Shown: positions 1 through 36,781 of the stretch, one piece after another
How the letters are laid out: every line of letters begins with the position of its first letter
How positions within the stretch are numbered: the stretch's first letter is position 1
IMG/VR virus record: IMGVR_UViG_3300008107_000418
Coordinates: 1 to 36,781 of that record
Direction: 5' to 3' (one strand)
DNA length: 36,781 nucleotides
Source: a virus
Position numbers and translations under genes: made by a program
The notes under the pieces: generated by a model
Seen by the model: the letters and a program-made list of their open reading frames with translations, nothing else
What the model was told of the DNA's origin: nothing
Database searches by the model: none

Positions 1-40
1 TTTGATAGTTCTGGGGTCACAATATGCCTCTGAACAGCAC

Positions 41-264
41 TTTTGCCGCAGGCAAAAAATAATTAAAAATACTTTGTACAAAAGTGTCCGCTAAGGACCT
101 TTTGGACACCTATAGTATAGTGAGAGGCGAAATAATCGGAGCCTCTCCACACACTAGCAGCGACCCTTGGGGTCGCACCCTAAGAGAAGCCCTAACCTTC
201 GGCTTCGTTTAGACTACGCCTACGGTTAGGAGATAAGCCCGAAACTTCCATACTTTCGTTTCGG
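41..264 (+). promoter_or_regulatory. Structured leader before the terminase gene, six inverted repeats
   Basis: The first 265 bases hold no credible gene. Six inverted repeats follow one another: 41-47/51-57 (7 bp, loop 3), 84-89/104-109 (6 bp), 122-128/141-147 (7 bp, loop 12), 160-166/170-176 (7 bp, loop 3), 191-197/224-230 (7 bp, loop 26) and 239-245/258-264 (7 bp, loop 12). Two overlapping TATAGT boxes at 111-121 could be a -10 element, but no good -35 lies at the right distance. An AGGAG at 228-232 is the only Shine-Dalgarno-like sequence before the terminase start at 266; its first three bases (228-230) lie in the fifth stem. Possible roles are an untranslated regulatory RNA leader, a packaging recognition site next to terL, or both. 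The repeats are seen directly; the roles are inference. Confidence 0.6.
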
Positions 265-265
265 T

Positions 266-2134
266 ATGCCTATGGAGAGAAAAAGAACAACTGCTGCTAG
301 CCATCGAAGCGATGCTATCAAGAAGCAAATTATTGAATTTTTAATGGAGGGGTACTCCGTCCAACGAGCCATGGATGCCGTTGGCCGTAGTATCAAAACC
401 TACGAATACTACCGAAAGATGGACCAGGAGTTCTCGACCCAGGTAGATAAAGTCCGTAGTATGACTGCCCGTGGAGAAATTGGCGGGGCTAGAGGGGAAG
501 TACCACCCTTCCCAGAGTTCTCAGAGAAATATCTAGGCACCAAGGTATTTAAGCACCAAGAGCATTGGATTGACCTACTTGAGGGTAGGCAACCTTCGGA
601 TGTTCATCCTGCCATTACCTTTGAAGAGGGTAGCCCAGACCTACTGATTGTTAACACCCCTCCAGAACACGCAAAGTCCACGACCATTACGGTCAACTAT
701 GCTGTCTATCGGATATGTCAGAACCCTAACATCCGTATCATGGTAGTCTCAAAGACTCAGGCCATGGCTCAGAAATTCCTGCTCTCCATTAAGAACAGAC
801 TCACACACCCTAAATATCAGGATTTGCAACTTACCTTTGGTCCGCCAGGGGGATTCCAAAAAGGGTCTGATTCATGGAAGCAGGATTTAATTTACCTATC
901 CTCCGAGTCTCGTGACTCAGGCGAAAAGGACCCTACCGTACAGGCTATCGGTGTCCGTGGTCATATCTACGGTGCCCGTGCCGACTTAATTATCATGGAC
1001 GACTGTGTTGACCATACCAACGCCCATGAGTACGAGAAGCAGATTGACTGGATTCAGTCCGAAGTTATGTCCCGTATTGACAACGATGGTGGTCGCCTAC
1101 TGGTTATCGGTACCCGCCTTCGTCCAAGGGACTTGTACTCTGAACTACGCGACCCTATTCGCTACCCAGACGAAGAATCTCCATGGACTTACTTCGCACA
1201 ACCTGCAGTTTTAGAATTTGACGAGGACCCTGACAAATGGGTAACACTCTGGCCTAAGACCAACATGCCACCCGTATCTGGTAAGGGAGTACCTGACGAT
1301 GACGGGCTGTATAGCAAGTGGGATGGACCCGCACTTCACAAGAAGCGCTCCCGTATATCCCCAAATCTATGGGCAATGGTTTACCAGCAACAGCAGGTAC
1401 ACGAAGATTCAGCATTTCCAAGCACCGCAATCAAGGGTGTTATCAATGGCGCTCGCAACTTTGGAATTATTCCAAGGGGTAAGAACGGCGTTCGCTACAA
1501 CGGTATGGATGGATTGATTGTTGTAGCAGGACTAGACCCAGCAGGCTCTGGTTATACCGCAGCCGTATGCCTAGCACTTGATGTTTCTACACAGAAGCGT
1601 TATCTGCTAGATGTATCTAACAAGCCTGGCATGAAGCCAGATGAGATACGAGAACTGATTAAAGGCTGGACAGATAAATATCGAGTTTCTGAGTGGCGAG
1701 TTGAGAAGAACGCTTTTCAAACAATGCTCACTCAGGACCGTGAGGTACGGGAATACCTGTCGTCACGGGGTGCAATTTTACGCGAACATCATACGGGTCA
1801 AAACAAATGGGACACCAACTTCGGAGTTGCATCCCTGACGACCCTCTTTCACGGTTGGGAAGATGGCAGAGCGCTTATTGAGTTCCCATCAACCCATGCA
1901 TCAGAAGGTTTAAAGACTCTTATTGAGCAACTTGTAACCTGGTACCCAGATGCACCTAAGTCGCAAAAGACAGATACCGTCATGGCTTTCTGGTTTGCTG
2001 AACTTGGCTGCCGAGACAGGCTTACAAACGCATCAAACTTTGCAAAAACACACAATCGTATGAATATGTTTCATACAAAGTACGACCAATCACGACAGAT
2101 AACTGTCAACTTAAATGACTATAACTATTCATAG
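266..2134 (+). CDS. terL: Terminase large subunit with N-terminal HTH-like segment
   Basis: This is the ATPase-nuclease that pumps and cuts phage DNA at the portal during packaging. Residues about 20-50 look like a helix-turn-helix, a DNA-contact role usually given to a separate small terminase. The ATPase domain shows a variant Walker A, TPPEHAKST (131-139), Walker B LIIMDD (241-246) and a coupling motif IGTRL (281-285). The nuclease domain has acidic residues D424 (GLDPAGSG), E480 (VEKNAF) and D570 (TDTVMAFW). At 622 residues it is slightly long for the family. The ATG at 266 lacks an SD at normal linear distance; see the leader entry. A second in-frame ATG is at 272. No separate small-subunit gene is seen in the window. 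The family call is firm; the fused recognition role is inference. Confidence 0.93.
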   Translation: MPMERKRTTAASHRSDAIKKQIIEFLMEGYSVQRAMDAVGRSIKTYEYYRKMDQEFSTQVDKVRSMTARGEIGGARGEVPPFPEFSEKYLGTKVFKHQEHWIDLLEGRQPSDVHPAITFEEGSPDLLIVNTPPEHAKSTTITVNYAVYRICQNPNIRIMVVSKTQAMAQKFLLSIKNRLTHPKYQDLQLTFGPPGGFQKGSDSWKQDLIYLSSESRDSGEKDPTVQAIGVRGHIYGARADLIIMDDCVDHTNAHEYEKQIDWIQSEVMSRIDNDGGRLLVIGTRLRPRDLYSELRDPIRYPDEESPWTYFAQPAVLEFDEDPDKWVTLWPKTNMPPVSGKGVPDDDGLYSKWDGPALHKKRSRISPNLWAMVYQQQQVHEDSAFPSTAIKGVINGARNFGIIPRGKNGVRYNGMDGLIVVAGLDPAGSGYTAAVCLALDVSTQKRYLLDVSNKPGMKPDEIRELIKGWTDKYRVSEWRVEKNAFQTMLTQDREVREYLSSRGAILREHHTGQNKWDTNFGVASLTTLFHGWEDGRALIEFPSTHASEGLKTLIEQLVTWYPDAPKSQKTDTVMAFWFAELGCRDRLTNASNFAKTHNRMNMFHTKYDQSRQITVNLNDYNYS

Positions 2135-2142
2135 AACTGGAG

Positions 2143-3972
2143 GTGGGTGCGATTAAATCTTTAGACGAAATTAAAGATAACTTCCTCGTTGTCAAGCAAG
2201 TCTTTGCCGAGCGCGACAGTCGCATGGAAGATGTCCTCCTTGTTCGCAAGGGTCGTATGCGCGATGTGTACCCTGACCTATTCCCAGACGGACCGTTTGA
2301 GAACCCTATCGTTGCGAACATGGTTGATATTTCAGCCCGCGACCTATCAGAAGTAATCGCACCACTACCTGCATTTAACTGCAACTCACCTACTATGGTT
2401 TCTGAGAAGGAACGCAAGAAGGCTGACAAGCGCGAAGAGATTGTTAACGGAATCGTTGACTTCTCTGACTTGCAGACCCAGATGTTTAACGCAGCAGACC
2501 GCTATGTAACCTACGGATTCGTACCTGCACAGGTTGAATATGACCTAGATGCCCAGATGCCACGCATCCGTTTCTTAGATTCCTACGGTTCATACCCAAT
2601 GATTGACCGCTTTGGTCGAGTTCAGTATTTCTATCAGCGTATTCAGAAGTCTGTTAGCGAATTGATGGCTGCATACCCAGAGTATGCCCACATCATCTAC
2701 GACAAAGACGAGAACACCGACTCATCCCAGATTGAAGTTGTGCGTTACCACGACAAAGACCAAGATGTTTTGTTTATTCCATCACGCAATAACTTGATTA
2801 TTGACCGAGCAGCCAATGCTCTTGGCGAAGTGATGGTTCGTGTTGTACAGCGCCCATCTATTGACAGCCAATCACGCGGACAGTTTGACGATGTACTTGC
2901 AATTCAGGTTGCAAAGGCTCGTTATGCACTGCTTTCTCTTGAGGCAGCGACTAAGGCAGTACAGGCACCTATCGTTGTGCCACGCGATGTATCAGATTTG
3001 GCCCTTGGCCCAGATGCTGTTATCCAAACAGAGCGCCCACAGGATGTACGCCGTGTATCTATTGAGATTCCTGGTGGAACATTTGCTCAACAGCAGGTTC
3101 TCGAAGGCGAACTCCGTCTAGGTTCACGCTATCCTGAGTCTCGTACAGGTAACATTGATGCTTCAATCGTTACAGGCCGTGGTGTTCAGGCACTTATGGG
3201 TGGTTTTGATACCCAGATTAAGACAGCACATGCAATGTTTGCTCGTGCTTTTGTCGAATTGCTCAGCCTTGCACTTAAGGTTGACGAAAAGATTTTTGGT
3301 GATGTAGAGAAGAACCTACGCGGTACACGCAACGGTACTCCTTACAACATTAAGTACAAGCCAAAGCGTGACATTGACGGTGATTACACTGTTGATGTTC
3401 AGTATGGCTTGATGGCAGGACTTGACCCTAACCGCGCCTTGGTCTTTGGACTACAGGCACGCGGTGACAAGTTGATTTCACGCGACTTCCTTCGCCGTCA
3501 AATGCCTTTCTCCTTCAATGCAACACAAGAAGAAGAGAAGGTTGACACCGAAGAACTACGCGATGCCATGAAGCAAGCGATTGCTTCCTATGCACAGGCT
3601 ATTCCAGCGCTTGCATCTCAAGGTCAAGACCCATCGGATATTCTCTATAAGTTATCTTATGTGATTAACGAACGCCAGAAGGGTACCTCTATCGAGGTTG
3701 CGGTTTCTGATGCGTTTAAACCACAGAATCCCCCACCTGGTGAGTTGACCCCTGAGGGTGTAAGTCCCGAAATTATCGGGCAAGCAGGCGCGGTCCCTCC
3801 AGGTGAGGGGCAACTTCCCGAAGGTCTAAGTCCAACTGGTCGTATGGTTGGCGTAGCACCTGGACAGATTGCACCTGGTGGCAGACCAGATGTTCAATCC
3901 TTACTAGCAAGTTTAACCCAGCGAGGCGAACCTAATTTGCAGGCATCGCTAATCAGACGACTACCAGCGTAA
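2143..3972 (+). CDS. Portal protein
   Basis: The predicted 609-residue product is called portal from its place directly after terL, its length, and its content: an N-terminal helical region, a middle part rich in short beta and turn segments, and a Gly/Pro-rich, Gln-rich tail from about residue 525. Portals form the dodecameric channel at one capsid vertex and dock the terminase. The start is odd: GGAGG (2139-2143) touches the GTG at 2143, too close for normal initiation. The in-frame ATT at 2152 lies 8 bases after GGAGG, and the next in-frame ATG, at 2224, has no SD. GTG at 2143 is kept with doubt. I see no diagnostic catalytic motif, so the call rests on synteny. Confidence 0.8.
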   Translation: MGAIKSLDEIKDNFLVVKQVFAERDSRMEDVLLVRKGRMRDVYPDLFPDGPFENPIVANMVDISARDLSEVIAPLPAFNCNSPTMVSEKERKKADKREEIVNGIVDFSDLQTQMFNAADRYVTYGFVPAQVEYDLDAQMPRIRFLDSYGSYPMIDRFGRVQYFYQRIQKSVSELMAAYPEYAHIIYDKDENTDSSQIEVVRYHDKDQDVLFIPSRNNLIIDRAANALGEVMVRVVQRPSIDSQSRGQFDDVLAIQVAKARYALLSLEAATKAVQAPIVVPRDVSDLALGPDAVIQTERPQDVRRVSIEIPGGTFAQQQVLEGELRLGSRYPESRTGNIDASIVTGRGVQALMGGFDTQIKTAHAMFARAFVELLSLALKVDEKIFGDVEKNLRGTRNGTPYNIKYKPKRDIDGDYTVDVQYGLMAGLDPNRALVFGLQARGDKLISRDFLRRQMPFSFNATQEEEKVDTEELRDAMKQAIASYAQAIPALASQGQDPSDILYKLSYVINERQKGTSIEVAVSDAFKPQNPPPGELTPEGVSPEIIGQAGAVPPGEGQLPEGLSPTGRMVGVAPGQIAPGGRPDVQSLLASLTQRGEPNLQASLIRRLPA

Positions 3973-3984
3973 GGAGGTGAACAA

Positions 3985-4152
3985 ATGAAGAAAGCACTTA
4001 AGAAGGGCTACAGCAAGAAGCCTGCTAACCAGGGTTCTGCAGGAAAGCCAAATGTACAGAAGCCAATGATGGCGAAGAAGGCATCATCTAAGGGTGGTAA
4101 GGTATATCAGACCACACCACCAAGTGGCACACGCGGTTCAAAGAACAAGTAA
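3985..4152 (+). CDS. Small Lys-rich protein, 55 aa
   Basis: A 55-codon ORF with a near-perfect Shine-Dalgarno (AAGGAGGTGA, 3971-3980) four bases before its ATG. The product begins MKKALKKGYSKK and stays rich in Lys, Ser and Gly, with no predicted fold or membrane segment. It is one of four tiny basic genes in the head region (others at 17031, 17189 and 17452). Such proteins could neutralise DNA in the capsid or help assembly, but nothing in the sequence proves this. The strong ribosome binding site and the snug fit after the portal gene argue that it is real. Confidence 0.7.
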   Translation: MKKALKKGYSKKPANQGSAGKPNVQKPMMAKKASSKGGKVYQTTPPSGTRGSKNK

Positions 4153-4274
4153 ATAAATTTCGCGCAGTCGCCAATGTACAGCGACTATAAACAAGTGGCA
4201 GGAACCAACCTGAGCAAGTTGCAAAACTGCTCACTAATTATTCACAAGAGCGCTAATTTAGCATAGAGGTAATC
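4153..4274. other. Intergenic segment with two short hairpins
   Basis: There is no ORF with a ribosome site here. Two inverted repeats are visible, AGTCGC/GCGACT (4166-4171/4181-4186) and GAGCA/TGCTC (4212-4216/4228-4232). Neither is followed by a T-run, so these are not obvious terminators. They may be mRNA processing or stability elements between the portal and virion-protein genes. The final bases GAGGTAATC supply the SD of the next gene. Confidence 0.4.
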
Positions 4275-4727
4275 ATGGCAGAGAAAGCAAATCAAAATTT
4301 CCAAGTATCCGCAACAGGCGGTGCAGGTTCAGGTGGACAAGCAGCACAGTATGCTGCAGGTATTGACAACGCAGGAGATTTTTATGAACTTCAAACTCAA
4401 GCCACAATGTCAAAGTCTGGCGTACAGTTGCCAAATAGAGGCAATCCTGTTACACCTAAGATGCCAGTTGGCGATATTGTTCCTCTCAATGCTCCAACAC
4501 TCTACCCAGAAGAAGGAGTAGATACAGGCGCAGCACTTGGACCTAATGCAGGTCAAGAAGTTATGGCAGCACCCGCCATGCTTGCAGCACAGAACAACGA
4601 AGATATTGCAGCACTTGCTGCTTACTTGCCTTTCTATGCAAAGGTAGCAGAATCCCCACAGGCATCTAATGCCACTCGTAACTGGTATCGCTACATCCGT
4701 AGCCAGATACAGGGACAGGCTCAATGA
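4275..4727 (+). CDS. Hypothetical virion-region protein, 150 aa
   Basis: I do not recognise this family. The N-terminal 40 residues are rich in Gly, Ala and Gln and look disordered. The C-terminal half is helical and Ala-rich, ending in a basic, aromatic segment (NWYRYIRSQIQGQ). The start has GAGGTAATC in front of it. Its stop overlaps the next ATG (ATGA at 4724-4727), so it is translationally coupled to the giant gene. Position and coupling suggest a virion component or a chaperone for the giant protein; a scaffold is possible but unsupported by motif. Confidence 0.7.
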   Translation: MAEKANQNFQVSATGGAGSGGQAAQYAAGIDNAGDFYELQTQATMSKSGVQLPNRGNPVTPKMPVGDIVPLNAPTLYPEEGVDTGAALGPNAGQEVMAAPAMLAAQNNEDIAALAAYLPFYAKVAESPQASNATRNWYRYIRSQIQGQAQ

Positions 4728-7700
4728 GTTGGGTTGAAAACCTTGGCAAGATGGCAAAGGGAGCCATTGACTTTACTGGCTTGCCTGGACTATTCAAAGA
4801 TTTAGCAACTGCTGGTTCAAATGATGACCCGTGGTATGTAGATGGTATTAACCTTGCTAAGAACACAGTCAAGGTTGCAACCACACCAGTTCGTGCTGCT
4901 GTAGGTGGACTACTTGCAGTTGGTGAAGCATCATACGAATTAGGTGGCAAGGTACGCCGTGAAGGTGTTGAAGCAATCCTTGACCAACCTTTTATGTACA
5001 ACAAGTTTAAGAACGAGAACGAGTCATACGCCGACTACACCGCACGCGTTGAGCGCGAAAAAGAAAACATCAGTTTGGGACAGGCGACTCTCTCAGTTCT
5101 TTCTCCTGGAAAAAACTCTGGCGATAAGTCAGGCTGGCTCCAGGACTGGACAGATAACAACCTTAAGTTTTTATCTGCTGGCTTTGACCTGTTTGACCCA
5201 ATGGACCGTGAGGCTGCGTTTCAGAACCAGTACACAGGTAAGTTCCTTTCAGGTATTCAGGACATTACTGCATCAACACTTATTGACCCATTAACCTTTA
5301 CAGGTTTTATTGGCAAAGGTGCAGTTATTATTTCTAAGGCTCCGATGCTAGATACAATTTCTGGCAAGACTGCTCGTGCAGTATTTGGTAAGTTTGCTAT
5401 GACAGAAGAGCGCCTTGACAATATCCTTGTTCAGGCCCTTGATGGTAAAGGCGAAGCACTTACCGACATTAACTTTCTTACAAACTCAAATGCTAGAGAA
5501 CAGTACGAATACTGGCGTAAGAAGAAAGTCACAAACCCTGATGCTATGGCATACCTCTTTGGTCGTGCCCAGTCAAGGGAAGAAGTTGTTGACACCTTCC
5601 GCGCTGTTATGTACAAGGACACAGATGCAATCTCTAAAATTGCTGATGCTGACTCTGAGGCTGGTTTAGTATTTGATGCGCTTAATGATGTGCCACATCC
5701 ACATCGTATGTACCTTGAGGGTAAGTCCGATGGGGATTTAATTACCTCACCTAAGTACAACGAGGTATTGCAGGGCTACATTGCTAAAGCAGCAACAGAA
5801 GATGACCGCTTCCGTGCAGCACTTGAGACTGTACAAACTGGCGGTCAATTCAAGTACGGATTTAGCCGTGGACCTTGGGAGGGTAAACTTGCCGAGAAGT
5901 CAAAGGCTAAGGCTGCTCGTACATTTGCTGAACCAGAATCTGTCTTAATACAAAAGACAAGCCTGCATCCAGTCATTAAGGTAGTTAACTACTTCAAGGA
6001 CGAGATGCCAAGCGGTGTCTTTAATGTTAACGATGGTGACTCATACACAGAATTTAACGCTTTCCTTCGTGAGGTCAATGACCTATCTAAGGGTTCATTT
6101 GGCGCTCGTGCTGCACAGTATGCAGACGAGTACCTTGGTGCAGCATCTGCTGGCGAGCGCAATGGAATTATCCAGCGTGCTGAGAAAGAATCCTTTGCGG
6201 TTCTCTTTCCTAACTACGATGCAGCAACTATTGATAGCCTTTATGCAATCTTTGACTATCGCCGTGCTTCCCGTATTAAGGCCCACCGCGACCAAGGCTT
6301 CGTCTCATACCTTGAGAATGGTCAGGTAGTTAATGCGGTATCACCTGTGCTACAGCGTGAGTCTGCTAACTACTCAATCATTGCAGATATGCGTAAGTTA
6401 TCCCGTGCTATTCGCTCACACGAAGGTGTGCTGCCAGGACTACTAGACGGCATTGATGTTCAGGATTTGACTCTTCGTACAGATAAGGGACTTGCAGCCC
6501 TTGGTACTATCAATGACATCTTTAAGACTTCTGTACTTATGCGCCTTGGATACACCGTGCGTAACCTTACCGAAGCACAACTATCTATGTTGGCTAAAGG
6601 ATTTGCTATGCCAGCAATGGTTGCAGCAGGTGGCAAGGATGCAGTCAACCGATTCTTTAACAACCGTAAGGTTGGATTCAATCGTCTTATTGACAATGTA
6701 AATGTACGCGCTGGTCGCATAGATGATGTGCCAACAATGCAGTATGCGTTTATGTCAGAGGTGGACAAACTCCGCGCTATTGACATGAGCCGTAAGCAAC
6801 TAGCCAAGGCAATTACTACTCGCATTGGTGAACTTGAGCGCGATGCATTTAAGTTACGCTTCACCGCAGGCGTTGGTCCGTTAACTGTTGAGGATGAGGT
6901 TCGCACCCTTAAGGGCGTACTTGCTGATTTAGAGTCAGTCACTCTTTACCACGGCTCACCTGAGGCTGCATTTAAATTTGACCAGTCACGCTCCATTGCA
7001 ATGTCTGCTTCTCCTGCTATTGCTCGGCGCTATGCAGAAGGCGGAATGGTTGTTTCTGTTGAACAGTACATCCCAACTAAGACTGGTCGCCCTGGTCGTT
7101 TGGGTGAACAACCATTAAGCAAGGCTGGCACACTAGCACCGCTAGATGAAGTAAAATTGATTCAACGCCTAAATCCAAATATGGAAAATACCTATGGTGT
7201 TGCATTAGTTAAAACAGACTATATTAAAAAGTTTATAGAATTTGACCGTGCTGGTTTAGAAGCAACTCCTGGTTATAGTGCTGAAACTATTGCAAAGATT
7301 ACTGATGATTTAAAGTCTGGCAAAGGATTTTCAAACCCTTTAGTTCTTGAGTATTATGTTAGTGATAGTGGTGAGTTGCTTCTTAAACTAGGAGAAGGTA
7401 ATCATAGATTACAAGCAGCATTAAATGCTGGACTTGATTCTGTTCCAGTTGCTATTGTTAAAGCATATAAATCAACAAAAAATTTAAAAGGTACTGGTAT
7501 AACTTCAAAAATTATTCCAGATAAAATGGGATATATTCCTGGCAATCCAAATCCTCGTGATTTGCTAGAACCAGATGTAATGAAGAGTTTGACAAGAGAA
7601 CCTAGAGTTCCTTCTGCCAAGCGTGAAGATGTACTTAATGAAGCAATGCTTAAGATGCAATCAGATATGATTGATGCCGTTAACAGCGGTGCTAAGGTTG

Positions 7701-10700
7701 AAATTAAGCGTGGTTCAAAGTGGGTTGAAGTTAAGTCTATTGACTATGAAACACTTGTACTAGCCCTTGAAACAGATGAGTTTGAAACAGTTCTATTCAA
7801 GGATTGGTCACGCCGACCAGTATTTCGCGTAAATCAATCTAAGGGCAATGTTCAGCCAATGCGTGTTTATGGACCGTCATTGTTTATGACCCGCTGGAGC
7901 GAACTGCCTGCAGATGTACAGTCTTTGTTCGGTGGAAAGAACGCTAACTTTAAGGCATGGATAAAGTCCAAAGGCTGGCAAGACCAGAAGGACCCCATCT
8001 ATAAGTACCTTCGTGAGAATGGATATGGAACTGCTGCTGTCCTTGACGACAAGCGTGCAGGTGGATTGTCCTACATCGTATTGCCAGAGGCAGTTAATAA
8101 GCAGGGTCGTACCCGCGAAGTAACTCGCACAGTTTCAGAAATGGAACAGCGTGCGCAGATTCAGGCTGCTGAGGAGTTACCAGAAGAGGGTCTTGAGCAA
8201 CTTATGGCTACTCCTAAGGAGCGCCGTAATGCTCTCAAGGAAGCACGCAAAGCAAAGCGTAGGCCAAAGGCATCTGTATCTCCTTATTACGATAAGGACA
8301 ATGTAAACGCCATGATTAACAATGGTGTTGAAGATGCTGCAGAAAACCTTGCTCGCCTCTACACAGCAACACATGCACACCTTGATGATATGTCTGAGCG
8401 CCTTGGCGCTGCTATTACTCGTGCTGAGTCAAACGCTATCAAGCAGCGCACAGGCTATGGCTACATGGATGTTGAGGCTAATGGCGTTAAATACAATGTC
8501 CCAGAAGTTTTCCAAGATGCATCATGGTTCATGGGTCGTACCTCAGCCGAGGACACATGGAACGCCATGGTTGGTACACAGGAGATGGCATTTAGTGTGG
8601 GCATTGGTGCCCGTACAGTTGCACCTGTAAAGCCAAATGACCCACGCTACTTTGAGGCTTGGGGCAACATTTTGAACATGCACTTCCGTGACCCTGAGAC
8701 AGGAATCATGGACCCTGTTGTTCGAAGGATTCTTGACGGCCAAACAGATGATGACATCCTTCGCTGGTTTACTCGCTCCTTTGAGGGCCGTAAATATGCC
8801 AACGATACATACACAACACCACGCCAAGCATTTGGATTTACTGCCCTTAAGGGTGGCGAACTAGACGATGACTTACTTGAGAAGATTAACATCACTCGTG
8901 GTGCAGTCAAGGTTTATATTCCAGATGAAGAAACCGCTTTAATCCTTAGCCGAGTTCAAGACGATGGCAAGGTTATTTCAGGTGGAGACATCCAGAATTG
9001 GCTACGCGATAGATTTGGTTCTAACCCAGAGAATCTTCCAGAGATTAACGGGTTGCTTGTAACCACATCTAAGGAATACCGCGACCAAGAAAACATTATT
9101 GACATCTTTAACCGCCGTGTTATGCGCTTCCTTGGTTCACTACCAGAAGATGTATTTGCTCGTCATCCACTTGCAAAGGCTACATATAACAGACGAGTTA
9201 AGATTAACCTTGAGCAGTTAGCAGCAGGCAAAGGCTCTGACAAACTAACTGGTGAAGAGGTTGAGCGTGCTATCCGTGGCGCTCGTGAAGAGGCTCGCCG
9301 TGAGGTAGAGCGCACACTCTTTACGATTGTTCGCCGTAGCCGTGCATCATCTAGCCAAGTAATGCAGTTGATGTTCCCGTTCTTTGCAGCCTACGAAAAC
9401 ACTATGAAGCGTTGGTCAGGCATCATTGCCGAAAACCCAATGGCCGTAGCAACCGCTGGTCGTACTATTGCTCAGGTGGTAAATGGTCAGACCGTTATTG
9501 ACCAAGATGGCAACCGCATCACAGATGCTAGAAAGTTGTCAGAAGATGGTATGGCTAACCTTGTAGTACAAGTGCCAGAAGGATTTATCAAGTCACTTCC
9601 TAAGGAATGGCAAGAGGTGGCAGAAAACGCATTTAAGAGTGTAAGCATCCCGCTTTCATCTCTTGATGTGATTACTCAAGGTCAGCCTGGAAACCCAGGA
9701 TTTGGTCCATACGCAGTCCTTCCAACATATCTGATTGTTCGTGGTCGCCCTGAACTAGAAGATGCGTTTAGACCGCTGTTCCCAGCAGGTCAGCCACAAA
9801 AGGTTTCTGACTTGTTCACACCTGCAGCACTCCGCCGTCTTACCACAATGTGGACACAGGATGAACTGTATGTGCGTACATATAACCAGATGCTTCGCTA
9901 CGAGACTTACAACTTTAACAGCGGTAAGCGTGTTGACCAGCCTACGGCAAAAGAAATTGAAGATAAGACAAACAAGTTCTTCATGCTCCGTGCTTTAGGT
10001 TCAATCTCGCTACCTGTTGCGATTAGCCCAGAGATGGATTTCTATCAGGCTACATACCGCCAGTTCCTTACACAGTACGGACCAGGCGAGGCAGAGGCTA
10101 AGTTCCTTGAGATGTACCCAGATTACTTTGAGGCAACTATCAGCCTTTCTAAGTCACCTGGTGGGCTTGAGGCTAACCTCGATACTGTTCGTAACTTAAG
10201 AAAGCATCAAGGGCTTATGGCTGCTGCTGAGGCATCAGATAACTCAGAACTTATTGGATTCCTTGCTAACGACTTTGATGGTCAGTACACATTTAGTCAG
10301 GCTGCATACCAATGGCAATATCGCCAAGGTGCATATCCTGGCTCAAAGAATACATACCGTCAGAATCGTGCCCCTGAGGAACTATTGCGCGATGCTAACA
10401 TCAAGCGTGGTTGGACACAGTTCAACTCACTTATGGGTCAGATTAACACCTACAAGATTCAGAACGGTATCGTCTCTGATACTGACCCAGCCTTAGATGG
10501 AATCAACGCTGCTAAGAAACTATGGCTTCGCCAGATGGCTGAGACAAACCTTGAGTGGTACTCAGAGTTCATCTCACCAGACAGAGGTAAGTATGAGCGC
10601 CGTGCGCAGGTACTTGAGAAGGCTTTATCTGACAAGTCATGGATGGCACAGAACGGTAATCGTCCAGTAGTTAAGGCAATGGCTGTCTATCTTGATGCTC

Positions 10701-10885
10701 GTAAGCAACTAGGTTCATTGCTACAACAACGCGAAAAGGCAGGCGGTTCACGCATGCTTACTGCTAAAAGCAATGCTGACATTGTGTATGTACTTGACCA
10801 AGTACGCACACAACTCGTTGCAGAAAGCCCAGAGTTTGAAGAGTTCTTGAATCGTTATTTCATAAATGATACGGTGGTGGTATAA
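4724..10885 (+). CDS. Giant 2053-aa polyvalent-type internal virion protein (ART-like and ParB-like segments)
   Basis: This single gene takes one sixth of the window. It lies between portal and capsid genes, where injected internal virion proteins are often encoded. Around residues 741-790 there is an ADP-ribosyltransferase-like segment (LYHGSPEAAF, then a SPAIARRYAEGG helix and a beta strand), as found in phage polyvalent proteins. Around 875-915 there is a ParB/sulfiredoxin-like core with GEGNHRLQAAL and VPVAIVKA. The flanking regions, about 1-735 and 965-2053, are long, helical and charged, with no fold I recognise. A hydrophobic stretch near 1545-1555 (MQLMFPFFAAY) recalls helices seen in other large phage ejection proteins. 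Known polyvalent proteins are carried in the virion and delivered with the DNA to counter host defences; applying that here is inference. The ATGA start is coupled to the upstream gene. Confidence 0.75.
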   Translation: MSWVENLGKMAKGAIDFTGLPGLFKDLATAGSNDDPWYVDGINLAKNTVKVATTPVRAAVGGLLAVGEASYELGGKVRREGVEAILDQPFMYNKFKNENESYADYTARVEREKENISLGQATLSVLSPGKNSGDKSGWLQDWTDNNLKFLSAGFDLFDPMDREAAFQNQYTGKFLSGIQDITASTLIDPLTFTGFIGKGAVIISKAPMLDTISGKTARAVFGKFAMTEERLDNILVQALDGKGEALTDINFLTNSNAREQYEYWRKKKVTNPDAMAYLFGRAQSREEVVDTFRAVMYKDTDAISKIADADSEAGLVFDALNDVPHPHRMYLEGKSDGDLITSPKYNEVLQGYIAKAATEDDRFRAALETVQTGGQFKYGFSRGPWEGKLAEKSKAKAARTFAEPESVLIQKTSLHPVIKVVNYFKDEMPSGVFNVNDGDSYTEFNAFLREVNDLSKGSFGARAAQYADEYLGAASAGERNGIIQRAEKESFAVLFPNYDAATIDSLYAIFDYRRASRIKAHRDQGFVSYLENGQVVNAVSPVLQRESANYSIIADMRKLSRAIRSHEGVLPGLLDGIDVQDLTLRTDKGLAALGTINDIFKTSVLMRLGYTVRNLTEAQLSMLAKGFAMPAMVAAGGKDAVNRFFNNRKVGFNRLIDNVNVRAGRIDDVPTMQYAFMSEVDKLRAIDMSRKQLAKAITTRIGELERDAFKLRFTAGVGPLTVEDEVRTLKGVLADLESVTLYHGSPEAAFKFDQSRSIAMSASPAIARRYAEGGMVVSVEQYIPTKTGRPGRLGEQPLSKAGTLAPLDEVKLIQRLNPNMENTYGVALVKTDYIKKFIEFDRAGLEATPGYSAETIAKITDDLKSGKGFSNPLVLEYYVSDSGELLLKLGEGNHRLQAALNAGLDSVPVAIVKAYKSTKNLKGTGITSKIIPDKMGYIPGNPNPRDLLEPDVMKSLTREPRVPSAKREDVLNEAMLKMQSDMIDAVNSGAKVEIKRGSKWVEVKSIDYETLVLALETDEFETVLFKDWSRRPVFRVNQSKGNVQPMRVYGPSLFMTRWSELPADVQSLFGGKNANFKAWIKSKGWQDQKDPIYKYLRENGYGTAAVLDDKRAGGLSYIVLPEAVNKQGRTREVTRTVSEMEQRAQIQAAEELPEEGLEQLMATPKERRNALKEARKAKRRPKASVSPYYDKDNVNAMINNGVEDAAENLARLYTATHAHLDDMSERLGAAITRAESNAIKQRTGYGYMDVEANGVKYNVPEVFQDASWFMGRTSAEDTWNAMVGTQEMAFSVGIGARTVAPVKPNDPRYFEAWGNILNMHFRDPETGIMDPVVRRILDGQTDDDILRWFTRSFEGRKYANDTYTTPRQAFGFTALKGGELDDDLLEKINITRGAVKVYIPDEETALILSRVQDDGKVISGGDIQNWLRDRFGSNPENLPEINGLLVTTSKEYRDQENIIDIFNRRVMRFLGSLPEDVFARHPLAKATYNRRVKINLEQLAAGKGSDKLTGEEVERAIRGAREEARREVERTLFTIVRRSRASSSQVMQLMFPFFAAYENTMKRWSGIIAENPMAVATAGRTIAQVVNGQTVIDQDGNRITDARKLSEDGMANLVVQVPEGFIKSLPKEWQEVAENAFKSVSIPLSSLDVITQGQPGNPGFGPYAVLPTYLIVRGRPELEDAFRPLFPAGQPQKVSDLFTPAALRRLTTMWTQDELYVRTYNQMLRYETYNFNSGKRVDQPTAKEIEDKTNKFFMLRALGSISLPVAISPEMDFYQATYRQFLTQYGPGEAEAKFLEMYPDYFEATISLSKSPGGLEANLDTVRNLRKHQGLMAAAEASDNSELIGFLANDFDGQYTFSQAAYQWQYRQGAYPGSKNTYRQNRAPEELLRDANIKRGWTQFNSLMGQINTYKIQNGIVSDTDPALDGINAAKKLWLRQMAETNLEWYSEFISPDRGKYERRAQVLEKALSDKSWMAQNGNRPVVKAMAVYLDARKQLGSLLQQREKAGGSRMLTAKSNADIVYVLDQVRTQLVAESPEFEEFLNRYFINDTVVV
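7140..7610 (+). other. AT-rich island inside the giant gene (ParB-like domain)
   Basis: From about 7140 to 7610 the composition drops clearly in GC, and codons such as TTA, ATA, AAA and AGA become frequent, while the reading frame stays open. The change covers residues about 806-962, including the GEGNHRLQAAL motif. Flanking sequence returns to the codon style of the rest of the gene. This is the pattern expected of a recently inserted domain. Boundaries are approximate and judged by eye. Confidence 0.6.
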
Positions 10886-11290
10886 GTGGCTGTAACAGAT
10901 AAAAATAAGCCTAAGACTGAATCAGGCACAGCAGCAGGTACAGGTGCCTCATCTACTGGGGTTGACCTAGCAGCACTTGTTTCCGCAGCACAGGCTGCAG
11001 GTCTTGGTGGCGATGTAGCCTCTGGCCCTAAGTACACCACACAAGATGCAGCAGCCTATGTCCAGTCTGTTTATCAGCAACTGCTTGGCCGTAATGCAGT
11101 AGGGGCTGAGAAGTCTAAGGCAGTTAATGTCTTTCTTAGTCAGGCTGCAGATACAAGTGCCTCTGCCCGTCAGCAGGCAATCGTTGACCTAGTACAAGGT
11201 GGCGAAGAGTTTACCATCCGTGAAGAGAACAAGTACATGGATGCTATCTATAACCGTATTGCAGAAGATGTTAGAAAGGCACAGGCGTAA
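10886..11290 (+). CDS. Small putative virion protein, 134 aa
   Basis: Starts at GTG immediately after the giant gene; the run GGTGGTGGT in front is a fair ribosome site. The first 50 residues are Ala/Gly/Ser/Thr-rich and likely flexible. Residues 50-134 form a helical region (YVQSVYQQLLGR and on to IYNRIAEDV) that loosely recalls DUF4214-type helical modules, but the match is too weak to assign. Its stop overlaps the next start (TAATG at 11288-11292). Together with the next two genes it probably forms an internal or ejection protein set; that is inference from position. Confidence 0.65.
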   Translation: MAVTDKNKPKTESGTAAGTGASSTGVDLAALVSAAQAAGLGGDVASGPKYTTQDAAAYVQSVYQQLLGRNAVGAEKSKAVNVFLSQAADTSASARQQAIVDLVQGGEEFTIREENKYMDAIYNRIAEDVRKAQA

Positions 11291-12804
11291 TGGCAGACCC
11301 AAGAGTACCGCAAGTCCAATCGCCTGAGGATAAGTTACGCCAATATGGTTTGGCTATCTACCAAAATGAGCAGATTATTAAGTCTGCCAAAGTTGGTAGC
11401 CCTGAGTACAAAAAGGCTGATGCAGCCCTTAAGCAACTTCGTATTGACTTCAAAAAAGTTAACGATGAGATAAATGCATCTCGCAATAAAACGCGTGCTG
11501 CTGCTCGTGCCAAAGAACTTCAAAAGGCTAAAGATGCACAGACTCGTGCCGAAGCACTCAACGACCAAGAGGCTGCTAATAAGGCCAAGAATAAAATTAC
11601 TGAACTTGAGGGCCAGCAGGCTAGCGAGGACCTTGGTAAGAGCGATTCTAGTGCAAGTGGTTATGTAGGAAGCGGAACTAAAGACAAGCCATTGATGCTC
11701 AATGGTGAGAACTATTCTGGAACCTACAAGGGAAAGACATACAAAAACGGTATTGTTGTTGAGGGAACTTCTAGTGTAAAAGATTCAGATGGCGATGGAA
11801 TCCCAGACACAGTAGATGCAACTCCAAACAAAAAAACTCCTCGGCCTACTGGTACTGATGGAGATAAGGGGAAGCAGACTCCTTCTGACGAGACTCCTGG
11901 GCAAGATGTTAAGGAACTATGGGTTTCATACCTTCGCTCAACCTTTGCAACACTTGAGGATAAGACTCAGAAGGCTGAGATTGATGGACTTCTAAAGCGT
12001 GCAAAGACTGAGAAGTGGGATGAGAACACCTTTATGGAAGCCCTTGAGGGCACCGTATGGTGGCAAACAACCCTTCCAAGTATGCGCCAGTTCTTCTTAG
12101 ATACACACGATAAGCGCAACGCTTCAACCTTTGCTGAAAAAGTCAAGAACACAATGGACTCCATGCTTGGTAAGTTGGAGACATTGGGTATTCAACTCAA
12201 GCAAATTGACCCTACAACTGGCAAGGTAACTGATAACTCAGAGTATCTCAAGGGCATCGCTATGAAGGCGATTGAGAACAACTGGGATGATGACCAGTTA
12301 GAGAACTACCTTTCAACCCAGGGAAGCATTGTATTCTCTGGTGGCGGAACCCTTGGTTCTTATTATGACCGCGTTGCACAGCAGGCATTTCTCTATGGTG
12401 TGCCACTAGATGCGACCATGAAGCAGACTATTAACACATCATTGCTCGACCCAACAGATGGTCGTGATGTAAACTATTGGCTTAAGACAGTAAAAGATAT
12501 GGCTTACGATGCACCACAGAACAAGCCTTTCTTGCCTGCGCTACAGCAGGGTCGCAATCTTTATGAGGTAACAAATAGTTACCGCCAGCAAATGGCTAGC
12601 CTTCTTGAGGTTGATTCAACAGCCATTACATGGAATGACCTAATGGGCAAGGTAATTGACGGCAACTCTGGCAATGCTCGTACCTTTTCAGACTTTACTA
12701 AGCAACTTAAGCAGGACCCAATGTGGCAGTACACACGAAACGCTAAAGAAACATACAGCAATACAGCACTTGATATTGCCAAAATGTTTGGATTTATGGG
12801 GTAA
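11290..12804 (+). CDS. Putative internal virion protein with coiled coil and Ca-binding-type loop
   Basis: 504 residues. Residues about 15-115 are rich in Lys, Ala, Glu and Gln and should form a long coiled coil. About residues 163-175 read DSDGDGIPDTVD, the DxDxDGxxD calcium loop typical of thrombospondin type 3 repeats, set in a Thr/Pro/Lys linker. The C-terminal 300 residues are helical with repeated Trp/Phe motifs (VWWQTTLPSMRQFF). Only one Ca loop is present, where repeats usually come in series. Start and stop are coupled to neighbours (TAATG before, 3-base gap after). The role is unknown; an injected or core protein is the best guess from position. Confidence 0.7.
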   Translation: MADPRVPQVQSPEDKLRQYGLAIYQNEQIIKSAKVGSPEYKKADAALKQLRIDFKKVNDEINASRNKTRAAARAKELQKAKDAQTRAEALNDQEAANKAKNKITELEGQQASEDLGKSDSSASGYVGSGTKDKPLMLNGENYSGTYKGKTYKNGIVVEGTSSVKDSDGDGIPDTVDATPNKKTPRPTGTDGDKGKQTPSDETPGQDVKELWVSYLRSTFATLEDKTQKAEIDGLLKRAKTEKWDENTFMEALEGTVWWQTTLPSMRQFFLDTHDKRNASTFAEKVKNTMDSMLGKLETLGIQLKQIDPTTGKVTDNSEYLKGIAMKAIENNWDDDQLENYLSTQGSIVFSGGGTLGSYYDRVAQQAFLYGVPLDATMKQTINTSLLDPTDGRDVNYWLKTVKDMAYDAPQNKPFLPALQQGRNLYEVTNSYRQQMASLLEVDSTAITWNDLMGKVIDGNSGNARTFSDFTKQLKQDPMWQYTRNAKETYSNTALDIAKMFGFMG

Positions 12805-12807
12805 CGC

Positions 12808-14073
12808 ATGGCAATGACTAGAATTGAGTGGAACAACTTACAAAAAAGACTTCCGCCAAATGAAAGAGAATCATACGAGGCATACCTTGCAGCGATAGGT
12901 CCTGCAGCAAAGATAGAACCTGCTCCAGTCATTACTATAGATACCACATTAACAGACCTTCAAGAGCCTATTACAGGTGATGGCAAGATTGTTGGCACAG
13001 GTGAAATGGATTTGGGTCAAGGCGAGGACCCAGATGTTAATCCAGAAACCGAAGATGTAAAGCCACAAACATTTTCCTGGACAGACCCAGAGACTGGTGC
13101 AACAAGAACTTTTAATAGCGCTGCAGAGTTAAGCGCATTTGTTTCTTCATGGGCTGTAGGTGCAAATGCTCGTGCTTCTGACAGGGCTAGAGCAGAGACT
13201 GATAAGGCTAAGGCAGATGCTCTTGCAGCAGAGAAAGACCGCCAAACCGCACAGCGCCGTACAGCACAGCAAGAGTTTCGCGCTTCATTGTCTGAGTTTG
13301 GTCTAGGTGATTTGGCTGATGTGGTTGATAGATTCATTAGAGATGACCTCAGCCCTTCACAGATTAAGTTAGAACTGCCTAAGACAGAGGCTTACAAGAT
13401 GCGCTTTCCTGGTATGCAGGCTTTGCGTGAGGCAGGTCAGGCTGTATCAGAGGCTACATATATCTCAATGGAAAAGGGCTACCTACAGACCCTTGCTGCT
13501 TATGGCTTGGAGCCAGAAGTCCTTGGAAGCCGTAAAGAACTTGGCACCTATATTGCTAACCTAGTTAGCCCTCGTGAGTTTGAAGAGCGAGTCAACCTTG
13601 CTGCAACTCGTGTCAAGGATAACCCAGATGTTATTGCACAGTTCAAGACTTTCTACCCAGAGGTAGATAACAACGCTTTGACTGCATACCTATTGAACCC
13701 TATCAAGGGTATGGATGTTATTAAGAAGCAGGTTCGCCTTGCTGAGATTGGTGCTGCTGGTTTATCTGCAGGATTTAAGACAGCGGTATCTATGCCAGTT
13801 GCCGAGGAACTTCGCGGTGCAGTTGGTGAGCAGGATTACCAGACAATCCAGCAATCCTTCGAGCAGGCCAAGTATCTTGCAGACCAGCAATCACGATTGG
13901 CTCGTATTGAAGGTACTGCCTACTCAGAACTTGAGGCAATCAGAGGAACTGTTGGTAAAGATATTCAAAGCCAACTTGCTTCACAGAAGCGTGCCGAGCG
14001 TGAATCAGTTACACGCTTCGGTGGTCGCTCTGGTGTGACAAGCACATCGCTTAAGTCCAGCGACCTCATATAA
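12808..14073 (+). CDS. Putative internal virion protein, 421 aa
   Basis: The ATG lies three bases after the previous stop. Residues about 100-165 (codons 13110-13300) form an Ala/Arg/Glu/Lys coiled coil. A central helical part contains TEAYKMRFPGMQALREAG, which in layout resembles the WWQTTLPSMRQFF part of the preceding protein; the two may be distant relatives. The C-terminus is a Ser/Gly/Arg-rich tail (RFGGRSGVTSTSLKSS). No enzyme motif is visible. I infer a capsid-internal or ejection protein from position only. Confidence 0.65.
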   Translation: MAMTRIEWNNLQKRLPPNERESYEAYLAAIGPAAKIEPAPVITIDTTLTDLQEPITGDGKIVGTGEMDLGQGEDPDVNPETEDVKPQTFSWTDPETGATRTFNSAAELSAFVSSWAVGANARASDRARAETDKAKADALAAEKDRQTAQRRTAQQEFRASLSEFGLGDLADVVDRFIRDDLSPSQIKLELPKTEAYKMRFPGMQALREAGQAVSEATYISMEKGYLQTLAAYGLEPEVLGSRKELGTYIANLVSPREFEERVNLAATRVKDNPDVIAQFKTFYPEVDNNALTAYLLNPIKGMDVIKKQVRLAEIGAAGLSAGFKTAVSMPVAEELRGAVGEQDYQTIQQSFEQAKYLADQQSRLARIEGTAYSELEAIRGTVGKDIQSQLASQKRAERESVTRFGGRSGVTSTSLKSSDLI

Positions 14074-14193
14074 AGAATCCCCACCCTGACCGACCAGCCC
14101 AGGGGGGCGTATAAGACTGGGAGCAATAGCCAATGTGGTTTCCCCGAACTGCATTGTGGATTGCGAATACAACTAACAAAGGGAGATAGGTAG

Positions 14194-14504
14194 ATGGCTA
14201 CCAACTATGAATACGATGACGAAGATGATGACACCACTATCCAAAGATTGCAGCCTTCGTACCAGGGGATATTGATACTTCGGAAGAAGCAATCACCCAG
14301 TGGATTAACGAATACGGCGATGTATTTGGTGCAACAACCCAGGCTGAATCTCAGCCAACACAACAGTCTCAGGATGTGACTGCTCAAGCAAGAATCAACA
14401 ACATGGTTGCAACAGGTCAGGCTCCAAGCCTAGACGGTGATTCCATGTCAAGAGTTCTTCAAGCAAAGTCACGCGATGAACTAGATGCACTCCTTGGTTT
14501 GTAA
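14194..14504 (+). CDS. Small pre-capsid gene requiring a -1 frame change
   Basis: The ATG at 14194 has a good SD (AGGGAGATAGG). The first frame gives an acidic start, MATNYEYDDEDDDTTIQ, then turns into low-quality sequence. The -1 frame is open from 14232 to the stop at 14502-14504 and reads sensibly (IAAFVPGDIDTSEEAITQW, ending DELDALLGL). Joining the frames near 14241-14250 gives about 103 residues, acidic throughout. The site CCAAAGATTG has an A-run but is not a canonical X XXY YYZ slippery heptamer, so a one-base deletion in the sequence or the genome is as likely as programmed frameshifting. Its position before the capsid gene and its acidic, helical character would fit a small scaffold or assembly factor; no homology is claimed. 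Confidence 0.6.
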
Positions 14505-14545
14505 TTAACCCAACCAACTAACCAATCACCAGGAGGTGAACCCAC

Positions 14546-15718
14546 ATGGCATATACAGATACCTCGTCTATGGCTGGTCTTGTCAAGACCGCTTATGACC
14601 GTTATGTAGAATTTGCCCTCCGCGATACGCCGATGATTCGTGCAGTAGCGGACAAGCGCCCAGTTCAGCAGGCGATGCCAGGTTCAAGCGTTGTATTCTC
14701 ACTTTACAATGACTTGGCTGCAGCAACTGCTGCTCTCTCAGAGACAACCGATGTAGATGCAGTAGCACTACCAGATGTTTCTACAGTATCAGTAACTCTC
14801 AACGAACAGGGTAACGCAGCACTTGCAACCCGTAAGTTGGAGTTGCTCTCACTCTCAGATGTTGACCCAGCAATCGCTGACATCATCGCTTACAACATGG
14901 CTGACTCACTTGACGACATTGCACAGCAAGCGCTCGTCAACGGCACCAATGTTATCTACTCAGGTGCAGCAACATCAACAGCAACAGTTACAGCAGGTAT
15001 GACTATCACATCTGCTAACCTTCGTAAGGCAGTTGCTAAGTTGCGCACAAACAAGGCTGTTCCTCGTGCAGGAAGCCTCTACTGGACAGGTATCCACCCA
15101 GAAGTTTCACACGACCTTCGTGCTGAGACAGGCAATGTCGGCTGGCGTGATACTCACCAGCACACAGATGCATCACTTGGCAACCTCTTCGCAGGTTCAA
15201 TCGGTACATACGAAGGTGCTTTCTTCATTGAAAACCCACGCATGTTCTCAGCCAAGGCAGGTGCAGACCAGACAGCACTCGCTACAACAGCAGTAACTGT
15301 TGCTGGTACATCAGCAGGCTTCACCTTCGGTGTTGCTTCAACATCAGTCATCGCATCTCGTGCAGAGGTCGGCGACAAGATTTCAGGAACAGGCATCGCT
15401 TCTAGTGCAAAGATTTCTGCAATCACAGTTTCAGGTAGCACAGCAACAATTACTGTTGACACAGCAAACACTGCTGCAGTTACAGCAACAACTGTTGTCA
15501 CAGTCACACCTGTAACACGCGTATTCGACACAATCCTTGCTGGAAAGCAGGCATTGGCTGAGGCTGTTGCACAAGAGCCATCAGTTGTTATCGGACCAAT
15601 CACCGATAAGTTGATGCGCTTCCGTCCAATCGGATGGTACGGTGTAATCGGATGGTCACGCTACCGCGAGGCTGCTCTATACCGCATCGAATCAGGTTCA
15701 TCAATCGCTGCTCTCTAA
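14546..15718 (+). CDS. Major capsid protein, N4-gp56-like, with inserted beta domain
   Basis: 390 residues, preceded by a strong SD (AGGAGGTGA). The segment from about residue 70 to 140 (TVSVTLNEQGNAALATRKLE through ADSLDDIAQQALVNGTNVIY) matches the layout of the N4-gp56 family of HK97-fold capsid proteins. Conserved C-terminal elements include KLMRFRPIGWYGVIGWSRY. Residues about 236-322 are an extra block rich in Ala, Ser, Thr and Val, with VGDKISGTGIASSAKISAI and alternating TVT strands. This looks like an Ig-like or similar beta insertion that could be displayed on the capsid surface. It is probably the most abundant protein of the virion. The family call rests on pattern recognition. Confidence 0.85.
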   Translation: MAYTDTSSMAGLVKTAYDRYVEFALRDTPMIRAVADKRPVQQAMPGSSVVFSLYNDLAAATAALSETTDVDAVALPDVSTVSVTLNEQGNAALATRKLELLSLSDVDPAIADIIAYNMADSLDDIAQQALVNGTNVIYSGAATSTATVTAGMTITSANLRKAVAKLRTNKAVPRAGSLYWTGIHPEVSHDLRAETGNVGWRDTHQHTDASLGNLFAGSIGTYEGAFFIENPRMFSAKAGADQTALATTAVTVAGTSAGFTFGVASTSVIASRAEVGDKISGTGIASSAKISAITVSGSTATITVDTANTAAVTATTVVTVTPVTRVFDTILAGKQALAEAVAQEPSVVIGPITDKLMRFRPIGWYGVIGWSRYREAALYRIESGSSIAAL

Positions 15719-15733
15719 GCAGTAGTTGTCGGG

Positions 15734-15755
15734 GGGTGGGGCGAAAGCCCCATCC
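15734..15755 (+). terminator. Strong GAAA-loop hairpin after the capsid gene
   Basis: A 9-bp stem with one G-T wobble and a GAAA tetraloop (15734-15742/15747-15755) lies 16 bases after the capsid stop. No T-run follows, so it is at most a leaky terminator. It could equally protect the 3' end of capsid mRNA or mark a processing site, raising capsid expression over downstream genes. Confidence 0.55.
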
Positions 15756-15776
15756 TCTGCAACAGAATAGGACAAT

Positions 15777-16037
15777 ATGACTCAATATATTTTTACTACA
15801 CCCACCGTCACGGAAACCCCAATGGGTGATGGTCCATTGTTCTCACGCTACAATATCAACAAGGGAGTTTCTGTCTTAAGAGTTAACGGCATCTATTCCT
15901 CATACCGTTACCCAGCACAGACAGATATTGCCACCGCTACTGAGTTCTACCTTGGTGGTACTAAGACTCTTATCACACAAGAAACAGCAGATGCCCTCAC
16001 AGCGCAGGGCTATGGGGAGTACATCACACCAGCATGA
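15777..16037 (+). CDS. Hypothetical head-region protein, 86 aa
   Basis: Unrecognised. The start ATG is preceded by a weak AGGA. The product has alternating hydrophobic/polar strands (YIFTTPTVTETPMGDGPLF, SVLRVNGIYSSYRYP) and a short helix near the end (ITQETADALTAQGYGEYI). It is compact and beta-rich, and lies between capsid and Ntn hydrolase genes, so a capsid-associated or completion role is possible. The stop overlaps the next ATG (ATGA). Confidence 0.7.
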   Translation: MTQYIFTTPTVTETPMGDGPLFSRYNINKGVSVLRVNGIYSSYRYPAQTDIATATEFYLGGTKTLITQETADALTAQGYGEYITPA

Positions 16038-16285
16038 ATCTACATCAACAGCAGACACACCCTGAATATGTTGAAGGATGTTTTGGGTGCAAGATTTCTA
16101 CGCTACAACTTGGCGTAGGCGATGCCAACTCTAGTGTCAGTATGTCCACCACAAAGTGGGATGCAGAACTTAAGGCATATCGCTCAGCCCGTGAACAGGG
16201 CATACAGCCTGCTGGAACTAGCATGAAGCAAGTCCAGAAGGCAGTTGAAATTTCAAATAAAACAGGTAAGGCATACGGCGCATAA
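16034..16285 (+). CDS. Conserved small protein with CxxC, 83 aa
   Basis: Begins in an ATGA overlap with the previous gene. The N-terminus HPEYVEGCFGCKISTLQLG has one CxxC pair and resembles a short segment I associate with actinobacterial phage head regions. The rest is helical and ends with VEISNKTGKAYG. With just one Cys pair it would need a partner or dimer to bind metal. Function unknown. Confidence 0.65.
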   Translation: MNLHQQQTHPEYVEGCFGCKISTLQLGVGDANSSVSMSTTKWDAELKAYRSAREQGIQPAGTSMKQVQKAVEISNKTGKAYGA

Positions 16286-16294
16286 GGGGTAAAG

Positions 16295-16849
16295 ATGACA
16301 GCCATCGTAGGTATTCAGTTAGATGACTGTGCGGTAATCGCAGCAGACTCACTGATTACATACAATGGTAGAAAGTATGAGTCATCTGCCATGCTCAAGA
16401 TATTTGAGAAGTCAGGTTATATCTATGGCTTCGCAGGAGATTCACAGGCTGCAGACATTGCAGGATACAACTGGACTCCACCAAGAATTGCCTACACAAA
16501 GGACCCCGTTGAGTTCTTAGTAGGAACAGTAATACCATCGCTACGCAAGGCAATGGCAGACAATGGCTACATCGTAGATGCCTCCGATAAGGAGTCAGGA
16601 TGGGATGCCTTGTTCGTAATCAACGGCAAGATATTTGAGGTTGACCATTACTTCTCTTGGTCACAAGATGACCGTGGCTACTACGGAGTAGGAGCAGGCG
16701 GTGCCGTAGCGCTAGGCGCTGTAGTAATGGCACAGCCTACGGACATTAACTCCGCTAAAGAAGCAGCAGAGAAGGCTATACAGATTTCCGCAGACTATAA
16801 CGATTCGGTAGGCGGAGCAGTTCAACTCAAAGTCCAAAGGAGAAAATAA
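16295..16849 (+). CDS. Proteasome/HslV-like Ntn hydrolase
   Basis: 184 residues with the plan of a proteasome beta/HslV subunit. After removal of Met1 the chain starts with Thr (TAIVGIQLDDCAVIAADS), the N-terminal nucleophile position. The Asp of AADS then falls at 17, as in proteasome beta subunits, and a Lys (MLKIF) lies at 34, one off the usual Lys33. GFAGDSQAAD follows as in HslV (GFAGG). The C-terminal half has FVINGKIFEVDHYFSW, YYGVGAGGAVALGAV and a helix AKEAAEKAIQISADYN, again matching family order. No ATPase partner such as HslU is in the window. It lies four genes after the capsid gene, where head proteases or assembly factors would fit. It could process capsid proteins or cleave host proteins; the fold call is good, the role is inference. 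Confidence 0.8.
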   Translation: MTAIVGIQLDDCAVIAADSLITYNGRKYESSAMLKIFEKSGYIYGFAGDSQAADIAGYNWTPPRIAYTKDPVEFLVGTVIPSLRKAMADNGYIVDASDKESGWDALFVINGKIFEVDHYFSWSQDDRGYYGVGAGGAVALGAVVMAQPTDINSAKEAAEKAIQISADYNDSVGGAVQLKVQRRK

Positions 16850-17031
16850 TGTGCATTAAGTGTGGATGCTACGGAACAGTCAGCCCATACGGTGTAGGCG
16901 GAAGAAAAGTTAACGCTGCCCCACCTGCTGCAAATGTAGCGCAATACAACAAGCCAATCCAGCGCCTCGGTGAAGTCGGTACAGGCTCTCGCCTTGAGAT
17001 GGAAGATGACTACGATAACGAGGATATGTAA
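16849..17031 (+). CDS. Small Cys-rich protein, 60 aa
   Basis: Has a good SD (AAAGGAGAAAATA) and overlaps the Ntn hydrolase stop by one base. The N-terminus MCIKCGCYG has three Cys in six residues, followed by a flexible Pro/Ala part and a strongly acidic end (MEDDYDNEDM). The Cys cluster could bind metal as an oligomer. I do not assign a function. Confidence 0.65.
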   Translation: MCIKCGCYGTVSPYGVGGRKVNAAPPAANVAQYNKPIQRLGEVGTGSRLEMEDDYDNEDM

Positions 17032-17189
17032 TGAAGAAGTCAGCCAAAGTTAAGAAGGTCGCTAAAGTCATGGGCGAGTTCAAGCGCGGAACACTTAAGT
17101 CAGGCAAGGGTGGACCAGCAGTTAAGTCTCGCAAGCAGGCAGTTGCTATCGCCATGAGCGAAGCAAAGATGGCAAAGAAGAAGAAGTAA
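17031..17189 (+). CDS. Small basic protein, DUF6496-like, 52 aa
   Basis: Starts in a TAATG overlap and ends in another. The core KVMGEFKRGTLKSGKG then VKSRKQAVAIAMSEA is the pattern I know as DUF6496, found in phages and bacteria. It is very Lys-rich at both ends. The family function is unknown; DNA or RNA contact is plausible from charge. Placement in a chain of overlapping basic mini-genes suggests co-translation with late structural genes. Confidence 0.75.
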   Translation: MKKSAKVKKVAKVMGEFKRGTLKSGKGGPAVKSRKQAVAIAMSEAKMAKKKK

Positions 17190-17455
17190 TGCCAGCCAAG
17201 AAAGACCCACGGCTAGCCCGTGCTGGTGTCTCTGGCTTCAATAAGCCTAAGCGCACACCAAGCCACCCAACCAAGTCTCATGTGGTGGTTGCCAAGTCAG
17301 GCTCAGAAGTAAAAACAATCCGTTTCGGTCAGCAAGGTGTCACAGGAGACAGACAACCTTCTGCCCGTCAGAAATCATTTAAAGCCCGTCACGCTAAGAA
17401 CATTGCCAAAGGCAAGATGTCAGCAGCGTACTGGGCAGACAAGGTGAAGTGGTGA
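17189..17455 (+). CDS. Conserved small basic phage protein, 88 aa
   Basis: The middle motif TIRFGQQGVTG and the end motif KARHAKNIAKGKMSAAYW followed by ADKVKW are familiar from many marine and freshwater phages, where the protein is encoded near head genes. It has no known enzyme motif. Starts in TAATG with the previous gene; its TGA overlaps the next GTG. Strongly basic, so it may bind packaged DNA or a nucleic acid surface; that is inference. Confidence 0.8.
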   Translation: MPAKKDPRLARAGVSGFNKPKRTPSHPTKSHVVVAKSGSEVKTIRFGQQGVTGDRQPSARQKSFKARHAKNIAKGKMSAAYWADKVKW

Positions 17456-17610
17456 AGAAGAAAGCATTTTGGGATAAGCCAAACCCTAAGAAGAAGTCCA
17501 CACCTCTAACGCCAGCACAGAAGGCCAAGGCTAAGGCTATGGCTAAGAAGGCTGGACGACCATATCCAAACCTTGTAGATAACGCAGCAGCGAAGCGAAA
17601 GGCTAAGTAA
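17452..17610 (+). CDS. Small Lys-rich protein, 52 aa
   Basis: The GTG start overlaps the previous stop (GTGA) and the TAA overlaps the next ATG. The product is Lys/Ala/Pro-rich (KKAFWDKPNPKKKSTP, AKAKAMAKKAGRPYPN). The overlap architecture on both sides is the main evidence that it is translated. Function unknown; charge suggests nucleic acid contact. Confidence 0.65.
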   Translation: MKKKAFWDKPNPKKKSTPLTPAQKAKAKAMAKKAGRPYPNLVDNAAAKRKAK

Positions 17611-17885
17611 TGGCAACAGGAGCAGCAGGTAGCACCCTTACAGATGAACTTAACCGTTTAGCCAATGGCGGTACATATCCCGTCTATACGGCTTACGAGG
17701 CCCCTCAGGGGGCTGCTAACGCCTGGGCTGGTACAAACGGTCTAGGCATTATTGCTGCCCTCAATTACAAGGCTAGCGCTTCTCGCCAGCCAAACAACTA
17801 TAAGAACCTCAATGCCATCTGCAATGAACTTGCTGGCACCAGTGGACTATCGGCAGTAGTTGCCCTAAGGAGTATTAACCTATGA
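17610..17885 (+). CDS. Hypothetical neck-region protein, 91 aa
   Basis: Starts in TAATG and ends in ATGA with the connector gene. The product is Ala/Asn-rich with LTDELNRLANGGTYP, followed by NAWAGTNGLGIIAALNYKA and a last helix region. The type is common in phages between head and neck genes, but I cannot name a family. Tight coupling to the following gene suggests a head-completion or neck role. Confidence 0.65.
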   Translation: MATGAAGSTLTDELNRLANGGTYPVYTAYEAPQGAANAWAGTNGLGIIAALNYKASASRQPNNYKNLNAICNELAGTSGLSAVVALRSINL

Positions 17886-18775
17886 GTAACTATGCCCAGT
17901 TGATTGAGCGTGTGGAGTCTGTACTCCATGGCTACACAGACAATGTTGAGCCAACCTCTTGGCTAACCACCTCTGCTACTTCCACTACAACCACACTCAA
18001 TGTGGCAGATGCAAGTGGCATGGGTCGTGGCTTTGTCCAGATTGACGATGAGATTGTCTTTGTCAACACCACAGACAATGTGGCTAACACACTTAGCCTT
18101 ACCCCTTGGGGTCGTGGTCAGCGCGGTACTACTGCAGCAGCCCACTCATCCAATGCCAAGGTGACAGCCAGCCCAATCTTTCCACGAGCAGAAATCAAGA
18201 AGGCTATTAACAACACCATTGATGCTATGTACCCAATGGTCTTTGCTATCGGCTCAACAGACTTTGACTTCATCGCTGCTCGTACTACATACAGTTTGCC
18301 AGCAGACTTCCAGGCAGTCCTCGGAGTAACCTACTCAACAGTAGGTCCATCACGCGAGTGGTTCCCAGTCCGTGGCTACACACTTGACCACTCTGCAGAT
18401 AGCGATGCCTTTACAAGTACAAAGAGCATCAGCATCTACGCAGGTATTACCCCAGGGCAGACAGTCCATGTGACATACAAAAAGCGCCCTACCCTACTTA
18501 CAGATGAGAACTCTGATTACGCAACAGTTACAGGTTTACCTTCATACTCAGAAGATGTTGTCATCTATGGCGCAGCCTTCCGTATGGTTTCATTCTTAGA
18601 CCCATCACGCCTTGGTCCACAGTCTGCAGCAGCAGATGTTCTTGATGGCGTAACCCCAGTAGGTTCAGGACAGAACGCTTCCCGATTCCTATACAACATC
18701 TACCAGCAGCGTTTAAATGAAGTAGCGGACAACCAGCGCCGTCAACATCCACTTCGTTCCCACTACCAGAGATAG
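17882..18775 (+). CDS. Putative head-tail connector/adaptor
   Basis: 297 residues. The N-terminal helix (YAQLIERVESVLHGY) is followed by a beta-rich insert (FVQIDDEIVFVN, then a G/T-rich RGQRGTTAAAHS loop typical of phage structural proteins). A helical/beta C-terminus ends in LYNIYQQRLNEVADNQRRQ. This layout, and the position between capsid-block genes and fibres, fits an adaptor or tail tubular A-like protein that seats the tail on the portal. There is no direct motif proof. Alternative: another neck or tail-tube protein. Confidence 0.6.
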   Translation: MSNYAQLIERVESVLHGYTDNVEPTSWLTTSATSTTTTLNVADASGMGRGFVQIDDEIVFVNTTDNVANTLSLTPWGRGQRGTTAAAHSSNAKVTASPIFPRAEIKKAINNTIDAMYPMVFAIGSTDFDFIAARTTYSLPADFQAVLGVTYSTVGPSREWFPVRGYTLDHSADSDAFTSTKSISIYAGITPGQTVHVTYKKRPTLLTDENSDYATVTGLPSYSEDVVIYGAAFRMVSFLDPSRLGPQSAAADVLDGVTPVGSGQNASRFLYNIYQQRLNEVADNQRRQHPLRSHYQR

Positions 18776-18784
18776 GCAGCATAA

Positions 18785-20509
18785 ATGGCAGCAGGCGACC
18801 CAGGCTCACCAGCGCGGTATTACTCCTCTACAGCAGTAGAAACCGCGCTTGGCTCATCCATCCCAGCACAATCACAGGGACAATCAAACACCTCCTTTAT
18901 CGTTGGTTCAATATCTGGTTTCCCAACATCTTACCCATACACACTTCTTGTTGACCCTGATACATCTAAGGAAGAAGTTGTTACCGTTACCGCAGGTAGT
19001 GGAACAACCCTTACTGTAACTCGTGGCTCTGACAATACTCAGGCTGTAGCCCACTCTGCAGGTGCTGTCGTAAGACACGGTGTTTCTGGTCGCGACTTCC
19101 GCGAATCAGAGAACCACATTGCAGCCCGTGGCTATGACATTGACGAGACAATCCTTATCGCTGCTAACCAGACACATGTTCACGGTATTGCTACTGGCGA
19201 TGGTGTTGTTGTTGGTACTACTAAAGAGCAAACCCTTACTCGTAAAACTATTAGTGGTGGAACCTTTACAGGTAGCATCACGGCATCTGCTGCAACATTC
19301 GTAAGCCCTACAATTACTAGCCCTACCATTTCAGGTAGCCCAGTTATCACTGGTTTGTCTAGCGCAGGCATGGTTGACACATCTGCTACACCAAAGAACT
19401 ATGTAGATAGCATCCTTGGCTCAGCAACCAGCGCTGCTGCAAGTGCAGCCTCTGCTGCTGCTAGTGCTACATCTGCAGCAACAAGTGCTACAAGCGCAGC
19501 CAACTCTGCTACTGCTGCAGCGAACAGCGCTACAGCATCTGCTACATCAGCAAGTGCTGCTGCAACATCAGCAACTTCTGCATCTGCTAGTGCTACTGCT
19601 GCTGCTACAAGTGCAACCTCGGCTGCAGCCAGCGCTACCGCTGCTGCTACCTCGGCTACATCTGCTGCTGCTAGCGCAACGGCTGCAGCAAACTCTGTAG
19701 CCACAATCGCTTCTTATGCAACGGCTGCTGCTAACTCAGCAAGTGCTGCTGCTACTAGCGCCACAAGCGCTGCAGCCAGCGCATCCTCTGCAGCCACATC
19801 AGCATCTAGTGCTGCAGCAAGTTACTCATCAGTAGTAAATCAAACTGGTTCAGGAATCGTTCGTGACATGGGTGACATCACAGACCCAGACACAACTACT
19901 GGAACCTATGTCTCTATCGTTACACTCACAGACCAAGCAACGGCTGCAGCCACAAGTGCTGCAACATCTGCTACCTCTGCCCAGGCATCTGCTACCGCTG
20001 CAGCAACATCCGCTACTAGCGCATCTAACTCAGCCACAGCAGCAGCCACAAGCGCCACAAGCGCAGCAGCAAGTGCAACTGCAGCAGCAACCTCGGCAAC
20101 GAGTGCTGCAGCATCTGCAACAGCAGCAGCCACATCTGCAGCATCGGCTGCAGCAGCAGTCACCACAGCAATACAGGCAAGCATCATTGATGCCAAGGGT
20201 GACTTGATTGTTGGTAGCGCTGCAGATACCGCAGCCCGTCTAGCAGTTGGTGTGGATGGATACATCCTCATGGCTGACTCAGCGCAGACTGGCGGTATAA
20301 AATGGGCTGCACCAAACCCAGGTGACATTACTGGCGTAACCGCTGGTACTGGATTATCTGGCGGTGGTACATCTGGTGATGTAACAGTATCGCTTAATAC
20401 AACAAGCGTTTATGTCGTTCCTAGCCAGACAGGTAACAACGGCTATTTCCTTTCCACAAACGGAAGTTCCGCTTCGTGGGTTAACCTATACGATTGGGGT
20501 ACAATCTAA
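18785..20509 (+). CDS. Tail fibre with heptad Ala/Ser/Thr repeat stalk
   Basis: 574 residues in three parts. An N-terminal beta domain (1-205) carries typical fibre phrases such as TLTRKTISGGTFTGSI and SPTITSPTISGSPVI. A long stalk follows, residues about 214-345 and 386-459, built of seven-residue units of the ATSAAAS/ATAAATS type. A C-terminal beta part contains GVTAGTGLSGGGTSGDVTVS, a common tail-fibre motif. The two stalk blocks are separated by a 40-residue non-repeat (GSGIVRDMGDITDPDT). Heptad stalks of this sort are expected to trimerise as coiled coils. Its stop overlaps the next ATG (TAATG). Confidence 0.85.
   Translation: MAAGDPGSPARYYSSTAVETALGSSIPAQSQGQSNTSFIVGSISGFPTSYPYTLLVDPDTSKEEVVTVTAGSGTTLTVTRGSDNTQAVAHSAGAVVRHGVSGRDFRESENHIAARGYDIDETILIAANQTHVHGIATGDGVVVGTTKEQTLTRKTISGGTFTGSITASAATFVSPTITSPTISGSPVITGLSSAGMVDTSATPKNYVDSILGSATSAAASAASAAASATSAATSATSAANSATAAANSATASATSASAAATSATSASASATAAATSATSAAASATAAATSATSAAASATAAANSVATIASYATAAANSASAAATSATSAAASASSAATSASSAAASYSSVVNQTGSGIVRDMGDITDPDTTTGTYVSIVTLTDQATAAATSAATSATSAQASATAAATSATSASNSATAAATSATSAAASATAAATSATSAAASATAAATSAASAAAAVTTAIQASIIDAKGDLIVGSAADTAARLAVGVDGYILMADSAQTGGIKWAAPNPGDITGVTAGTGLSGGGTSGDVTVSLNTTSVYVVPSQTGNNGYFLSTNGSSASWVNLYDWGTI
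19424..20155 (+). repeat. 21-bp (heptad) coding repeats in the fibre stalk
   Basis: About 19 heptads in the first block (to about 19831) and about 9 in the second (about 19941-20155), each near 21 bp. The unit is approximately ATSAAAS alternating with ATAAATS. An 11-residue step (AATSATSAQAS) breaks the register at the start of block two, as a hendecad stutter in a coiled coil would. Codons vary between copies, so the protein pattern is kept more strictly than the DNA. Confidence 0.8.
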
Positions 20510-20967
20510 TGTCATTTGCATTTCAACGCCGTAGAGGAACAACAGCACAGCACGCTTCCTTTACTGGATTACTAGCAGAAGTAACCGTAGATACCGACAA
20601 AGAAGTTGTTGTCGTACACGATGGAACAACCGCTGGTGGTTTTCCGCTATCTAAGCAGCGTAACTTTATCTCTGCTCAGACAGGCACAACATACACTCTT
20701 GCGCTTACTGATGCAGACAATGTGGTTACAGCCAACAACGCTGGGGCAATTACAGTAACAGTTCCACCATCAGTCTTTTCTGCTGGCGATAGAATCACTG
20801 TCATCCAAAAGGGTGCTGGTCAGGTTACATTTGCTCAGGGCGCTGGAGTTACAATCAACTCTACTGGTGCTACAGCAACTGCCCCTAAGTTGAGAACCCG
20901 CTACTCAGCAGCAACAATCGTGGCTGAATCTGCCACAGTATTCTACATTGTGGGTGACATCGCCTAA
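20509..20967 (+). CDS. Small tail/fibre protein with Mtd-like N-terminus
   Basis: I start this at the ATG at 20509 (TAATG overlap with the fibre stop) rather than a TTG 15 bases earlier. The first 45 residues, FQRRRGTTAQHASF through VVVHDGTTAGG, match the N-terminal module seen in many phage tail proteins, including major tropism determinant-type proteins. Residues 60-150 form a beta-rich end (VTVPPSVFSAGDRITVIQKG) like small tail-spike tips. Likely a fibre-associated receptor or adaptor protein. 152 residues. Confidence 0.7.
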   Translation: MSFAFQRRRGTTAQHASFTGLLAEVTVDTDKEVVVVHDGTTAGGFPLSKQRNFISAQTGTTYTLALTDADNVVTANNAGAITVTVPPSVFSAGDRITVIQKGAGQVTFAQGAGVTINSTGATATAPKLRTRYSAATIVAESATVFYIVGDIA

Positions 20968-21545
20968 TGTCCCCAATACTAACTGGAGTTATTGCCTCTG
21001 GTATTAGTGGCAATCTTACACCACCCTGGAGTCCTGAGGGTGCATACGATGCATTGGCTACAGTAACTGTACCTGCAGGTGGTGCAGCAACAGTCACTTT
21101 TGCTGGTATTCCAAATACCTATAAGCATTTACAAATTAGAGCCATTGCAAAAAATACTTTAACAAATGTTTATACAGCAAATTTTTATATGCGCTTTAAT
21201 GGTGATACTGGAACAAACTATAGTAATCACGCAATATATGGAACAGGTTCTTCAGTTGTACCAAACATACCTACTGGAGCAAATCCATCTTTTGCAATTT
21301 GGGGTCTTTCTGGTTCTTCTCAATTTGCTGGTCATATTATTGATATATTAGATTATGCAAACACAAGTAAAAATAAAACAACTAGAATTTTAATGGGAAC
21401 AGATACCAGCAGTGGTGGTTATCTTGGCCTAGAATCAGGTGCATGGATGAATACTTCTGCTATAAATTCAATTTCTTTTTCAATGGGTGATGGCACACAA
21501 ACTATTGCACAATACTCACAATTCTCACTATACGGGGTGAAGTAA
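20967..21545 (+). CDS. Short adhesin paralogue lacking the Gly-rich tail
   Basis: 192 residues. An N-terminal 20-residue lead is followed by a beta domain from ALATVTVPAGGAATVTF to the end, which is FSQ..FSLYGVK. This domain recurs in the next two genes, each time closing with FSLYG, but here the chain stops at that point. The stretch from about 21110 to 21520 is visibly AT-rich compared with its surroundings. Probably a receptor-side tail protein. TAATG overlap at the start; the next gene begins 2 bases after its stop. Confidence 0.7.
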   Translation: MSPILTGVIASGISGNLTPPWSPEGAYDALATVTVPAGGAATVTFAGIPNTYKHLQIRAIAKNTLTNVYTANFYMRFNGDTGTNYSNHAIYGTGSSVVPNIPTGANPSFAIWGLSGSSQFAGHIIDILDYANTSKNKTTRILMGTDTSSGGYLGLESGAWMNTSAINSISFSMGDGTQTIAQYSQFSLYGVK

Positions 21546-21546
21546 T

Positions 21547-22860
21547 ATGCCAAATACTTATGTTGAATTAGACAAAGTTACCGCAAGTGGAACTTCTACT
21601 ACAACAGTTAACTTTACAAACATCCCATCTGGTTATACAGATTTGGTTATTGTTGCTAATTGCGGTATCTCAAACGCTGACTATTTAAATCTTCGTGCTG
21701 GAAATGGCTCTGTTAATACTGGGTCAATCTATTCTCAAACAGTTCTTGAAGGAAATGGTTCGTCAGCGACTTCTAGTAGAGGCGGTAGCCGTACTGCATT
21801 TTGGCCTTCTTGGACTACTACCATTATGCCAACATCTCTTACTGCAAACTATATTATTAACATAATGAATTATTCCAATACGACAACAAATAAAACTTTT
21901 ATGTCTAGGGGCAGTGTTACCTCTGCTGGACTTGATGCCAGTGCCTGTACATTTAATTCAACTGTTGCTATCAATACAATATCTTTGTTTCCAAATTCAC
22001 AAGATGGCAGATACTTTCTTGCAGGCTCCACATTCTCACTATATGGAATTGCCAATGCTGACCAAGGTGCTGCCAAAGCAACTGGCGGTATCATTACAGA
22101 AGATGCTAATTACTGGTACCACACCTTCGGTGCATCAGGTGCATTTGTACCTAAGCAAAATTTAACTTGTGATTACCTTGTCATCGCAGGCGGTGGCGGA
22201 GGTGGTTCCTTTGCAGGCGGTGGTGGTGGTGCTGGTGGTTACAAAACTGCTGATGGTTTCTCTGTAACAGCCAATACTAACTACACAGTAACAATCGGAG
22301 CAGGTGGCGCTGGTGGCGCTTATACAAGTGGAACTAACGGCGTTAATAGCGTGTTTGGTTCTATCACTTCAACTGGTGGTGGCGGTGGTGGAGGAACCAA
22401 TTTTAATACAAACGGTGGCGCTGGTGGCTCAGGTGGTGGTGCTTCGGGGTCCTATAATTTTGGGACTGGAACAGGTGGAGCAGCATCCCCTTCAGGTCAA
22501 GGCAATGCTGGTGGTAGCACTTCAGGTGGTCTTTCTAATCTTGCATACGCTGCTGCTGGTGGTGGTGGTGCAGGTGCCGTTGGTGGTAGCGCAAACTCAA
22601 CTCTTGTAGCAGGAGCAGGTGGGGCAGGACTTGCTTCATCAATTAACGGAACTTCTGTAACTCGCGCAGGCGGTGGTGGTGGTGGTTCTGACCCTAAATC
22701 AGGCGGAGCAGGTGGAGCAGGTGGTGGTGGAGAAGGTGGTTTAACCACAGCATCTGCTGGAACTGTGAACACAGGTAGCGGTGGCGGTGGTATTTGGAAT
22801 CCCAATTTCACCGCTGGTGCAGGTGGCTCAGGTATTGTCATCGTTAGATATGCGAAATAA
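21547..22860 (+). CDS. Adhesin-like tail protein with Gly-rich C-terminal domain (copy 1)
   Basis: 437 residues. The N-terminal beta domain (1-165, from YVELDKVTASGTSTTTVNF to FSLYGIA) is paralogous to the neighbouring genes. A connector (ITEDANYWYHTFGASGAF) leads to a Gly-rich domain from about residue 215 with many GGGGGG and GAGG runs, ending GGSGIVIVRYAK. Gly-rich domains of this kind are known at the tips of phage fibres, where polyglycine helices may carry host-range loops. AT-rich from about 21590 to 21990, richer in GC after that. Confidence 0.8.
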   Translation: MPNTYVELDKVTASGTSTTTVNFTNIPSGYTDLVIVANCGISNADYLNLRAGNGSVNTGSIYSQTVLEGNGSSATSSRGGSRTAFWPSWTTTIMPTSLTANYIINIMNYSNTTTNKTFMSRGSVTSAGLDASACTFNSTVAINTISLFPNSQDGRYFLAGSTFSLYGIANADQGAAKATGGIITEDANYWYHTFGASGAFVPKQNLTCDYLVIAGGGGGGSFAGGGGGAGGYKTADGFSVTANTNYTVTIGAGGAGGAYTSGTNGVNSVFGSITSTGGGGGGGTNFNTNGGAGGSGGGASGSYNFGTGTGGAASPSGQGNAGGSTSGGLSNLAYAAAGGGGAGAVGGSANSTLVAGAGGAGLASSINGTSVTRAGGGGGGSDPKSGGAGGAGGGGEGGLTTASAGTVNTGSGGGGIWNPNFTAGAGGSGIVIVRYAK

Positions 22861-22872
22861 GGGAGATAGATA

Positions 22873-24237
22873 ATGGCAGAAAATCATGTACTACTGGAGA
22901 CTATTGAACTCTCTCAAAGCGCAGCATCTATAACCTTTGACAACATCCCACAAACTGGCTATACCGATTTGAAGATTGTTATTAGCGCTCGTGGCTTAAA
23001 TGCTGCTGCAACTAATGATTCTCCTGCATTGCAATTTAATGGAGATACCGCCAACAACTATTCTTATCGTAGAATTTTTGGAACAGGCAGCGCTACTGGT
23101 AGTGATACAACAGGTAACAATTATGCATATACTGCTTATACAGGTTATGCTACCGCAACAGCAAACACATTTGGTAATTCTCAAATATATATTCCTAATT
23201 ACTCAGTTTCTGGAATACAAAAATCTATATCATCTGATGGTGTTTCAGAAAACAATTCTTCTACTGCTTATATGGCTTTTGTGTCTAACATTTGGACTGG
23301 TACTGCAGCAATATCAAGCATCAATATAGCGCCTGTTAATGGCACTGGGTGGACTGTTAACAGCACCTTTTCACTCTATGGCATAGCAGCCCTTGGCACT
23401 ACACCTACAGTTGCACCTAAGGCTACTGGTGGCAACATCATTGAAAATGATGGAACCTATTGGATTCATACATTTACTTCATCTGGCACATTCACCCCGC
23501 AAACTGAATTAACCTGTGACTACTTGGTAGTGGCAGGTGGTGGTGGAGCAAGCGCTGATGCAGGCGGTGGTGGCGGTGCTGGTGGTTATCGCACAAGTAT
23601 TGGTGGTTCACCACTATCCATTCTTGCTACGCCTTACGCAGTAACAGTAGGCGCTGGTGGAGTTGGTGGCATTATAAATGTGAGTGACCCAACCGCAGGT
23701 TCTAGTTCCATATTTTCTACAATTACATCTGCTGGCGGTGGTCTAGGCGGTAGAGGCGCAGGGCTATTAGGCGGTGCTGGTGGTTCAGGTGGCGGTGGTT
23801 CGGGTCGTGGTCAAGCATCAGGAACATTTGCTGGTGGAACTGCAACGCCATCTGGTCAAGGTAACAATGGTGGTTCAGGTGTTGGTAACGCTTCAGGACA
23901 ACAGGCAGCAGGTGGCGGTGGTGGTGCTGGTGCGGCTGGTGCTAACGCTTCTGCTGGCTTTGGTGGTAATGGCGGTAATGGTTTAGCCAACTCTATTTCA
24001 GGAACATCTGTCACCTATGCTGGCGGTGGTGGCGGTGGAATTCTTAATGCTGGAAATGTAAGCGTTGGAAATGGCGGTTCTGGTGGCGGTGGAAATGCCA
24101 ATAACTCTGGCGGTGCTGGAAGTAATGGCGGGATTAATTTAGGTGGTGGTGGTGGTGGTTCTACTTACAACCCACCTAATTCAAATGGTGGTGCAGGTGG
24201 TTCAGGAATTGTTATTATTAGATACCCAATAGCGTAA
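22873..24237 (+). CDS. Adhesin-like tail protein with Gly-rich C-terminal domain (copy 2)
   Basis: 454 residues, with a good SD (AGGGAGATAGATA). Same plan as the previous gene: N-terminal beta domain (HVLLETIELSQSAASITF to FSLYGIAALG), connector (ENDGTYWIHTFTSSGTF), then a Gly-rich end closing with GGSGIVIIRYPIA. The N-terminal domain is closer in wording to the short paralogue at 20967 (both have FNGDT..NNYS or TNYS, then GTGS). The AT-rich part is about 22990-23340. Two complete copies plus one short one suggest modular host-range evolution. Confidence 0.8.
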   Translation: MAENHVLLETIELSQSAASITFDNIPQTGYTDLKIVISARGLNAAATNDSPALQFNGDTANNYSYRRIFGTGSATGSDTTGNNYAYTAYTGYATATANTFGNSQIYIPNYSVSGIQKSISSDGVSENNSSTAYMAFVSNIWTGTAAISSINIAPVNGTGWTVNSTFSLYGIAALGTTPTVAPKATGGNIIENDGTYWIHTFTSSGTFTPQTELTCDYLVVAGGGGASADAGGGGGAGGYRTSIGGSPLSILATPYAVTVGAGGVGGIINVSDPTAGSSSIFSTITSAGGGLGGRGAGLLGGAGGSGGGGSGRGQASGTFAGGTATPSGQGNNGGSGVGNASGQQAAGGGGGAGAAGANASAGFGGNGGNGLANSISGTSVTYAGGGGGGILNAGNVSVGNGGSGGGGNANNSGGAGSNGGINLGGGGGGSTYNPPNSNGGAGGSGIVIIRYPIA

Positions 24238-24249
24238 GGAGAATAGAAA

Positions 24250-24585
24250 ATGTCACATTGGGCAGAGATTGACGAGAACAACACAGTTCTCCGTGTACTC
24301 GTTGGAAATAACAGCGAGCCAGATGAAGGCGAAGCCTTTATGAACTCACTAGGTGGAACCTGGGTAAAGACTTCTTACAATGGAAACATCCGTAAGAACT
24401 TTGCTGGCATTGGTTATACCTATGATGCAGGGCGCGATGCCTTCATCGCACCTAAGCCATACGAATCATGGCTACTTAATGAAGATACTTGCGTTTGGGA
24501 AGCACCTGTTCCATACCCAAATGATGGAGTCATGTACACATGGAACGAAGAACTAGCAGATTGGCAGGCAATTATCAATGAGTGA
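24250..24585 (+). CDS. Conserved aquatic-phage tail-associated protein, 111 aa
   Basis: Begins MSHWAEIDENNTVLRVLVG and contains GGTWVKTSYNGNIRKNFAG and YTYDAGRDAFIAPKPYESW. This wording is familiar from many marine and freshwater phages, where the protein is usually encoded beside tail-fibre genes. Its role is unknown. The SD AAGGAGAATAG is good. The C-terminus overlaps the next ATG by 8 bases. Confidence 0.8.
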   Translation: MSHWAEIDENNTVLRVLVGNNSEPDEGEAFMNSLGGTWVKTSYNGNIRKNFAGIGYTYDAGRDAFIAPKPYESWLLNEDTCVWEAPVPYPNDGVMYTWNEELADWQAIINE

Positions 24586-24814
24586 TGTACCAAAGAAACT
24601 CGTAGTAGATGTAGCAGCAGGAACTCAGCAATACATTGACCTGACTCCTGATGAGATTGAGCAGCGCCGTATTGATGCTGCTGCTGCAGAGTTAGAGCGC
24701 CAAGAGCGTGAGGCTGCAGAGCAGGCTAAGGCAGATGCTAAGTTGTCAGCACAGGCTAAGTTGCAAGCACTTGGTCTATCTGGCGATGAAATCGTTGCAC
24801 TTACAAACAACTAA
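24578..24814 (+). CDS. Small coiled-coil tail-associated protein, 78 aa
   Basis: Overlaps the previous gene by 8 bases. The N-terminus (VPKKLVVDVAAGTQQYIDLT) precedes a highly charged helix (residues 25-65, EIEQRRIDAAAAELERQERE), then LQALGLSGDEIVAL. Proteins of this plan often lie at the end of fibre clusters and are suspected assembly helpers, comparable in layout to the C-terminus of fibre chaperones. No direct evidence of function. Confidence 0.65.
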   Translation: MSDVPKKLVVDVAAGTQQYIDLTPDEIEQRRIDAAAAELERQEREAAEQAKADAKLSAQAKLQALGLSGDEIVALTNN

Positions 24815-24832
24815 TAAATAAATACTTCACCT

Positions 24833-24861
24833 GAGCATGTGTATAAACTGCTCTATTTTTT
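24833..24861 (+). terminator. Weak intrinsic terminator before the large tail gene
   Basis: GAGCA (24833-24837) pairs with TGCTC (24849-24853) around an 11-base loop, and a TATTTTTT run follows. The stem is short, so read-through is likely. The 68-base gap 24815-24882 also holds a GTCTTAA copy (24864) and the SD of the next gene (AAGGAGAAGC), so a promoter here is possible, though I see no clear -35/-10 pair. Confidence 0.45.
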
Positions 24862-24882
24862 ATGTCTTAAACAAGGAGAAGC

Positions 24883-26853
24883 ATGGCTACGAGCAGACCG
24901 CCCGATATATCCGAGCGCGTGATTATTGACCTTTCAGGTCGCGCCTCCGCATACTATGACCCAACCACATACAAGTTTGATGTGGCTATTGGTTCGCTTC
25001 CGTTTATCTATGCCATTACAGACCAGACACCTTACCGCCGTCAAACTGCAGAGTTTCGTACTCAGCGTTTTGATAACTCGCGTGACCCAGGTGAGCAGTC
25101 ACTCTCTGGTTCTGGTTACTGGATTCGTTCTCAGTCATCCTTCCACCTTGGCGCAGGTATCACATACCAAGAGCCAATCGTTGGCACTCCAGAGGAAGTT
25201 CGCTTCCGCTATGTAGATAGCGTTGGGCTAGACATCTGGGAACCAGGCAAGGTTAGCCTGCTTAAGGATACATACTTACAAGAAGGCTCATCCTCCCGTG
25301 CTGGCGTATTCTCCACAACTATTGCTGGCGTTGACTACCTCATCAAGGTAACAGGTGCATCTACCGAAACTATTCGTGTCTTAAGAATACGCATATCTGA
25401 TGGACAAGAAACTACCATCATTAACAATAGCCAGATTACTGAGACTATCCTGTGGGGAGCCATGGGTGGTAACGACTTAATGTTGGTTACACCTACCAAG
25501 GTATGGCGCTATTCATTTGATGCTGCTTCCCCTGCCCTACACCAAGACTATGCAATCAACTCAGCCAATGCTGCCAGTGCAAACATTGCTTATGTTAAAC
25601 AGCGCTTCATCCTTGCATATACAGATATTAACAAGAATACATTTGTCTATGAACTCAACCGCAACACAGGCTCAAGCATTAACCTCAGCACCCTTACTGC
25701 AGTCAACGGTTCTACTACCCTGCCTATTGGATTCCAGTTTACAGCGGTAACAGAATCAAGCGGTGCTATCTATGTCGGTGGTTACTCAGGCGACCAGGGC
25801 TTAGCCTTTAAGATTACAGTTGATAACGCTGGTTCACTTAGCACAATGTCCACAGTCCTCATCCTCCCACGAGGTGAGATTCTGACATCACTCTATGGCT
25901 ACCTTGGTACCTTTGTGATGGTTGGTACAAGCCAAGGCGTGCGTGTGGCCATCGTTGACGATAACTCTAATCTGTCTTACGGACCAATTATCTTTGAGAC
26001 TAACGGTAATGTCTATGCCTTCACAGCCCGTAATGAATTTGTCTGGGCAGGTGTGGCTGGGCAAATTGATGGTTACTCAGGACTTATCCGCTTTAACCTT
26101 GGCTCACCCCTATCAACAGGTGGCTATGCCTATGCTAAAGATGTCTATGCATCCACTACAACAGGTGCTGTATGGTCCATTGCAACTCTTCCAGATGGGC
26201 GCAAAGCATTTACTGTAGAAAACTCTGGCCTGTGGATTGAAGAGCCTACTAAACTTGTAGAGTCTGGTCAGTTCACCGTAGGTATTATTCGCTTTGATAC
26301 CTTTGAAAACAAAGCATGGAAGCGTTTAAAGATTCGCTTTGATGGTGAACTACAAGGTGACATTGATATTCTAAGGACAGTTAATGGTGTTAACGAAGCG
26401 TTCAAGACAGTTACCGAAGGCACCACAGAAATCTACGACTATGACCTTGCTTCTGTCTTTACGGATGTTGGAGCCGAAGCGCAGTTCACTTTCCGCCTTA
26501 ACCGTAACTCGACTGATACTGCCCTTGGCGCGACTATGCTTGGTTACTCTATTAAGGCTCTGCCTACTCCTACCCGCGCTCGTGTTCTACAGATTCCTAT
26601 CCTTTGTTTCGACAAAGAGACAGATAGAAACCGACAGATAGTTGGCTTTGATGGCTATGCGCTATCGAGAATCCAAGCCCTCGAACAACTCGAAGCACAG
26701 GGTCAAACTGTCATCATCCAAGACTTCACCGCTGGTGGCGAACCTACCGAAGCGGTGGTAGAACAAGTTACATTTACAAGAATAACTCCACCTCAAGTCG
26801 GATTCTCTGGCTATGGTGGAATTGTGAACATAGTCGCCCGTACCGTTGTCTAA
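24883..26853 (+). CDS. Large beta-rich tail protein (nozzle or tubular B-like candidate)
   Basis: 656 residues, with SD AAGGAGAAGC. The sequence is a long run of short beta strands with repeated aromatic/Gly turns (for example WGAMGGNDLMLVTPTKVWRY and AIYVGGYSGDQGLAFKI), suggesting a beta-propeller over about residues 140-440. A further beta domain (IRFDTFENKAWKRLKIRF) and a C-terminal mixed domain follow. Large propeller-like proteins form the nozzle of short phage tails. The absence of a tape measure gene supports a short tail. Alternative: a baseplate hub of a siphovirus. No enzyme motif is seen. Confidence 0.55.
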   Translation: MATSRPPDISERVIIDLSGRASAYYDPTTYKFDVAIGSLPFIYAITDQTPYRRQTAEFRTQRFDNSRDPGEQSLSGSGYWIRSQSSFHLGAGITYQEPIVGTPEEVRFRYVDSVGLDIWEPGKVSLLKDTYLQEGSSSRAGVFSTTIAGVDYLIKVTGASTETIRVLRIRISDGQETTIINNSQITETILWGAMGGNDLMLVTPTKVWRYSFDAASPALHQDYAINSANAASANIAYVKQRFILAYTDINKNTFVYELNRNTGSSINLSTLTAVNGSTTLPIGFQFTAVTESSGAIYVGGYSGDQGLAFKITVDNAGSLSTMSTVLILPRGEILTSLYGYLGTFVMVGTSQGVRVAIVDDNSNLSYGPIIFETNGNVYAFTARNEFVWAGVAGQIDGYSGLIRFNLGSPLSTGGYAYAKDVYASTTTGAVWSIATLPDGRKAFTVENSGLWIEEPTKLVESGQFTVGIIRFDTFENKAWKRLKIRFDGELQGDIDILRTVNGVNEAFKTVTEGTTEIYDYDLASVFTDVGAEAQFTFRLNRNSTDTALGATMLGYSIKALPTPTRARVLQIPILCFDKETDRNRQIVGFDGYALSRIQALEQLEAQGQTVIIQDFTAGGEPTEAVVEQVTFTRITPPQVGFSGYGGIVNIVARTVV

Positions 26854-26868
26854 ACTATAAGGAAAATA

Positions 26869-27072
26869 ATGTCTCCTGCTGAGTGGGCTGCAATAGCCGT
26901 ATCCGTTATGACCATCATCGCTGGCTTTAGTGCAGCGGTGCGCTGGTTAGTTAAGCATTACCTATATGAACTTAAACCAAATTCTGGCTCAAGTTTAAAA
27001 GATTCTGTTACAAGATTGGAACGACAAGTTGAAGAAATTTATCGCATCCTTCTTGCTCGCAATAACTCTTAG
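26869..27072 (+). CDS. Small membrane protein, holin-like, 67 aa
   Basis: One membrane segment (residues about 6-27, WAAIAVSVMTIIAGFSAAV) is followed by a short loop and an amphipathic helix (SVTRLERQVEEIYRILL). SD AAGGAAAAT. It opens the lysis block, just before a lipoprotein, a two-TM protein and the endolysin. A holin, antiholin or membrane regulator of lysis timing is plausible from topology and place. The 3' end overlaps the lipoprotein reading frame by 44 bases. Confidence 0.65.
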   Translation: MSPAEWAAIAVSVMTIIAGFSAAVRWLVKHYLYELKPNSGSSLKDSVTRLERQVEEIYRILLARNNS

Positions 27073-27214
27073 TGGTTGCGGTTATCAAGGTTGGGTTAGA
27101 TACCCTTGTCAAGAATATGAGAACTGGGATAAGCCAGAGTGCAATCCACCCCAATGCATCTCAACTGGTTCTTGCACAAAAGATATAATCCCAGAGGAGA
27201 TAGTTAATGGCTAG
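27029..27214 (+). CDS. Nested small lipoprotein with TTG start, 61 aa
   Basis: From TTG at 27029 the product reads MKKFIASFLLAITLSGCGYQ: two Lys, a hydrophobic core and the lipobox LSGC with Cys17 as the lipid site. Four more Cys (27, 38, 43, 49) follow in RYPCQEYENWDKPECNPPQC and STGSC. Its 5' end lies in another frame of the membrane-protein gene. In Gram-negative phages such nesting is typical of spanin pairs; an actinobacterial host has a single membrane, so a spanin role is not assumed. Small lipoproteins of this wording occur in aquatic phages. Superinfection exclusion or lysis control are alternatives. The SD is weak. Confidence 0.7.
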   Translation: MKKFIASFLLAITLSGCGYQGWVRYPCQEYENWDKPECNPPQCISTGSCTKDIIPEEIVNG

Positions 27215-27482
27215 GCAAAGATTTACTAATGAGCAACTTAAAGCAAGACTTGTTGTTTTTATTGGAGCAATACTAGGAGTGGTATTCCTAGGCTCAGTCT
27301 TTGGAATCCTATGGGCATTGATATTTGTAACACAACCTCTGGGTGAACAAGCACCAAATGATAGAGCCTTCATTGAATTACTTACTACGCTTACTGTATT
27401 TCTTACAGGAAGCCTAGGAGCAGTGCTTGCAGGCAACGGACTAAAAGACAAACCAAAGAAGGAAGATAATGAGTCAGCGTAA
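27207..27482 (+). CDS. Two-TM membrane protein, probable holin, 91 aa
   Basis: Residues about 14-42 and 57-77 form two membrane segments (LVVFIGAILGVVFLGSVFGI and ELLTTLTVFLTGSLGAVLAG), with a basic N-terminus (MARQRFTNEQLKAR) and a charged C-terminal tail (KDKPKKEDNES). The topology and the position directly before the endolysin fit a holin. SD GAGGAGATAG. The last bases overlap the endolysin start, so the two are coupled. Confidence 0.7.
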   Translation: MARQRFTNEQLKARLVVFIGAILGVVFLGSVFGILWALIFVTQPLGEQAPNDRAFIELLTTLTVFLTGSLGAVLAGNGLKDKPKKEDNESA

Positions 27483-27981
27483 AAAGTTTATTGAAACAGC
27501 CAGAGCAGAACTTGGATATATCGAAGGACCAAAAGATAACGAAACCAAATACGGTGCCTTCACTAAGGCTAACTTCCTGCCATGGTGTGGGTCATTTGTT
27601 AACTGGTGTGCTAACGAGGTAGGACTCAAGATTCCTAACTGCGTATCTACAGTTGCAGGCGCTAAAGCATTTGAGAAGAAAGGTCAATGGGAGTTGGCAA
27701 GCGACACCGCTACACCGCTACCAGGAGACATCGTGTTCTTTGACTTCCCAAACGATAATTTAGACAGGATTAGTCATGTCGGCATTGTTGTCAAGGACAA
27801 TGGCGATGGCACAGTTACATGTATTGAAGGCAACACAGCACCAGATAAGAAAGGCGACCAGCGCAATGGTGGTCAGGTCTGTCTTAAGGTGCGAGCCTTC
27901 AAGAAGAAGAACGGTTCCAAACTACGCAAGTCACAGGCAGTAACAGTGGTTGGCTTCGGCAAGCCAGTGTTTAAATCCTAA
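27469..27981 (+). CDS. CHAP-type endolysin, 170 aa
   Basis: A cysteine peptidase/amidase of the CHAP/NlpC-P60 superfamily that cuts peptidoglycan at the end of infection. Catalytic candidates are Cys40 (PWCGSFVNWC), His103 (ISHVGIVV) and Glu120 or Asn122 (CIEGNT), in the usual Cys-His-polar order. The catalytic domain fills most of the protein; the Lys-rich C-terminal 40 residues could bind the wall by charge. There is no signal peptide, so export would depend on a holin. Starts inside the preceding holin gene. Confidence 0.88.
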   Translation: MSQRKKFIETARAELGYIEGPKDNETKYGAFTKANFLPWCGSFVNWCANEVGLKIPNCVSTVAGAKAFEKKGQWELASDTATPLPGDIVFFDFPNDNLDRISHVGIVVKDNGDGTVTCIEGNTAPDKKGDQRNGGQVCLKVRAFKKKNGSKLRKSQAVTVVGFGKPVFKS

Positions 27982-27990
27982 GGAGAAACA

Positions 27991-28179
27991 ATGGACATCA
28001 ACACAATCAAGCAAGTAGCACTTACCTATGCTCGTGCTGCAGGTGCAGCAGTAATTGCAATGTACATGGCTGGTGAGACAGAACCTAAGAAGTTGGCTTA
28101 CGCCTTCATCGCTGGTTTCGTTGGACCAATGGCTAAGTATTTTGACAAGTCAGCAAAAGAGTTTGGCCTAAAGAAGTAA
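27991..28179 (+). CDS. Small membrane protein after endolysin, putative holin, 62 aa
   Basis: Good SD (AAGGAGAAACA). Two short hydrophobic segments (ARAAGAAVIAMYMAG and LAYAFIAGFVGPMAKYF) are separated by a charged turn (ETEPKK), and the tail is basic (KSAKEFGLKK). Small proteins of this form follow lysins in many actinobacterial phages and are annotated as holins. With the two membrane proteins before the lysin, this block has three candidates for membrane permeabilisation. Confidence 0.6.
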   Translation: MDINTIKQVALTYARAAGAAVIAMYMAGETEPKKLAYAFIAGFVGPMAKYFDKSAKEFGLKK

Positions 28180-28201
28180 CACAGTCTTAAGACACAAAGA
28201 A

Positions 28202-28245
28202 CCCCCGCTTCCAGAGAAATCTGGTTGCGGGGGCTTTTTGTTTTT
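28202..28245 (+). terminator. Strong intrinsic terminator of the structural/lysis operon
   Basis: CCCCCGC (28202-28208) pairs with GCGGGGG (28227-28233). Beyond a TT/TT internal loop, CCAGA pairs with TCTGG around a GAAA loop. CTTTTTGTTTTT follows directly. This is the clearest terminator in the window and closes the long plus-strand late block. A GTCTTAAGAC palindrome lies just upstream (28184-28193). Confidence 0.93.
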
Positions 28246-28276
28246 CCTTGACCGCTTCCCCATCAAGTCAAGAAAC

Positions 28277-28444
28277 TTACCCTCCTGTGCTGTAAAATCC
28301 CGTCCCGTTGAACTTCACCGCTGGCGCAGACCATACGCGTTCCATGCTAACTCCGCAACACAAGGGCGGAATCGTGTCGCCCATCTCTCTGGTTGATTCA
28401 TACTGTATGCCACAGGCTAAGCATTTAAATTCATATATTGGCAT
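28277..28444 (-). CDS. FmdB-like zinc-ribbon protein, 55 aa
   Basis: Reading leftward from ATG at 28444: MPIYEFKCLACGIQYE, then PPLCCGVSMERVWSAPAVKF and NGTGFYSTGG. This is the FmdB-type zinc ribbon plan, IYEFxCxxCG, a second Cys pair, then SAPAVxFxGxGFYST. The second pair is CC (residues 29-30) rather than the usual CxxC. The ATG overlaps the upstream gene's stop by 14 bases. The family is small and called regulatory, without a defined mechanism. It is shorter than 60 codons and easily missed. The recognition is confident. Confidence 0.8.
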   Translation of the reverse strand: MPIYEFKCLACGIQYESTREMGDTIPPLCCGVSMERVWSAPAVKFNGTGFYSTGG

Positions 28445-28664
28445 CGCGGTCAACTTCGCAAGGGGCAGTCAAGAGCGCACCGCATGAGTTGCACTCAGCA
28501 TCTAAACCATACATAGAAATTTCATAATCATCAAAGGTGGCAAGGATACGAAAAACCTTTTCGCCACAAGGACAAGCATGCGTAGGCAAACCACGATAGT
28601 TAGCCCTTGCTTGCTTCGGCTTACGCCTACGCAAGAACCAGCCTACAATTATTCCGTTCTGCAC
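28431..28664 (-). CDS. Zinc-ribbon protein, 77 aa
   Basis: Residues 30-70 contain HACPCGEKVFRILATFDDYE and LDAECNSCGALLTAPCEV, with paired Cys (CPC, CNSC) for one zinc site. The C-terminal wording is familiar from other aquatic and actinobacterial phages. The N-terminus is basic (WFLRRRKPKQARANYRGLP). I use the GTG at 28664, but it has no SD, and a TTG start further in cannot be excluded. It is divergent from the replication block and paired with the FmdB-like gene. Confidence 0.7.
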   Translation of the reverse strand: MQNGIIVGWFLRRRKPKQARANYRGLPTHACPCGEKVFRILATFDDYEISMYGLDAECNSCGALLTAPCEVDRDANI

Positions 28665-28775
28665 GAACAGGAGTCTAGTGAAATTTTTGTAAATTGCACC
28701 GTTGTAATTATCCTTGGCGTGTCGCAGAATAGAAGAGACTTTGTGCAGTAATCTCCTCTATTGAAAGGAAGTAAC
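28665..28775. promoter_or_regulatory. Divergent promoter region
   Basis: This 111-base gap lies between the minus-strand zinc-ribbon pair and the plus-strand replication block, so promoters are expected here. On the plus strand, TTGTAA (28702-28707) and CAGAAT (28725-28730) are 17 bases apart and make a modest -35/-10 pair. On the minus strand, GATAAT (complement of ATTATC, 28707-28712) is a good -10 without a convincing -35. AAAGGAAG near 28765 is the SD of the nuclease gene. Confidence 0.4.
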
Positions 28776-29615
28776 ATGACACTAGAAGAAAAGACTGGGA
28801 AGAACTACATCTCCCACAGCGCCATGTCAACATGGCTTAACTGTGGCTGGTCGTTCTACCTTACCCGTATTCAGAAAGTACAGGAGAACCCATCCTACTG
28901 GCTTGTAGGGGGTAAGTCCTTGCACGAGGGTACCGAAGTATTCGATGCCCTACAACCTGGAGATTCGTTTGACTCACGCGCTGTCTTTGCAGAGCGCTGG
29001 GAAGCGAACTACACACTCGCCGACAATGGCATGCCGTTCCGTGCTGGTGGGCGCTCAAGCAAAGCATACCCAAACAAAGAGGATGCTTCGTGGTGGCTAG
29101 AGAATGGACCTAAGATGCTTGACTTCTGGGTTCAGTTTCGTGAGACAAGTGGATACAGTTTGTATCAGTTGCCTGATGGAGCCAACGCCATTGAAACAGA
29201 ACTTAATACAGATGTTGGTGGTGTACAGATGAAGGGGTTCCTTGACCGCCTCATGGTATCGCCCGATGGTGAACTGACTGTGATTGATATTAAGACATCA
29301 AGCAAAGCACCAGTCACATATACCCAGTTGGGTACCTACGCAATCTTGACAGAGAAAACAATGGGCATCCGCCCAGTCAAGGGCGCATACTGGATGGCTC
29401 GCACAGGTGAACTTACTGAACCTGTAGAGTTAGACCACTACACAGAAAGTCGTTTGGCTACACATGTCAAAGGATTCAAGATTGCAGTTGATAACAATAT
29501 CTTCATCCCACAACCTGGGTTTATGTGCGGTACTTGTTCAGTCAACCATGCATGCTATGCAGTAAAAGGCAAAGACTCTCACCTCTACCCTGAACTAGGA
29601 GAAACAAATGAGTAA
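28776..29615 (+). CDS. Cas4/RecB-like PD-(D/E)XK nuclease
   Basis: I start at ATG 28776, which has AAGGAAG before it, not the upstream TTG at 28761. The 279-residue product has N-terminal ISHSAMSTWLNCGWSFYL with Cys23, H50, acidic D157 (KGFLDRLM), D171-x-K173 (VIDIKTSS), Q184 (YTQLGTYA), and three C-terminal Cys (251, 254, 260 in FMCGTCSVNHAC). The one-plus-three Cys arrangement matches the Fe-S cluster of Cas4/AddB-type nucleases. Such phage enzymes resect DNA ends for recombination or degrade host DNA. It is first in the replication block, and its 3' end overlaps the next gene by 8 bases. Confidence 0.88.
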   Translation: MTLEEKTGKNYISHSAMSTWLNCGWSFYLTRIQKVQENPSYWLVGGKSLHEGTEVFDALQPGDSFDSRAVFAERWEANYTLADNGMPFRAGGRSSKAYPNKEDASWWLENGPKMLDFWVQFRETSGYSLYQLPDGANAIETELNTDVGGVQMKGFLDRLMVSPDGELTVIDIKTSSKAPVTYTQLGTYAILTEKTMGIRPVKGAYWMARTGELTEPVELDHYTESRLATHVKGFKIAVDNNIFIPQPGFMCGTCSVNHACYAVKGKDSHLYPELGETNE

Positions 29616-30033
29616 CATCGAAAACACACCAATCCAGATTAACTGGAAAACCAAGAAAGACGGCATGCTCATCAACCTTCGTGCATCATCAGGTGCAGAA
29701 CTTGACCTACTGATTGATGAATTAAGTCAGAGACTTGCTGCATTGGTTGACCTTGAAGCAACAACAGAAAGCATGGCTCGTTCTGCAGGAGCAACTAACA
29801 CAATTCAAGAAGCCTTCCAAGGCGCACAGGTTGTACATCAGGGTGCAGTACAGCGCCCAGCAGCACCAGCACCACAAGCAGTATCAGGCCAAGCACCTGA
29901 TTGTGCATGCGGTGGTGGACCAATGCGCTTTGTTGCAGCAGGTATCTCCAAGTCAACAGGTAAGCCATACCGTGCGTTCTACGCATGCCCTAAGCCACAG
30001 GGTCAGGCTTGCTCACATAAGGCACAGCCATAA
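29608..30033 (+). CDS. Protein with C-terminal Cys4 zinc motif, 141 aa
   Basis: The N-terminus is a compact alpha/beta part (IQINWKTKKDGMLINLRASS, ELDLLIDELSQRLAALVD), then a Pro/Ala/Gln linker (80-97). The C-terminal zinc motif has C99, C101, C127 and C135 (DCACGGGP, FYACPKPQGQAC). Zinc fingers of this sort are seen on DNA-binding helper proteins. Between a nuclease and an ATPase gene, a single-strand-binding or recombination-mediator role is a fair guess, not proven. SD TAGGAGAAAC. Confidence 0.65.
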   Translation: MSNIENTPIQINWKTKKDGMLINLRASSGAELDLLIDELSQRLAALVDLEATTESMARSAGATNTIQEAFQGAQVVHQGAVQRPAAPAPQAVSGQAPDCACGGGPMRFVAAGISKSTGKPYRAFYACPKPQGQACSHKAQP

Positions 30034-30036
30034 TCC

Positions 30037-30816
30037 ATGCGCCTTCTATCCCGTGCTATTAAAACTGCATCGCAGGGAGGTGCCACGCTTCCAACGGTGT
30101 GGCATACCCTTGCTGCACAACAGATAGCGTTTCGGCGGGGGGAAGTCAGCATGATTGCGGGACCACCAGGGGCAGGTAAATCAACACTTGCCCTATCTCT
30201 TGCAGTACATGCTGGTGTCCCAACGCTATACATTTCCGCAGACACACACTCACACACTATGAGTTTGCGTTTGCTCGCTATGTTGACAGGCAAACCACAG
30301 AACGATGTAGAACCAATGATGGAAAGCGATAGGCAATGGGCAGCACAAATGCTCAAGCCTGCCGACCATATCCTTTGGGAGTTTGATTCTGCACCTACGC
30401 TTAAGGATGTTGAGGATGCAGTCCTTGCAAGTCGTGAGCGTTTAGGTAGAGATGTTGAACTCATCGTCCTTGATAACGCAGTAGATGTAACCCTTGATGG
30501 ACAAGATGAGTACGGCGGACTACGCACACTCATGCGTGAACTCAAGTGGTGGGCTAGAGATACTGGCGCTGCTGTAGTTGTTTGCCATCACACAAGTGAA
30601 GGTGTCCCAGGCAATCCTTGTCCTCCACGCTCTGCGTTGCATGGCAAGATTGCCCAGACTCCTTCGTTGATACTCACAGTACACGGACAGATAGCATCTA
30701 TGGGTGTGTGTGCAGTTAAGAACCGATACGGACCAGCCGATGCCATGGGTGCTTCACCTGTGTGGCTGTCTTACGACCCTGCAAGTATGCAGATTTTGGA
30801 CTTAATACAGCAATGA
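30037..30816 (+). CDS. RecA/DnaB-fold ATPase, candidate replicative helicase
   Basis: 259 residues with Walker A GPPGAGKST (42-50), Walker B ELIVLDN (140-146), a following acidic loop (LDGQDEYGG) and a sensor-like VVVCHHTSEG (179-188). This is the RecA-type core shared by DnaB helicases, phage helicases and KaiC-like ATPases. There is no primase or N-terminal DnaB domain. The separate primase genes downstream (32428-33268) make it the best candidate for the helicase of the same replisome. A recombinase-like role is the alternative. The next ATG overlaps its stop (ATGA). Confidence 0.82.
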   Translation: MRLLSRAIKTASQGGATLPTVWHTLAAQQIAFRRGEVSMIAGPPGAGKSTLALSLAVHAGVPTLYISADTHSHTMSLRLLAMLTGKPQNDVEPMMESDRQWAAQMLKPADHILWEFDSAPTLKDVEDAVLASRERLGRDVELIVLDNAVDVTLDGQDEYGGLRTLMRELKWWARDTGAAVVVCHHTSEGVPGNPCPPRSALHGKIAQTPSLILTVHGQIASMGVCAVKNRYGPADAMGASPVWLSYDPASMQILDLIQQ

Positions 30817-31136
30817 GTAAATGGAACCTTAAGGTAGTCGAGAACGCAGGAGAACTGCGTGCTGTGGCTGAATCAGAAGAATTATCCGTGCCAACTAAGA
30901 CACTATTTGCAGACATAAAGGCACAGTTAATGTTCATACCGAAAAACTTTTCATGGACAGTTGGGTGGAAAACTTATGTTTGGCAGGAAGAAAAAACGGG
31001 TCGGTTCAAAGACCTTTCAGAAGATGAATATCACACACTCTCTCATGGCGGAACTCTCCCTGACTCCAGAGATGATGACGGAAGCAGTGATGAAAGCAAA
31101 CCTCACACCACAAATGAAGGAGGCAATACTCAATGA
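30813..31136 (+). CDS. Hypothetical protein, 107 aa
   Basis: Starts at ATG 30813, coupled to the ATPase stop (ATGA). Residues 1-70 look folded (MSKWNLKVVENAGELRAVAE, KAQLMFIPKNFSWTVGWKTY). Residues 75-107 are polar and low-complexity (SRDDDGSSDESKPHTTNEGG) and overlap another reading frame. No family recognised. Its expression is likely tied to the helicase candidate. Confidence 0.6.
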   Translation: MSKWNLKVVENAGELRAVAESEELSVPTKTLFADIKAQLMFIPKNFSWTVGWKTYVWQEEKTGRFKDLSEDEYHTLSHGGTLPDSRDDDGSSDESKPHTTNEGGNTQ

Positions 31137-31392
31137 ACTTCCAGACTTTATGGAACACATTGACGAGGCGACAAGAAAAATCTACGACCCTTCCGCAGTA
31201 TGGTTGGAGTGCCTCCAGTTTGCTGATTATGTTAGCCAAATGGCTCAACACCTCCTCGACAACCACGGAGAAGAATGTACAGAACAAGTCGCAATCAACC
31301 TAAAGATAATGGGTGATGCTTGGAAAGACTTGGCAGAGAACGCAATGCAGGTACTAGACCACTCAGATAAGGTGTTTAACGATGGCGCATAG
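31045..31392 (+). CDS. Helical hypothetical protein, about 115 aa
   Basis: This frame carries an ordered helical protein (MAELSLTPEMMTEAVMKANL, LPDFMEHIDEATRKIYDP, CLQFADYVSQMAQHLLDN). I use ATG 31045; ATGs at 31072 and 31075 are alternatives and none has a strong SD. About 90 bases overlap the polar tail of the upstream gene in another frame. The stop overlaps the next ATG (31382). Acidic and all-helical; function unknown. Confidence 0.65.
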   Translation: MAELSLTPEMMTEAVMKANLTPQMKEAILNELPDFMEHIDEATRKIYDPSAVWLECLQFADYVSQMAQHLLDNHGEECTEQVAINLKIMGDAWKDLAENAMQVLDHSDKVFNDGA

Positions 31393-32113
31393 TAATAAAG
31401 AAACTCTTTCGATTATATGGTGTGACAACGGTATGGTAGATGGTAAGTTCATGGAAGGCATTGTCTATACCATGATTACTGGAAGCGTACCTATTCATAA
31501 TGCTATTCGTGTGCAGGGTAATCAGATTGCACGCCAACGACAAGCAGCCATTGAGATGTGGGAAAAGGTTGGAACAGACTGGGCACTATGGGTTGACTCA
31601 GATATTGTGCTGACCAAAGAGGTACTCAAGATGCTATGGGATACCGCCGACAAGGTTAATCGCCCTATCGTTTCAGGTGTGTACTTTATCAGCAAGCAGA
31701 ACGAAGGCACTCTGATGCAACCTATGCCTGTGCTATTTAATGATGGCGAGACTGAATACCAACAGGTTCACCTTCACCCATTGCCACGCAATCAAGTAAT
31801 CAAGATAGATAACGCAGGCTTTGGTCTTGTCTTAATACATAAGTCTGTTATTAAGGCACTCAATGAACACTTCCCAGATGACTTCTGGTTTGGTGAGCGC
31901 AACGAGCGTGGCGAGAACTTTATCGGTGAGGACATAGCCTTCTTCCGTAAGGTGCGTAAGGCTGGTGTTCCAGTCTATGCCAACACAGCAGCGTTGGTCA
32001 AGCACATGAAGAGATTCTCATTAGACGATGCCTACTACAACCTGTACTGGGCAGCAGTTGAATTAGCAGAGAGGAGAGAGCGTGAGCAATCAGCAGATAG
32101 CAAACAAGCGTAG
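31382..32113 (+). CDS. GT-A glycosyltransferase-like protein
   Basis: 243 residues. An N-terminal segment ends in DWALWVDSDIVLTKE, with D72-S-D74 as the metal/sugar-nucleotide DxD motif. DNAGFGLVLI (143-152), an acceptor-side GEDIAFFRKVRKAGV (182-196) and H208 complete a GT-A, GT2-like plan. It lies among DNA-metabolism genes rather than tail genes, so its acceptor could be DNA bases, proteins or wall sugars; no second enzyme for a hypermodified base is visible in the window. Overlaps the genes before (11 bases) and after (32 bases). Confidence 0.75.
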   Translation: MAHSNKETLSIIWCDNGMVDGKFMEGIVYTMITGSVPIHNAIRVQGNQIARQRQAAIEMWEKVGTDWALWVDSDIVLTKEVLKMLWDTADKVNRPIVSGVYFISKQNEGTLMQPMPVLFNDGETEYQQVHLHPLPRNQVIKIDNAGFGLVLIHKSVIKALNEHFPDDFWFGERNERGENFIGEDIAFFRKVRKAGVPVYANTAALVKHMKRFSLDDAYYNLYWAAVELAERREREQSADSKQA

Positions 32114-32447
32114 AGGTGCGGGTTGGGAGATAGACCTAGCAGATTACTTTGTTGAACTGGAGTATGAAGCACAACGCTTACCTCGCGCAGGTCGCAATGA
32201 TATTGGCGATGTCTTTCTTAAGACAGTAAACGATACCTATGTGATTGAAGCCAAGGCACCACGGCGTGACGGGCGCATTGACCTATCGGGTTGGTTGCGT
32301 GAGGCAGATGTGGAGGCAGAGAACTATCGTGTAGCCAAGCGCCTACTGATAGCACCTTCTCCGTTGGTCATTATCAAAGCCAGCAACAAGGGAACAGGTG
32401 ATGCTTATGTTGTCCAGAGGCTCAGCAATGTCCTCCCAAAACTCTAA
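32082..32447 (+). CDS. Hjc-like Holliday junction resolvase/nuclease, 121 aa
   Basis: Starts at GTG 32082 with a good SD (AGAGGAGAG). The early Glu16 (KRRGAGWEIDLADYF), D43 (NDIGDVFL) and E56-A-K58 (YVIEAKAPRRDGRI) reproduce the PD-(D/E)XK pattern of archaeal-type Holliday junction resolvases. The length is right for the family. It would trim or resolve branched DNA before packaging. Overlaps the glycosyltransferase by 32 bases; the next primase gene begins inside it. Confidence 0.78.
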   Translation: MSNQQIANKRRGAGWEIDLADYFVELEYEAQRLPRAGRNDIGDVFLKTVNDTYVIEAKAPRRDGRIDLSGWLREADVEAENYRVAKRLLIAPSPLVIIKASNKGTGDAYVVQRLSNVLPKL

Positions 32448-32802
32448 GCATGACATCGTAAAGGTACTAGAACACTACGGTTTCAATATACCTGTGCGTG
32501 AGGGATGGGTCACAGTTCGTTGTGCCTTCCATAACGACAAGGTTAAGTCAGCCCGACTCAACATTGACAAGGGTGGATTCAGATGCTTTGCCTGTGACAT
32601 GTCAGGTGATGTCTATTCGTTGATTATGAAGAAAGAAGGAGTCAATTATGGCGAGGCTATCAAAATCGCAGAGAGAATTACTGGCGAAAGCAACGGAGAA
32701 CTACGAGCAAAACCTCGCAGAAGTTCTTCCGTATCTGGAGAGTCGCGGTATAACGGAAGAAACGGCGCGTATGTTCCACCTCGGCTTCGTGGCGAATCCT
32801 GA
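32428..32802 (+). CDS. Primase zinc-finger part (CHC2-like), 124 aa
   Basis: I start at ATG 32428 (AGAGG in front). Zinc ligands are C32, H35, C53 and C56 (VRCAFHNDKVKS, GFRCFACDMSGDV), the CHC2 pattern that lets DnaG-type primases recognise the template. A helical part (YSLIMKKEGVNYGEAIKIAE) follows. The last 40 residues are basic and low-complexity (KPRRSSSVSGES, PPRLRGES), and this stretch overlaps the next gene in another frame. The catalytic domain is in that separate gene. The gene overlaps the resolvase by 20 bases. Confidence 0.82.
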   Translation: MSSQNSKHDIVKVLEHYGFNIPVREGWVTVRCAFHNDKVKSARLNIDKGGFRCFACDMSGDVYSLIMKKEGVNYGEAIKIAERITGESNGELRAKPRRSSSVSGESRYNGRNGAYVPPRLRGES

Positions 32803-33268
32803 AACAGGACATGAGTTATATGTAGGTAAGTTGGCTATCCCATACATCACCCCATCGGGAGTAATTGACATCCGCTTTCGTAGTTTGGCCAATGATGCAG
32901 GGCCGAAGTATCTCTCTCGACCTGGGGCAAGCACACACATCTTCAATGTCACAGCACTTGAACAGGATGCTGATGTGCTTGTGATATGTGAAGGAGAGAT
33001 AGACACAATCATCGCTACACAGGTGGGCTTTGCAGCAGTTGGGTTGCCAGGGGCAAACAACTGGAAGCCTTTCTACTCACGGGTATTGGCTGATTGGGAA
33101 AAGATTATGTTGTTCTGTGACGGGGACAATGCTGGCAGAGAGATGGCTAAGAATATAACTCGTGAACTCGACAATGTATTCCCCGTATTCATGCCAGAGA
33201 ACTGCGATGTAAACGATGTTTACCTACAAGAAGGGGCGGAAGGCTTGCGCAAACGCGTTGGGTCTTAA
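32648..33268 (+). CDS. Primase catalytic part (TOPRIM), 206 aa
   Basis: The ATG at 32648 has a strong SD (GAAGGAGTCAATT), so it has its own initiation although it lies 155 bases inside the zinc-finger gene. TOPRIM residues are E115 (LVICEGEIDT) and D158/D160 (LFCDGDNAGREMAKN). An N-terminal part with RGITEETARMFHLGF and KLAIPYITPSGVIDIRFR matches DnaG-type primase cores. Together with the CHC2 protein it would form a two-chain primase for lagging-strand synthesis with the nearby ATPase. The stop is followed by GAC and the next ATG, making a GTCTTAAGAC palindrome (33262-33271). Confidence 0.88.
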   Translation: MARLSKSQRELLAKATENYEQNLAEVLPYLESRGITEETARMFHLGFVANPETGHELYVGKLAIPYITPSGVIDIRFRSLANDAGPKYLSRPGASTHIFNVTALEQDADVLVICEGEIDTIIATQVGFAAVGLPGANNWKPFYSRVLADWEKIMLFCDGDNAGREMAKNITRELDNVFPVFMPENCDVNDVYLQEGAEGLRKRVGS

Positions 33269-33271
33269 GAC

Positions 33272-33658
33272 ATGGTAAAGAACTCATCATTTGATTTAGA
33301 CTTTGGATTCGGTAGAAAAGGCGAGCAGTTAGTAGAAGAGTTACTTACAGAGGGAAAGAAAGTTGAAGTCAAGCGTGACCGCAAATGGTGGGTTACTAAT
33401 AATCTTTACATTGAAATTGAATGTTGGTTTATGAAGTCCAAGTCTTGGGAACCATCGGGCATCATGGTAACTGAGGCAGAGTATTGGGCTTTCGTATTAG
33501 AGAAGGGCGTACTCATAGTACCTACGAGCCATGTGTTGTACGCAATCAAAGAGTTCGGGCGTGAGATTACCTGCGAGATTCCCCCGAATAAAAGCAAGGG
33601 CTACCTGATTACAGTTGATGACCTACTAATGGCGATGAGGAAATTAAAGAATGAGTGA
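33272..33658 (+). CDS. Conserved PD-(D/E)XK-like protein, 128 aa
   Basis: The core FGFGRKGEQLVEELLTEGKK, then VEVKRDRKW and NLYIEIECW, resembles a conserved group of small phage proteins with an ExK nuclease-like centre (E-V-K) and a further EIE. The rest (YWAFVLEKGVLIVPTSHVL) is also typical. An active nuclease is likely but not shown. The ATG follows directly on the palindrome GTCTTAAGAC with no SD. The stop overlaps the sigma-like gene by 8 bases. Confidence 0.75.
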   Translation: MVKNSSFDLDFGFGRKGEQLVEELLTEGKKVEVKRDRKWWVTNNLYIEIECWFMKSKSWEPSGIMVTEAEYWAFVLEKGVLIVPTSHVLYAIKEFGREITCEIPPNKSKGYLITVDDLLMAMRKLKNE

Positions 33659-34298
33659 CGAGCAAGATAAGATATGGGAAACAATCTACGCAGTAGCAAA
33701 GCAGGTTGCCAGTCGTGGTAATCGTATCCATCGTGGCCTTGTAACTACCGATGATTTGTATCAGCACATGTCCTTGTGGGCGCTGGAACATTGGCACAAG
33801 ATAGAACAATGGGAAGCAGAGGATAGTCTTAAGTACAAACTACGCAAGACTTTCTTCAATGAGGCACAGAAGTATGCAGCAAAAGAGAGACAGCGTTACT
33901 CGCGCTCGCCCATGTCTGACAGTTTCTACTACTCACATGAGGTATTGCATGAACTATTGCGTGATGTGTGGACACACCAAGGCTGGACAGATACTCCTGA
34001 CTTAAGTAATGAATTTGTATCACGCTCATCTAAACCAAGCGAAGGTGGCAATCGTATGGCCTTGCTATCTGATGTGGCTTCGGGTCTTAAGAAACTAAAT
34101 GAGGCTGACCAAGAGTTGTTGCGCTTGCGTTATGACGATGGTGGCATGGAACTTGGTGCGCTCGCTGAAACCTACAACATATCCGAAGAGGCTATGCGTA
34201 AGAGAGTCAAGCGTGCTTTGGTTAAACTACAAGACAGACTCGGTGGAGAACAGCCAGTATGGAACCGCCGACCAAGGAAAGGTGAGGTACCAGAATGA
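33651..34298 (+). CDS. Sigma-70-family-like factor, 215 aa
   Basis: The N-terminal half (LVTTDDLYQHMSLWALEHWH, then LRKTFFNEAQKYAAKERQRY) has the layout of sigma region 2. The C-terminal segment (LLRLRYDDGGMELGALAETY, NISEEAMRKRVKRALVKLQD) is a clear region-4-type helix-turn-helix. Phages use such factors to redirect host polymerase to their own promoters, typically late ones. The C-terminus is basic. Alternative: a sigma-like DNA-binding protein without polymerase function. Overlaps neighbours on both sides (8 and 4 bases). Confidence 0.75.
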   Translation: MSDEQDKIWETIYAVAKQVASRGNRIHRGLVTTDDLYQHMSLWALEHWHKIEQWEAEDSLKYKLRKTFFNEAQKYAAKERQRYSRSPMSDSFYYSHEVLHELLRDVWTHQGWTDTPDLSNEFVSRSSKPSEGGNRMALLSDVASGLKKLNEADQELLRLRYDDGGMELGALAETYNISEEAMRKRVKRALVKLQDRLGGEQPVWNRRPRKGEVPE

Positions 34299-34834
34299 TT
34301 ATCGGACTAAGTGGATACGCACAATCAGGTAAAGACAGCACGGCAGAATTGTTATGTCTTAATTACAACTATCGGCGTATTGCTTTCGCTGACCCTATGC
34401 GTGAGGTGTTGCTTCGGTTGAATCCTAAACTCGATAGCATCACACATCTATCACATCGCGTTGATGATTACGGCTGGGATGTAGCCAAGCGTGAGCCAGA
34501 GGTACGGCGCTTGTTGCAGGTGCTTGGCACAGAGGTAGGGCGCAAGATGTTTGGCCAAGATTTCTGGGTGAACATAGCACTATCAGGTCTTAATACAGAA
34601 GATAGAGTTGTTGTATCTGATGTGCGTTTTCCTAACGAGGCTGATGCAATTAGAAAACTTGGCGGTGTTGTGTGGCGTATCAACAGGCGCAATCACAGCG
34701 CAGTCAATGGTCATGCATCTGAACATGCTATGGATAACTACATGTTTAATCATGTTATCTATAACGATGGAACTCTTGATGACTTAAGTGATGAAGTCTT
34801 TATGCTTTCAAGGGAACTTGGCTTACATAGATAG
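34295..34834 (+). CDS. Deoxynucleoside monophosphate kinase
   Basis: P-loop GYAQSGKDS (7-15) in MIIGLSGYAQSGKDSTAELL, then FADPMREVLLRL and RRLLQVLGTEVGRKMFGQDF, are hallmarks of the phage dNMP kinase group (T4 gp1-like). VVVSDVRFPNEADAIRKLGG and WRINRR follow in the expected order. The enzyme phosphorylates dNMPs, recycling host nucleotides for phage DNA synthesis. 179 residues, normal for the family. It is last in the plus-strand replication block and coupled by ATGA. Confidence 0.9.
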   Translation: MIIGLSGYAQSGKDSTAELLCLNYNYRRIAFADPMREVLLRLNPKLDSITHLSHRVDDYGWDVAKREPEVRRLLQVLGTEVGRKMFGQDFWVNIALSGLNTEDRVVVSDVRFPNEADAIRKLGGVVWRINRRNHSAVNGHASEHAMDNYMFNHVIYNDGTLDDLSDEVFMLSRELGLHR

Positions 34835-34843
34835 AACATAAGA

Positions 34844-34879
34844 AAGCCCGCCAGAGACAGGAGAGAATCTAGCGGGCTT
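34844..34879. terminator. Bidirectional terminator between convergent operons
   Basis: AAGCCCGC (34844-34851) pairs with GCGGGCTT (34872-34879) around a 20-base loop. On the minus strand the stem is followed by TCTTATGTTCTAT; on the plus strand by CGTCCTTATTG. Both are only moderately T-rich. Its position between the convergent dNMP kinase and WhiB genes supports use in both directions. Confidence 0.75.
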
Positions 34880-34892
34880 CGTCCTTATTGTA

Positions 34893-35243
34893 TCATGGAT
34901 TATGTTGCGGGTCTGCGACAGAGATACCAAGTTGCGCCCTCAATCTTGAGCGCATTGGTGGTGTCGTCCCACCCCATACTCCAAACCTTTCATGTATTAA
35001 GCCCCACTCTAAGCATGGCTCTTTAACTATGCAGTTGTTGCACATGCGGGTGAATAACTTCTCCTCGCTTGGGTCGAACTTCTCCTTCGGTGGATAGAAC
35101 AGTTCGGTATCTATCCCTTGGCAGTTAGCCCCATCAAATAACTTGGCGTTGTACTTGAGAATCCAGCGCTCGTAAAATCTTTTTCTATTGCGCAGTCTAT
35201 CGTGCGCTATCACAGTGTGAAACTGTGGCTTAAAGTATTTCAT
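34893..35243 (-). CDS. WhiB-like Fe-S transcription regulator, 116 aa
   Basis: Cysteines C41, C68, C71 and C77 (GANCQGID, MCNNCIVKEPCLEWG) and the turn GVWGG (88-92, in HERFGVWGGTTP) are the WhiB signature. C1-C2 spacing is 26 residues, longer than most. WhiB proteins bind a 4Fe-4S cluster and work with the primary sigma factor. Phage versions are known to interfere with host WhiB control and septation. The family is actinobacterial, which fixes the likely host phylum. It is last in the minus-strand operon. Its ATG is preceded by TTAAGAC and no evident SD. Confidence 0.92.
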   Translation of the reverse strand: MKYFKPQFHTVIAHDRLRNRKRFYERWILKYNAKLFDGANCQGIDTELFYPPKEKFDPSEEKLFTRMCNNCIVKEPCLEWGLIHERFGVWGGTTPPMRSRLRAQLGISVADPQHNP

Positions 35244-35246
35244 GTC

Positions 35247-35690
35247 TTAATACCAACCCTTCGCTAAGTGGTGAGCGTATGCCTTGCATATTCCGTTGCT
35301 TCCATAGCGGTGCTTGATATAGCGCAAGCCCGCATCCACCTGCTTGTAGCCGTCCCAAGTTGGCTTTACCTTGATGTTCTCCCATGTGCTATTGAGTAAC
35401 TGTGGTATTCCCATGGCGCTAGACTCTTTGTTCTTGGCCTTTGGCCTCCAGTTTGACTCGCGCATCCAGAGTTCATAGAGACATGGGTACTGCTCCAACA
35501 TGTTCTTCTCGATGAGTTTATCAACTGCATATCTTTGGTAATCATTCTGATAGTAAGCAATCACCTTGCCATGTGGTGGCTTAACGATGAAAGTGGCTGG
35601 CTCTTTGAACATGAGTACCAAGCCAAGTGCGATGGCGGATACAATCCACAGTCGGGCATGGGGATGAATCTGTCTTAAGTTATTAAACAT
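35247..35690 (-). CDS. Membrane-anchored lytic transglycosylase-like protein, 147 aa
   Basis: One membrane segment (residues about 14-28, LWIVSAIALGLVLMF) is followed by an outside domain. Catalytic-type Glu78 (LWMRESNW) and SAMGIPQLLNSTW (91-103) match the SLT/lysozyme-like fold (ExxxW, then AxGxxQ). A late part VDAGLRYIKHRYGSNGICKA also fits. SD GGAG five bases before ATG. Being early-operon and on the opposite strand from the lysis cassette, it may open wall locally for a non-lysis purpose, such as modifying the wall or excluding other phages; that is inference. Confidence 0.82.
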   Translation of the reverse strand: MFNNLRQIHPHARLWIVSAIALGLVLMFKEPATFIVKPPHGKVIAYYQNDYQRYAVDKLIEKNMLEQYPCLYELWMRESNWRPKAKNKESSAMGIPQLLNSTWENIKVKPTWDGYKQVDAGLRYIKHRYGSNGICKAYAHHLAKGWY

Positions 35691-35859
35691 TTTTCTCCAG
35701 TTCCTTTTCTGCCTGCTCGTGGAGATAGGTATCTATTGCCCTCTCCTCTTGCTCTCTCTGCACCTGCGTGCAGTAGTTGCATTTCTCATACATGAAGTTA
35801 ATAATCTTGGGGTTCACTACGACTGTGCCACAACCTAAGCACTGCATGTATGTGGTCAT
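35683..35859 (-). CDS. Zinc-ribbon micro-protein, 58 aa
   Basis: Reads MTTYMQCLGCGTVVVNPKII, then YEKCNYCTQVQREQEE and a charged helix to the end. Cys pairs at 7/10 and 27/30 form one zinc ribbon; the rest is a coiled-coil-like helix. SD GAAGGAGACACC is good. Start overlaps the previous stop (ATGA), and its end overlaps the transglycosylase start. It may bind DNA, RNA or a host protein. Confidence 0.78.
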   Translation of the reverse strand: MTTYMQCLGCGTVVVNPKIINFMYEKCNYCTQVQREQEERAIDTYLHEQAEKELEKNV

Positions 35860-36113
35860 GGTGTCTCCTTCTTTGTGTGTGCCTCAAGTGAATCAAGGAA
35901 GTAGCCGATGCTCATCTGCCCCTCTTCCTCAATCTTATCCGCCCATGCAGGTGCATCTATCCAGCGCCCTTGCAGGTCTAGCCATTGGATGTCGAATCCA
36001 TCGTGGTCATCCCAGTGCAGGATAACCCGCACCTCTTGCCCATCGTAGGTAATGTTCATATCTTTGTCGTAGGCTGTTTCTGTCTTAAATAATGCACCAA
36101 CCTGCAGTTCCAT
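35856..36113 (-). CDS. Hypothetical acidic protein, 85 aa
   Basis: I choose ATG 36113, which has AAGACAGGAGAA six bases before it; an upstream in-frame ATG (36137) lies in that signal's own region and has no SD. The product is beta-rich and acidic (YDGQEVRVILHWDDHDGFDI, QWLDLQGRWIDAPAW) and ends in HTKKETP. No family recognised. Overlaps the next gene by ATGA. Confidence 0.68.
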   Translation of the reverse strand: MELQVGALFKTETAYDKDMNITYDGQEVRVILHWDDHDGFDIQWLDLQGRWIDAPAWADKIEEEGQMSIGYFLDSLEAHTKKETP

Positions 36114-36129
36114 TGTTTGTTCTCCTGTC

Positions 36130-36243
36130 TTAGTCATCGCCGTACATCTCCTCTAGTGTGTCGTATTGTGACTCTGGTTCTGTATCTTCTTTATCTTTAC
36201 CGAGGGCAACATCGTCCCCCGACATCCATAATGGGTCAGGCAT
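36130..36243 (-). CDS. Acidic micro-protein, 37 aa
   Basis: MPDPLWMSGDDVALGKDKED, then a region ending EEMYGDD. Strongly acidic, probably disordered or an inhibitor-type peptide. AAGACGGGAGAA lies four bases before the ATG. Its start overlaps the end of the preceding gene and its stop comes 16 bases before the next ATG. It is too short for normal gene callers, and the SD and tiling are its main support. Confidence 0.6.
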   Translation of the reverse strand: MPDPLWMSGDDVALGKDKEDTEPESQYDTLEEMYGDD

Positions 36244-36373
36244 TTACTTCTCCCGTCTTGTGTATTAAGTCAATAAGAACTGACCCGAAAGTTGAGTCAT
36301 TCTTTTCTTGGTCAGCCGAGGCTGTTAGCGCCCTGATGCATACCTTTAATTGCCATTCAGTTATTTCTATCAC
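36236..36373 (-). CDS. Micro-protein with GTG start, 45 aa
   Basis: GTG start overlapping the previous stop (GTGA). It reads MIEITEWQLKVCIRALTASA, then a middle DQEKNDSTFGSV, ending in LIDLIHKTGEVNA. It looks like one or two short helices. AAGACAGGAGAA ends five bases before the GTG. Function unknown. It tiles without gaps between its neighbours. Confidence 0.62.
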   Translation of the reverse strand: MIEITEWQLKVCIRALTASADQEKNDSTFGSVLIDLIHKTGEVNA

Positions 36374-36537
36374 TTGCTTTCTCCTGTCTTAAGTAATGAT
36401 GGGGTTTGCTGGCATAGAACTACATGGCTTCTCTTGCATGTGCATCGAGGCGCACGATTCTTTTCCCTGCGTGTGGTTACTTCCATTGAGGTATCGCATG
36501 ATGTACATACATACCAGTATGTTGTCCACTCTTTCAT
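36370..36537 (-). CDS. Zinc-ribbon micro-protein, 55 aa
   Basis: Starts at ATG 36537 with SD TTAGGAGC. Reads MKEWTTYWYVCTSCDTSMEV and PRCTCKRSHVV, with Cys pairs CTSC and CTC for a zinc site. The C-terminus ends LLKTGESK; the KTGE stretch is encoded by the start-associated motif of the following gene. It overlaps both neighbours by ATGA/GTGA. Confidence 0.7.
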   Translation of the reverse strand: MKEWTTYWYVCTSCDTSMEVTTRREKNRAPRCTCKRSHVVLCQQTPSLLKTGESK

Positions 36538-36704
36538 TTGCTTGCTCCTAATACTTCGTAGGAGGTGAGTGATTTGTAGCAAGCAACGCATAGTCTTAAG
36601 TCATAATTCCACCCGCTGGGTACCAGCAGGAGGTCATTTCCCTTAAACATATCCTTGCAATTACGGCAAGAATAATCTCTCCATGCATAAAGTTTTTTGC
36701 TCAT
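36534..36704 (-). CDS. Zinc-ribbon micro-protein, 56 aa
   Basis: ATG 36704 with AAGACAGGAGAA five bases before it. Residues KLYAWRDYSCRNCKDMFKG and WNYDLRLCVACYKSL give two CxxC pairs (C13/C16, C39/C42). The product resembles a small zinc knuckle or ribbon with no other domain. The upstream in-frame ATG at 36758 lies in sequence better explained by another frame. A GTCTTAA copy lies inside the gene at 36593. Confidence 0.72.
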   Translation of the reverse strand: MSKKLYAWRDYSCRNCKDMFKGNDLLLVPSGWNYDLRLCVACYKSLTSYEVLGASK

Positions 36705-36781
36705 TTGTTTTCTCCTGTCTTGCGGTATTTCCGCGTGCCTTGCTTGGTCGTGAACCATCGCCGACTGCTCGGTGCAAGGCT
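36701..36781 (-). CDS. C-terminal end of a gene cut by the window edge
   Basis: The minus strand reads in from the right edge as SLAPSSRRWFTTKQGTRKYR followed by KTGENK and a TGA (36701-36703). The 5' part is missing. The frame is chosen because its stop overlaps the next ATG (ATGA) and its end KTGE is encoded by the same start-associated 12-mer as in other genes of the operon. Basic; function not assignable. Confidence 0.5.
   Translation of the reverse strand, partial: SLAPSSRRWFTTKQGTRKYRKTGENK

Follow-up and report, generated by a model that had tools for sequence, protein, structure and literature searches.

Conserved stem-loops behind a promoter-like block in front of a phage terminase gene

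Why should six short inverted repeats follow one another directly in front of a phage terminase gene? The window, that is, the whole stretch of DNA analyzed here (an IMG/VR virus record of 36,781 bases), raised this question when a sequence-only reading pointed out consecutive stems from position 41 to 264, called their density unusual, and proposed a regulatory RNA, an RNA involved in packaging, or a cos/pac region recognized by the terminase. All six stems were present: 7 bp with a loop of 3 (41–57), 6 bp with a loop of 14 (84–109), 7 bp with a loop of 12 (122–147), 7 bp with a loop of 3 (160–176), 7 bp with a loop of 26 (191–230), and 7 bp with a loop of 12 (239–264). Their density was far above chance in dinucleotide shuffles of 41–264. 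Counting perfect stems no shorter than 7 bp with loops of 3–13, we obtained 4, versus a mean of 0.156, and none of 1000 shuffles reached 4; for stems of at least 6 bp with loops of 3–26 the count was 8 versus 1.2 (0/1000 shuffles). The entire window held 22 such 7-bp repeats versus 21.8 in 20 shuffles, no more than chance gives, and the repeat density is therefore local to the leader. The region was free of genes, as had been claimed; the terL open reading frame starts at 266, and its conserved start is probably the in-frame ATG at 272 (ATGGARAG in relatives).

The terL gene heads a rightward series, the larger open reading frames spanning 266 to 34834 lying on the plus strand. Its product is 49% identical to TerL of Streptomyces phage WRightOn (alignment A1) and 49–50% identical to that of several other Streptomyces phages; a search of bacterial genomes for relatives gave only 4 Streptomyces loci, at 48–51%, and no close prophage. 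Relatives were collected by TerL-directed scans, each contributing the best 80 loci out of 391–599 matching stretches. From 321 anchored loci we parsed 107 unique leaders, identical ones having been merged before the count and loci with TerL identity below 75%, too short an upstream sequence, or no ATG near the anchor having been left out. Rfam 15 held no family at or above the gathering threshold for the leader, and at E up to 10 it gave two families only (a microRNA and U5), both far under threshold. In the open-access literature, judged by title and the start of the abstract, we found no structured terminase leader, and a terminase search within PMC2864571 and PMC8040213 brought up none either. 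The features of the region are as follows.

41 to 57, no strand assigned: H0, inverted repeat TTTTGCC-GCA-GGCAAAA, from the repeat search
84 to 109, no strand assigned: H1, sequence-fixed inverted repeat GTGTCC-14-GGACAC; TGTCC-14-GGACACC in 106 of 106 relatives
104 to 121, plus strand: promoter-like box GGACACCTATAGTATAGT; GGACACCTA in 106 of 106 relatives, TATA..TATARTG-G in Streptomyces relatives
122 to 147, plus strand: H2, 7-12-7 stem-loop where the transcript is inferred to begin, with covariation
160 to 176, plus strand: H3, stem-loop of 7 bp with a loop of 3 (3–5 in relatives), highly variable in sequence
191 to 230, plus strand: H4, imperfect hairpin CCUAACC / 3x3 loop / GGC / 3x3 loop / GU-UUAG-AC and back; of all the stems the most conserved in sequence
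228 to 232, plus strand: Shine-Dalgarno sequence AGGAG, which precedes H5 and overlaps H4 on its 3′ arm
239 to 264, plus strand: H5, stem-loop 7-12-7 between the Shine-Dalgarno sequence and the start codon, with covariation
266 to 2134, plus strand: terL, terminase large subunit (PHROG 38, E 2.3e-67; Pfam Terminase_6C)

Folding against shuffled controls, one of the checks that the sequence-only reading had suggested, showed that the leader folds better than its shuffles. As RNA, 1–290 gave a z of −4.08, with none of 200 shuffles as low, and 122–274 gave −3.14 (1/200 shuffles); folded as DNA, 122–274 gave −3.53 (0/200). The minus strand of 1–290 reached −3.78, and therefore the strand is not chosen by folding energy alone. 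Of the 33 starts examined, only one had a more strongly folded 160-nt upstream region than terL.

The other suggested check, compensatory changes in relatives, was positive for the last stems, 122–264. By their sequences the repeats fell into two classes, H1 being fixed in sequence, whereas the last four drift while their pairing is kept. H3 had a perfect 6-bp stem in 107 of 107 leaders versus 1 of 107 shuffled, and H5 a perfect 7-bp stem with a loop of 12 or 13 in 104 of 107 versus none shuffled; the remaining three (L219, L220, and L223) have by eye the same H5 hairpin with one bulged base. Stem alignments were made by hand from leaders of standard loop length (53, 45, and 26 distinct sequences). 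Covariation scores were 0.494 for H2 versus 0.184 shuffled, with 4 of 7 pairs changing on both sides; 0.931 for H3 versus 0.207 (26 distinct 17-mers, 156/156 cells paired); and 0.728 for H5 versus 0.205 (364/364 cells paired, 7 of 7 pairs changing on both sides). None of 500 shuffles attained any of these scores, which are biased towards the stem geometry to which the alignments were cut, a bias answered in part by slid controls (0.044–0.220, 0.058–0.219, and 0.061–0.111). Parsimony on the terL tree of the 107 leaders, for which H2 was re-parsed with a C-G closing pair required, gave 129 double Watson-Crick changes (14 in H2, 63 in H3, and 52 in H5) and one single change, counts that recombination between phages could inflate; 61 of the 129 were transversion pairs, and four more double changes led to or from a mismatch. 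RNAalifold on the leaders recovered H2, H4, and H5. Kissing of the H2 and H5 loops was considered and dropped, a by-eye comparison of leaders having given no consistent complementarity.

H4 combines a fixed and a changing part. Its outer stem is fixed, and its inner stem covaries, with GGC/GCC in 83 leaders, GGG/CCC in 18, GCC/GGC in 3, GGT/ACC in 1, and a broken stem in 2 (n = 107). A 3x3 loop separates the two stems, and in 103 of 107 leaders each of its sides reads T(T or A)C. In one relative, L074 (upstream of 2519), each arm of H4 gains GGC and a 3x3 loop, an extension of exactly one module that supports the nested model of this hairpin. In the outer internal loop, T(T/A)C stands on each arm between CC and GG, so that each side reads C-U(U/A)CG-G, resembling a UNCG tetraloop motif from which the stem is missing. 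When the H4 segment was folded by minimum energy, 28 of 107 leaders did not form H4; the window is one of them, and there another hairpin forms instead and frees the Shine-Dalgarno sequence. This alternative is unproven, since a whole lineage (GAAGCC to TTAGCC) has one side of its extra pairs broken. An H-type pseudoknot (GAAGCC/GGCTTC plus CTAACC/GGTTAG) was rejected, since other lineages have lost its GAAGCC side and the inner H4 stem covaries.

The first two repeats behaved differently, and for them the regulatory RNA that had been proposed was not supported: 84–109 has a fixed sequence and precedes the point where transcription is inferred to start, and 41–57 is replaced in many relatives. 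Inverted repeat H1 was followed by a TAGTATA-like box in all 106 leaders having the region, and nine Streptomyces phages carry TGTCC..GAC(A/G)GG in the same place, then TATA..TATARTG-GG. Because it is sequence-fixed and upstream of the inferred start, H1 is better read as a DNA element, a candidate site for a protein, probably a transcription factor. In the promoter-like box the −10 element is probably TATAGT (111–116), which would place the start of transcription at about 122. A scan of 1–2500 with the sigma-70 consensus gave 0 promoter-like sites; a predicted sigma factor is encoded near the end of the plus-strand genes (33651–34298; Pfam Sigma70_r4, PHROG sigma-K), and this phage protein could be the reader of the terL promoter. 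On the plus strand no intrinsic terminator, defined as a G+C-rich stem followed by a T run, occurs before 970. H0 is not general: 43 of 105 relatives instead carry a palindrome like TGTGANNTANNTCACA with at most 1 mismatch upstream of the promoter, versus 0 of 105 shuffled, and the window has none there. These palindromes, presumably sites of the CRP/GlxR type, lie about 150–280 nt upstream of terL in relatives (about 290–375 in L085 and L086), and Streptomyces phages have two sites related to TGTGANNTANNTCACA upstream of the terL promoter.

The proposal of a cos/pac region was not borne out. In nine named Streptomyces relatives TerL begins at position 624–679 of the deposited genome, with a promoter-like box between the record start and TerL, and a comparison of contig ends of uncultured relatives found no common end sequence and no pile-up. 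Since TerL stands so far inside these genomes and the contig ends share nothing, a cut site within 41–264 appears unlikely. Three contigs that start 784–787 nt before TerL (L024, the same contig as L282, L029, and L058) were rejected as evidence for cos, their sequences being different. In L003 the space from TerL to the upstream reverse-strand open reading frame is also about 660 nt. Evidence for a packaging RNA was looked for and not found. Upstream of the promoter there is a conserved block, CCCCAGGRTTNTTAAA (GACCCGGGGGTTGTTAA in Streptomyces phages), about 320 nt before terL in L003 and about 235 in L085 and L086, which is a candidate terminase-recognition site.

What, then, might the last four hairpins do? 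For every leader we scored the sequence flanking H5, on each side, by its complementarity to the 16S tail. A Shine-Dalgarno sequence was present on one or both sides in 104 of 107 leaders: 5′ of H5 only in 61, on both sides in 21, and at the 3′ base only in 22, classes that track lineages, so that the 107 are not independent cases; the 3 with neither are those whose H5 the parser left unplaced. In the window, AGGAG is 33 nt from the AUG at 266 in linear sequence and 7 nt with H5 folded, and 39 and 13 nt from the AUG at 272, the only one of the two codons in many relatives, for which the bridged 13 nt is long. Strong closure of the start region was considered and rejected, its opening energies of 10.4 and 10.0 kcal/mol (ranks 9 and 11 of 33) being ordinary.

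From these comparisons we propose that terL heads a long rightward transcription unit and that this segment provides its promoter and structured 5′ leader. H1 would be a DNA site for a regulator beside the promoter, transcription would begin near 122, and the leader RNA would fold into H2, H3, H4, and H5, of which H4 and H5 would govern terL translation. In the window the 3′ arm of H4 may hold part of the Shine-Dalgarno sequence, and in other lineages that of H5 may do so; if the sequence precedes H5, this hairpin on folding would take 26 nt out of the gap and let the ribosome use the site. H2, as a 5′-terminal stem-loop, and H3 may protect the 5′ end of the transcript, which is our guess. We give this arrangement of regulator site, promoter, and leader, with H4 and H5 setting terL translation, about even chances, and control of terminase translation is the most likely function of the leader as judged from its sequence. 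The 129 double changes versus one single change in H2, H3, and H5 count for the structured leader, and the H1/promoter block, fixed in 106 of 106 relatives and recognizable in Streptomyces phages, counts for promoter and leader together. If true, more than 100 uncultured phage contigs share a testable way of setting terminase translation, made up of a promoter operator, a 5′ stem, and a Shine-Dalgarno sequence that is either split or masked.

Against this explanation we count the ordinary opening energies, the minimum-energy fold of the window in which H4 is replaced, the lineage-bound Shine-Dalgarno classes, the long spacing of 13 nt, and the empty promoter scan. A further objection is the near absence of G-U pairs, which RNA stems should contain; it leaves no strand signature for RNA. 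The fixed-geometry cells of H2, H3, and H5 comprised 2101 Watson-Crick, 2 G-U, 2 A-C, and 35 other; 30 of the 35 were A-G at the outermost H2 pair, and the rest include 3 wrong H2 registers. H4 gave 957 Watson-Crick cells, 6 mismatches, 0 G-U, and 0 A-C. One wobble costs the leader stems only 1.2–1.9 of 8–11 kcal/mol, so stability alone is insufficient to explain such strict pairing, and the avoidance hints at a constraint on both strands. The same phages offer a contrast. A terminator-like hairpin, AAGCCCGC-20-GCGGGCTT, lies near the right end downstream of the kinase gene (window 34844–34879; relatives among L332–L411), and in 69 relatives, whose rows were selected on the loop motif and contain repeats of one same stem, its 621 cells comprised 564 Watson-Crick, 57 A-C, and 0 G-U. 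Every non-Watson-Crick cell is thus A-C, that is, G-U on the minus strand, and this hairpin tolerates wobbles in a single orientation, the one that folding of the minus-strand RNA would predict. Its stem covaries, and its loop has the Shine-Dalgarno-like GACAGGAGAG in most relatives. With this wobble-tolerant hairpin as contrast the both-strand constraint is directly testable, and the count of G-U versus A-C cells is a simple control for which strand of a hairpin is used. Further along this end, TTAAGACAGGAGA or close variants recur on the minus strand before small reverse-strand genes (35238–36723), with 9 matches across the window when 2 mismatches are allowed, versus 1.05 in shuffles (largest 4), the best of them at the right end; these repeats recall start-associated sequences of mycobacteriophages.

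A constraint on both strands would follow if sense and antisense leader RNAs interacted and both had to fold, forbidding G-U in either strand. We think this improbable: although both wobble orientations are nearly absent from the leader and one is common in the terminator-like hairpin, the promoter scan showed no antisense promoter, and the first 40 terL codons show ordinary synonymous diversity (0.97, P 0.35; for the first 15 codons it is 0.69, P 0.02, from 8 columns only). A little less doubtful is a role for the repeats as DNA, whether as cruciforms or single-strand hairpins that serve packaging or replication, or in double-stranded form recognized by the terminase. The strand-symmetric stems, the folding of 122–274 as DNA, and their position adjoining terL would suit this, and cos regions often lie beside terL; its difficulties are arms that differ widely among relatives, unlike a protein-read double-stranded site, a Shine-Dalgarno placement that goes with H5, contig ends that share nothing, and left genome ends of named relatives that lie beyond the promoter. 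For the last four stems the shuffles and the compensatory changes support the proposed regulatory RNA, though neither tells RNA from DNA. It is a rather slim possibility that the leaders form a new, widespread phage family whose stems stay strictly Watson-Crick since both strands have to fold: the two could be paired sense and antisense RNAs, or one leader could serve translation as RNA and packaging, for the same terminase operon, as an array of DNA hairpins.

The pairing could also be kept by template switching in replication, arms being copied from each other with no need of selection on RNA. Many one-step transversion pairs on the tree (the 61 noted above) would fit, but the rest of the window has no excess of perfect repeats, the 7-12-7 geometry is maintained, and the internal loops of H4 remain imperfect, which makes this very improbable. 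The position of the hairpins, at the inferred start of the gene series from 266 to 34834, would likewise suit an antitermination or processivity leader that modifies RNA polymerase to read the whole rightward unit, in the manner of the HK022 put RNAs; these are about 70 nt with two stem-loops, putL lying just downstream of PL (parts of PMC9378689). The present leader has four hairpins and no Rfam match, put serves early operons, and the sequences of H3 and H5 vary freely whereas put activity needs specific bases (same parts of PMC9378689), so we regard antitermination as unlikely and retain control of terL translation as the preferred reading.

Among known systems, the nearest in kind are T4 genes 38 and 25, in which, according to the parts of PMC3014915 available, a hairpin between the Shine-Dalgarno sequence and the AUG shortens the spacing from 22 to 5 nt and from 27 to 11 nt. 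H5 may by analogy cut the effective spacing of terL. As in such split ribosome-binding sites, the Shine-Dalgarno sequence is too distant in linear sequence (33 or 39 nt in the window, and only 5′ of H5 in 61 of 107 leaders), and a conserved hairpin, H5, lies between. The folded spacing here is 7 nt (AUG 266) or 13 nt (AUG 272), versus 5–11 nt in T4. Unlike the T4 hairpins, H5 belongs to a four-hairpin leader, and other lineages have the Shine-Dalgarno sequence at its 3′ base. Hairpins that sequester it are described for T4 genes e, soc, 49, and I-TevI in the same parts of PMC3014915; like them, our leader has a stem whose 3′ arm contains Shine-Dalgarno bases, but here only part of the sequence is sequestered and the opening energy is ordinary. 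HK022 put RNA, which acts on the β′ zinc-binding domain (parts of PMC9378689), shares with our leader stem-loops directly downstream of a promoter, here a predicted one, and differs in hairpin number, operon class, and variability. The closest named phages are the Streptomyces Beephvirinae (Immanuel3, WRightOn, Manuel, and FlowerPower), with TerL about 49–50% identical; their hairpin sequences are not recognizably like those of the window and their folding is weaker (z −2.35 and −3.10), yet their left region has the same order of GGGTTNTTAA, CRP-like palindromes, TGTCC..GAC promoter, hairpins, and terL.

What the first reader, a model, noticed from the sequence alone, without database searches (positions are those of the whole stretch)
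6940..7610. AT-rich ParB-like domain spliced into a giant polyvalent-type virion gene
A 2053-residue virion-region protein carries an ART-like segment and then a ParB/sulfiredoxin-like segment in DNA of clearly different composition (about 7140-7610). The frame is kept at both ends. This looks like recent domain capture in a protein that may be injected with the genome. ART and ParB-like modules in polyvalent proteins are linked to conflict with host defences.
Basis: partly seen in the sequence, partly recalled or inferred. Interest (0 to 1): 0.65.

Follow-up and report, generated by a model that had tools for sequence, protein, structure and literature searches.

The report
Swappable enzyme slot in phage protein
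A giant protein encoded among the particle genes of freshwater phages has one internal position where close relatives carry entirely different plug-in domains (a ParB/sulfiredoxin-like domain here; an ADP-ribosylating enzyme, a coiled coil or nothing elsewhere), which suggests that these phages trade the tools they probably deliver to the host.

Summary
Residues 797-963 (window 7112-7612) of the 2053-aa protein are an in-frame AT-rich module (GC 0.33 against 0.47; GC3 0.05-0.2) with a ParB/sulfiredoxin fold. About 70 slot-spanning IMG/VR relatives show that this is the only strongly variable position of the protein. At exactly this site they carry a ParB-like domain (14), a complete R-S-E ADP-ribosyltransferase (15), a coiled coil (19), two other domains (5 and 2) or a 7-22-aa linker (15). 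Slot content is nearly unlinked from the backbone: at least 27-30 changes on trees of 60-65 rows, and 97-99% identical backbones carry different contents. The window's nearest relative (93%) has an empty slot. Near-identical modules sit in diverged backbones, so modules move horizontally. They evolve under purifying selection, and no neighbouring gene co-varies. 'Recent capture' is only partly right: this is one allele of an old, repeatedly exchanged slot, and all ParB and ART modules are AT-rich, so composition does not date the event. Presence in the virion, injection and enzyme activity are inferred. Best reading: an exchangeable effector slot in a podovirus ejection-type protein, a new variant of the polyvalent/polymorphic-effector theme.

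The parts
4724..10885 (+). Giant ORF, 2053 aa; host protein of the slot; lies between portal and major head protein
   Evidence: phrog_10618 E 2.8e-62; hhalign to Streptomyces podovirus gp9, 100% and 98% probability outside the slot region
7112..7612 (+). Slot content in this phage: ParB/sulfiredoxin-like module, residues 797-963, AT-rich
   Evidence: relatives with 93-99% identical flanks lack or replace exactly this stretch; composition
7193..7489 (+). Core of the ParB/Srx fold (residues 824-922)
   Evidence: AlphaFold2 pLDDT about 64-92, mostly 79-92; VIA Z 5-7.6 to Srx, ParB, KorB, SerK, SbnI
7394..7408 (+). EGNHR motif (residues 891-895), invariant in all ParB modules; probable nucleotide-phosphate site
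   Evidence: alignments A1, A5, A10; role inferred from the Srx GxHR / ParB GxRR motif (own knowledge)
6926..7111 (+). Constant left flank, residues 735-796: LYHG (His743), RRY (Tyr770), anchor TGRPGRLG; weakly ART-PolyVal-like
   Evidence: A3 invariant columns; Pfam ART-PolyVal E 0.046 in L011 only
7613..8092 (+). Constant right flank, residues 964-1123, ending ENGYGTAAVLDDKRAGGLSYIVLPEAV; possible C-terminal half of a split ART-like domain
   Evidence: conserved in all slot classes; VIA match of an ART-type toxin catalytic domain across both flanks (model 52..434, Z 5.3), weak
266..2134 (+). Terminase large subunit
   Evidence: phrog_38 E 2.3e-67
2143..3972 (+). Portal protein
   Evidence: phrog_104 E 2.8e-22
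14546..15718 (+). Major head protein
   Evidence: phrog_1357 E 2e-76

Best explanation
The giant protein is a podovirus virion (ejection-type) protein with one internal, exchangeable effector slot after residue ~796. In this phage the slot holds a ParB/sulfiredoxin-fold module (residues 797-963), most likely a nucleotide-binding enzyme (NTPase and/or nuclease). In sister phages the same slot holds a complete R-S-E mono-ADP-ribosyltransferase, a coiled coil, two other domains, or only a short linker. Modules are exchanged between co-infecting relatives, most simply by homologous recombination in the conserved flanks. Inferred mechanism: the protein is packaged, ejected with the DNA, and the slot domain acts on host or rival targets at the start of infection; turnover reflects changing host targets or defences. 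Shown here: slot polymorphism at a single site, horizontal exchange, purifying selection on modules, intact ART catalytic set, ParB/Srx fold, gene neighbourhood constant whatever the slot holds. Inferred: virion location, ejection, catalytic activity, target, selective cause.
For: Single variable site: column occupancy 0.93-1.0 along nearly the whole 2053 aa, but 0.38-0.49 for 801-950. Six slot classes in 70 slot sequences. At least 30, 28 and 27 state changes on left, right and joint flank trees against shuffled means of 38, 38 and 35. Different content on near-identical backbones: L125 empty / L061 ParB 99.3%; L135 empty / L138 ART / L137 ParB 98.2-98.8%; L219 ART / L223 X 98.5%; window ParB / L011 empty 93.1%. 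DNA identity is mostly 95-100% beyond ~75-225 nt of the slot in the close pairs. Horizontal movement: L008/L061 modules 92% nt, dS 0.20, flanks 70% nt, dS 1.0-1.3; L131/L138 ART 88% against 60-62%; a 65% identical ParB module in an 1879-aa protein related only by profile. dN/dS 0.16-0.52 in modules. ART: PF03496 E 4e-14 to 4e-16, Alt-like phrog_832 E 3.5e-9, R, F-x-[SA]-T-[ST] and ExE kept in all 15. ParB/Srx fold. Late-gene context between portal and major head protein. Homologue in Streptomyces phage Abafar, a podovirus by microscopy. Neighbour genes the same for ParB, ART, coiled-coil and empty alleles.
Against: No virion proteomics for any member and no enzymatic data. The ParB module is recognised mainly by fold; Pfam ParB_N is below its cut-off. 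About half of the slots hold a coiled coil or a linker, so no enzyme is needed for viability. The persistent AT-richness of ParB and ART modules is not explained by exchange among phages of 40-47% GC alone. No recombination enzyme or site was identified; elevated synonymous identity at the left anchor is not unique along the flank.
Confidence: 0.6

Rival explanations
1. Recent one-off capture of a foreign AT-rich domain by this phage. The module came from a low-GC donor and has not yet ameliorated.
For: GC3 0.05-0.2 in the module against about 0.4 around it; the nearest relative L011 has an empty slot.
Against: The same module class sits at the same site in 13 other slot sequences, and in all those measured it is AT-rich against its own flanks. 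Its closest copies (L005, L041, 90% aa) lie in sister phages. No donor was found in 84,980 bacterial and archaeal genomes or in INPHARED phages.
Confidence: 0.12
2. 'Trojan horse' reading: slot enzymes, at least the ARTs, are toxins against eukaryotic grazers, released after lysis, as proposed for VIP2-like ARTs of freshwater phages (PMC6802176).
For: The ART alleles match VIP2, CdtA and iota-type ARTs in the PDB and such ARTs were reported in freshwater phages.
Against: Here the ART is an internal module of a 2.1-kaa late-region protein, swapped with a ParB-like domain or nothing, and not a secreted toxin gene. It also matches the Alt-type RNA polymerase ADP-ribosylase family (phrog_832). The ParB alleles make little sense as grazer toxins.
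Confidence: 0.1
3. The slot is a structurally tolerant linker where domains accumulate without effector function, for example as spacers adjusting the length of an internal virion protein.
For: Empty and coiled-coil alleles are common (34 of 70) and the rest of the protein is unaffected.
Against: ART alleles keep the full catalytic set over 35-87% identity; ParB alleles keep EGNHR; dN/dS 0.16-0.52; two of the classes are recurrent enzyme-type folds and not random sequence.
Confidence: 0.12
4. Toxin-immunity (MuF/Rhs-type polymorphic toxin) system: the module is an antibacterial toxin with a cognate immunity gene.
For: Shared pool of toxin-type domains at one position of a virion-region protein; MuF toxins are the known parallel (PMC5576092).
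Against: The slot is internal and not C-terminal. No nearby ORF co-varies with slot content in six compared genomes. MuF toxins were reported only in temperate phages; no integrase turned up among the 24 window ORFs scanned (the other ORFs were not scanned).
Confidence: 0.06

Closest known systems
Polyvalent proteins of phages and conjugative elements (Iyer et al. 2017, PMC5512222)
   Same: Very large multidomain late-region phage protein; ART and ParB/Srx domains are among the typical modules; predicted to be packaged and delivered.
   Different: Here a single defined slot exchanges whole enzyme classes, or nothing, between otherwise near-identical backbones. [quoted passage not shown] No Pfam domain at all was detected in the whole window protein.
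MuF polymorphic toxins of temperate phages (PMC5576092)
   Same: Virion-region protein with a pool of exchangeable toxin-type domains, ADP-ribosyltransferases among them.
   Different: Internal slot and not C-terminal; no MuF domain; no adjacent immunity ORF; phage probably virulent (inference).
T4 Alt (virion-packaged RNA polymerase ADP-ribosyltransferase)
   Same: R-S-E ART, packaged and delivered with the DNA; the ART alleles here match phrog_832.
   Different: Alt is a stand-alone head protein; here the ART is one allele of a slot inside an ejection-type protein, and the window carries ParB/Srx instead. Delivery is not shown here.
gp9-type giant protein of Streptomyces podoviruses (Beephvirinae: Immanuel3, Abafar)
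   Same: Homologous over residues 114-744 and 1331-2049, same place in the genome.
   Different: The region with the slot (window residues ~745-1330) does not align there: fewer than 100 aa stand in place of almost 600.
phrog_2579 'ParB C-terminal domain' proteins of mycobacteriophages
   Same: The X allele of the slot is the same domain (E 3.7e-32; tblastn hits in 150 Mycobacterium phage records).
   Different: There the domain belongs to another protein annotated hypothetical or ParB C-terminal domain; here it sits in the slot of sister phages.

Membership tests
ParB/sulfiredoxin superfamily (the window's slot module) | alpha+beta ParB/Srx core fold | tested here: met
   Foldseek PDB ranks 1-39 all Srx/ParB/KorB/Noc/SerK/PadC, probability 0.72-1.00, E 0.008-0.32; VIA Z up to 7.6, 84 residues, rmsd 2.8. 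E-values are modest and Z is below 8
ParB/sulfiredoxin superfamily (the window's slot module) | curated sequence match to ParB_N (PF02195) | tested here: inconclusive
   13.2 bits against cut-off 26.3, E 0.093; PHROG ParB-like partition families E 1.6e-4 to 7e-3 in the window and L129 modules
ParB/sulfiredoxin superfamily (the window's slot module) | conserved Arg/His phosphate-binding motif | tested here: met
   EGNHR invariant in all ParB alleles; the Cys of true sulfiredoxins is absent (Asn in its place), so it is not a sulfiredoxin enzyme
DdrB-like ParB domain of polyvalent proteins | DdrB-lineage sequence features (Asp/Asn at end of strand 2, extra helix with Tyr) | tested here: inconclusive
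   no ddrB-ParB match among Pfam hits up to E 1; the extra helix was not assigned
R-S-E ADP-ribosyltransferase (ART allele of sister phages) | Arg, S-T-S and ExE catalytic set | tested here: met
   invariant R80, T104, E170, E172 and near-invariant S105 in 15 sequences; PF03496 above cut-off in L002, L006 and L120
ART-PolyVal / H-Y-D ART (constant flanks) | curated match to PF18760 and catalytic H-Y-D | tested here: inconclusive
   H743 and Y770 invariant; 14.9 bits against 31.2 in one relative, none in the window; third acidic residue not assignable
Polyvalent proteins | large multidomain protein with several unrelated effector domains, encoded with virion genes | tested here: inconclusive
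   size and late-gene context met; only one effector domain securely identified per protein
Polyvalent proteins | packaged and delivered into the host | not testable with these tools
   no proteomics; the paper on the Abafar homologue holds none
MuF polymorphic toxins | N-terminal MuF domain | tested here: not met
   no Pfam family at all in the window protein
MuF polymorphic toxins | C-terminal variable toxin domain followed by an immunity ORF | tested here: not met
   variable domain internal (797-963 of 2053); no co-varying neighbour ORF

The most novel reading that the evidence does not exclude
The constant flanks on either side of the slot together form one ART-like (H..Y..) domain, so every exchanged module (ParB/Srx, a second ART, coiled coil or nothing) is nested inside an enzyme of the ejected protein, and swapping the insert retargets or switches that enzyme. 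This would be an ejected enzyme with a swappable internal specificity domain, exchanged among lytic phages without immunity genes.
Probability: 0.18. Interest if true: 0.82.

Novelty: new variant of a known kind. Interest (0 to 1): 0.62.

Why it matters
Polyvalent and virion-delivered effectors are known mostly as static domain architectures. Here natural near-isogenic pairs (97-99% identical backbones differing by one module) show domain exchange at a fixed internal slot of a phage virion-region protein, with an empty allele as a built-in control. That makes testable what slot effectors do and what selects for their exchange. It also gives another reading for ADP-ribosyltransferases reported in freshwater phages, which have been interpreted as weapons against grazers (PMC6802176), and it places R-S-E ARTs in relatives of podoviruses, a group in which a survey found ARTs in only about 3% (PMC9503650).

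Tried and rejected
Donor search for the ParB module: none in genome contigs or INPHARED phages; the ART module gave only one remote hit in a Mycobacterium MAG and none in INPHARED. Sequence search of the PDB with the ParB profile gave only chance hits. Fold of the X module failed (pLDDT 40), so only its PHROG identity is used; hhalign of X against ART was not significant. Constant left flank against PDB: chance hits only; empty-slot constant region against PDB and PHROGs: nothing useful. A special DNA site at the junction: synonymous identity at the GRPG codons is 0.67-0.90 against a mean of 0.53, but other stretches are about as high, so no claim. Adjacent immunity gene: looked for and not seen. 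Assembly chimerism as the cause of the slot variation was considered and rejected: junctions are always in frame at the same site, in independent metagenomes and in contigs of up to 40 kb. Gain or loss in the window lineage cannot be told from the unrooted counts.

Full report
WHAT WAS CHECKED. The window is a 36,781-bp IMG/VR virus record. ORF 4724-10885 (+) encodes 2053 aa and lies between the portal (2143-3972) and the major head protein (14546-15718); terminase is at 266-2134. GC falls to 0.33 at 7140-7610 against 0.47 for the window, and codon third positions fall from about 0.4 to 0.05-0.2 GC over residues ~801-960. The only equally AT-rich stretch of this length is near 21,110.

EXACT BOUNDARIES. 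A scan of IMG/VR with the protein gave 51 relatives, and scans with the module and with each flank raised this to 69 distinct slot-spanning sequences plus one truncated. Relatives either have the module or have something else between ..TGRPGRLG (residue ~794) and ..KRxDVLNEA (residue ~966). The window module is residues 797-963, nucleotides 7112-7612. The window's nearest relative, L011, is 93% identical in the flanks and has nine residues (PTPEGGTIP) in place of the 167. Over the alignment of 51 full-length members, columns are 93-100% occupied nearly everywhere, but 38-49% occupied at residues 801-950. There is one slot.

WHAT SITS IN THE SLOT. Six classes: ParB/Srx-like (14 sequences), R-S-E ADP-ribosyltransferase (15), ~64-aa coiled coil (19), a domain X equal to phrog_2579 'ParB C-terminal domain' (5, E 3.7e-32), a further domain (2), and short linkers of 7-22 aa (15). 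The ART class passes the Pfam cut-off for ADPrib_exo_Tox (E 4e-14 to 4e-16; 2e-6 for the divergent L120), matches the Alt-like RNA polymerase ADP-ribosylase family (E 3.5e-9), and keeps R, F-x-[SA]-T-[ST] and E-x-E in all 15 sequences. The window module was folded with an alignment of 26 rows (mean pLDDT 72.5 over the region, mostly 79-92 in the module core). The first 39 Foldseek PDB rows are sulfiredoxin, ParB, KorB, Noc, PadC and SerK, and VIA Z reaches 7.6. EGNHR is invariant. The Cys of real sulfiredoxins is replaced by Asn (own knowledge of the Srx motif), so a nucleotide-dependent NTPase and/or nuclease like other ParB-fold effectors (PMC5512222) is the best inference.

EXCHANGE. On protein trees of left, right and both flanks the slot class needs at least 30, 28 and 27 changes (65, 65 and 60 rows), against 38, 38 and 35 for shuffled labels. 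Pairs with nearly the same backbone and different slot content include L125/L061 (empty/ParB, 99.3%), L135/L138/L137 (empty/ART/ParB, 98.2-98.8%), L219/L223 (ART/X, 98.5%), L128/L129 (empty/ParB, 98.1%), L010/L005 (ART/ParB, 97.6%) and L058/L033 (ParB/empty, 96.8%). At DNA level, identity in these close pairs is mostly 95-100% and drops only within about 75-225 nt of the slot, as expected from homologous recombination in conserved flanks. The reverse pattern also occurs: L008 and L061 share a module 92% identical in DNA (dS 0.20) in flanks 70% identical (dS 1.0-1.3), and L131/L138 share an ART 88% identical in flanks 60-62% identical. A 65% identical ParB module lies in an 1879-aa protein (L385) that is related to ours only by profile comparison. 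dN/dS within modules is 0.16-0.52, so modules are under purifying selection.

DEPTH. A second clade of giant proteins, about 26% identical N-terminally and 34% C-terminally, has the same slot after an LYHG..ERYA segment, holding either an ART or a short linker. More distant 1.7-1.9-kaa relatives carry a ParB-like domain in their middle. The Streptomyces podovirus homologue (Immanuel3 gp9, 1648 aa) aligns at residues 114-744 and 1331-2049 and has no equivalent of the slot region. The related phage Abafar is a podovirus by microscopy and predicted virulent, and its head protein is annotated N4-like. This supports, but does not prove, an ejection-type virion protein.

COMPOSITION. All 13 ParB and all 15 ART modules measured have lower GC3 than their own flanks (means -0.15 and -0.16); coiled coil, X, the further domain and linkers do not show this consistently. 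The AT-richness is therefore a property of these two module classes, kept while they circulate, and is not by itself a clock for capture in the window lineage. Why it persists is unexplained.

NO IMMUNITY GENE SEEN. In six genomes with ParB, ART, coiled-coil or empty slots the neighbouring genes (about 4.5 kb upstream, 8 kb downstream) are the same and none tracks slot content. With the internal position of the slot, this separates the system from MuF toxins, which have C-terminal toxin domains, mostly a small downstream ORF, and were reported only in temperate phages (PMC5576092).

THE CONSTANT FLANKS. His743 and Tyr770 are invariant. Pfam ART-PolyVal matches one empty-slot relative at E 0.046, below cut-off, and the window not at all. 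One ART-type toxin catalytic domain aligned structurally to model residues 52..434, that is, to both sides of the slot (Z 5.3). This suggests that the slot lies inside one ART-like domain, but confidence in the left flank of the model is low (pLDDT about 57-72) and it remains a hypothesis.

CONCLUSION. It is one allele of an old, single, internal, exchangeable slot in a podovirus ejection-type protein. The exchange is shown. Delivery and enzyme action are inferred. Closest known themes are polyvalent proteins (PMC5512222), MuF polymorphic toxins (PMC5576092) and T4 Alt. The ART alleles bear on reports of ADP-ribosyltransferases in freshwater phages, read there as anti-grazer toxins (PMC6802176), and on the low frequency of ARTs in podoviruses (PMC9503650). 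No paper describing this slot was found in the held library, but the searches were few.

Noticed in passing
window 21011-21780: Second equally AT-rich stretch (470-bp GC about 0.33), covering ORF 20967-21545 (192 aa, no Pfam or PHROG match) next to tail-fibre-type genes; possibly a variable host-recognition region.
   Followed up: partly
window 16295-16849: 184-aa protein of the HslV peptidase family (phrog_1040 E 1.1e-18; Pfam Proteasome E 1e-4) shortly downstream of the major head protein; L385 has a 180-aa ORF with a proteasome-like start upstream of its giant gene. Could be a phage protease or maturation enzyme.
   Followed up: no
L223, L207, L133, L139, L222 slots: X module equals the 'ParB C-terminal domain' of mycobacteriophage proteins (phrog_2579), so a domain annotated as ParB-associated elsewhere occupies the slot that ParB occupies in sister phages.
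   Followed up: partly
L007, L009, L013, L087 slots; L298-L353 downstream of the slot: The domain filling the slot in L007-type phages resembles a constant domain further downstream in the second clade of giant proteins (weak HMM matches, E 1e-5 to 1e-8), suggesting movement between positions.
   Followed up: no
L061: The giant gene is split into two ORFs (1516 and 576 aa) near residue 1485; frameshift or assembly error.
   Followed up: no
window 33651-34298: Phage-encoded sigma factor-like protein (phrog_354 sigma-K factor E 1.9e-28; Pfam Sigma70_r4).
   Followed up: no
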